A stretch of 40,667 nucleotides of DNA. It comes from Ichthyobacteriaceae bacterium (GTDB lineage: Bacteria > Bacteroidota > Bacteroidia > Flavobacteriales > JADGDT01). A program made the translations under genes and the position numbers. Each line of letters begins with the position of its first letter. The first letter of the stretch is position 1. The DNA lies in assembly GCA_016744755.1 (NCBI GenBank), contig JADGDT010000017.1, positions 1 to 40,667 of the forward strand. Direction: 5' to 3'. Under the pieces are notes generated by a model. That model did not search any database. It was not told where the DNA came from and saw only the letters and a list, made by a program, of their open reading frames with translations. This document shows, one piece after another, positions 1 through 40,667 of this stretch.

Positions 1-717
1 CCTTTCCATAATATCTAAAACCAAATCATCTACAAATGGCCGGTAAGGTTCCATAATATCATCAGCTAGTGGATAAGAATTATATCTATTATGATGATGT
101 ATTCCCTGTGTTGGCAACAATCCTGAACCTACAAGGCTACGAGCAATAACCGCTCGTAAAATTGCATACCCGTAATTCAATAAATTATTGGGTTTGTCTT
201 CAAATCTTCCTCGTTTAAACATTTCTACATTATCGCCAAACAGATGTTTCCAATAATATGCGGCTGCTTGTCCTTCGTGATTCTGAACATCTCCCGAAAG
301 TGTTGAATCCGCAAGATGATACATTATATTAGTCCTTATATTAGATTGCTCGTCGAGTAATCTAGCCTGATTTTTTATTTTTGATTGTATAGTCTGTTGC
401 CATAATTGTTTTTTTAATGGCAAACTCGCATTTAACTGAGATGTAAACCTCTCTCCTTGTACGCTATTTCCATCCAAATTAAGAATCATACCTTGTGGCA
501 TGTGCTTGTCGTTTGTTGTAATAACAGCAACATTATTAGATAATAAATTAGAAATCAGAGTATGACTTATTGTAATTTGATAATGATCTAGAACAATAAA
601 GCCAATATCTTCTATTGGAACTATTTTTGTTTCAGCATCGTCGTACTCAACAATTAACTGCTTGTTTTTTGTGTGGAGATAAGTTTTGTTTCCAAAGTAA
701 AGGGTTCGTTTTATCAT
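1..717 (-). CDS. cas1: CRISPR-associated endonuclease Cas1, type II (3' end cut by window edge)
   Basis: Cas1 is the integrase subunit that, with Cas2, inserts new spacers into the CRISPR array. Reading down from the ATG at 717 gives 239 codons open to the window edge, beginning MIKRTLYFGNKTYLHT. The metal-binding regions are visible: GDVQNHEGQAA around residues 142-152, with E148 the likely catalytic acid, and GIHHHN-RYNSYPLADDIMEP around 205-224 with the conserved His and acidic residues. Type II Cas1 proteins are about 290-300 residues, so roughly the last 55-60 are missing. The gene follows cas9 on the same strand but about 700 bases away, because a transposase gene lies between them. cas2 and the array are expected beyond base 1. 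Confidence 0.95.
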   Translation of the reverse strand, partial: MIKRTLYFGNKTYLHTKNKQLIVEYDDAETKIVPIEDIGFIVLDHYQITISHTLISNLLSNNVAVITTNDKHMPQGMILNLDGNSVQGERFTSQLNASLPLKKQLWQQTIQSKIKNQARLLDEQSNIRTNIMYHLADSTLSGDVQNHEGQAAAYYWKHLFGDNVEMFKRGRFEDKPNNLLNYGYAILRAVIARSLVGSGLLPTQGIHHHNRYNSYPLADDIMEPYRPFVDDLVLDIMER

Positions 718-735
718 AGGTGAAATTTAGTTTAT

Positions 736-768
736 AGCATCGGTGTCGCTTTGAGCGACGCCGATGCT
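736..768. repeat. REP-like palindrome 1 (3' of the transposase gene)
   Basis: The arms AGCATCGG (736-743) and CCGATGCT (761-768) pair perfectly. The stem continues inward as TGTCGCT against AGCGACG, with one T-G wobble (744/760), and closes on the loop TTG (751-753), giving a 15-bp stem. The central 25 bases (740-764) are identical to those of palindrome 2 at 1134-1158. It lies 5 bases beyond the transposase stop codon and 18 bases before the cas1 start, so it would be in the cas1 leader of any readthrough transcript. Confidence 0.85.
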
Positions 769-772
769 TGTA

Positions 773-1354
773 TCAAAAATCTACATATTCTTCTGCCATT
801 TTCTTATTTATCAGCTTTCCATCTCTAATGCCTGCGTAATCTATCGCTGACGAAAACTCCCAATCTACCTCATTATCCACTAATCTTGCCTTTACAGGGT
901 TTTGATGGATATAATTGAAACATATCTGAAGATATTGATCTTCGGTAAATTGAACATTTACATCATTGGCATTAATGAAGTTTGGAGTTGGTCCATTGAA
1001 ACAGTTTACACATTCTGCTTTAGTTTTCTCACGAAATAGTTTACCTGTTCTTTTTTGTTGTTTGTTTATTGCACTAGTATATGAGCGTAACATTATTCCT
1101 ATAGAATCGTTGATTGTTCTTCGTTTGCTAGCGTCGGTGTCGCTTTGAGCGACGCCGACACTTACCTCGTTCACCAACACCATCAAGTGAAAGTGATTTG
1201 GCATTAAACACCACGCTAAAATATCGGCATAAGGCAAAATATACTTTCTTATCTTTTTCAGAAAAAACAAATAATTATCCCTATCAAAGAAAATCTTTTG
1301 CCTATTGTTTCCTTGATTGTAGATGTGGTATATGTTGTCTTTTTCTATTTGCAT
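773..1354 (-). CDS. REP-associated tyrosine transposase (Y1 / IS200-like TnpA, RAYT)
   Basis: Single-strand DNA transposase of the Y1 HUH superfamily. The metal-binding pair is the HFH of MPNHFHLMV (H54, H56), and the nucleophile is probably Y148 in FNYIHQNPVKARLV, a signature of the RAYT branch. The 193-residue frame is intact, begins at ATG 1354 and has no frameshift. Residues 65-75 (SVGVAQSDTDA), just after the HxH strand, are encoded by a REP-like palindrome and look like an in-frame insertion in a loop. The gene runs in the same direction as cas9 and cas1 and lies between them. RAYTs are thought to spread REP sequences but are usually non-mobile themselves; activity here cannot be judged from sequence. 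Confidence 0.93.
   Translation of the reverse strand: MQIEKDNIYHIYNQGNNRQKIFFDRDNYLFFLKKIRKYILPYADILAWCLMPNHFHLMVLVNEVSVGVAQSDTDASKRRTINDSIGIMLRSYTSAINKQQKRTGKLFREKTKAECVNCFNGPTPNFINANDVNVQFTEDQYLQICFNYIHQNPVKARLVDNEVDWEFSSAIDYAGIRDGKLINKKMAEEYVDF
1130..1162. repeat. REP-like palindrome 2, inside the transposase reading frame
   Basis: Same core as palindrome 1 (25 identical bases, 1134-1158). The outer arms differ slightly: the stem has one C-A mismatch (1132/1160) and otherwise pairs from 1130 to 1162 around the loop TTG. It is a multiple of three long and encodes residues 65-75 of the transposase without breaking the frame. Confidence 0.85.
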
Positions 1355-1374
1355 GGTTTTGCTTTTGGTTAATC

Positions 1375-1407
1375 AGTCACGGTGTGTCTCAAAGACACGC
1401 CGTGACT
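1375..1407. repeat. REP-like palindrome 3 (5' of the transposase gene, after cas9)
   Basis: The arms AGTCACGG (1375-1382) and CCGTGACT (1400-1407) pair perfectly. The stem continues as TGTGTCT against AGACACG with a T-G wobble at 1383/1399, the same position as in the other two copies. Arm sequences differ from copies 1 and 2 but compensate on both sides, so the fold rather than the sequence is kept. It lies 10 bases past the cas9 stop. No T-run follows on the minus strand, so it does not look like an intrinsic terminator. Confidence 0.8.
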
Positions 1408-1417
1408 AGCAATTATT

Positions 1418-4400
1418 TTAGTATTCGCCAACTTTTACTATTTGCCCTAAGTGATTTATTCTTACTTTAATTATTCTATTTAATTTATCAGGAGTTTGGA
1501 TAAAATTATATGAAATGCCAGACAATACCTTCATCTTCTTAAGTAACTCACTATTCACAGCTTGTGTTTCTAAATGATTATTAAAAACATAATTCTTAGT
1601 AGAAATCTTCTGCACCCTAAACAAATGCGGACTAATCAAGCTTGTATTTTTAGGATTAAGTAAATCTATTTCTGAAGGTTCAAAATCCTCAGAAGGAAAA
1701 ATAAAATATTCATTTTGTTTCATCGTGAAGAGGAATTCTAAGCCCTCCTTATTTTTATCAATAATTGGCAACCCTTCGTTTACTCTATGCACAGCTTCAT
1801 AAAAAGAAACAACCTCTTCTTGTAATTTTCCTTTATTATCTCTATAAATTGCAACGTGATGGTTGTTTCCTGTACTTACAAAATCTACAGCTTGCCTATT
1901 GCCCTCATTGTCTAACAATATATTACCGTTATGGTCTTTTTTGTAATGTAGTGCTTCCACATTATTTACACCTGTAATTGTAGCACGCTTAATGCTAATC
2001 CCTTTTCCTTTATTTAGCCAAATTGGATTTTCTTCAAGGTTTACAAATGCTTTTTTAGCATCGCCTCCAAACTCATTAAGTCTATCTTGTAGTGCTTTTT
2101 TTACTCCAATATCTACAACCTTATCTATCTTTAAATCTGGAGAAATATCTTTTCTTATTGTATAAATGTTTTCTACCGATACTAATTTTACCTTTTCAGG
2201 AATAGTAGTGGTTTTAGTTTCATCAATAAAAATAGGATTTTTACTTGGTGAATTTTTTCCAGTAAATGCTTTTTTAGCATCTCCTTTATATTCTTCTAAT
2301 CTATAAAGTAAAGCCTCTCTATAAATTTTCTTTGCAACCAACTTAATCTTTGCCATATCGAATTTACCTCCAAGCTTTTCTTCTTTAGTAACGTACTTAG
2401 ATGACTTACCATATATAGTTTCTTTATGCAATTGACCTCTAGGCGTTAACTCTGTTTTAGTAAAAAACTTATCTCTGCCTTTTATCTTAATTTTATTTTT
2501 ATTTCTTGTAACTACCTTATTTTTTGCTTTAAAAGAAATCAAGATACCCTCAAGATGTCTTTTAGATTCTCGTCGAAACTCGCCTATAGGCATTGGAGAA
2601 GTAAAAACTAATTTGCCTTTTTTATTTCTATGCAAATTATTTTGCTCTATCCCGTATATTGCTCCGCTCTTGTCTTTTCTGGCATGTAGATTGTTCAAAT
2701 ACTGTATGTAAGCTGGTTTTGTAAACGCAACAGTTAATGCATCCATTGCATGATGTCTATGATCGTTTCGTTTAGTCCAATCTTTTATTCTTTTTTCCTC
2801 CTGACCGTTCTTACCTTCTATAATTTCAACCAAACCTAACTTTTCATATTTAGGCATATTTAGGTCTTTCATTGTATTTATCAACTGCCAATCGTTCCTT
2901 AATCTATCAGTAATACTGCCTGATGTAGCACTAACTGTTCTAACAATTTCTTGCAACATTTGGGTTGCTTTCTTTGCTATATACTGACTATTTCGTAAAT
3001 CTCTTTCTATAAACCCTTCTGAAAGTTCAGATGCTTTTTTCAATAATTTGCTATACTTTGCCTTAGAGAAACCACCATCTTTATACATTGTCTCAACCCT
3101 CGATAAATATTGATTAAATTTATTTTTATCCAAGAAAATATTTAAAAAATCATACGCTGTTTCATTACTTTTTTTCAAATTAACTTCTCTTACTGATAGG
3201 GTTTTATTTGAGAAACTATCATCGAAGACCAAAGCTTTAGGTACAATATGTTCTATATCAAATTCTTTAGAAAATATTTTTTCTCTTGGAATATATGTAT
3301 TGGTGTAAATTGTCTTATATCCATTACTTTCTAATTCTTCCCAAAGCTTAAACCTAATAATATCATTTCGGGTAACTTTTGTAATCCCAAATTCAGTCTG
3401 TAAAACTTTTCTAATCTTTTCATGTTTTGCAGTTGCTTTGTTAATATTGGATGTCATTTCGGCTCGTTCCTTAGCACTTTTCTTTAACTCTCTTGCTAAC
3501 TCAACTCTAATTTCATCAGGTTTACCTAAATTTTCATCTTTAATTATTGCATTTATGACATTAACTAGCTGGTTTAATATTTTTTCAACAACAGGATTAC
3601 GAAGTGAGTTTTTGGGTAGAAGTTCTAAAACATCTTTTAACTCTCTTTTTTCTTGCTCTTCTTTTGTTAGTGAAGAAGAGTGATTATAGCCTGCATAATT
3701 ACAAGCTTTATCGTAAGCACTACCTTCTTTCAGAAAAGGTAATATTTTACGAATTGCTCTACTCGACAACCCTCCATAATCAGCTTGTAACTTACAATTA
3801 GTTATCAACTTCGCATATTCTTCTCTGAATCCAAATTTTTCAGTTATTGCATTTATTAGTTTTTCTTCTCCTGTTCTACTATTATCTCCTTCAAAAGAAT
3901 ACAACAAATGCCAAAGTTGTAACATAGGTTGTTTGTCAAATTCATTCCCCGACACTTCGTCATTAAAAAGAATAATCTCCTGCTCAATACCTAGTTCACT
4001 AAATTTAGAAATTATTACGTCATTAATATCTACAGCTTTTAATTTCTTGAAATCATACTCCTTCCCTTCCCTCTTTAATATCTCTTGATAAACTTTATAA
4101 AGTTCAGCATTAAATCTATTACCTTCTAATCCTTCTTTATAATTTAGTTTAAACTCTTTTGGTTTTTCAACTAAAATTTTCAACACATCACTTTTACTTA
4201 ATTTTTCTCGGATGTTTAGTTCCTCAAAAAGTAGGTTTTTAGCCTCTTGCGAAATTTGTTCTCCTTTATACTTTTCTTTAGTACTAATATTTTGAATTTC
4301 TATATTATTTATTAGTTGCCATATCTTGAACTCTTGGAAAAGAGGAGCAGATTTAGGAATAGCCTTATGCTGTTTTTCGAACTCACATTCACTTATTAAA

Positions 4401-5518
4401 TGCTTTTGTGATTTTAATCTACGTTGGTAAAAGATTATAACATCTCTAACCTCTTTTTTTAATTCTTCTGTTAACTCAAAGTGAAACTCCTTTTGCTTTT
4501 CCCAAATTGCCTCAAATTCATCTAGATAATCTTGGCGATAAAAAACTTGATTTTTTAGTTTTGTGTGTGAATTAACTTCTAATTGTTTGTAAAGATATTC
4601 ACCTACAGTTTGCTTATTAAAGTAGAGTTCCTTACTTCTATCACTTATCGCTCCTAGATATCCACTTGATGAATTAATATTATTATTTATTTCTTGAATT
4701 ACAATTGCTAATTCTTCTAAGTTAAGTTCTTCGGATAAAGCTTTTGTCCTCCATAGATAATTTTCCTTCTTTTGTTCTACTCCTTTTGTTTCTCTCTTCA
4801 CTCCTATTATACTAAATGGGTCTTTTAGAATTGCCCAAGTTTGTGTTTTATTTTTACTACGTATTTCTTCTTTTAGTATGTCAGTTAAAACCCCTACATT
4901 AAATTGCTTCTGAAAACTCCAAATTTTATCTAATTCATTTTGTAAATCCGATCTATAAAAATCTGGAATATGCTTCTTCCCATTAGCGAATAAATTATAT
5001 ACATACTCTCCTGGAGTTAAATCATTATCGTAAATTAATTTTGCAACTTCCATTCCATCAATTGCAGTTCCTTCATCATCAGACTTAGCTTTCCTACTAC
5101 TTTTATATCCTCTCTTTTTATTTATCATCAAGAGAGTTTTAGCTAAATCATCTTTAGCTATTTTTTCTCGAGGGGCTTTTGCTCGTTGTTCATAAGTATC
5201 AAAAGTTGTTAACTTTCCTTCTTCGCTTAAAATAGTATTATCTGAAATAATATTATTCTTCTTTAGAATATTTATCAATGCATCTCTCCTCAATTGATAT
5301 CTATCTAAACTTCTTCTTGCACCACGTTTTAATGTTCTATCAGCATTAATAGAGACTGCTTTCCCTTTCTGAAAATCTGTCTCTTCATCCGTACTAAGAG
5401 GAATAACTCTAACCCCAATTTTTATTATTGATGATTTTTCTTCTTTATTTTCTGCTTCGTTAACTAATGCCCAACCTATGGAAGTTGTCCCTAAATCAAG
5501 TCCTAAAATCTTTTTCAT
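1418..5518 (-). CDS. cas9: CRISPR-associated endonuclease Cas9, type II-C
   Basis: RNA-guided DNA endonuclease of 1366 residues. Seen in order: RuvC-I with D8 in ILGLDLGTTSIGW; an arginine-rich bridge helix around 61-80 (RGARRSLDRYQLRRD); RuvC-II with E673 in IRVELARELK; the HNH domain with H757 in FDIEHIVPKAL and N780; and RuvC-III with H923 and D926 in HHAMDAL. All catalytic residues of both nucleases are present, so the enzyme should cut. The C-terminal WED/PAM-interacting part (from about 1060) holds two copies of a GDAKKAF-containing segment 73 residues apart. The ATG at 5518 gives a proper RuvC-I start. A tracrRNA gene lies divergently 25-30 bases upstream. No csn2 or cas4 is visible, and the layout fits subtype II-C. 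Confidence 0.97.
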   Translation of the reverse strand: MKKILGLDLGTTSIGWALVNEAENKEEKSSIIKIGVRVIPLSTDEETDFQKGKAVSINADRTLKRGARRSLDRYQLRRDALINILKKNNIISDNTILSEEGKLTTFDTYEQRAKAPREKIAKDDLAKTLLMINKKRGYKSSRKAKSDDEGTAIDGMEVAKLIYDNDLTPGEYVYNLFANGKKHIPDFYRSDLQNELDKIWSFQKQFNVGVLTDILKEEIRSKNKTQTWAILKDPFSIIGVKRETKGVEQKKENYLWRTKALSEELNLEELAIVIQEINNNINSSSGYLGAISDRSKELYFNKQTVGEYLYKQLEVNSHTKLKNQVFYRQDYLDEFEAIWEKQKEFHFELTEELKKEVRDVIIFYQRRLKSQKHLISECEFEKQHKAIPKSAPLFQEFKIWQLINNIEIQNISTKEKYKGEQISQEAKNLLFEELNIREKLSKSDVLKILVEKPKEFKLNYKEGLEGNRFNAELYKVYQEILKREGKEYDFKKLKAVDINDVIISKFSELGIEQEIILFNDEVSGNEFDKQPMLQLWHLLYSFEGDNSRTGEEKLINAITEKFGFREEYAKLITNCKLQADYGGLSSRAIRKILPFLKEGSAYDKACNYAGYNHSSSLTKEEQEKRELKDVLELLPKNSLRNPVVEKILNQLVNVINAIIKDENLGKPDEIRVELARELKKSAKERAEMTSNINKATAKHEKIRKVLQTEFGITKVTRNDIIRFKLWEELESNGYKTIYTNTYIPREKIFSKEFDIEHIVPKALVFDDSFSNKTLSVREVNLKKSNETAYDFLNIFLDKNKFNQYLSRVETMYKDGGFSKAKYSKLLKKASELSEGFIERDLRNSQYIAKKATQMLQEIVRTVSATSGSITDRLRNDWQLINTMKDLNMPKYEKLGLVEIIEGKNGQEEKRIKDWTKRNDHRHHAMDALTVAFTKPAYIQYLNNLHARKDKSGAIYGIEQNNLHRNKKGKLVFTSPMPIGEFRRESKRHLEGILISFKAKNKVVTRNKNKIKIKGRDKFFTKTELTPRGQLHKETIYGKSSKYVTKEEKLGGKFDMAKIKLVAKKIYREALLYRLEEYKGDAKKAFTGKNSPSKNPIFIDETKTTTIPEKVKLVSVENIYTIRKDISPDLKIDKVVDIGVKKALQDRLNEFGGDAKKAFVNLEENPIWLNKGKGISIKRATITGVNNVEALHYKKDHNGNILLDNEGNRQAVDFVSTGNNHHVAIYRDNKGKLQEEVVSFYEAVHRVNEGLPIIDKNKEGLEFLFTMKQNEYFIFPSEDFEPSEIDLLNPKNTSLISPHLFRVQKISTKNYVFNNHLETQAVNSELLKKMKVLSGISYNFIQTPDKLNRIIKVRINHLGQIVKVGEY
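2045..2281 (-). repeat. Direct repeat within cas9 (two 18-base identical segments 219 bases apart)
   Basis: The segments 2045-2062 and 2264-2281 are identical over 18 bases and are spaced by 219 bases (73 codons), in frame. They encode DAKKAF in both places: RLEEYKGDAKKAF near residues 1073-1085 and RLNEFGGDAKKAF near 1146-1158. Similarity extends to NPIFID against NPIWLN downstream. This suggests an internal duplication in the C-terminal region. Confidence 0.75.
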
Positions 5519-5544
5519 AGTTTTATTTGTGTTACTTATATTTT

Positions 5545-5642
5545 TCAGTTAATATTGTTCTACAATTTTGAAGCAATTCACAATAAGGATTATTCCGTTG
5601 TGAAAACATTCAAGGCGGGAATTTTTTCTCGCCTTTTCTTTT
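5545..5642 (+). ncRNA. tracrRNA (predicted) of the type II-C system
   Basis: Trans-activating RNA that pairs with CRISPR repeats and is bound by Cas9. The likely anti-repeat is about 5553-5583 (TTGTTCTACAATTTTGAAGC... ending TTCACAA). It is followed by a short nexus-like hairpin GGA-TTAT-TCC (5587-5596), the tail CGTTGTGAAAAC, and a 10-bp terminator hairpin at 5612-5635. The tail AAGGATTATTCCGTTGTGAA is the form I know from Bacteroidota tracrRNAs. From the anti-repeat, the CRISPR repeat should begin near TTGTGAATTGCTTCAAAATT, allowing for bulges. The 5' end is a guess: no convincing promoter box was found upstream. Confidence 0.82.
5612..5642 (+). terminator. Intrinsic terminator of the tracrRNA
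   Basis: AAGGCGGGAA (5612-5621) pairs with TTCTCGCCTT (5626-5635) with one G-T wobble around the loop TTTT. It is followed by TTCTTTTTTT. It also forms the final stem-loop of the tracrRNA. Confidence 0.85.
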
Positions 5643-5672
5643 TTACCTATTTTTGTATTACAATTGAGTAGC

Positions 5673-5684
5673 TAGACATGTCTA
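5673..5684. promoter_or_regulatory. 12-bp perfect palindrome, possible operator
   Basis: TAGACATGTCTA is a perfect inverted repeat in the gap between the tracrRNA terminator and the VF530-family gene. It lies just downstream of a lone Bacteroidota -7-like box TATTTTTG (5648-5655, plus strand), which lacks a matching -33 box. A dimeric regulator site is possible, but no regulator is encoded nearby. Confidence 0.3.
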
Positions 5685-5768
5685 ACGTAGAGTTAAATAT
5701 ACACAAAAACTAACTGCAAGGTTATTAAGCTCTTGAACTATTATTCTTACATCAATAAACTCTCAACT

Positions 5769-5999
5769 ATGAAAAATCACATATCAGAAAACCAACCAAA
5801 TAACACTCTGCACGGAGTGAAACTTGCCGATATGATGAAATTACTGATGAATGAATACAGTTGGGAGCAACTTGCTACTTTTATAGATGTGAAATGTTTT
5901 AAGTCTAATCCTACTTACAAATCGTGTTTGAAGTTTTTTAGGAAAACTCCTTGGGCAAGAGCAAAAGTTGAGAAATTATATCTTGAAACTATTAGATAG
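5769..5999 (+). CDS. VF530 / DUF2132 family small DNA-binding-like protein
   Basis: A 76-residue protein. The family signature is clear in LHGVKLADMMKLLMNEY, WEQLATFIDVKCFKSNPTYK and SCLKFFRKTPWARAKVEKLY, which match the VF530 family (named from a Vibrio fischeri protein, small helical fold, proposed to bind DNA). I chose ATG 5769; the frame stays open upstream to a TTG at 5733, but the added residues (NYYSYINKLST) do not look like the family. The gene stands alone between the CRISPR locus and the eno terminator. Its cellular role is not established. Nothing ties it to Cas9 except position. Confidence 0.88.
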   Translation: MKNHISENQPNNTLHGVKLADMMKLLMNEYSWEQLATFIDVKCFKSNPTYKSCLKFFRKTPWARAKVEKLYLETIR

Positions 6000-6019
6000 G
6001 AACAACGTTTAAATATTAT

Positions 6020-6044
6020 TTAAGAGAGTAGATTTTCTACTTAA
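6020..6044 (+). other. Small hairpin after the VF530-family gene
   Basis: GTAGA (6028-6032) pairs with TCTAC (6036-6040), and TTAA (6020-6023) with TTAA (6041-6044), with GAGA bulged on the left. No T-run follows, so terminator function is doubtful. It directly abuts the structured element at 6045-6155. Confidence 0.35.
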
Positions 6045-6155
6045 TTGCCCCATTTGCATGAAGGATAGAGGCGACATCCTTTTTGATTTTTCATCAAAAA
6101 GATAAAGCCGAAAGCCTGACCTGTAGAGATAACGGAAGGACATGCCCAAATTAGA
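6045..6155 (+). ncRNA. Structured intergenic element, possible small RNA or repeated flavobacterial element
   Basis: ATTTG+CATG (6052-6060) pairs with CATG-CC-CAAAT (6141-6151), closing an element of about 100 bases. Inside, CTTTTTGAT (6079-6087) pairs perfectly with ATCAAAAAG (6093-6101). AAGGAT/ATCCTT (6061-6066/6076-6081) can form a competing hairpin, and GC-rich single-stranded patches (GAGGCGAC, AAGCCGAAAGCCTGACC) look conserved in style. From memory, similar sequences (GGAT..GCGGCATCC, a long hairpin, then GCGGA..AGCCCGACC) recur between genes in flavobacteria; I cannot name a family. Strand is assigned from that recollection and is uncertain. No open frame of note overlaps it. Confidence 0.5.
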
Positions 6156-6157
6156 AG

Positions 6158-6191
6158 CATAAAAAAACCACCTCAAATTAATGAGATGGTT
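6158..6191 (-). terminator. Intrinsic terminator of carA-eno
   Basis: On the minus strand AACCATCTCA (6191-6182) pairs fully with TGAGGTGGTT (6175-6166), with one T-G wobble, around a 6-base loop. A run of seven T follows (complement of A6161-6167). It lies 55 bases past the eno stop. Confidence 0.85.
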
Positions 6192-6200
6192 ATAAGTTTA

Positions 6201-6238
6201 GCTACCGCCTCATATTAATGAGATAGTGGCTTTATTTT
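6201..6238. terminator. Second hairpin, near-duplicate of the eno terminator
   Basis: 6201-6213 pairs imperfectly with 6218-6230. The core CCTCA-ATTAATGAGAT matches the first terminator at 6171-6187. On the plus strand it is followed by TTTATTTTTAT, so it could stop plus-strand transcription coming from 5769. On the minus strand it would precede the main terminator. Two mismatches in either orientation make it weaker. Confidence 0.5.
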
Positions 6239-6246
6239 TATATCTA

Positions 6247-7545
6247 CTAGTTAAACTTTGTAGATGAAAAAGCTCTTAATCCAGGGAAGTAAGCAGTTTC
6301 TGCTAATTCTTCTTCTATACGGATTAATTGATTGTATTTAGCCATACGATCAGAACGAGAAGCCGAACCTGTTTTAATCTGTCCACAGTTAAGTGCTACA
6401 GCTAAATCAGCAATTGTGTTGTCTTCTGTCTCTCCAGAACGGTGACTCATTACTGATGTATATCCTGCACGGTGAGCCATCTCAACAGCAGCAATAGTTT
6501 CAGATAAAGTACCAATTTGGTTAACTTTTATAAGGATAGAGTTAGCAGTATCTTTTTTGATACCTTCTTCTAACAATGCAACGTTAGTTACGAATAAATC
6601 GTCACCAACAATCTGAGTTTTGTGTCCAGAAAGTTCAGTATGCATTTTCCAACCATCCCAATCTTTCTCATCCATACCGTCTTCGATAGAAATGATAGGA
6701 TATTTATCTACTAATTCGTCAAGGAATTCAGCTTGCTCTTTTGAAGTACGCTTAACACCTTTTTCTCCTTCAAATAAAGTATAGTCATAAATACCATCTT
6801 TAAAGAATTCAGAAGCTGCTGCATCCATAGCAATCATAACTTCTGTTCCTGGCTTATATCCAGCCATTTCAACAGCTTTTAAAATGCTTTCAATAGCATC
6901 TTCAGTACCATCAAGAGTTGGAGCAAAACCACCTTCGTCACCTACTGCAGTACTAAGACCACGATCGTGAAGAAGTTTTTTAAGGTTATGGAAAATTTCA
7001 GTTCCCATACGTATAGCTGTAGAGAAATCAGGAGCACCAACTGGCATAATCATAAACTCTTGGAATGCGATAGGAGCATCAGAGTGAGATCCACCGTTGA
7101 TAATATTCATCATTGGTACAGGAAGTGTATTAGCACTTACTCCACCAACGTAACGATAAAGAGGCAAACCTGCTTCTTCTGCTGCTGCTTTAGCTACTGC
7201 CAAAGAAACACCTAAGATTGCATTCGCTCCTAATTTTGCTTTGTTGTGAGTTCCGTCTAGCTCTATCATGACTTTGTCAATCAGGTTTTGCTCAGATACT
7301 TCGAAACCAACTAATTCCTCAGCGATAATTTCATTAACATTCTTTACAGCAGTTAATACACCTTTTCCCATGTATAAATCACCACCATCACGAAGTTCAA
7401 CAGCTTCAGACTCTCCTGTTGATGCACCAGATGGTACAGCTGCACGTCCGAAAGCACCTAATTCAGTTTCTACATCTACTTCGATTGTAGGGTTTCCTCT
7501 TGAGTCAAGGATTTGTCTAGCATGAATACTTGAAATAACACTCAT
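6247..7545 (-). CDS. eno: Enolase (phosphopyruvate hydratase)
   Basis: Glycolytic enzyme converting 2-phosphoglycerate to phosphoenolpyruvate in the cytoplasm, Mg-dependent. The 432-residue product starts [20 protein letters not shown] and has the classic segments [42 protein letters not shown] and the signature [17 protein letters not shown] near the end. I chose ATG 7545: the frame can be opened upstream to about 7692, but that part overlaps carA and has no enolase similarity. It starts 4 bases after carA and must be co-transcribed with it. Two hairpins downstream end the unit. Full length for the family. Confidence 0.97.
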
Positions 7546-7549
7546 TTTT

Positions 7550-8659
7550 CTAATTTTTATGTTTACGTATATTTTCCACAAATTGGTCGAACAGGTAGGT
7601 TGAATCATGTGGCCCCGGAGCTGCCTCTGGGTGATATTGAACTGAGAAACAGTTCTTATCTTTGATTCTAATTCCTGCGACAGTGTTGTCATTTAAATGC
7701 AAATGGGTGATTTCGATATTTTCATTTTTATCGATGTCTTCACGGCTAACAACAAAACCATGATTTTGAGAAGTTATTTCTCCTTTTCCAGTAGATAAAT
7801 TCTTTACTGGATGGTTAATACCTCTATGCCCATTATGCATTTTATAAGTACTTACACCATTGGCCAAAGATATAATCTGATGTCCTAAGCAAATACCAAA
7901 TAATGGCAAATCTTTATCAAGAATAGCAGTTGCTAATTCTTGACTTTTAACTAATGGTTCTGGATCTCCAGGTCCATTAGAAAGGAAGTACCCATCGGGA
8001 TTCCATTCTGCCATTTCTTCTAAAGTTGTATTATAAGGGAATACCTTTAAATAACAATCTCTATATGCTAAATTTCTTAAAATATTTCTTTTTACGCCTA
8101 AATCTAAAACTGCAACTTTTATTGTAGAATTTTTATCTCCAAAGAAATAAGGTTCAGTAGTAGAAACTTTTGATGCTAAATCAAGACCTTCCATACTTGG
8201 TATAGAATCTATCTTAGCTTTAAGTTTGGTTAAATCTTCGCAATCGGTAGAAATAACGGCATTCATTGCTCCTTTTGAACGAATATGACGTACTAATGCA
8301 CGAGTATCAACATCAGAAATAGCAACCTTATTTTCATCATGAAAATAGGAAGTTATAGATCCATCGGCATCTACTCTAGAATAATCATCGCTGAAATTCT
8401 TACAAATCAAACCTGCTATTTTCATTCCATCAGATTCTACATCATCTTTATTGACTCCGTAGTTTCCAATGTGAGCATTTGTAGCTACCATAAGCTGTCC
8501 GAAATATGATGGGTCAGTAAATATTTCCTGATATCCCGTCATCCCAGTATTGAAACATATCTCACCTGTAGCTGTACCGTCAACGCCTATAGACTTACCG
8601 AAGAAAATTGTTCCATCTTCTAAAAGTAAAATTGCTTTTTTCCTTTCCTTTAGCTTCAT
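7550..8659 (-). CDS. carA: Carbamoyl-phosphate synthase small subunit (glutaminase)
   Basis: Hydrolyses glutamine and passes ammonia to the large subunit CarB for carbamoyl phosphate, feeding pyrimidine and arginine synthesis. The N-terminal CPSase domain covers about residues 8-140 ([28 protein letters not shown]). The class I glutamine amidotransferase domain follows with C257 in GICLGHQ and H343/E345 in QYHPEAAPG. Length is 369 residues, normal for the family. carB is not in the window, so the two subunits are unlinked here. The 200-base gap after rplQ holds a terminator and a hairpin, so carA-eno probably has its own promoter; a -7-like TATATTTG lies at 8792-8785 on the minus strand without a good -33 partner. 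Confidence 0.97.
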
Positions 8660-8747
8660 GATAATTCTTTGAAATAAATTCTTTTTAATCTAAAAGTTAT
8701 TTGAAGATATATGTACAAATACATATATACTAATAACTTATATACTA

Positions 8748-8777
8748 ATTCAGTAACTAGCATTTCAGTTACTGAAT
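8748..8777. other. Inverted repeat in the carA leader region
   Basis: ATTCAGTAAC (8748-8757) pairs with GTTACTGAAT (8768-8777), 10 bp, around a 10-base loop. It would sit at the very start of a carA transcript initiated from the -7-like box at 8785-8792. It could be a leader hairpin or an operator; there is no T-run. Confidence 0.5.
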
Positions 8778-8797
8778 ATTTTTGCAAATATAGTTAC

Positions 8798-8836
8798 AAA
8801 AAAAAGGATAACCTTGAATTAAGGGTATCCTTTTTT
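8798..8836 (-). terminator. Terminator of the ribosomal protein block after rplQ
   Basis: AAGGATA-CCTT pairs with AAGG-TATCCTT (8804-8815/8821-8832) with one A-G mismatch and loop GAATT. On the minus strand eight T follow (complement of A8798-8805). The A and T flanks make it effective in both directions. It is 24 bases past rplQ. Confidence 0.85.
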
Positions 8837-8859
8837 AAATATTATGTTACTAGAAAATA

Positions 8860-9339
8860 CTAGTCTTCATCATTGCTTTCAACTTCTGTAGTTGGCTCAT
8901 CTGTAGATGTAGCTTTCTTACGGCCACGTCTAGTAGATTTTGCTTTCTTATCGGCTTTAGCTCCTTTAGGGTTGTAGATCTCGTTGAAATCAACAAGTTC
9001 TATCATCACCATCTCGGCGTTGTCTCCTTGGCGATTACCTAGTTTAATTATACGAGTATAACCTCCTGGTCTATCACCAACTTTTGGAGCAACTTCGCGG
9101 AAAAGCTCAGTTACAGCATATTTATTTTTCAAATAAGAAAATACAATACGACGAGAGTGTGTAGTATCTTCTTTTGATTTTGTTACTAAAGGCTCAACAT
9201 ACTTTCTAAGCTCTTTAGCTTTAGCAGCTGTAGTAGTAATACGTTTGTGCTCAATAAGAGAACAAGCCATATTAGACAACATCGCCTTTCTGTGGGATGA
9301 AGTCCTGCCTAAATGATTAAATTTCTTTCCGTGTCTCAT
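8860..9339 (-). CDS. rplQ: 50S ribosomal protein L17
   Basis: Large-subunit protein near the exit tunnel. The 159-residue product begins [21 protein letters not shown], as in all L17. The core ends near residue 125 ([10 protein letters not shown]), after which there is a low-complexity tail of lysines, arginines and then acidic residues (TRRGRKK ... VESNDED), longer than the 117-127 residues of E. coli-type L17 but usual in Bacteroidota. Last gene of the alpha-operon part, 39 bases after rpoA, followed by a terminator. Confidence 0.97.
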
Positions 9340-9378
9340 TTATCAAATGATATTTGCCGATTAATCGACAGTTTACGA

Positions 9379-10371
9379 CTATTCTTTTTCTAACTTATAC
9401 TTAGCTAAATCCATACCGAAGTTTAGACCTTTAACATTAACAAGCTCTTCAAGCTCAGTTAAAGACTTCTTACCGAAGTTTCTAAATTTCATTAAATCAG
9501 ATTTATTATAAGCAACTAATTCTCCTAAAGTATCAACTTCGGCAGCTTTCAAACAATTTAATGCTCTAACTGAAAGATCCATGTCAATCAACTTCGTTTT
9601 AAGAAGTTGACGCATATGTAATGACTCTTCATCATAATTTTCAGTTTTTGCAATTTCTTCAGCTTCCAATGTAATTCTTTCGTCAGAGAACAACATAAAG
9701 TGGTGAATCAAAATCTTAGCTGCTTCTGTTAAAGCATCTTTAGGAAGTATAGATCCATCAGTCTTAATGTCTAAAACTAATTTTTCGTAATCAGTTTTTT
9801 GCTCTACACGGAAGTTCTCAATAGAGTACTTCACGTTACGAATAGGAGTGAATACAGAATCAACAAATATAGTTCCTATAGCTGCAGAAGAACGTTTGTT
9901 CTCTTCAGCAGGTACATATCCGCGACCTTTTTCGATAGTGATTTCCATATCGAATTTCACTGACTTATCCATATTACAGATTACATGCTCTGGATTTAGA
10001 ACTTGGAATCCTGAAATAAATCTTTGGAAATCTCCAGCAACCATCTTATCCTGACCAGAAATTGAGATAGAAACATTTTCAGAATCTACATCTTCTATCT
10101 GTTGTTTAAAACGGATTTGTTTAAGGTTTAGAATGATTTCTGTTACATCTTCTACTACACCTTTAATTGTAGAGAATTCGTGATCTACTCCTTCTATTTT
10201 TACAGAAGCAATAGCATATCCTTCCAGAGAAGAAAGAAGAACTCTTCTTAATGCATTACCTACTGTTAGACCGAAACCAGGTTCTAAAGGACGGAATTCA
10301 AACTGTCCTTCAAATTCACTTGATTCGTTCAAAATCACCTTGTCAGGCTTTTGGAAATTCAAAATTGCCAT
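9379..10371 (-). CDS. rpoA: DNA-directed RNA polymerase subunit alpha
   Basis: Assembles the polymerase core and contacts promoter DNA and activators. It has 330 residues. The N-terminal domain carries [20 protein letters not shown] (around 34-53), the dimerisation helix. The C-terminal domain carries [20 protein letters not shown] and [12 protein letters not shown] (about 255-320), the helix-hairpin-helix UP-element binder. It lies between rpsD and rplQ, as in most bacteria, so its level is tied to ribosomal protein output. Confidence 0.98.
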
Positions 10372-10403
10372 AAGTATAAATTAATTTAGTCTGAAAGTTA
10401 CAA

Positions 10404-11009
10404 TTACTTAGAATACAATTCTACGATTAAGTGTTCTGAGATATTCTCAGGAATTTGAGTTCTTTCTGGTACAGAAACGTATCTACCTGATTTTGTTTCA
10501 GAATTAAAAGTCATCCACTCGTAAGAATCTTGTCTGTTTGCAATAGAAGCATCAACTACTTCTAAAGATTTAGACTTTTCTCTAACTGCAACTTCATCAC
10601 CAGCTTTAAGACTGAAAGATGGTATATTAACTAGCTCCCCATTCACAGTAATGTGACGGTGAGAAACTAATTGACGTGCTGCACTACGACTTGGAGCAAT
10701 ACCTAAACGGTAAACTACATTATCTAAACGAGACTCACAAAGTTGAAGTAAAACCTCTCCGGTAATACCTTTACTTGCAGATGCCTTTTTAAATAAGTTA
10801 GAGAATTGACGCTCTAAAATACCGTAAGTATATTTTGCTTTTTGTTTTTCAGCAAGCTGAATAGCATATTCAGATTTCTTTCCACGACGTCTTGTGTTAC
10901 CATGTTGTCCTGGAGGATAGTTTCTTTTTTCGAAAGACTTATCGTCACCGAAAATTGCTTCTCCGAATTTACGGGCAATTTTCGTCTTTGGACCTCTATA
11001 TCTAGCCAT
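10404..11009 (-). CDS. rpsD: 30S ribosomal protein S4
   Basis: Primary 16S rRNA binder that nucleates small-subunit assembly, 201 residues. It starts [17 protein letters not shown]; the S4 RNA-binding domain is around 93-155 ([31 protein letters not shown]). The N-terminal region has no zinc cysteines, so this is the zinc-free form. In other bacteria S4 represses the alpha operon by binding its leader; no such leader was recognised here. 28 bases after rpsK, 32 before rpoA. Confidence 0.98.
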
Positions 11010-11037
11010 TTCTTTTTCTTTTAAAAATTCCTAAAAA

Positions 11038-11427
11038 TTATACTCTTCTACGTTTTGGAGGACGACAACCGTTATGAGGTAATGGAGTAACATCAACGAT
11101 CTCCATAACTTCAACACCATTGTTGTGTAATGTACGGATAGCAGACTCACGTCCGTTACCTGGTCCCTTAACGTAAACTTTTACTTTTCTCAAACCTGCT
11201 TCATGTGCAACTTTTGCACAATCTTCAGCTGCAGTTTGAGCTGCATAAGGAGTATTCTTCTTAGAACCTCTAAAACCCATCTTACCAGCAGACGACCAAG
11301 AAATAACTTGACCATTCTTGTTAGTTAAAGAAATAATGATATTGTTGAATGAAGAACTGATATGTGCTTCACCAACAGCCTCAACTTTAACTTTACGTTT
11401 CTTAACGCTTTTACTAGACTTCGCCAT
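11038..11427 (-). CDS. rpsK: 30S ribosomal protein S11
   Basis: Platform protein of the small subunit that touches the mRNA exit region, 129 residues. Family marks are [28 protein letters not shown] (given here in part: [22 protein letters not shown]) and the C-terminal [25 protein letters not shown]. Eight bases after rpsM. Confidence 0.98.
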
Positions 11428-11435
11428 AGCTAATA

Positions 11436-11813
11436 TTATTTAGTTGCTTTCTTTTTGTTAGCAACAGTTTTTCTCTTACCTTTTCGAGTTCTAGAATTAT
11501 TCTTAGTGTGCTGCCCTCTCAACGGAAGTCCGTTTCTGTGACGAATACCTCTATAACATCCGATATCCATCAGACGTTTGATATTCAATTGCACCTCAGA
11601 TCTTAATTCTCCTTCGACTTTAAATTCTGTCTGGATCAATGTACGAATCTTTGACAATTCGTCATCTGACCATTCCTGAACTTTAGTATCTTCGCTGATT
11701 TCAGCAGCTGCTAAGATACTTTTCGCGTTACTTAAACCTATCCCGTAGATATAAGTAAGACCTATTACACCTCGTTTATGTTTAGGTAAATCTACCCCTG
11801 CAATACGTGCCAT
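11436..11813 (-). CDS. rpsM: 30S ribosomal protein S13
   Basis: Head protein that forms bridges to L5/L31 and contacts the P-site tRNA with its basic tail. It has 125 residues, beginning [19 protein letters not shown], with the helix-two-turn-helix region and [19 protein letters not shown] near residue 90, then a lysine-rich tail ([15 protein letters not shown]). 23 bases after rpmJ. Confidence 0.98.
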
Positions 11814-11836
11814 AGACTATTTGTTTCTAAATTAAA

Positions 11837-11953
11837 TTATCCTTGACGTTGTTTAAAACGAGGATTCTTTTTGTTAATAACATACAAACGTCCTTTTCTG
11901 CGAACTATTTTACATTCAGGACTTCTCTTTTTTACTGACGCTCTAACTTTCAT
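11837..11953 (-). CDS. rpmJ: 50S ribosomal protein L36, zinc-free form
   Basis: Very small large-subunit protein, 38 residues, too short for usual ORF cut-offs. It reads [20 protein letters not shown], then [18 protein letters not shown]. Compared with the common zinc-ribbon form, only the cysteine at 14 remains; the other two cysteines and the histidine are replaced, so it should not bind zinc. It sits between infA and rpsM, the usual position. Confidence 0.95.
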
Positions 11954-11975
11954 CTTTTTATTCTAAAATATTCTT

Positions 11976-12191
11976 TTAGTATCTATAAGTTATTCTCGCT
12001 TTAGACAAATCATAAGGAGACATCTCTAACTTCACTTTATCACCTGGAAGTAATTTAATATAATGCATACGCATTTTTCCAGATATATGAGCAGTCACAA
12101 CGTGACCGTTCTGAAGTTCTACACGAAACATTGCATTTGACAATGCTTCTATAATTGTACCATCTTGCTCTATTGCTGCTTGTTTAGCCAT
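11976..12191 (-). CDS. infA: Translation initiation factor IF-1
   Basis: Binds the A site of the 30S subunit during initiation. It has 71 residues forming a single S1/OB fold: [58 protein letters not shown]. Located between secY and rpmJ. Confidence 0.97.
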
Positions 12192-12203
12192 ATCTAATAT
12201 AAT

Positions 12204-13553
12204 TTAAGCAATTTCAGCTTTACCTCTAAGCTTACCACTCTTCATTAATCCATCGTAATGACGGTTCAATAAATGAGAGTTTACTTGTTGAAGCGTATCT
12301 AAAACTACTCCTACCATAATTAATAATGACGTTCCACCAAAGAACAAAGCGAACGATTGGTTAACTCCTACTACATAAGCTAATGCAGGTAATACAGCAA
12401 TTAAAGCTAAAAACAAAGATCCTGGAAAAGTGATACGAGACATAATTGTATCGAGGAACTCTGCTGTATCTTTACCAGGCTTAATACCTGGAACAAAACC
12501 ACCGTTTCTCTTGATGTCATCAGCCATTTGATTAGTCGGAACAGTGATTGCTGTATAAAAATAAGTAAACAGTACGATTAATAAACCGAATACAAGGTTG
12601 TACCATAATCCATGAATATCAGAAAAGATTGCAACCATTCCCTGCATTGAATCACTTTGTACTAGACCAAATAAGCTTACCGGAATAAACATTATAGCCT
12701 GTGCAAAGATTATAGGCATAACCCCAGCCGCGTTTACTTTTAAAGGAATGTATTGTCTTGCACCAACAGCACCCCCCATATTATATTGTGATGAACCTGC
12801 TACCGATCTTCTAGCATATTGAACCGGTATTCTTCTAGTTCCCTGTACTAATAATATGGATACCAAAATTACTAACATCCAAGCAATAGCCTCAATAAGA
12901 AGGATTACTAATCCGCCTCCTGCAGCTTCAACCTTTGCAACAAATTCCTGAGCAATAGATTGTGGAAAACGAGCCATAATACCAACCATAATTATTAGTG
13001 ATATACCGTTCCCAATTCCCTTATCTGTAATTCTTTCACCTAACCACATTGTAAACACGGTTCCAGCTACTAAAATTATAATTCCTGAGAACCAAAACAA
13101 TGCGTCATTCAACAAAAATGCTTGTGGCGGAAGTTGTGCTTTCAAGTTAGTTATATAACCTGGTGCTTGTACTAAAGTAATTCCGATGGTCAACCATCTA
13201 GTAATTTGGTTGATTTTCTTTGTCCCACTTTCTCCTTCTTTTTGAAGTTTAGCTAAATAAGGAACAGCCATTCCCATTAACTGTACAACAATAGATGCAG
13301 ATATGTAAGGCATAATACCTAGGGCTAGAATAGATGCATTTGCAAATGCTCCGCCTGTAAAGGCATTAAGTAATCCTAATAAACCATCAGCAGTTTGATC
13401 GTGAAGAGCAGTAAGCTCATTAGGATCAATTCCTGGTAATGGAATAAAAGAACCAAAGCGATACACCATAAGGAATCCTAATGTAATTAGGATCCTTTGG
13501 CGTAATTCTTCAATCTTCCAGATATTTTTCAGAGTTTCAATCAAGTTCTTCAT
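12204..13553 (-). CDS. secY: Preprotein translocase subunit SecY
   Basis: Channel subunit of the Sec translocon in the inner membrane, 449 residues with about ten membrane segments starting near residue 20. Recognisable parts are FRFGSFIPLPGIDP (loop before the plug), NAFTGGAF, the cytoplasmic RRIPVQYARR around 240, and NQMADDIKRNGGFVPGIKPG. All exported proteins of this window (the GWxTD lipoprotein, the PorP and adhesin) would need it. Between rplO and infA, 10 bases after rplO. Confidence 0.98.
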   Translation of the reverse strand: MKNLIETLKNIWKIEELRQRILITLGFLMVYRFGSFIPLPGIDPNELTALHDQTADGLLGLLNAFTGGAFANASILALGIMPYISASIVVQLMGMAVPYLAKLQKEGESGTKKINQITRWLTIGITLVQAPGYITNLKAQLPPQAFLLNDALFWFSGIIILVAGTVFTMWLGERITDKGIGNGISLIIMVGIMARFPQSIAQEFVAKVEAAGGGLVILLIEAIAWMLVILVSILLVQGTRRIPVQYARRSVAGSSQYNMGGAVGARQYIPLKVNAAGVMPIIFAQAIMFIPVSLFGLVQSDSMQGMVAIFSDIHGLWYNLVFGLLIVLFTYFYTAITVPTNQMADDIKRNGGFVPGIKPGKDTAEFLDTIMSRITFPGSLFLALIAVLPALAYVVGVNQSFALFFGGTSLLIMVGVVLDTLQQVNSHLLNRHYDGLMKSGKLRGKAEIA

Positions 13554-13563
13554 TTATCTTGGC

Positions 13564-14013
13564 TTATAGAGTAGTTACTGCTCCACCTAAAGCTTCAATA
13601 GCTTCTTTAGCTGTAGCTGTAAATTTATGAACAGTTATATTTAGTTTCGATTTTAATTCACCACGACCTAGTATTTTTACCATATCGTTTTTACCAATAA
13701 CACCTGCATTAATTAAAATATCAACTGTTACTGTATCAGTGATTTTCTTATTATCAACTAAAGTTTGTAAAGTATCAAGGTTGATTCCTTGGTATTCTTT
13801 ACGGTTGATATTTTTGAAACCAAATTTAGGAACTCTTCTCTGAAGTGGCATTTGACCACCTTCAAATCCAATCTTACGTGAGTAACCTGAACGAGATTTA
13901 GCTCCCTTATGACCTCTTGTAGAGGTTCCACCATATCCTGAACCTTGTCCGCGACCAATACGCTTTCTAGATTTCACAGAACCTTCGGCAGGTTTTAAGC
14001 TATTTAAATTCAT
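13564..14013 (-). CDS. rplO: 50S ribosomal protein L15
   Basis: Late-assembly large-subunit protein, 149 residues. The glycine/arginine-rich start (LKPAEGSVKSRKRIGRGQGS, then GYGGTSTRGHKGAKSRSG) and the C-terminal domain ending KEAIEALGGAVTTL are typical. 5 bases after rpmD. Confidence 0.97.
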   Translation of the reverse strand: MNLNSLKPAEGSVKSRKRIGRGQGSGYGGTSTRGHKGAKSRSGYSRKIGFEGGQMPLQRRVPKFGFKNINRKEYQGINLDTLQTLVDNKKITDTVTVDILINAGVIGKNDMVKILGRGELKSKLNITVHKFTATAKEAIEALGGAVTTL

Positions 14014-14018
14014 AATTA

Positions 14019-14198
14019 TTAAATTTCCTCTACCGAGATTAAATGTTCAACTGTTTTTATCATTCCCATGATAGATGGTGTGCCTTCATGCTCAACTACT
14101 TGACCAATTCTTCGCAAACCTAAAGCCTCTAGGGTTTTCTTTTGATTACCCGGACGACGTATTTTACTACGTACTTGTGTGATTTTTACTTTTGCCAT
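14019..14198 (-). CDS. rpmD: 50S ribosomal protein L30
   Basis: A 59-residue protein that reads MAKVKITQVRSKIRRPGNQK, then KTLEALGLRRIGQVVEHEGT and PSIMGMIKTVEHLISVEEI. The KITQVRSKI and LGLRRIGQ parts identify L30. Stop is TAA at 14021-14019. It fits exactly between rpsE (11 bases before) and rplO (5 bases after). It is just below the usual ORF length cut-off. Confidence 0.95.
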   Translation of the reverse strand: MAKVKITQVRSKIRRPGNQKKTLEALGLRRIGQVVEHEGTPSIMGMIKTVEHLISVEEI

Positions 14199-14209
14199 AA
14201 TAATCAGAA

Positions 14210-14734
14210 TTAACCTTTAAATACTTTAGACAAAGATATACCTCTTTGTTTAGCTACCGTATGAGCACTTCTTAAATTTAACAAAGCATCCATTGTTCCT
14301 TTCACAACATTGTGAGGGTTATTAGATCCTTTATTTTTAGAAAGTACATCTTTTACACCTACAGTCTCAAGTACTGCACGTACAGCTCCACCAGCAATAA
14401 CTCCGGTACCATGTGATGCAGGACGTATGAAAACGTATGCTCCACCATATTTACCATATTGCTCATGAGGTAAAGTTCCATCAAGGATAGGAATACGAAC
14501 TAAATTTTTCTTAGCCTCTTCCACACCTTTAGAAATTGCTTCAGCAACTTCTTTAGATTTACCTAAACCGTATCCAACAACTCCGTTTTCGTCTCCTACA
14601 AGTACAATTGCAGAGAAACCAAAGTTTCTACCACCTTTTGTTACTTTAGTAACACGTTGAATACTAACCAAACGATCTTTTAAATCTAAACCACTTGGCT
14701 TTACTCTTTCTACGTTTTTATATTCTTCAAACAT
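14210..14734 (-). CDS. rpsE: 30S ribosomal protein S5
   Basis: Small-subunit protein at the mRNA entry, important for accuracy. It has 174 residues with the double-stranded RNA-binding fold first ([35 protein letters not shown]) and the second domain [20 protein letters not shown]. 6 bases after rplR. Confidence 0.98.
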
Positions 14735-14740
14735 AATTTC

Positions 14741-15091
14741 TTAGAATTTAAGACCGCCTTCTCTGGCGCCTTCCGCCAATGATTTAACTCTTCCGTGATA
14801 TAAATAACCTCCTCTATCGAAAACTACTGCATCATAACCAGCTGCAAGAGCCTTTTCTGCAATAGATTTTCCAACTAAGTTGGCTTGCTCAATTTTAGAA
14901 CCTTTAACTTCCCCTAACATTTTAGTTGAAGTAGCTACTAAAGTAACACCTTTTACATCATCTACCAACTGTGCGTAGATCTCTTTGTTACTTCTGAAAA
15001 CTGACAAGCGAGGACGAGATACTGTACCCGAAATCTTGTTACGTACTCTATATCTTAGAGTCTGTCTTCTATTTTCTTTTGTGATTGCCAT
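14741..15091 (-). CDS. rplR: 50S ribosomal protein L18
   Basis: Binds 5S rRNA in the central protuberance together with L5. It has 116 residues. Typical parts are [38 protein letters not shown] and the C-terminal [24 protein letters not shown] (in part). 12 bases after rplF. Confidence 0.97.
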
Positions 15092-15103
15092 AACTAAACT
15101 AAA

Positions 15104-15646
15104 TTATGCAGTTTTACCAGCTTTTCTTCTAATTTCTTCTCCAACAAATCTAACTCCTTTACCTTTATATGGCTCAGGTCTACGGAAACCTCTAATCTTT
15201 GCTGCAACAGCACCTAAAAGTTGTTTATCAATAGATGATAATTTGATTATTGGATTTTTTCCTTTTGCTGTATCAGCTTCTACTTTAACTTCGGCAGGAA
15301 GTTGAAGTACAATATTATGAGAAAAACCTAAAGATAAATCTAACTTTTGACCTTGAGATATAGCTCTATAACCAACACCTACAAGTTCTAAAGAAGTAGT
15401 ATACCCTTCAGTAACACCTTGAACCATATTTGATACAAGTGCTCTATAAAGGCCATGCTTAGATCTTAAGTCTTTTTTATCAGAAAAACGTTCAAAAGTA
15501 ACTTGATCTCCATCGATTTTAATCTCGATATCAGAATACTCTTGACTTAATTCTCCTAACTTCCCTTTTACTGTAACAACGCCGTCTTTTAAATCAACTG
15601 TTACTCCTGCTGGAATAACTACTGGATTTTTTCCTATTCTAGACAT
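15104..15646 (-). CDS. rplF: 50S ribosomal protein L6
   Basis: Large-subunit protein near the factor-binding site, 180 residues made of two similar domains. It begins MSRIGKNPVVIPAGV, and the signature PEPYKGKGVRFVGEEIRRKA is near the end. 18 bases after rpsH. Confidence 0.98.
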   Translation of the reverse strand: MSRIGKNPVVIPAGVTVDLKDGVVTVKGKLGELSQEYSDIEIKIDGDQVTFERFSDKKDLRSKHGLYRALVSNMVQGVTEGYTTSLELVGVGYRAISQGQKLDLSLGFSHNIVLQLPAEVKVEADTAKGKNPIIKLSSIDKQLLGAVAAKIRGFRRPEPYKGKGVRFVGEEIRRKAGKTA

Positions 15647-15664
15647 TTCTTTCGAATCTTAATA

Positions 15665-16066
15665 TTAATAAACGAAACACAATACCTCTCCTCCGATGTT
15701 GTTTTGACGAGCTTTCTTGTTCGTCATAACTCCTTGTGAAGTAGAAACAATTGCAATACCAAGACCATTCATTACTCTAGGCATATCTTTTGCACTTGAG
15801 TAATTTCTAAGTCCAGGAGTAGAAATTCTCTCTAACTTCTTAATCGCAGAAATTTTGGTAAGTTTATCGTATTTTAACGCAATTTTGATTGACGCTTGTG
15901 GCGTTCCTTCATCATCAAATTTGTAGTTTAAGATATAACCTTGGTCCATAAGGATTTTAGTCATTTCTTTCTTCATATTTGAAGCTGGAATCTCCACAAC
16001 GCGATGTCCTGCCATAATGGCATTACGTACGCGTGTCAAATAATCTGCTATTGGATCTGTAACCAT
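15665..16066 (-). CDS. rpsH: 30S ribosomal protein S8
   Basis: Binds the central domain of 16S rRNA, 133 residues. It starts MVTDPIADYLTRVRNAIMAG; the C-terminal signature is GIAIVSTSQGVMTNKKARQ and ends GGEVLCFVY. In enterobacteria S8 represses the spc operon at the rplE leader; here rplE and its neighbours are 1 base apart, leaving no room for a separate leader. Confidence 0.98.
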   Translation of the reverse strand: MVTDPIADYLTRVRNAIMAGHRVVEIPASNMKKEMTKILMDQGYILNYKFDDEGTPQASIKIALKYDKLTKISAIKKLERISTPGLRNYSSAKDMPRVMNGLGIAIVSTSQGVMTNKKARQNNIGGEVLCFVY

Positions 16067-16085
16067 CTTTGCTTAATTTTCTTTT

Positions 16086-16355
16086 TTACCAACTTGCTTT
16101 CTTTACACCTGGGATCAACCCTTCGTTAGCCATTTCACGGAATGTAACACGTGAAAGACCAAACTGACGCATATATCCTTTTGGACGACCAGTTAATTTA
16201 CAACGATTGTGCAAACGTACTGGAGATGCATTTCTAGGAAGTTTTTGTAACCCTTCGTAATCTCCTGCTTTAATTAAAGCAGCTCTTTTCTCAGCGTAGG
16301 TATCAACAGTTTTCTGTCTTTTAACCTCACGCGCTTTCATTGATTCTTTAGCCAT
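16086..16355 (-). CDS. rpsN: 30S ribosomal protein S14, long zinc-free form
   Basis: Head protein of the small subunit, 89 residues, [17 protein letters not shown] through to [11 protein letters not shown] single cysteine in the [17 protein letters not shown] region means no zinc ribbon, so this is the long C-minus type. It follows rplE by 1 base, suggesting translational coupling. Confidence 0.97.
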
Positions 16356-16356
16356 C

Positions 16357-16908
16357 TTATTTCTTTTTGAATGGAAATCCGAATCCTGTTAATAATGCTT
16401 TCGCTTCTTTATCAGTATTCGCAGAAGTTACAAATGTAATATCCATTCCTGTAATTCTATTGATTTTATCAATATTTATCTCAGGGTAGATAATTTGTTC
16501 TGTGATTCCAAGGTTATAATTACCTCTACCGTCAAAAGCATCAGCCTTAACCCCTTTAAAATCACGAATACGTGGAAGAGCTGTCGCAGTTAAGCGATCT
16601 AAAAACTCATACATGTTATCATTACGTAGGGTAACTCTTGCCCCAATCGGCATACCTTTACGTAATTTGAAAGATGCAACATCTTTCTTTGATATAGTAG
16701 AAACTGCTTTCTGACCAGAAATTCTAGTCATTTCTTCTACTGCGTGATCTACAAGTTTCTTGTCTGCAACTGCTGCACCAACACCTTGAGAAAGTACTAT
16801 CTTCTCTAATCTTGGAACCTGCATAACAGACTTGTAACTGAATTCTTTCATCAGAGCGTCAACAATCTTATTCTTGTACTGCTCTTTTAATCTTGGTGAA
16901 TAAGTCAT
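16357..16908 (-). CDS. rplE: 50S ribosomal protein L5
   Basis: 5S rRNA-binding protein that contacts the P-site tRNA, 183 residues. Typical parts are [43 protein letters not shown] and [15 protein letters not shown]. Starts 1 base after rplX. Confidence 0.98.
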
Positions 16909-16909
16909 A

Positions 16910-17227
16910 TTACTTAATTACTTCGCCTGATTTTTTTGAAAATCTTACTTTCTTACCATCCTCAATTCTCATTCCTACTCTTGTAGCTTCTCCTGAAGTA
17001 GGATCTAGCAATGCAAGATTTGAAATTTGAATTTTAGCTTCTTTTTTAACTATCCCACCTTGTGGATTCTGAGCACTAGGCTTTTCGTGTTTGGTGATCA
17101 TATTCACACCTTCCACTAAAGCTTTGTTAGTATCACGAAAAACCTCTAAGACTTTTCCTTCGATACCTTTTGATTCACCAGCGACAACTTTTACAGTGTC
17201 TCCTTTTCTAATCTTTAATTTTCCCAT
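16910..17227 (-). CDS. rplX: 50S ribosomal protein L24
   Basis: Assembly initiator near the exit tunnel, 105 residues. The KOW motif is at the start ([20 protein letters not shown]). The tail ends [11 protein letters not shown]. Between rplN (13 bases) and rplE (1 base). Confidence 0.97.
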
Positions 17228-17240
17228 CTTTCAATAGTAA

Positions 17241-17609
17241 TTAAAGCACCTCAGGTGCTAGTGAAACAATTTTCATGAATTGCTTGTCACGTAGCTCACG
17301 AGCTACAGGACCGAATACACGAGTTCCTCTCATCTCCCCCTGTGCATTTAACAACACAACAGCGTTTTCATCAAAACGAATGTAAGATCCATCAGGACGT
17401 CTTACTTCTTTTTTTGTGCGAACTACGACTCCAGTTGATACAGCACCTTTCTTTATAGATGAAGTTGGGGTAGCAGCTTTTACTGTTACAACTACTTTAT
17501 CACCTACAGAAGCGTATCTTCTTTTCGTACCTCCTAATACTCGAATTACAAGGACTTCCTTTGCTCCGGTATTATCTGCGACTTTTAATCTAGACTCTTG
17601 TTGAACCAT
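17241..17609 (-). CDS. rplN: 50S ribosomal protein L14
   Basis: Large-subunit protein that forms an inter-subunit bridge, 122 residues. It starts [20 protein letters not shown] and ends [17 protein letters not shown], both highly conserved. 2 bases after rpsQ. Confidence 0.98.
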
Positions 17610-17611
17610 AA

Positions 17612-17869
17612 TTATTTAGCTCTTTCTAAAATTTCAACTAATCTCCAACGTTTAGACTTGCTCAATGGACGTGTCTCCATTATACGAACAGTATCACCTT
17701 CGTTACAGTTGTTTTCCTCGTCGTGTGCAGTAAATTTTTTCGTTTTTAAAACGAATTTACCGTACATAGGGTGCTTTACCTTTTTCTCAACAGCGACAAC
17801 GATAGATTTTTCCATCTTGTTACTAGTAACAACACCTATTCTTTCTTTTCTTAAATTTCTCTTTTCCAT
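17612..17869 (-). CDS. rpsQ: 30S ribosomal protein S17
   Basis: Primary 16S rRNA-binding OB-fold protein, 85 residues. Conserved parts are [30 protein letters not shown] and the C-terminal [19 protein letters not shown]. 21 bases after rpmC. Confidence 0.97.
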
Positions 17870-17890
17870 CTTCAGCAGATTACATCCTGA

Positions 17891-18082
17891 TTATTGAAGT
17901 TCTCTTTTTGTAAGCTCAGTAGCCACACGCGCAACATCGCGACGTAGGTTACGTAATTGCATCGGATTTTCCAATGGAGACACTGTATGATTAATTTTCA
18001 TTTTAGTGTACTCAGCTTTTACCTCTCCAAATTTCTCTTGTAACTCAGCTGTAGATAGTTCTCTGATTTCTGATTGTTTCAT
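17891..18082 (-). CDS. rpmC: 50S ribosomal protein L29
   Basis: Two-helix protein at the tunnel exit, docking site for trigger factor and SRP together with L23. It has 63 residues, MKQSEIRELSTAELQEKFGE through to NLRRDVARVATELTKRELQ. 11 bases after rplP. Confidence 0.96.
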   Translation of the reverse strand: MKQSEIRELSTAELQEKFGEVKAEYTKMKINHTVSPLENPMQLRNLRRDVARVATELTKRELQ

Positions 18083-18093
18083 CTGTCTTTGAA

Positions 18094-18516
18094 TTAAGCT
18101 TCTACAAAATCTCTTGCTACAACAAACTTAGTAGTAACAGGTAATTTTTGTGCCGCAAGACGCAATGCCTCTTTAGCAACATTCATTGGTACTCCTCCTA
18201 CTTCGAAAATTATACGTCCTGGTTTAACAACAGCGACGAATAATTCAGGATTACCTTTTCCTTTACCCATACGTACCTCTAGAGGTTTCTTAGTAAGGGG
18301 CTTGTCAGGGAATACTTTAATCCATAATTGCCCTTCCCTTTTCATATGACGAGTGGCAGCGATACGAGCTGCTTCGATTTGTCTCGCAGTCATCCAGGCA
18401 GTCTGTAAGGATTTAATTCCAAACGTTCCGTTAGAAAGTACACTACCCCTCTGGGCTAGTCCTTTCATACGGCCTTTCTGCATCTTGCGAAACTTTGTTC
18501 TTTTTGGCTGTAACAT
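18094..18516 (-). CDS. rplP: 50S ribosomal protein L16
   Basis: Protein near the A and P sites of the large subunit, 140 residues. It starts [40 protein letters not shown] is diagnostic. 24 bases after rpsC. Confidence 0.98.
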
Positions 18517-18540
18517 GTTTAAATACTTTTATCTAGGAAA

Positions 18541-19272
18541 TTACTTTCTTTTTGGACCTCTATTACGTCCAGAGAACTTACCACCTTTATTACCACCTTT
18601 AGAATTTTGCTTTTTGCTCATTCCTGCTAGTGGAGATAAATCGCGTTTACCGTATAATTCTCCTTTCATGATCCAAACTTTTACACCAAGACGACCATAA
18701 GTAGTGTGAGCTTCTTTCAATGAGTAATCTATATCTGCTCTAAAAGTAGATAATGGAATACGCCCATCTTTATAACCCTCGCTACGTGCCATTTCAGCTC
18801 CGTTCAAACGACCTGATACTTGAACTTTGATACCTTCAGCTCCCATTCTCATAGTAGCTGCTATTGCCATTTTAATTGCACGACGGTAAGAAACCCTACC
18901 TTCAATTTGACGAGCAATACTAGAAGCGACTAAATTTGCATCAAGCTCTGGACGTTTGATCTCGTAAATATTGATCTGAACTTCCTTGCCAGTTATTTTC
19001 TTTAACTCTTCTTTTAACTTATCTACTTCCTGACCTCCTTTACCTATAATGATACCTGGACGAGCAGTAGTGATAGTAAGTGTAACTAATTTAAGAGTAC
19101 GTTCTATAATAACACGAGATACACTTGCTTTAGCTAAACGTGCAAATACATATTTACGTATTTTGCTATCCTCAGCGATTTTATCTCCGTAGTTATTTCC
19201 ACCGTACCAATTAGAATCCCATCCTCTGATGATTCCTAAGCGATTACCGATTGGATTTGTTTTTTGTCCCAT
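18541..19272 (-). CDS. rpsC: 30S ribosomal protein S3
   Basis: mRNA-entry protein with helicase contribution, 243 residues. It begins [20 protein letters not shown]; the KH domain has the loop [16 protein letters not shown] around residue 67; the C-terminal S3 domain has [15 protein letters not shown] lysine/glycine-rich tail ([20 protein letters not shown]) extends the protein beyond the usual end. 8 bases after rplV. Confidence 0.98.
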
Positions 19273-19280
19273 ACTATAAA

Positions 19281-19691
19281 TTAATTACTTTCAGTATTTT
19301 GGTTACTCCCGACTATCAAAGTTACGTGATTAGAACGTTTTCTGATACGGTGTGCACGCCCTTGTGGCGCTGGACGTAGTCTTTTCAACATACGTGCACT
19401 ATCAACAAAAATTTCTTTCACGAACAACTGACTATCTTCTATACTTGCGTCTTCGTTTTTAGCCTGCCAGTTTGCAATTGCAGACAAAAGAAGTTTCTCA
19501 AGTCTCCCTGAAGCCTCTTTTGTATTAAATTTAAGGATTTGAAGTGCCTTGTCTACTTCAACTCCACGAACTAAATCAGCTACCAATCTCATCTTACGAG
19601 GAGAAGTTGGTACATTATTTAATTTCGCAAATGCAACTGATTTTTTCTCAGCTTTTATCGCCTCAGCTCTTTGTTTTTTACGAACTCCCAT
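19281..19691 (-). CDS. rplV: 50S ribosomal protein L22
   Basis: Lines the peptide exit tunnel, 136 residues. The conserved core starts at [20 protein letters not shown] around residue 22; about 20 lysine-rich residues precede it. The tunnel hairpin is [19 protein letters not shown]. Twelve bases after rpsS. Confidence 0.97.
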
Positions 19692-19703
19692 GATAATCCT
19701 TTA

Positions 19704-19982
19704 TTATCGTTTAGCTTTATTCTTTGCTCCACCGTGACCTCTATAAGTACGTGTTGGTGCAAATTCGCCTAATTTATGACCTACCATGTTCTCTGTAACG
19801 TACACTGGAATAAATTGCTTTCCATTGTGTACAGCAATTGTTTGCCCTACAAAATCAGGAGTTATCATTGAAGCGCGAGACCAAGTCTTAATTACGCTTT
19901 TATTTCCTGATTCAACGTTAGCTTGTACTTTTTTGTCAAGCTTAAAGTGAACAAATGGTCCTTTTTTTAATGAACGAGCCAT
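19704..19982 (-). CDS. rpsS: 30S ribosomal protein S19
   Basis: Head protein that works with S13, 92 residues. It starts [39 protein letters not shown] is the family signature. 6 bases after rplB. Confidence 0.98.
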
Positions 19983-19988
19983 AATCTA

Positions 19989-20816
19989 TTATTTCTTTCT
20001 TCTTTCAATAATATACTTATTACTAGCCTTCTTCTTAGATCTAGTCTTAAATCCTTTAGCAGGTATACCGTTTCTAGAACGTGGATGACCACCTGAAGCA
20101 CGACCTTCACCACCACCCATTGGGTGATCGACAGGGTTCATTGCTACTGGTCTAGTTCTAGGACGACGTCCTAACCAACGGCTTCTACCAGCTTTTCCTG
20201 AAACAAGTAATTGGTTATCTGAGTTTGATACAACTCCGATAGCCGCCATACATTCGACAAGAATCATTCTAGTTTCGCCAGAAGGCATTTTAACGGTAGC
20301 GTACTTTCCTTCACGAGCAACTAGCTGAGCAAATGTACCTGCACTACGTGCAATTACAGCACCTTGTCCAGGACGCATTTCGATTCCAGAAATTATTGTA
20401 CCTAAAGGAATGTTAGCCAACTTCATTGCGTTACCTACATCTGGAGAAACTTTCTCTCCTGATAAGATTGTCTGTCCTACTTCTAGTCCAGCTGGTGCAA
20501 TGATGTATTTCTTCTCACCATCAGCATACCACACTAATGCGATAAATGCTGTACGGTTAGGATCGTATTCAATAGACTTTACAGTTGCTGGCACATCGAA
20601 CTTATTTCTTTTGAAATCAATTTCTCTGTACAGTTTCTTATGACCACCACCAATGTAGCGCATAGTCATACGTCCTGTATTGTTACGACCACCAGATCTC
20701 TTCTTACCTTTTACTAATGCTTTTTCGGGAGCATTACCCTTCGTTAACATTTCAAAGTCACTTACTACTTTGAAACGTTGTCCTGGTGTGATTGGTTTTA
20801 ATTTTCTAACTGACAT
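19989..20816 (-). CDS. rplB: 50S ribosomal protein L2
   Basis: Largest core protein of the 50S subunit, needed for subunit association and peptidyl transfer. It has 275 residues. The highly conserved [19 protein letters not shown] around 225-245 contains the functionally important histidine. The tail is [19 protein letters not shown]. 5 bases after rplW. Confidence 0.98.
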
Positions 20817-20821
20817 CCTTC

Positions 20822-21112
20822 TTAGATATTGTTATAGAAATCAATACTCTCGCCTTCTGCAACAACGACAATTGCTTTCTTAAAAGCATTTGTTTTTCCG
20901 CTGATTACACCGGCTTTAGTGTAACGACTCTTCTTTTTTCCGGCATAGTTCATAGTGTTAACTTTTTCAACACTAACACCATACATTTCTTTAACTGCCT
21001 TAGCTATCTCTATCTTGTTAGCTTTAGGGTTAACGATGAAACCGTAACGATTGAATTTTTCGCTATCGGCAGTCATCTTTTCTGTAATGATTGGTCTAAT
21101 GATAATCCCCAT
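20822..21112 (-). CDS. rplW: 50S ribosomal protein L23
   Basis: Exit-tunnel protein and chaperone docking site, 96 residues. It begins [40 protein letters not shown] is typical. Starts 2 bases after rplD. Confidence 0.96.
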
Positions 21113-21114
21113 AC

Positions 21115-21744
21115 CTATTTACTTAAAATATTCTCAATTTCCTTCACTGAACCTTCGCTTAGAAGTACACCTTTATTATTCATAATTGAATAAGTGCTTA
21201 ATTCATTGAAAGTCACAACGTTTGTTCCTTTCAAATTTCGAGCTGACAAATATACGTTTTTATTTGTATCACTTAGCACGATTAGAGACTTTTTGTCTTC
21301 AAGCCCGAAAGCCTTTAAAACATTAACAAAGTCTTTAGTTTTAGGTGCTTCGAAGTTGAAATCTTCTACAACAAAAAGTTGTTTATCCGCTACTTTAACA
21401 CTTAAAGCTGAACGACGAGCTAATCTTTTTAACCCTTTGTTCAATTTAAAAGAATAGCTTCTTGGACGAGGACCGAATACACGACCTCCACCTCTAAACA
21501 ATGGAGATTTGATACTACCCGCACGAGCTGTACCTGTTCCTTTTTGTTTCTTGATCTTACGAGTACTTCCTGTAATTTCTGCTCTCTCTTTTGCTTTATG
21601 AGTACCTTGACGTTTATTAGCAAGAAATTGCTTAACGTCTAAGTAAATAGCATGAGTGTGAGGCTCTACAGCGAAGATAGAATCCGATAGCTCTACTTTT
21701 CTACCAGTTTCTTTTCCGTTTATGTCTAATACTGCTACTTCCAT
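21115..21744 (-). CDS. rplD: 50S ribosomal protein L4
   Basis: Tunnel-constriction protein and, in enterobacteria, the repressor of the S10 operon. It has 209 residues. The extended loop carries [20 protein letters not shown] and [19 protein letters not shown]. Its ATG shares one base with the rplC stop (TAATG), showing translational coupling. Confidence 0.98.
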
Positions 21745-22361
21745 TACTTTCTTATGATTAAGTAAGCGTTCTTAGGTCCTGGTACAGATCCTTTAACAAC
21801 TAATAGATTTTTTTCAGCATCAACTTTAAGAACTTGTAAGTTCTCTACAGTTACTTGCTCACTTCCCATGTGACCAGCCATGCGCATTCCCTTGAATACA
21901 CGAGCAGGGTAAGATGCAGCACCAATTGATCCTGGCGCTCTTAAACGGTTATGTTGACCGTGTGTTGCATCACCTACACCTCTAAATCCATGACGTTTTA
22001 CAACACCTTGAAAACCTTTACCTTTAGAAGTACCTGTTACAGCAACATACTCTCCTTCAACAAAGTGCTCTACAGTGATTGCCTCACCAAGTTTAACTTC
22101 GCCTTCGAAACCTGCAAATTCTACAAGTTTTCTTTTTGGAGCAACACCTGCTTTTTTGAAGTGCCCTAGCAATGCCTTGCTAGTGTTCTTTTCTTTTGCG
22201 TCATCGAAACCAAGCTGTACAGATGTATATCCGTCAACTTCTTCGGTTCTGACTTGGGTAACAACACAAGGACCGCATTCGATCACTGTACAAGGAAGCG
22301 ATTTTCCCGCTTCATTGTAGATGCTAGTCATCCCAACTTTTTTTCCAATTAATCCAGACAT
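21744..22361 (-). CDS. rplC: 50S ribosomal protein L3
   Basis: Early-assembly protein reaching towards the peptidyl-transferase centre, 205 residues. It starts [20 protein letters not shown]; the internal loop is [20 protein letters not shown]-like (here [20 protein letters not shown]) and [14 protein letters not shown] follows. A 156-base structured leader separates it from rpsJ, unlike the tight spacing elsewhere in the block. Confidence 0.98.
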
Positions 22362-22394
22362 TTTGGAATTTTGAATTTATTATTAATAAATATG

Positions 22395-22457
22395 GTTGCC
22401 ACATTTTTCAGTAGCTGTGCAAAAGTGGTAATAAAATTACAACCATTGCACGGCAAC
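22395..22457 (-). promoter_or_regulatory. Structured leader RNA before rplC (candidate ribosomal-protein autoregulation site)
   Basis: In the minus-strand transcript GTTGCC (22457-22452), TTGCAC-complement GTGCAA (22451-22446) and TGGT (22445-22442) run without a break on one arm. They pair with ACCA (22429-22426), TTGCAC (22422-22417) and GGCAAC (22400-22395) on the other. Arms are 6+6+4 bp, with a 3-base bulge and a 16-base bulge (22401-22416) on the 3' side and a 12-base loop. It lies in the only large gap (22362-22517) inside the rpsJ-rplQ block. No known leader family was recognised. An autoregulatory site for a protein such as L4 is an inference. Confidence 0.65.
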
Positions 22458-22517
22458 TTATAAATCAAACAATTAAATGCTAAGTGTTTAATTTCAGATA
22501 TGGTATTGCCACTAAGA

Positions 22518-22823
22518 TTATACTTTAATCTCTACTTCAACACCTGAAGGTAATTCCAATTTCATCAAAGCATCAATTGTCTTTGAAGAAGAGCTATAAA
22601 TATCAAGAAGACGTTTAAAAGCACTTAATTGAAATTGCTCTCTAGATTTTTTATTCACGTGAGGTGAACGAAGAACCGTGAAGATTTTTTTGTTTGTAGG
22701 AAGTGGAATTGGTCCAACAACTACAGCTCCTGTTGCTTTTACAGCTTTTACAATCTTCTCAGTTGACTTATCAACTAACATGTGATCGTAAGACTTTAAT
22801 TTTATTCTAATTTTTTGACTCAT
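22518..22823 (-). CDS. rpsJ: 30S ribosomal protein S10 (NusE)
   Basis: Small-subunit head protein that also joins NusB in transcription antitermination. It has 101 residues, [20 protein letters not shown], with the signature [20 protein letters not shown]. It follows fusA by 20 bases and is separated from rplC by a 156-base leader, so here S10 is read with the str genes. Confidence 0.98.
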
Positions 22824-22843
22824 TTTCCTAAATCTTAAAATGA

Positions 22844-24967
22844 TTATCCTTTAATTTCAGCAATTACTGCTTCCTGTACATTTGATGGAGTCTCTGAATA
22901 ATGAGAGAATTCCATTGAAGATGTAGCACGACCAGATGATAGTGTTCTCAAAGATGTAACGTAACCGAACATCTCAGATAAAGGAACATCTGCTTTGATA
23001 ATTTGAGCTCCGTTTTTAGCATCCATACCGTTAACTTGTCCACGACGACGGTTAAGGTCACCTACAACATCACCCATATTTTCTTCTGGAGTAACAACCT
23101 CTAATTTCATTAGTGGCTCAAGAATTTTAGGCCCAGCAGCTTTAGCAGCAGCTTTGAAACCTAATTTTGCAGCTAACTCAAATGATAGAGCATCTGAATC
23201 CACAGGGTGGAAAGATCCATCAAGTAAAGTTACTTTCATTCCAACAACTTCAAATCCAGCAAGAGTACCATTCTGCATAGCTGCTTTGAATCCTTTTTCA
23301 ATAGATGGAACAAATTCCTTAGGAACGTTACCTCCTTTAATTTTAGATACAAATTGGAATTCTTCTTTACCTTCATCAGCAGGTCCGATAGTAAATACGA
23401 TATCAGCAAATTTACCACGTCCACCAGATTGCTTTTTGTAAACCTCTCTGTGCTCAACAGTTTTTGTGATTGATTCACGGTATTCAACTTGTGGTTGACC
23501 TTGATTAAGCTCTACGTTAAACTCACGTCTCATACGGTCAATAAGAATCTCAAGGTGCAACTCACCCATTCCAGAAATAATTGTCTGACTAGTTTGTTCG
23601 TTTGTTTTAACAGTAAAAGTAGGATCTTCTTCAGATAACTTTCCTAGTGCAACTCCCATTTTATCAACATCCGATTGAGTTTTAGGCTCAACTGAGATAC
23701 CAATAACAGGATCAGGGAAAGACATTGATTCAAGAACGATAGGATTTTTCAAATCTGTTAAAGAATCTCCTGTACGGATATCCTTAAATCCAACTCCAGC
23801 TCCAATATCACCAGCTTCTATTTCAGGAATAGAATTCTGCTTGTTAGAGTGCATTTGGAAAATACGAGAAATACGTTCTTTTTTACCAGTACGTTGATTC
23901 TTAACATAAGAACCTGCAGGTAAAGTACCCGAATAAACACGGAAGAAACATAAACGACCTACGAATGGATCAGTTGCAATTTTAAATGCAAGTGCTGAGA
24001 ACGGAGCCTCAGGATCTGGTAAACGCATTTCAGTTTCTTCTGTATCAGGGTTTGTCCCTTCTATTCCTTCTGAGTCATCAGGAGAAGGAAGGTAAGCCAT
24101 TACAGCATCAAGCACAGTCTGAACTCCTTTATTTTTAAAGGCAGAACCAGCCATCATTGGCGTAATAGTCATATTTAATGTAGCTACACGAATAGCATCC
24201 ATTAATTCTTCGCGAGTAATTGAATCTGGATCTTCGAAGAACTTCTCCATTAACTCATCGTTTGTTTCAGCAACCGATTCGATAAGGTGATTTCTCCAAG
24301 TCTCTACATCTTCTTTAAGATCTTCTGGAATGTCAACTTCTTGATATGTTTTACCCATATCGTCTTCGTTCCAAATGATAGCTTTCATGTCGATAAGATC
24401 AACAACTCCTTTAAAGTCTTCTTCTGCTCCAATAGGAACTTGTAAAGGTACAGGATTAGCTCCTAAACGCTCTTTTACTTGTGCAACAACATTAAAGAAG
24501 TCAGCACCAGAACGGTCCATTTTATTTACAAATCCAATACGAGGAACATTGTACTTATCAGCTTGACGCCAAACAGTTTCTGATTGAGGCTCAACACCAC
24601 CTACAGCACAAAATAATGCAACAGCACCATCAAGTACACGTAGAGAACGTTCAACTTCAACAGTAAAATCAACGTGTCCTGGAGTATCAATAATGTTTAT
24701 CTTATACTCTTTAGTATCGCCTTTAATAGCTTCACCTTGAACAGTTGGGTAATTCCAGAATACAGTAGTAGCAGCGGAGGTAATTGTAATACCTCTTTCT
24801 TGCTCTTGCTCCATCCAGTCCATTGTAGCAGCACCATCGTGCACTTCACCAATCTTATGACTTAAACCTGTATAATAAAGTACACGCTCAGTCGTAGTCG
24901 TTTTCCCAGCATCAATATGTGCCATGATACCAAGGTTACGAGTATATTTTAAATCTCTTTTAGCCAT
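22844..24967 (-). CDS. fusA: Elongation factor G
   Basis: Translocation GTPase, 707 residues from the ATG at 24967 ([19 protein letters not shown]). The frame is open upstream to 25075, but that part overlaps rpsG and is not EF-G. GTPase motifs: AHIDAGKT (16-23), RGITI (58-62), DTPGH (94-98), NKMD (148-151). Domains II-V follow, ending in the domain V segment around [12 protein letters not shown]. 10 bases after rpsG. tuf is not adjacent, as is common in Bacteroidota. Confidence 0.98.
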
Positions 24968-24977
24968 TGTAATAGAA

Positions 24978-25454
24978 TTAAAATCTGAAGTGAGAGAATG
25001 CTTTGTTAGCTTCTGCCATTTTGTGTGTATCAGTCTTTTTCTTAACTGCAGCACCTTCTTCTTTGGCAGCAGCAAGAATCTCAGCAGCTAATTTCTGAGC
25101 AAATGATTTGTCATTTCTCTTACGAGTATATGAAATCATCCATTTCATAGCTAATGATACTTTACGATCTGGACGAATCTGCATTGGAATTTGGAATGTA
25201 GCACCACCAACACGACGGCTACGAACCTCTACGTGTGGCATTACATTTGACAAAGCGTCTTTCCAAACTTCTACTGAACTTTTGTCTTCGTCTTGTTTTT
25301 TAGCTTCAACTATTTCTAATGCATCATAGAATAATTTGAAGGCTACACTTTTTTTACCGTCTAACATCAACATGTTAACGAAACGAGTAACTAACGCATC
25401 GTTGAACTTTGGATCTGGTAAAATCAGTCTCTTTTTAGCTCTATTCTTTCTCAT
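24978..25454 (-). CDS. rpsG: 30S ribosomal protein S7
   Basis: Nucleates assembly of the 30S head and contacts E-site tRNA, 158 residues. Typical parts are [55 protein letters not shown] and [20 protein letters not shown]. 43 bases after rpsL. Confidence 0.98.
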
Positions 25455-25497
25455 TTTAACAAATAAGTTTAAAAATTTACCTTAATTAAGGCGTAAT

Positions 25498-25872
25498 TTA
25501 CTTCTTAGGACGTTTAGTTCCATACTTAGAACGACGTTGAGTTCTACCTTCAACACCCGCAGTATCTAATGCTCCACGAACGATGTGATATCTTACACCT
25601 GGTAAATCTTTAACTCTCCCGCCTCTAACTAATACTATCGAGTGCTCTTGAAGATTATGTCCTTCACCTGGGATGTACGCGTTCACTTCTTTACCATTAG
25701 TTAACCTTACCCTTGCAACTTTACGCATTGCTGAATTTGGTTTTTTAGGCGTAGTAGTGTACACACGTGTACAAACCCCTCTACGTTGAGGACAAGAATC
25801 AAGCGCAGCCGATTTAGACTTCTTAGTCAACGACACTCTTCCTTTTCTTACTAATTGCTGTATAGTAGGCAT
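25498..25872 (-). CDS. rpsL: 30S ribosomal protein S12
   Basis: Decoding-centre protein, 124 residues. The lysines whose change gives streptomycin resistance in other bacteria are wild type: K43 in [11 protein letters not shown] and K88 in GGRVKDLPG. First gene of the long translation block, preceded by a strong promoter and a TSS-proximal hairpin. Confidence 0.98.
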
Positions 25873-25922
25873 ATTAGTTTAAATTGATTAATAATTATTT
25901 AATATTTAAATCCCTAAAAAAT

Positions 25923-25944
25923 AACCGCTTACGAATAAACGGTT
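25923..25944 (-). promoter_or_regulatory. Hairpin with T-run at the 5' end of the rpsL transcript
   Basis: On the minus strand AACCG (25944-25940) pairs with CGGTT (25927-25923), with two more A-T pairs inside a mismatch, and is followed by ATTTTTT. The predicted start of transcription is only a few bases upstream. It looks like a small terminator or attenuator, or a stabilising 5' hairpin. Confidence 0.5.
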
Positions 25945-25957
25945 CTTTTTCGGTCTG

Positions 25958-25988
25958 CAAATGTAGTGATATTTTTCTAGGAGACAAA
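25958..25988 (-). promoter_or_regulatory. Bacteroidota-type promoter of the str-S10 block
   Basis: On the minus strand the -33 box TTTG (25988-25985) is followed by exactly 19 bases and then the -7 box TACATTTG (25965-25958), matching TTTG-N19-TAnnTTTG for the Bacteroidota primary sigma factor. Transcription should start near 25950, giving a leader of about 80 bases before rpsL. Confidence 0.8.
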
Positions 25989-26214
25989 CTCGTAACTGAT
26001 TTATTTTCAATGAGATTTACTCCCGAAAAACAATCTAGTATTTTGGCATAAAAAACTTGATTTATAAGGCTAGACGACAATATTAAATAGTTTATCGTTA
26101 ATAAATTTTTTAAAAATCTTTTTAACATATATTTGTTTCAACAATTTATAAACCCTTACAGAGCAAATTTTATAGATAAATTGTTTGAAAAAATACATTT
26201 AAAGCACTATTTAT
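25989..26214. other. AT-rich divergent intergenic region
   Basis: With the rpsL leader this makes a 342-base gap between rpsL (minus) and the small plus-strand ORF. Apart from the rpsL promoter, the only notable string is TATATTTG (26128-26135, plus), a -7-like box without a matching -33 box. A minus-strand frame at 25895-26128 runs through the promoter and is not believed to be a gene. Confidence 0.5.
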
Positions 26215-26373
26215 ATGGAACCAAAATATATTTTAACAACATTACTGATAGCTTTTAAAATTTACATTATTTTCAATTTTATTCTGAAATATAGAAGAAT
26301 GGTGAAAAGAATTGCATTTTTAGAAAATGAAAATAAATCTTTACAACTACAAATAGTAACCACAAACAATTAA
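26215..26373 (+). CDS. Small hypothetical membrane/coiled-coil protein
   Basis: A 52-codon frame, MEPKYILTTLLIAFKIYIIF and onward. One probable membrane segment lies at residues 5-25, followed by a basic stretch (KYRRMVKR) and a short helix with leucine/isoleucine spacing suited to a coiled coil (RIAFLENENKSLQLQIV). The positive charges after the segment suggest the C-terminus is in the cytoplasm. It is 82 bases before the GWxTD lipoprotein gene on the same strand. No homologue is recognised. The layered composition argues for a real gene, but its short length in AT-rich DNA leaves doubt. Confidence 0.5.
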   Translation: MEPKYILTTLLIAFKIYIIFNFILKYRRMVKRIAFLENENKSLQLQIVTTNN

Positions 26374-26402
26374 TTATAATTGCGAAAGTAGTATCATTTA
26401 CA

Positions 26403-26433
26403 CTTGTGCATTTATGAAAATAAAGTAATTTAG
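26403..26433 (+). promoter_or_regulatory. Possible promoter of the GWxTD gene
   Basis: CTTG (26403-26406), 19 bases, then TAATTTAG (26426-26433), one base off TAnnTTTG. A start near 26440 would leave a leader of about 16 bases. Confidence 0.4.
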
Positions 26434-26455
26434 TATTTGTTAAACATCTTTTTAA

Positions 26456-27802
26456 ATGCTGAAAAAATTTTATCCAAATTCGTTTTATTTTTTAATTATA
26501 CTTCTAATTATAAATACCTCATCTTGTGGTCCTAGTAAAGGATATTTGGCAGGAGCTTCAGCATACCAAGATAAAGAACAACTGTGGGATCCTGCATATA
26601 GAATATATCACTTATCAGACAATGTTACAAGATTTTACTTTATCATACCTCCTGGGGATATACTATATGTTAGAAATCCAAACACTTATAAATTTGAGGC
26701 ATCTGCAGAAATATCTTACAAAATTATATCAAGTAAAAATACCCCTATAGAAACGGGAACTGTTAAAATTGACAAAAGCGAAGATAAGATACCTATTGAA
26801 GCGCTAATTGGATATTTTGATATTGATATACCAAACGGAGATTACTATTTCGCAAAAGTGATAATGGACGATAAATTACGCAAAAAACAATTCACAGAAA
26901 TACTTACCATAAACAAGACTAACAATTCGTCTCAAGAAAATTTCATTATTACTGATACTACAAATAGAGTAATTTTCCTTGATTATATAAATCCAAATGA
27001 AAAAATTAAGATTTCTTCTGAGAGAATTATGGCTTCAAAATTATTTATAACAAAATATAATTTAGATGATTCTTTTCCTATACCCATATATATTGAAAAA
27101 GAAATCAAAAAGAATAGAATAAAAATGGACACTTCGTTTTCTGTTTTATCAGATCAGTATATTACTCTAAAAGAAAAAGGAATCTATTTAATTAGTAAGG
27201 ATTCTGCAAGTTCTGTTGGATTATCTTTATTCAACTTTTACGATGGCTATCCATTAATTGCACAAAAGGAGAACATGGCTCCACCCATGAGGTACATAAC
27301 GTCAGACGAAGAATTCAAATCTCTAGAAATAGGAAGTGAATCCTCTAAACTAAAAACTGAACAACTTTGGACAACCATGTCTAGTAGTTTACCTACTACA
27401 GAAAAGCAATTGGTTACATATTATAAAAGAGTTCAATACTCTAATATATATTACACTTCAGACAAAGAAGGCTGGAAAACAGACAGAGGATTAGTTTACA
27501 CCATATTTGGACCACCATCCAACATTTACAAAAATACAAAAGAAGAGAAATGGGGCTATGGCCTTGAGAACTCAACCTTAGAGTTCAATTTTACGTTTAT
27601 TAAGAATAGAAATATTCTTAGTGACAATGACTTTGTTTTAATAAGAGATAGGAACAAAAAAGAAATATGGCAAAAAGCTGTTGAATATTGGCGTAAAGGA
27701 AAAGTATTTGGTGAAGCTGAAATCATTAGACTCCAAGAAGAAGTTGACAGACAAAGGAATAATCAAAATAATTATTGGTATCCTTCTTATAGGGGGTATT
27801 AG
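26456..27802 (+). CDS. GWxTD domain-containing lipoprotein
   Basis: A 448-residue exported protein of unknown role, found in Bacteroidota. The signal peptide has a long hydrophobic core (residues 9-20) and a lipobox ending at Cys24 (NTSSC-GPS), so it should be a lipid-anchored periplasmic or outer-membrane protein. The C-terminal GWxTD domain is named for the motif seen here as GWKTD (339-343), within YYTSDKEGWKTDRGLVY and followed by TIFGPPSNIY. The last part (WQKAVEYWRKGK, then ...EEVDRQRNNQNNYWYP) is charged. The start ATG gives a good signal peptide. Convergent with the exosortase gene, 31 bases apart. Confidence 0.9.
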   Translation: MLKKFYPNSFYFLIILLIINTSSCGPSKGYLAGASAYQDKEQLWDPAYRIYHLSDNVTRFYFIIPPGDILYVRNPNTYKFEASAEISYKIISSKNTPIETGTVKIDKSEDKIPIEALIGYFDIDIPNGDYYFAKVIMDDKLRKKQFTEILTINKTNNSSQENFIITDTTNRVIFLDYINPNEKIKISSERIMASKLFITKYNLDDSFPIPIYIEKEIKKNRIKMDTSFSVLSDQYITLKEKGIYLISKDSASSVGLSLFNFYDGYPLIAQKENMAPPMRYITSDEEFKSLEIGSESSKLKTEQLWTTMSSSLPTTEKQLVTYYKRVQYSNIYYTSDKEGWKTDRGLVYTIFGPPSNIYKNTKEEKWGYGLENSTLEFNFTFIKNRNILSDNDFVLIRDRNKKEIWQKAVEYWRKGKVFGEAEIIRLQEEVDRQRNNQNNYWYPSYRGY

Positions 27803-27823
27803 CTTTTGGCTTTTGGCTTTTCT
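27803..27823 (+). repeat. Short tandem repeat between convergent genes
   Basis: CTTTTGG-CTTTTGG-CTTTTC, three 7-base units in the 31-base gap between the GWxTD and exosortase stops. No hairpin terminator is visible here. Confidence 0.5.
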
Positions 27824-27833
27824 TTTTCCCAAA

Positions 27834-28367
27834 CTACATCTTTACTGCCTTTTTTTTGAAAGCAAAATAATTAACCCAGACAACCCACAGAAGAAAAACC
27901 ATACCATATATTATTGCAGGAAAAACATAGTCGTGGAATGAATTTGCGTATTCATAATGATAAACATAGGCATATACTAGTAATACTATCCTAATGATAT
28001 TTGAAACATGTATGAGAAGAATACCTATGGGAATAAATATCATCATGTCTAGGACTTTACCTCCAAAAGCAATAACAAAAGACAAAAATAATATCATAAC
28101 TGCAAGTCCATTACAGCCTTCAACTATTTTTACCCTATATACATCGTCTAAGAAAAAACGAACAGAAGCTTCATCTGGATTTTGCTCAATACAACTTTCG
28201 AAACCAACAAAACGTGCTAAACTTGATCCTTCTACAGATACTTCGTAAGTGAATGAATCTGTAGAATCAAAAGAACTAAGATACATAGAGTATGCTTGGG
28301 TAAGAACAGCATTAATTATGATGAACTTTAATAGAAAAACTATAGTTGGCTTATATTTTTTTAACAT
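27834..28367 (-). CDS. xrtF: Exosortase family protein XrtF
   Basis: Multi-span membrane cysteine transpeptidase-like enzyme that processes proteins with PEP-CTERM-like tails; the F branch occurs in flavobacteria. The catalytic triad is C85 (VEGCNGLAVM), R126 (SNIIRIVLL) and H145 (NSFHDYVFP). 177 residues from the ATG at 28367; an in-frame TTG 21 bases upstream is possible. At least five membrane segments are visible (about 9-26, 88-103, 107-120, 124-136, 147-168). The partner usually found beside it, the exosortase F system-associated protein, is not present on the downstream side, where the GWxTD gene converges. Confidence 0.9.
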   Translation of the reverse strand: MLKKYKPTIVFLLKFIIINAVLTQAYSMYLSSFDSTDSFTYEVSVEGSSLARFVGFESCIEQNPDEASVRFFLDDVYRVKIVEGCNGLAVMILFLSFVIAFGGKVLDMMIFIPIGILLIHVSNIIRIVLLVYAYVYHYEYANSFHDYVFPAIIYGMVFLLWVVWVNYFAFKKKAVKM

Positions 28368-28432
28368 CTGGATTTGTGTTTTTATCAATTCTAAGGTAAT
28401 ATCAAATAAACACTAAAAATGAGACAAAACAA

Positions 28433-28477
28433 AAAGAGTGACAATAATAAGTTAAGAACTTATTATTGTCACTCTTT
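28433..28477 (-). terminator. Strong hairpin terminator of the porP unit
   Basis: A perfect 21-bp stem (28433-28453 with 28457-28477) around the loop AAG. On the minus strand it continues into TTTTTGTTTTG (T of the stem end included). It is 21 bases after the PorP/SprF gene stop, towards the exosortase start. Confidence 0.85.
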
Positions 28478-28498
28478 AAAATAATATTTTTTGTGAAG

Positions 28499-29950
28499 TT
28501 ACTTTATCTCTTTCACCCAAAGGTCATCAAAATAAGTTCCGTTAATATGATTACTTCTCATACGCAATGCCATTCTGTATGTTTTATACTTTCTAAGGAA
28601 TACATAGTAAAATCTATTTCCTTTATTAAAGAAATACTCAACATCATAACCTTCAGTCTGTAATTTATTGTATTGCTCCTCGGCATTAATCCTATATGCA
28701 AACACCCCTGATACAACGTAGAAACCAGCACTACCTGCAATTACGTGACTAGCAGTTGTTGATAGATCATCTTCTTCGATTATTTCACCTCCTAGGTCGT
28801 CAATTCTACCATTAATTGCTTGTATTGCATTGGCATTAATTACAATATCTTCTCTTAATGCCTGAGCCATTGAATCTTGAGATCTCATATACTTTTTCTC
28901 CATCTCCTCCATCAATGCTATTTCTTCTTGTTTTACTACTGCAAGCTCTTTTTGAATTTCATCCTTAATTCGCTTAGAAGAGCCAAACTTATAAATCAAT
29001 GCTAGCTCGTGAGTAGTTCCTAATTGTGCAGAAACCTCTGAAGTATTAAACTCATATGCATAACCAACTGCTAAATCCTTAGTTAAGTTAACACCTACGT
29101 TAGCTATAGCACCCATTCCTGAACGGTAACCTCCTCCTATCCAACCAAGATTTCTCATATTTAACATAAGGTGAGCATCATATTGAATATCATATTCTAC
29201 AGGTTGTTTAGCTACACCTATAGTATCGGTATCTAGAAATGGCGCTGCTCTTACTATGGCTTGTGGCACTAAACTCATTCCTTTACCAAATCTACCAAGC
29301 GATTTCATTTCGAAATCATATTCATAACTAACATTAGCAATGTAGTGTCTTTGAAGTTGCATACTTGCCTCTAAATTATCGTCATCTGGAGCATAATCTA
29401 TAGGATTTGAAAATAACTGTGGCGCTGCCAATCCTAAATTAAATCCTTTGTACTCGAAGTTAACACCTGCGTTAAAGTCAAAAACAGTTCTACCTGAGAT
29501 ATCAGAATTAACAATAGGATCACTCGGATCTGTTACATTCATTGCTGCCATATCTACACCTTGGTTTATTATTCCAGCACTTAAACCTAAGGTAATGTTG
29601 AAATCTTTTGCTACAGTAAACCTAAAAGAATAGTTTCCGTAAAAAGAAGTTGTAGCAAGTATTCCTGTTTTATCATAGTAAAGGTAAGCTGCATAACCAA
29701 CCTTGTTATCATTCTCTACTCCATTAAATGAAATTAAAGAAGTCTCTGGTCCGCCACTTACTCCTGCCCATTGATTACGATGTAACAATGTAAGCACAGG
29801 AACATCGGTCTGACCAGATAAAGCTGGATTGTAAACAAACTGATTGAAATTATACTGATTGTAAACTGGCAATTGTTGAGCCTGCGTAGTCACAGATACT
29901 GCAAAGATCACAAGCAACAAGTATAAACTATTTTGTAAATATTTTTTCAT
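28499..29950 (-). CDS. PorP/SprF family type IX secretion membrane protein with SPOR-like C-terminus
   Basis: Outer-membrane protein of the PorP/SprF family, which holds type IX secreted proteins at the cell surface. It has 483 residues from the ATG at 29950; the frame opens further up but without sense. Signal peptide 1-23 (ends TTQAQ), then the family start QLPVYNQYNFNQFVYNPALS and a beta-barrel to about residue 320. A charged helical linker (KRIKDEIQKELAVVKQEEI...) follows, then a C-terminal module FYVVSGVFAYRINAEEQYNK ... LQTEGYDVEYFF that resembles a SPOR peptidoglycan-binding domain. Usual PorP/SprF are about 300-350 residues, so this is a fusion. It follows the giant adhesin gene by 59 bases and is very likely co-transcribed. 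Confidence 0.92.
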   Translation of the reverse strand: MKKYLQNSLYLLLVIFAVSVTTQAQQLPVYNQYNFNQFVYNPALSGQTDVPVLTLLHRNQWAGVSGGPETSLISFNGVENDNKVGYAAYLYYDKTGILATTSFYGNYSFRFTVAKDFNITLGLSAGIINQGVDMAAMNVTDPSDPIVNSDISGRTVFDFNAGVNFEYKGFNLGLAAPQLFSNPIDYAPDDDNLEASMQLQRHYIANVSYEYDFEMKSLGRFGKGMSLVPQAIVRAAPFLDTDTIGVAKQPVEYDIQYDAHLMLNMRNLGWIGGGYRSGMGAIANVGVNLTKDLAVGYAYEFNTSEVSAQLGTTHELALIYKFGSSKRIKDEIQKELAVVKQEEIALMEEMEKKYMRSQDSMAQALREDIVINANAIQAINGRIDDLGGEIIEEDDLSTTASHVIAGSAGFYVVSGVFAYRINAEEQYNKLQTEGYDVEYFFNKGNRFYYVFLRKYKTYRMALRMRSNHINGTYFDDLWVKEIK

Positions 29951-30009
29951 AATCGATCTTTTTCCAATTTGTGCATCTTCATCATCATCAAACACAAACA
30001 TTAATAAAA

Positions 30010-33000
30010 CTATCTAAATATTGTTACAGAACCCATAATTGGCTCCTTGCCAATCCTCTTAATAACATAATAATAGGTTGCTGCAGGCAATGCTGGACCA
30101 TCATTAAATGTTCCTCTCCAATCATCCTTATAATTATTAGATCTATAAACTTCAGTTCCTTGACGATTCAATATAATAACTTCATCGCCACTTACCACAA
30201 AGCCAGGAGGCAATTTCCAAGTATCGTTGAATCCATCACCATTTGGTGTCATAAGATTTTGAATATCATCTGCAGTTATCTCTCCGCTCACTATTAATAA
30301 ATCGAATAACTCATCGCAATATCCATTTGATATCTTAACTTGATAAGCCAAATTACCTTGTACATTATCTACAGTAAATGTATCTCCACCTGTTTGTACT
30401 ATGTCTCCATCAGCATCGAACCAAACATAACTATCACCACCATAAGCTTCGAACGTAACAGAAACACCCGAATTGGAATAAATTGTATCTTCTACAACAC
30501 CCATAGACGGTACTAAGGTTATGTCTACCTCATCGGTAAACTGAACACATCCAGAATTCCTAGAAGTAACTTCTGCCTTATATCTACCTATGTGATCAAC
30601 AATAGTTGTTTCTAGAGTTTCTCCAGTAATAGGATTTCCATCTCTAAACCAACGATACTTCTTAACATCGTCATTATTATTGGTAATAGCAGTTAAAGCA
30701 ACAGAACCATCGCGACATAAAACCATACCTGGATCAACATCTAATTCGGGTTCAAGATCATACATGTCAAGCATAACGGCATTAGACATTCCTGAATCAC
30801 AACTACCTATAGAAACTTTTACAGTGTAAACACCTTCGGTTTCGCTAACCATTGTAACATCTAGACGAGGTGAATTTACATTTTCATAATTCGCATCATC
30901 TTCAAGAATTTCATTATCATTGAAATACCATGTATAATCGTAGTACCTATTTGATTCTTCTGAGTTTAAAGTAACAACGGCTCCTTCACAATTGAAACCT
31001 CCCCCTAAGTTTATATTAGATACTGGATCAGGTAGAATTACTACTGTAACAGGTTCTGATGGTTTAACACATGTAGCACCTTTTTCAGACACCTCAAGTA
31101 TGTAATTTCCACTTTCGCTTAAATCACCATTAACTGTATATGTTAATCCTTTACCTATAATATCTGTACTACCTTCTTTAAACCAAGTAAATTGATAATT
31201 TTCTGTATCGGTATTAATAGAATGTAGAATTATTTCATGTCCTTCACATTCTTTCACTAATGGAGCTTCTTCTATCTCGTGCTCAAATTGAGTAAATTTA
31301 ACATTCACTACTTCCGATCTACTTCCACAAACTCCATGATTAAAGGCTTCGAAAAAATAATCACCTTCTTCTTTTGCGTTGTAAGTCTCTTCTGTTGCAA
31401 AAGGAATTGCCTCTTCTACTCCATCAACTATTCTATACCATTGGAAAGTTGTAACTCCTATAATTACATTTACACTATTAACTGAACTAAAAGGAACATT
31501 GTCACACACATATTGATCGACATTTGGTGAAATTACAGCTTCTACAGATGGAGTTATAATTACACTTATTGGATCAGACAGATCAGAACAAATACCTTTA
31601 TTTGTTACTTCAATTTTATATTCTCCTGTAGCCTGTGCATCATACTGCCACTGGTTTGCACCCGGTATTAATACATCTATACCATCTACCACTTTAAACC
31701 AACGATATGTTGTTGGTTCTTCTTTGTCAATACTAGCTGACTCTAATAGAACCGTAGAGTCATCGCAAACAGTAGTTTCTCCTGAAGAAGTTACTACTGC
31801 TTGAGGAGTTTTAACTTTATGTATAGTTATCTCAGTAGATGTTTCTGTACAAGATTCTCCGTAAGAAACTTCTAATTTATACTTAGTATCAGTATTTGCA
31901 TTATCTAAAATATTAACCACTAATTCGGATCTTGTACTATCTCCAATTTCAACACCATCCTTAAACCATTTATAATCATAAAAAGCATCTGTATCCTTTG
32001 ATACTAATACAATTACATCATCAGTTTCACAAGCATCAATATTGCCATTTGTTATAATTGCTTCTGGTGAATTATTTATTTCTACAATAACAGGGGCTGA
32101 ATCTTTACCACAGTTTGATGCTGGATCGAAAACATGTAATGTATAAGACCAATCTCCTATATCTCCAACTGCTGTAGAGATATTATATTCTGGACTATGA
32201 CCACTCTGAACTTCGACAGTATTTTTATACCATATATATGTGAATGTTACATCAGACACTACCGCTCTAAGTGTATGACTATTGCCTACACAAACTTTAA
32301 CAGGTGATACTGGCTCGTCGATACTTGGATCTAAATCATTTATTGTAACAGCAACCTGATCTGTTGTCCCAGAACAAAGTCCATAGTTTAATGTTTCGAG
32401 TTTATAATCTCCACTTTCGTATACGTTATATGTATCGCTAATTCCTCTTTGATCTTCAACATCATTTTTATACCAAACATAAACAACTCTTGCAGGATCC
32501 TCTAATTGCAAATCGCTATTTGCAGTTAAAGTTACTTTCTCACAATCGGCAAGAACGGTGTAACTAATTAAGGAGTTTGCCTTTTTAGAAATAATTACTG
32601 CTGTAACTGGTGAAGTATTACCACATACCCCTTCATTCTTTGTTACTAATCTATATTCTCCCGCAGTAGTAGTCCTAAACTCATCTCCAGTTCCAACAAC
32701 TGCATCACTAGCATCAATCCATTCGTAAACAACATTTGCAGGTTCCGATCCATTTAAATCGCTATCGGCATTTAATACAGCTTCTTCTCCTTCACACGCA
32801 ATTACCTCAGCACCTTCCAATATACTTGAAGTTGGTTCGGGTACTAGCATTACAAGTACTGGATCTGATGCTACATTACACGATCCAAAAGTCATTTCGT
32901 AATAGTAATTACCTTCCGTATTTGTACCTATAACAATAGCTAATGTTTTTGAAGTAGCTCCAGGTATAGCAAAACCTTCTTTAAACCACTGGTAAGTAAA

Positions 33001-34776
33001 CTCGTTAGCAGAATCATCTACCCCTGATTTTAGAGTTACCGAAGTACCATTACAACCTTTAAGACTTTCATTAGCATCTATAACAATAATAGGTAAAGGA
33101 GAGTCTTTAACTAAAATACTTAATGCAGGACTTGATTCTTTTGTACAAGCAGGACTAATTATCTCTAAAGTATAATCACCAGAACTGGCTTCGGCACTTG
33201 TAAAGGTGTATGTTGTTTTTCCTACACCTGAAATTGGAGGAGGTAAAGTAACTCCGCCTTTTTTCCAATTATATGTATAGTTTGGATTTTGCTCTCTAGA
33301 AGTAAGTGTGACTTCTTCTCCGGAGCATATTTCCATTGGTCCTGTTTCTATTATTTCTGCAACAAAATCGTGAACTGTAATAATAACAGGGTCTGAAATA
33401 GCACTACACAACTCGTTTCCATTGTAAGTAATCAATGTATATTCGTAATCTCCTGCTTCATCGCCACTTGTATCTATATTAAGTGTAGTATTTGTATCTG
33501 AAATATCAGTAATAGCAACACCTTCTTTAAACCATTGATATTTTACAACGCCAAATAAATTAGTGCTAGCCTGAGTCAAAGAATATAAATCTCCTCTACA
33601 CAGTTCTTTGTCAATGGCAGGATCAATTATTGAAACAGGCGTAGGTACAAAAGTAACCTTTACTATTTCAGATGTTTTATTACAAGCAGGACTTTCTACT
33701 ACAAGTGTATAATTTCCATTAGAAGTTTTCACTGAAGGCAAGGTATACTCTATTGCTGGCTGTACTAAACCTGTGATTTCATTACTTCCTTTAAACCAAC
33801 GATATGTATAATTAGGGTTTTTTTCAGAAGACGTAAGTACTTGAGGTGTTCCTTCGCAATTACGAAGTGGACTTGTTTCTTCTATTATTGCCTCAAAATC
33901 GTGTACTGTAAGTGTTACAGCATCTGAAACTGTTGGACAACCTCCTCCAGGGCTAAGGTTTCCGTAATTTGTTGTTCTAAGTCTATATGTTCCTGCTATA
34001 GCAGTTTCGAAACTTACTCCTGTACCTACAACAACATCACTTGCATTTAACCATTCGAAATAAGGATTATCTAAACTAGCATCACTAGTTTCAGCATAAA
34101 ACTTATAAGCATCTGGAGCACAAACATCTCTATCAATCTCTGGAACATTAAATTCATCAACAATACTTGATGTAGGTGTATGAGTAACTGTTATTTCAAA
34201 AACATCTGACGTTTCTGTACAACCTCCAAGTTCATTAACAGCATAATAACGTCCAGTTGTTGTGATTTCTAATTCTCTATGGAAGCCTTGTGAAACAGCA
34301 GGAGTCCCTTCTTTAAACCATTCAAAAATTCTAGAATCAGCATTATTCACTAACAACACACTTCCTCCATCGCAAAATTCAGTTGGTCCGTTAGGGCTTA
34401 CATCTATCGGGTCATTAATAACAATACTAAAAGGATCAGATACTGGACTTTGTGCAACTGTAACCGTAGAGACTACTTTAATGTAATATTTATCTACAGA
34501 AATGCCAAGTAGAGAAAAAGTCTCTCCATAATCAGTTTGCCCATTTATATAAGAAATTTCTCCTAACTCTATTGGTACTGAAAAATCGTTTTCATCATCC
34601 GATAATAAAACTTTAAATATACTGGCGTTATCAAAACTACCGCTTATAGAGAAAGAGATAGGTTGCTCAGTATCTTTACAAACAATAGACAAAACCCTGG
34701 CAGGTTTTGAAATAGTCTGAGAGAAGCCGTAACTACTTATCAACATTAAAATCCCTAATAGTAGAAATCTTTTCAT
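30010..34776 (-). CDS. Large T9SS substrate with Ig-like repeats and gliding motility-associated C-terminal domain
   Basis: A secreted 1588-residue adhesin-like protein. Signal peptide MKRFLLLGILMLISSYGFSQ (1-20). About sixteen repeats of 80-95 residues follow, each marked by a W[FY]K-type motif such as YTYRWFKGSNEITG, VKYQWFKEGVAITD, YDYKWFKDGVEIGD and KKYRWFRDGNPITG, with nearby cysteines and an EYKLEV/GDYTL-like strand: Ig/PKD-type folds. The end (about 1500-1588: LMTPNGDGFNDTWKLP, VIILNRQGTEVYRSNNY, DWRGTFND, YYYVIKR) is the type B T9SS sorting domain (gliding motility-associated C-terminal domain). Export is by Sec, then type IX, with surface display through the PorP protein encoded next. 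The ligand is unknown. Confidence 0.93.
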   Translation of the reverse strand: MKRFLLLGILMLISSYGFSQTISKPARVLSIVCKDTEQPISFSISGSFDNASIFKVLLSDDENDFSVPIELGEISYINGQTDYGETFSLLGISVDKYYIKVVSTVTVAQSPVSDPFSIVINDPIDVSPNGPTEFCDGGSVLLVNNADSRIFEWFKEGTPAVSQGFHRELEITTTGRYYAVNELGGCTETSDVFEITVTHTPTSSIVDEFNVPEIDRDVCAPDAYKFYAETSDASLDNPYFEWLNASDVVVGTGVSFETAIAGTYRLRTTNYGNLSPGGGCPTVSDAVTLTVHDFEAIIEETSPLRNCEGTPQVLTSSEKNPNYTYRWFKGSNEITGLVQPAIEYTLPSVKTSNGNYTLVVESPACNKTSEIVKVTFVPTPVSIIDPAIDKELCRGDLYSLTQASTNLFGVVKYQWFKEGVAITDISDTNTTLNIDTSGDEAGDYEYTLITYNGNELCSAISDPVIITVHDFVAEIIETGPMEICSGEEVTLTSREQNPNYTYNWKKGGVTLPPPISGVGKTTYTFTSAEASSGDYTLEIISPACTKESSPALSILVKDSPLPIIVIDANESLKGCNGTSVTLKSGVDDSANEFTYQWFKEGFAIPGATSKTLAIVIGTNTEGNYYYEMTFGSCNVASDPVLVMLVPEPTSSILEGAEVIACEGEEAVLNADSDLNGSEPANVVYEWIDASDAVVGTGDEFRTTTAGEYRLVTKNEGVCGNTSPVTAVIISKKANSLISYTVLADCEKVTLTANSDLQLEDPARVVYVWYKNDVEDQRGISDTYNVYESGDYKLETLNYGLCSGTTDQVAVTINDLDPSIDEPVSPVKVCVGNSHTLRAVVSDVTFTYIWYKNTVEVQSGHSPEYNISTAVGDIGDWSYTLHVFDPASNCGKDSAPVIVEINNSPEAIITNGNIDACETDDVIVLVSKDTDAFYDYKWFKDGVEIGDSTRSELVVNILDNANTDTKYKLEVSYGESCTETSTEITIHKVKTPQAVVTSSGETTVCDDSTVLLESASIDKEEPTTYRWFKVVDGIDVLIPGANQWQYDAQATGEYKIEVTNKGICSDLSDPISVIITPSVEAVISPNVDQYVCDNVPFSSVNSVNVIIGVTTFQWYRIVDGVEEAIPFATEETYNAKEEGDYFFEAFNHGVCGSRSEVVNVKFTQFEHEIEEAPLVKECEGHEIILHSINTDTENYQFTWFKEGSTDIIGKGLTYTVNGDLSESGNYILEVSEKGATCVKPSEPVTVVILPDPVSNINLGGGFNCEGAVVTLNSEESNRYYDYTWYFNDNEILEDDANYENVNSPRLDVTMVSETEGVYTVKVSIGSCDSGMSNAVMLDMYDLEPELDVDPGMVLCRDGSVALTAITNNNDDVKKYRWFRDGNPITGETLETTIVDHIGRYKAEVTSRNSGCVQFTDEVDITLVPSMGVVEDTIYSNSGVSVTFEAYGGDSYVWFDADGDIVQTGGDTFTVDNVQGNLAYQVKISNGYCDELFDLLIVSGEITADDIQNLMTPNGDGFNDTWKLPPGFVVSGDEVIILNRQGTEVYRSNNYKDDWRGTFNDGPALPAATYYYVIKRIGKEPIMGSVTIFR

Positions 34777-35318
34777 AGAATAGGTTTAGTTTTTTAACTT
34801 TCATATATACCACACAAGAGTAGCCTATATAGAACGACTAAAGTAAATATTATTTTTTCTAAAACACCACTTACCTATTACATTAATATATGTCCCTTTT
34901 TTTTCTATAATATCAATTCAATAACCTGATAAATTGGTTGACTTTGGAGCTGAGAACATTTTTTACGGTGAAAAGACTGAGAATAATATTAAGAACATCA
35001 ATCGTAAATAATTACTAATCAAATAGTTATGACGCTAAGGATGATTATCATAAAACAATTGCATCATATATATATTAGAATATATATAGTGAATCAAATA
35101 AATGACAAACACATAAAACTAATGACCAAAAAATAAAATTCGACTAAAAAGAATACGTGTTTACCTACAAGGTTTTTCTCAAAACCATAATATCATCTTC
35201 AAAACTTAACAATTAATTTTCTGGATTTATACACAGAAAGAAGGTAAACAGAGTAAGGTTTAGGTATTTACTTTCAAGTATATAGGTCTAATTACTTGAA
35301 TGGAACAAATGATAATTA
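34777..35318. other. 542-base AT-rich intergenic region
   Basis: Lies between the adhesin start (minus) and the permease stop (minus). It should hold the adhesin promoter, but no box matched the Bacteroidota consensus well. A 9-10-bp AT palindrome is at 35067-35088 (ATATATATT/AATATATAT). Only one short frame (35029-35136, 35 codons, no recognisable product) was found. No gene remnant was recognised. Confidence 0.6.
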
Positions 35319-36569
35319 TTAAACACCGGTTCTAATAGCGTCGACAGGATTCATCTTTGCCCCCATCCACGCAGGGATCATACCTGCTAACAAACCTATA
35401 GTTACCGAAATACCTATGCCTACAAATATATTTCTAGCTCCTAAAAATATATCCATTCCAGCCATATCGCTAGCCAGAAATGTCAATCCAAAAACTAAGG
35501 CAAGTCCAACTAGTCCGCCTAATAAAGAAAGCACTACTGATTCTACTAAAAACTGAGACAATATGAAGTAATTTTTTGCTCCCAAAGCTTTCTGAATACC
35601 AATAATATTCGTCCTTTCTCTAACGGAAACAAACATGATATTAGCAATGCCAAAACCACCTACCAAAATTGAGAAACCACCAATTAGTATTCCTGCCATA
35701 TTCAGAACTCCAAAAAACTGATCTAAGTTCCCTGACAATACAGACAACTCGTTTAAGGCAAAATTATCGTCTTCTCTAGGGCGCAATCTACGTATAGACC
35801 TCATCCTTCCTGTTAATTCATCTTTAAGCTGAGCCATACCCATTTCTTTCTGTGGCCTAACCATAATATACGAACCCAATCGTCCTTCATTTAGGTTATA
35901 CAATTTTCTTAAAAACCCTAACGGGACATATATCTCCTGATCTTTAGAACCTCCAATCATCGATGAGCCTTCTTTAGCAAAAACTCCAATAACTCTAAGC
36001 TTACGCCCAAATACTTTTATATATTTTCCTATGGGATCTATTTCTTCAAATAAACCCTCCGATATATCGGAACCAAGTACAGCTACCCCATTTCCATTAT
36101 TTGATTCGGTACTAGAAAAGAATCTACCTGCAGACAAATCCATGGCTCCAAAATCTTGAAAACTATTGGAAACTGAGACTACTTGCACATCGGACACAGA
36201 ATTATTTGTGTATTTAATTGTTTGTCCTTTTGGATATACAGCCATTGCAATAGCATCGGCTTTAGAAAAGGTTTTTGTAAGTTTTTGAAAGTCTTTATAG
36301 GTAGGATTAGGTCTATTCATATATTTCCACCAGGGAGAATTACCTCCGCCTCCCCATGGCCATTTCTGAACATAAACAACATCATCTCCTAGATCGGAAA
36401 GTTCGCCTCTAACATTAGTTTCAAGAGAATCAACAGCTGCTAAAACAGCAATAATTGCAAATATTCCTATGGTAACTCCTAAGAGAGAGAGTAATGTTCT
36501 CAATTTATTTGTCAGCAAAGAATGTAGGGCAAAAAACACACTTTCTTTAAGAATTCTCAACAATATCAT
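35319..36569 (-). CDS. ABC transporter permease, MacB/FtsX family
   Basis: Inner-membrane mechanotransmitting permease, 416 residues. The fold is typical: N-terminal membrane segment (about 20-46, TLLSLLGVTIGIFAIIAVLA), a large periplasmic MacB-type domain (about 47-285), then three membrane segments (about 288-318, 338-372, 378-403). The FtsX signature includes SVRERTNIIGIQKALGAK and the C-terminal PAWMGAKMNPVDAIRTGV. The partner ATPase and membrane-fusion protein are not in the window, so the substrate cannot be inferred; lipoprotein release, peptide or toxin efflux are all possible. A glycine/tryptophan-rich stretch KWPWGGGGNSPWW (about 69-81) is a feature of this Bacteroidota branch as I recall it. 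Confidence 0.92.
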   Translation of the reverse strand: MILLRILKESVFFALHSLLTNKLRTLLSLLGVTIGIFAIIAVLAAVDSLETNVRGELSDLGDDVVYVQKWPWGGGGNSPWWKYMNRPNPTYKDFQKLTKTFSKADAIAMAVYPKGQTIKYTNNSVSDVQVVSVSNSFQDFGAMDLSAGRFFSSTESNNGNGVAVLGSDISEGLFEEIDPIGKYIKVFGRKLRVIGVFAKEGSSMIGGSKDQEIYVPLGFLRKLYNLNEGRLGSYIMVRPQKEMGMAQLKDELTGRMRSIRRLRPREDDNFALNELSVLSGNLDQFFGVLNMAGILIGGFSILVGGFGIANIMFVSVRERTNIIGIQKALGAKNYFILSQFLVESVVLSLLGGLVGLALVFGLTFLASDMAGMDIFLGARNIFVGIGISVTIGLLAGMIPAWMGAKMNPVDAIRTGV

Positions 36570-36869
36570 AATTCGAAATTAGTTCGATGTAAATATCTAG
36601 ATAATTTGCAGTAAAGTTTCACAAAAAAAAGTTAAAAATATTTCAGGGATACTCTCTTTAAAACACCAACACAACATCTAGTAATCGTTGAGAAAACTAT
36701 ACATTTATAATATATAAAAATATAATCTGACAATAAAAAATCTCGTTACCTAAGCCACTAATACATCACAAATATAAAAGTGAGGTTTCTACTTGTTTTT
36801 TAACCTTTTATAGTATTGCATTTATTGTATAAATACCTAAATTCGCAACCTTAATAACACAACTCAATA
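36570..36869. other. 300-base divergent intergenic region
   Basis: Separates the permease (minus) from purH (plus). It is very AT-rich. It holds the probable purH promoter at 36815-36845. No clear purine-responsive leader, riboswitch or operator palindrome was seen. Confidence 0.6.
36815..36845 (+). promoter_or_regulatory. Probable purH-mreBCD promoter
   Basis: ATTG (36815-36818), 19 bases, then TAAATTCG (36838-36845), one base off TAnnTTTG. Transcription would begin about 17-20 bases before the purH ATG. Confidence 0.45.
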
Positions 36870-38402
36870 ATGGAAAATATTAAAAAGGCGAAGGGAGCAT
36901 TAATCTCTGTATTTCACAAGGATGGCTTAGAGCCAATTGTAAGAGAATTACATAAAAATGGTGTTACAATTTACTCAACAGGAGGAACAGAAAAATTCAT
37001 CAACGATTTAGGCATCGACGTTGTAGCTGTTGAAGATTTAACTACCTACCCTTCAATTTTAGGAGGTCGAGTAAAAACACTCCACCCAAAAGTATTTGGA
37101 GGAATACTTTCTCGCAGAGATTTTGAAGGAGACATTAAGCAAGTAGAAGAATTTGAAATTCCTTCTATTGACATTGTAATTGTCGATTTATACCCTTTCG
37201 AAAAAACTGTTGCATCGGGTGCTCCTGAAGCAGATATTATTGAGAAAATTGACATCGGTGGTATTTCTCTTATCAGAGCTGCTGCTAAAAATTTTAAAGA
37301 CGTATTAATAGTTTCAGAAATGAGTCAATACGCAGAAGTATTTGACATTCTTTCCACTCAGGAAGCAGGAACTACTTTGCCACAAAGAAAGACATTTGCT
37401 TCAAAAGCTTTTAATGTTTCTTCTCACTACGACAGTGCTATATTCAATTACTTCAACCAAGAAGAAAAAGAAGAAGTTTTGAAAATAAGCGAAACAAGTG
37501 CAAACGTTCTTCGCTACGGAGAAAACCCTCATCAAAAAGGCATCTTCTTTGGCGATTTAGAGGCAATGTTCGACAAGCTTCACGGAAAAGAATTATCTTA
37601 TAATAATTTACTTGATGTTGATGGTGCCGTGCAATTGATGGCAGAATTTAAGGACAACGATCCTACTTTTGCTATACTTAAACACAACAACGCTTGTGGA
37701 TTGGCAACTCGCTCTAATCTTAAGCAAGCTTATGTTGATGCTTTAGCTGGAGATCCTACATCTGCATTTGGAGGTGTACTTATAGCTAACAAAGAAATTG
37801 ACTTAGATACTGCAGAAGAGATTAATAAATTATTCTGCGAAGTTGTTATTGCTCCATATTATACTGGTGAAGCTTTAGAAAAATTAAAATCTAAGAAAAA
37901 TAGAATCATTCTTGTTCAAAAAGATGCTACATTGCCAACAAAACAAGTAAGAACAATTTTGAACGGAATTTTAGAGCAAGACAAAAATATGATTACAGAC
38001 CAAAAAGAGGATCTGAAATCTGTTACTAACATTGCTCCTACCGATACTGAAATTAACGATTTATTGTTTGCTTCAAAAATATGTAAGCACACAAAATCAA
38101 ACACTATTGTTTTAGCAAAAAACAATCAACTTATTGCCTCGGGTACTGGACAAACATCGCGTATAGACGCACTAAATCAAGCTATACATAAAGCACAATC
38201 TTTCGGATTTGATTTAGACAAAGCTGTAATGGCTTCTGATGCATTTTTCCCTTTCCCTGATGCGGTAGAGACTGCAAACAAAGCAGGTATTCATTCTGTA
38301 ATTCAACCAGGAGGATCAATAAAAGATCAACTTTCTATTGATTACTGCAACGAGAACGGAATGGCTATGGTAATGACAGGAACAAGACATTTTAAGCACT
38401 AA
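36870..38402 (+). CDS. purH: Bifunctional AICAR transformylase / IMP cyclohydrolase
   Basis: Catalyses the last two steps of de novo IMP synthesis in the cytoplasm. It has 510 residues. The N-terminal MGS-like cyclohydrolase domain covers about 1-130 (KGALISVFHKDGLEPIVREL, YSTGGTEKFINDLGI, GGRVKTLHPKVFGGIL). The AICAR transformylase domain follows with RYGENPHQKGIFFG and the catalytic ILKHNNACGLA, and the C-terminal SDAFFPFPDAVETANKAGI and QPGGSIKDQ. First gene of an apparent unit with mreBCD, 26 bases upstream of mreB. This linkage is common in flavobacteria. Confidence 0.97.
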   Translation: MENIKKAKGALISVFHKDGLEPIVRELHKNGVTIYSTGGTEKFINDLGIDVVAVEDLTTYPSILGGRVKTLHPKVFGGILSRRDFEGDIKQVEEFEIPSIDIVIVDLYPFEKTVASGAPEADIIEKIDIGGISLIRAAAKNFKDVLIVSEMSQYAEVFDILSTQEAGTTLPQRKTFASKAFNVSSHYDSAIFNYFNQEEKEEVLKISETSANVLRYGENPHQKGIFFGDLEAMFDKLHGKELSYNNLLDVDGAVQLMAEFKDNDPTFAILKHNNACGLATRSNLKQAYVDALAGDPTSAFGGVLIANKEIDLDTAEEINKLFCEVVIAPYYTGEALEKLKSKKNRIILVQKDATLPTKQVRTILNGILEQDKNMITDQKEDLKSVTNIAPTDTEINDLLFASKICKHTKSNTIVLAKNNQLIASGTGQTSRIDALNQAIHKAQSFGFDLDKAVMASDAFFPFPDAVETANKAGIHSVIQPGGSIKDQLSIDYCNENGMAMVMTGTRHFKH

Positions 38403-38428
38403 TATCAAAATAATAAATCAATAGCAAT

Positions 38429-39454
38429 ATGGGCTTTTTCGATTTTATGACAGAAGATATAGCGATTGATTTGGGAACAGCCAACACTTTGATCATTCAC
38501 AATGACAAAGTGGTGGTTGACAGCCCATCTATTGTTGCTATTGACAGAACAAATAATAAAGTAATTGCGGTTGGTAGAGATGCTAGCCAAATGCAGGGTA
38601 AAACACACGAGGACATAAAAACAATACGCCCTTTGAAAGATGGTGTAATTGCCGATTTCCAAGCTTCGGAATACATGATTAGAGAATTAATCAAAAGTAT
38701 ACCTGGGATAAAGAAAAGACTTTTTACACCTTCGCTACGAATGGTAATTTGTATTCCTTCGGGAATTACTGAGGTTGAAAAACGCGCCGTTCGAGATTCT
38801 GCTGAGCATGTAAATGCAAAAGAGATATACATGATACAAGAACCTATGGCAGCGGCTATTGGTATTGGTATTGATGTTACTCAACCTAAAGGAAACATGA
38901 TAATTGATATTGGTGGTGGTACAACAGAAATTGCAGTAATTGCACTTGGAGGTATTGTTGCTGATAAATCTATTAAAGTTGCAGGTGATATTTTCACTAA
39001 CGACATTAGTTATTACATGCGTACTCAACACAATCTTTATGTTGGCGAACGTACTGCTGAAAAAATTAAGATAGAGATTGGTTCTGCCATTACCGAATTA
39101 GAGAATCCGCCTGATCCTATGGATGTACAAGGTAGAGATCTATTAACAGGTAAGCCAAAGCAGATAACAATAAACTACAAAGAAATTGCAAAAGCATTAG
39201 ATAAGTCTATACTTAGAGTTGAAGATGCTGTGATGGAAGCGTTATCTTCTACTCCTCCAGAATTATCAGCAGATATTTACAACACTGGCATCTATTTAGC
39301 TGGTGGTGGATCTATGCTACGTGGACTAGACAGACGTATTTCTCAGAAAACAGAACTCCCTGTTTTTATTGCCGAGGATCCATTAAGAGCAGTGGTTAGA
39401 GGTACAGGTATTGCACTAAAAAACATAAACAAATTCAACTTCTTGTTGAAATAA
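38429..39454 (+). CDS. mreB: Rod shape-determining protein MreB
   Basis: Actin-like ATPase that guides lateral wall synthesis under the inner membrane. It has 341 residues. Phosphate-1 loop IDLGTANTLI (12-21), phosphate-2 loop IDIGGGTTEIAVI (around 158-170), and the adenosine motif LAGGGSMLRGLDRRI. The ATG at 38429 gives the usual MGFFDFMTEDIAIDLG start, whose short N-terminal hydrophobic stretch can act in membrane contact. 23 bases before mreC. Confidence 0.98.
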   Translation: MGFFDFMTEDIAIDLGTANTLIIHNDKVVVDSPSIVAIDRTNNKVIAVGRDASQMQGKTHEDIKTIRPLKDGVIADFQASEYMIRELIKSIPGIKKRLFTPSLRMVICIPSGITEVEKRAVRDSAEHVNAKEIYMIQEPMAAAIGIGIDVTQPKGNMIIDIGGGTTEIAVIALGGIVADKSIKVAGDIFTNDISYYMRTQHNLYVGERTAEKIKIEIGSAITELENPPDPMDVQGRDLLTGKPKQITINYKEIAKALDKSILRVEDAVMEALSSTPPELSADIYNTGIYLAGGGSMLRGLDRRISQKTELPVFIAEDPLRAVVRGTGIALKNINKFNFLLK

Positions 39455-39477
39455 TATTAACCGGGTAATTAACTGAT

Positions 39478-40314
39478 ATGCAGCAACTGATAAATTTTCT
39501 TGCAAAGAGAAAATACATATTTTTGTTTCTTTTCATTCAGTTAATTACTCTCTGGTTAACTATCCAAAATAAAGATTACCACAAAAGTACATTCATTAAT
39601 TCTACAGGTGATTTTGTTGGTTCTATTTATTCTAAAGTTAATAACTTAGATAAATACCTAGACCTGCACGAAGAAAACATAAGACTTACTGAGGAAAATT
39701 CTAAACTGCACTCCATGCTGGCATCCTCTATGGTAGAGGTTAATGCTAGTTTCAAATCTCATTCTGATACTAATGCTTTAAAAATTGTACAGAAATACCA
39801 ATTTACAGAATCCGAAGTAATAAACAATTCGTTTATACGCCGAAATAACCACATTACAATAAGTAAGGGTTTAAAAAATGGCATTAACGATGGTGATGGT
39901 GTAGTAACTTCAAACGGAATAATTGGAGTGATAGAAAGTACTGGCGAAAACTACTCTAGCGTAATTTCTATACTCAACAAAAACTTACAGGTAAACGCAA
40001 AACTTAAAAACTCTAATTACTTTGGGTCATTATCTTGGCCAGGAAAAGATAGAAGTAATTTTTTGCTAAGCGACATTCCTAAAGAAGCACTTTTTAGCCT
40101 TGGAGATACTGTAATTACAGGTGGATATTCTACTATTTTTCCTGAAGGTATAAATATTGGTGTTATTGAAAAATTTGAAATTCTAGAAAATCAAAACTAT
40201 TACAACATTGTAGTAAGACCTTTTTTAGATTATGCGAATGTGAAATCAGTTTATGTAATTAAAAATCTTCAGCAAGAACAAATAAAAGAACTTGAGAGCA
40301 AAAGAAAGGATTAA
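39478..40314 (+). CDS. mreC: Rod shape-determining protein MreC
   Basis: Bitopic membrane protein linking MreB to the periplasmic wall synthases. It has 278 residues. Membrane segment about 13-30 (YIFLFLFIQLITLWLTI), coiled coil about 55-82 (LDKYLDLHEENIRLTEENSK), then the beta-barrel MreC domain (NHITISKGLKNGINDGDGVV, GVIGVIES-like NGIIGVIESTGENYSSV, LGDTVITGGYSTIFPEGINI). The stop overlaps the mreD start by one base (TAATG). Confidence 0.95.
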   Translation: MQQLINFLAKRKYIFLFLFIQLITLWLTIQNKDYHKSTFINSTGDFVGSIYSKVNNLDKYLDLHEENIRLTEENSKLHSMLASSMVEVNASFKSHSDTNALKIVQKYQFTESEVINNSFIRRNNHITISKGLKNGINDGDGVVTSNGIIGVIESTGENYSSVISILNKNLQVNAKLKNSNYFGSLSWPGKDRSNFLLSDIPKEALFSLGDTVITGGYSTIFPEGINIGVIEKFEILENQNYYNIVVRPFLDYANVKSVYVIKNLQQEQIKELESKRKD

Positions 40315-40667
40315 TGAATAAAAATATAAACAATATATTAAGGTTTATTATTCTGTTACTAATTCAAGTAACAGTACTTAATAGAATTAATTTTGGAGGT
40401 TTTATAAACCCTCAGATTTATGTTCTTTATGTGCTTCTATTTCCATACTACAACAAGCACAAAGGCTATTTGTTGATGAGTAGTTTCTTTCTGGGTATAT
40501 CAATAGATTTCTTCATGAATTCTGGAGGAATTAATGCTTTCTCACTCACGCTTATTGCATATTTAAGGCAAGATATTTTTAATATAATTATTGGTAAACA
40601 GGACAAAAATGAAAGTTTATCTTTTCATGATATTCCAGTTACTAAAGCAATAACCTATATTCTAATA
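40314..40667 (+). CDS. mreD: Rod shape-determining protein MreD (3' end cut by window edge)
   Basis: Small inner-membrane protein of the elongasome. 118 codons are present, starting MNKNINNILRFIILLLIQVT. Several hydrophobic segments are seen (about 8-24, 33-44, 52-68, 75-86), with GISIDFFMNSGGINAFSLTL, typical of Bacteroidota MreD. It shares one base with the mreC stop. The frame is open to the edge; about 50 residues are missing. PBP2 (mrdA) and rodA would be expected next. Confidence 0.9.
   Translation, partial: MNKNINNILRFIILLLIQVTVLNRINFGGFINPQIYVLYVLLFPYYNKHKGYLLMSSFFLGISIDFFMNSGGINAFSLTLIAYLRQDIFNIIIGKQDKNESLSFHDIPVTKAITYILI

Follow-up and report, generated by a model that had tools for sequence, protein, structure and literature searches.

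RAYT transposase genes recur between cas9 and cas1 in type II-C CRISPR-Cas loci of Bacteroidota

Described RAYTs and the unit next to cas9

RAYTs (TnpAREP) are a class of domesticated transposases for which, to our knowledge, no job has been established. Among the described subclasses, 2.4 has REP sequences inserted inside the tnpAREP gene, and 2.6, found in Bacteroidetes, has the tyrosine motif YIH[QN]NP and atypical hairpins at the gene ends (Quentin et al. 2018, PMC6006769). CRISPR is unmentioned in that study. A “Y1 Tpase” is named among putative CRISPR auxiliary genes in the Fig. 6D legend of Altae-Tran et al. 2023 (PMC10910872); there, as in the present analysis, a Y1 transposase is statistically linked to CRISPR loci, and the entry is a partial precedent for a RAYT–CRISPR link. 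Searches of the open literature did not turn up a paper that describes RAYTs in the cas9–cas1 gap, and their recurrent concentration where the effector and adaptation genes of Bacteroidota II-C loci meet appears to be new.

The stretch of DNA analyzed here, referred to as the window (40,667 nucleotides), is the entire contig C228 of a fragmented genome, and its end falls within cas1. Read up to the contig end, its type II-C locus has cas9 and a type II cas1, both recognized by profiles (Table 1). An earlier note on this DNA had stated that the locus was not destroyed, which holds for the cas genes in the readable part, namely the whole of cas9 and the first 239 aa of cas1; the last ~60 residues of cas1, and any cas2 and array, would lie beyond the contig end. 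Like other Bacteroidota type II-C CRISPR-Cas systems, the window has cas9, cas1, a putative tracrRNA upstream of cas9 and the gene order of its relatives, but it differs by the addition of a RAYT unit at the effector/adaptation joint. The putative tracrRNA forms a predicted duplex of -24.5 kcal/mol with the CRISPR repeat of locus L009 (the repeat of a relative rather than of the window's own locus), versus -15.1 +/- 2.8 kcal/mol for shuffled sequences. Distant Bacteroidales plasmids carry a 50-nt stretch of it at 94% identity, the only match when plasmids were searched with the window. A Flavo-1 RNA (Rfam RF01705, E=1e-7, above the gathering score) is located slightly upstream of cas9 (6051-6125, +).

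In the ORF reading of the window, 700 bases separate the cas1 start (717, -) from the cas9 stop (1418, -) and contain a single intact ORF, co-directional with both cas genes. The exact coordinates, the intact ORF and three hairpins bear out the earlier description of this gap as a co-directional RAYT unit with its own palindromes.

Table 1. Features of the cas locus and the RAYT unit in the window
Feature	Position	Strand	Basis
cas1, type II, first 239 aa (contig end cuts the gene)	1..717	-	TIGR03639, E=3.9e-82
Downstream palindrome, between RAYT stop and cas1 start	about 735..769		
RAYT/TnpAREP-like Y1 transposase, 193 aa, HFH and YIHQNP kept	773..1354	-	
Palindrome within the RAYT ORF, in frame	about 1129..1163		
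Upstream palindrome, 33 nt, 15-bp stem with mismatch, 3-nt loop, between cas9 stop and RAYT start	1375..1407		
cas9, type II-C, 1366 aa, intact	1418..5518	-	ORF; TIGR01865, E=1.7e-146; RuvC_III, HNH_4
Putative tracrRNA (anti-repeat, hairpin, terminator), divergent from cas9	about 5556..5646	+	inferred

The gap protein matches NCBIfam REP_Tyr_transpos (NF047646) in two stretches (E=1.9e-14), with a score of 53.8 bits that lies under the curated cut-off of 80 bits, as do those of the CRISPR-linked relatives tested; no Pfam family was matched. Its HUH motif reads MPNHFH and its tyrosine motif YIHQNP. For its AlphaFold model (pLDDT 81), the sole structural match in the PDB at E<=0.001 is the RAYT:REP complex 4ER8 (Foldseek, 1.4e-6), which ranks ahead of IS200-type transposases, and 4ER8 is also the only match at E<=0.01 (E=0.002) in a PDB profile search. 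Predicted fold and sequence together point to TnpAREP. The window unit shares with the REPtron of 4ER8 the Y1 HUH fold, the HFH and Y motifs, a gene framed by hairpins and a low copy number; it differs in its hairpins, which are 33 nt long with a 3-nt loop, have no GTAG foot and are rare in the genome, and in its position within a cas operon. In the sequence, no GTAG tetranucleotide lies directly beside the three window hairpins, which excludes the canonical GTAG type but not the RAYT family, because subclass 2.6 has atypical hairpins. The protein mixes features of the two subclasses, with the HuH motif NHFH of 2.4 and the Y motif of 2.6. Since 2.4 has internal REPs and 2.6 atypical hairpins (PMC6006769), the unit itself belongs to an already described type: it is an ordinary Bacteroidota RAYT of the atypical-hairpin type. 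An IS200/IS605 insertion sequence was rejected as a candidate; the genome has one full copy and two fragments, and the RAYT has no adjacent tnpB, the gap containing no other gene. The same genome carries a second RAYT copy, cut by a contig end (L002; G000:C28:5-190) and 85% identical over 62 aa, which lies upstream of ribosomal protein genes and away from cas genes.

The downstream and internal palindromes of the window, which in a narrower delimitation span about 736-768 and 1133-1159, share a stem family (91% over 35 nt). The internal hairpin is predicted to encode a poorly ordered loop, placed by the model at the protein surface, where the HUH strands lead into the following helix (pLDDT <50 at residues 71-74). 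The earlier note proposed that the unit may supply the cas1 leader or process the transcript; in the sequence, none of the window hairpins is followed by a T run such as an intrinsic terminator would have. The window palindrome is rare, occurring at four places in its own genome; the only two further copies (G000:C88:83582-83604 and C227:2563-2585) each lie a few bases past an ORF stop.

Recurrence of RAYTs in type II-C loci

The only IMG/VR relative of the window RAYT, which is 56% identical and belongs to locus L009, likewise sits in a cas9–cas1 gap, followed by cas2 and a repeat array. Among the 80 closest GTDB RAYTs listed, 19 are located between cas9 and cas1, including one with an in-frame stop codon (L053), so that 21 RAYTs occupy this position once those of the window and L009 are added. 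Such counts start from RAYTs, and an unbiased count was therefore made from Cas1. The Cas1-seeded draw covered 395 Bacteroidia genomes, 82 of them with type II-C cas1; 80 loci were read, and the cas9 end was found in 68. A RAYT occupies the cas9–cas1 gap in 14 of these 68 readable loci (21%). The earlier note held that the two genes are usually tens of bases apart, which is correct for the 37/68 loci with a gap of <=120 bp, often with an ATGA overlap of cas9 stop and cas1 start, but not for the other 31, and 14 of those 31 longer gaps hold a RAYT. Loci without any gap gene make up 54% of the sample.

RAYTs also lie between cas1 and cas2 in four loci, one of which (L175) has a RAYT in both gaps and another of which (L174) is cut by a contig end. 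RAYTs within cas operons belong to at least three subfamilies; locus L097 has a subfamily A RAYT just upstream of cas9 and a third RAYT type in the cas9–cas1 gap (L097:5567-6689). The Cas1 ORF of L097 holds three palindrome-coded in-frame insertions (VETPYQGVS-like). In Flavobacteriaceae metagenome-assembled genomes (MAGs), a single ORF of ~1030 aa joins a RAYT to a PIF1-like helicase that has HRDC and HTH_40 domains, and it contains a second palindrome-coded linker (L061:6001-9102, L062:2174-5260, L074:3443-6523, and L064 at a contig end). Bacteroidota-like cas9-RAYT-cas1 loci (L072 and L080) were also found in MAGs labeled Gracilibacteria and Paceibacterota, and mis-binned contigs are a likelier explanation of these labels than transfer. 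One culturable host with a RAYT in this position is Alkaliflexus imshenetskii DSM 15055 (L096).

A profile search of 315 Bacteroidia genomes placed 17 of 77 RAYTs in II-C cas operons, versus ~0.01 expected at random under an assumed round number of ~3000 gene intervals; the corresponding share of 22% is an upper-side estimate, because most of the sequences behind the profile were CRISPR-linked RAYTs. Five independent events alone would already far exceed chance. The arrangement is thus recurrent and not a one-off accident of the window locus, and the earlier idea of a peculiar insertion event in this locus gives way to an arrangement found in 14/68 loci, which involves at least three RAYT subfamilies and many independent gains. 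In a sample from the window's order, 28 genomes have a related cas9, and among loci in which cas1 was also placed a RAYT was found in the window only and another gap gene in five. The comparison proposed earlier, with a relative lacking the unit, yielded no close empty-site relative in the window's genus and family (three genomes), both other genomes being without such a cas9. Nor do all relatives carry the same unit with a fixed sequence, the pattern that the earlier note had set against its own reading; from locus to locus, both the sequence and the ancestry of the unit vary.

Gains, passengers and decay at the cas9–cas1 joint

On the RAYT tree, the CRISPR label requires 14 changes, at least 5 of them forced by starred branches. 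The Cas1 clade of the window has an SH-aLRT support of 94, and monophyly of its RAYTs is rejected (AU p=0.026); its members were found via their RAYTs, and the presence of a RAYT in all ten is no evidence by itself. Distances between Cas1s and between RAYTs are unrelated (Mantel r=0.015, p=0.43), while those of Cas1 and Cas2 are correlated (r=0.74, p=0.0002). A single ancient domestication was rejected, given the scatter of CRISPR-linked RAYTs over their tree, the outcome of the AU test and the missing correlation of RAYT and Cas1 distances. On the Cas1 tree, 18 changes account for the presence of RAYTs, and starred branches make at least 11 of them necessary; shuffling gives 29.8, a clustering from which it follows that some units persist for a while.

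Two other readings were rejected. Defense genes are rare beside non-CRISPR RAYTs (a handful of 78; 0/28), which speaks against RAYTs as general defense-island genes, and a phage origin was rejected on the basis of IMG/VR, where the only relative was L009, itself a cas locus, and the Cas1-seeded loci held no other RAYT.

All 39 RAYTs inside cas operons are co-directional with the cas genes, versus 30/40 of those between tandem genes elsewhere (p=0.001). Genes unrelated to RAYTs fill the same gap, namely, those for HIRAN, DUF6155, DUF4143-type and other ATPases, RhuM/Fic and a nucleotidyltransferase, and a DUF559 gene lies in the cas1–cas2 gap of L177. The passengers of the cas9–cas1 gap are also all co-directional, so the orientation of the RAYTs reads as a need for cas1 expression rather than as a RAYT-specific property.

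The joint is also a place where cas9 changes. In the window's Cas1 clade, two RAYT loci (L065 and L075) have Cas1s that are 87% identical and Cas9s that are 26% identical, and two loci without a RAYT (L013 and L035) combine 99% identity in Cas1 with 33% in Cas9. Close Cas1s with unrelated Cas9s in L158 and L159 represent a further effector swap at the joint. In loci without a RAYT, Cas9 swaps were counted in 53 of 133 close Cas1 pairs, against 39/69. Since swaps occur without it, a RAYT is not required for cas9 swapping, and RAYTs were rejected as their cause. Where Cas1s are close, cas9 stop and cas1 start overlap (ATGA) at empty joints and are at least 600 bases apart at filled ones; the paired empty and filled loci differ in Cas9 and are not clean before-and-after pairs.

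The fate of the units varies. Besides the RAYT of L053, interrupted by its stop codon, that of L205 is split, and only debris is left in L196. In L191 and L201 the RAYTs are truncated, with sequence from the internal hairpin onward only, as would result if hairpin–hairpin recombination had removed the HUH half. Both catalytic motifs are kept in 19 of the 20 CRISPR-linked subfamily A RAYTs, although the search itself favored intact HUH motifs. Hairpins accompany most CRISPR-linked RAYTs (inside the gene in 18/20, upstream in 12/20 and downstream in 10/20), and a comparable hairpin occurs in 4/270 control 150-nt windows; flanking and internal hairpins are kept around CRISPR-linked RAYTs much as around other RAYTs. 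In L054 the flanking hairpins are lost, and the RAYT starts 3 nt past cas9 and ends in an ATGA overlap of its stop codon with the cas1 start. This RAYT looks like a kept operon gene, and it is the best hint of a retained function.

Competing explanations and significance

The joint is probably a recurrent recombination and landing site for RAYTs in Bacteroidota II-C loci, with the RAYT as a hitchhiker that often decays. RAYT units of several subfamilies, as well as other solo genes, have come to occupy the effector/adaptation joint on many separate occasions, the entry of RAYTs perhaps being mediated by their palindromes and HUH enzyme, and cas9 is exchanged against cas1-cas2 at the same point. 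Only co-directional arrivals would persist, since cas1 would still need transcription of the operon, and we infer that such read-through, together with hitchhiking on a mobile, selected cas operon, may be why RAYTs stay, often to decay. The hotspot reading is opposed by several observations, including the clustering of RAYT presence on the Cas1 tree, the gene coupling in L054 and the retention of motifs. In addition, RAYTs are the commonest occupant of the gap, so that it does not admit all genes alike.

The enrichment of RAYTs beside cas1, which is very strong, would also suit an accessory adaptation protein, repeatedly recruited, whose HUH nuclease would process single-stranded or hairpin DNA for Cas1-Cas2 in prespacer supply or integration. 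Constant co-direction, a location either ahead of cas1 or in the cas1–cas2 gap, intact catalytic motifs, tight gene coupling in L054 and L072, and the “Y1 Tpase” named in the legend of Altae-Tran et al. 2023 (PMC10910872) are all consistent with such a protein. It is nevertheless unlikely, as RAYT and Cas1 do not co-evolve, more than half of the loci manage without a gap gene, decayed RAYTs lie beside intact cas1, and unrelated genes fill the same gap in the same orientation; the coupling in L054 is the reason for giving it that much weight. A role of RAYTs in spacer acquisition is thus possible but unsupported, and the stronger proposal that II-C systems of Bacteroidota repeatedly recruit a HUH transposase into a functional RAYT-Cas1-Cas2 adaptation unit, with a role comparable to that of Cas4 or RT-Cas1, is slightly less likely still. 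It is improbable that RAYTs and their palindromes make the joint, with strand exchange at hairpins swapping cas9 modules onto cas1-cas2: the hairpins are located exactly at the joint, and the window's Cas1 clade pairs close Cas1s with unrelated Cas9s, but such swaps also occur in RAYT-less loci, among close relatives without the unit. Very improbable, finally, is a single insertion in the window's lineage, tolerated because it was co-directional. The hairpins flanking the unit and the partial second RAYT copy in the genome agree with an insertion, but as a complete account it is already contradicted by recurrence, both among the nearest RAYTs listed and in the unbiased sample of II-C loci.

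With RAYTs concentrated >1000-fold, relative to random placement, at one joint of a CRISPR operon, an odd gap in one locus becomes a recurrent pattern that can be counted. If the joint is a general hotspot of module exchange, as the landing-site reading would have it, the pattern is relevant to the reshuffling of cas9 and cas1-cas2 modules. If the alternative were true, RAYTs would contribute to adaptation.
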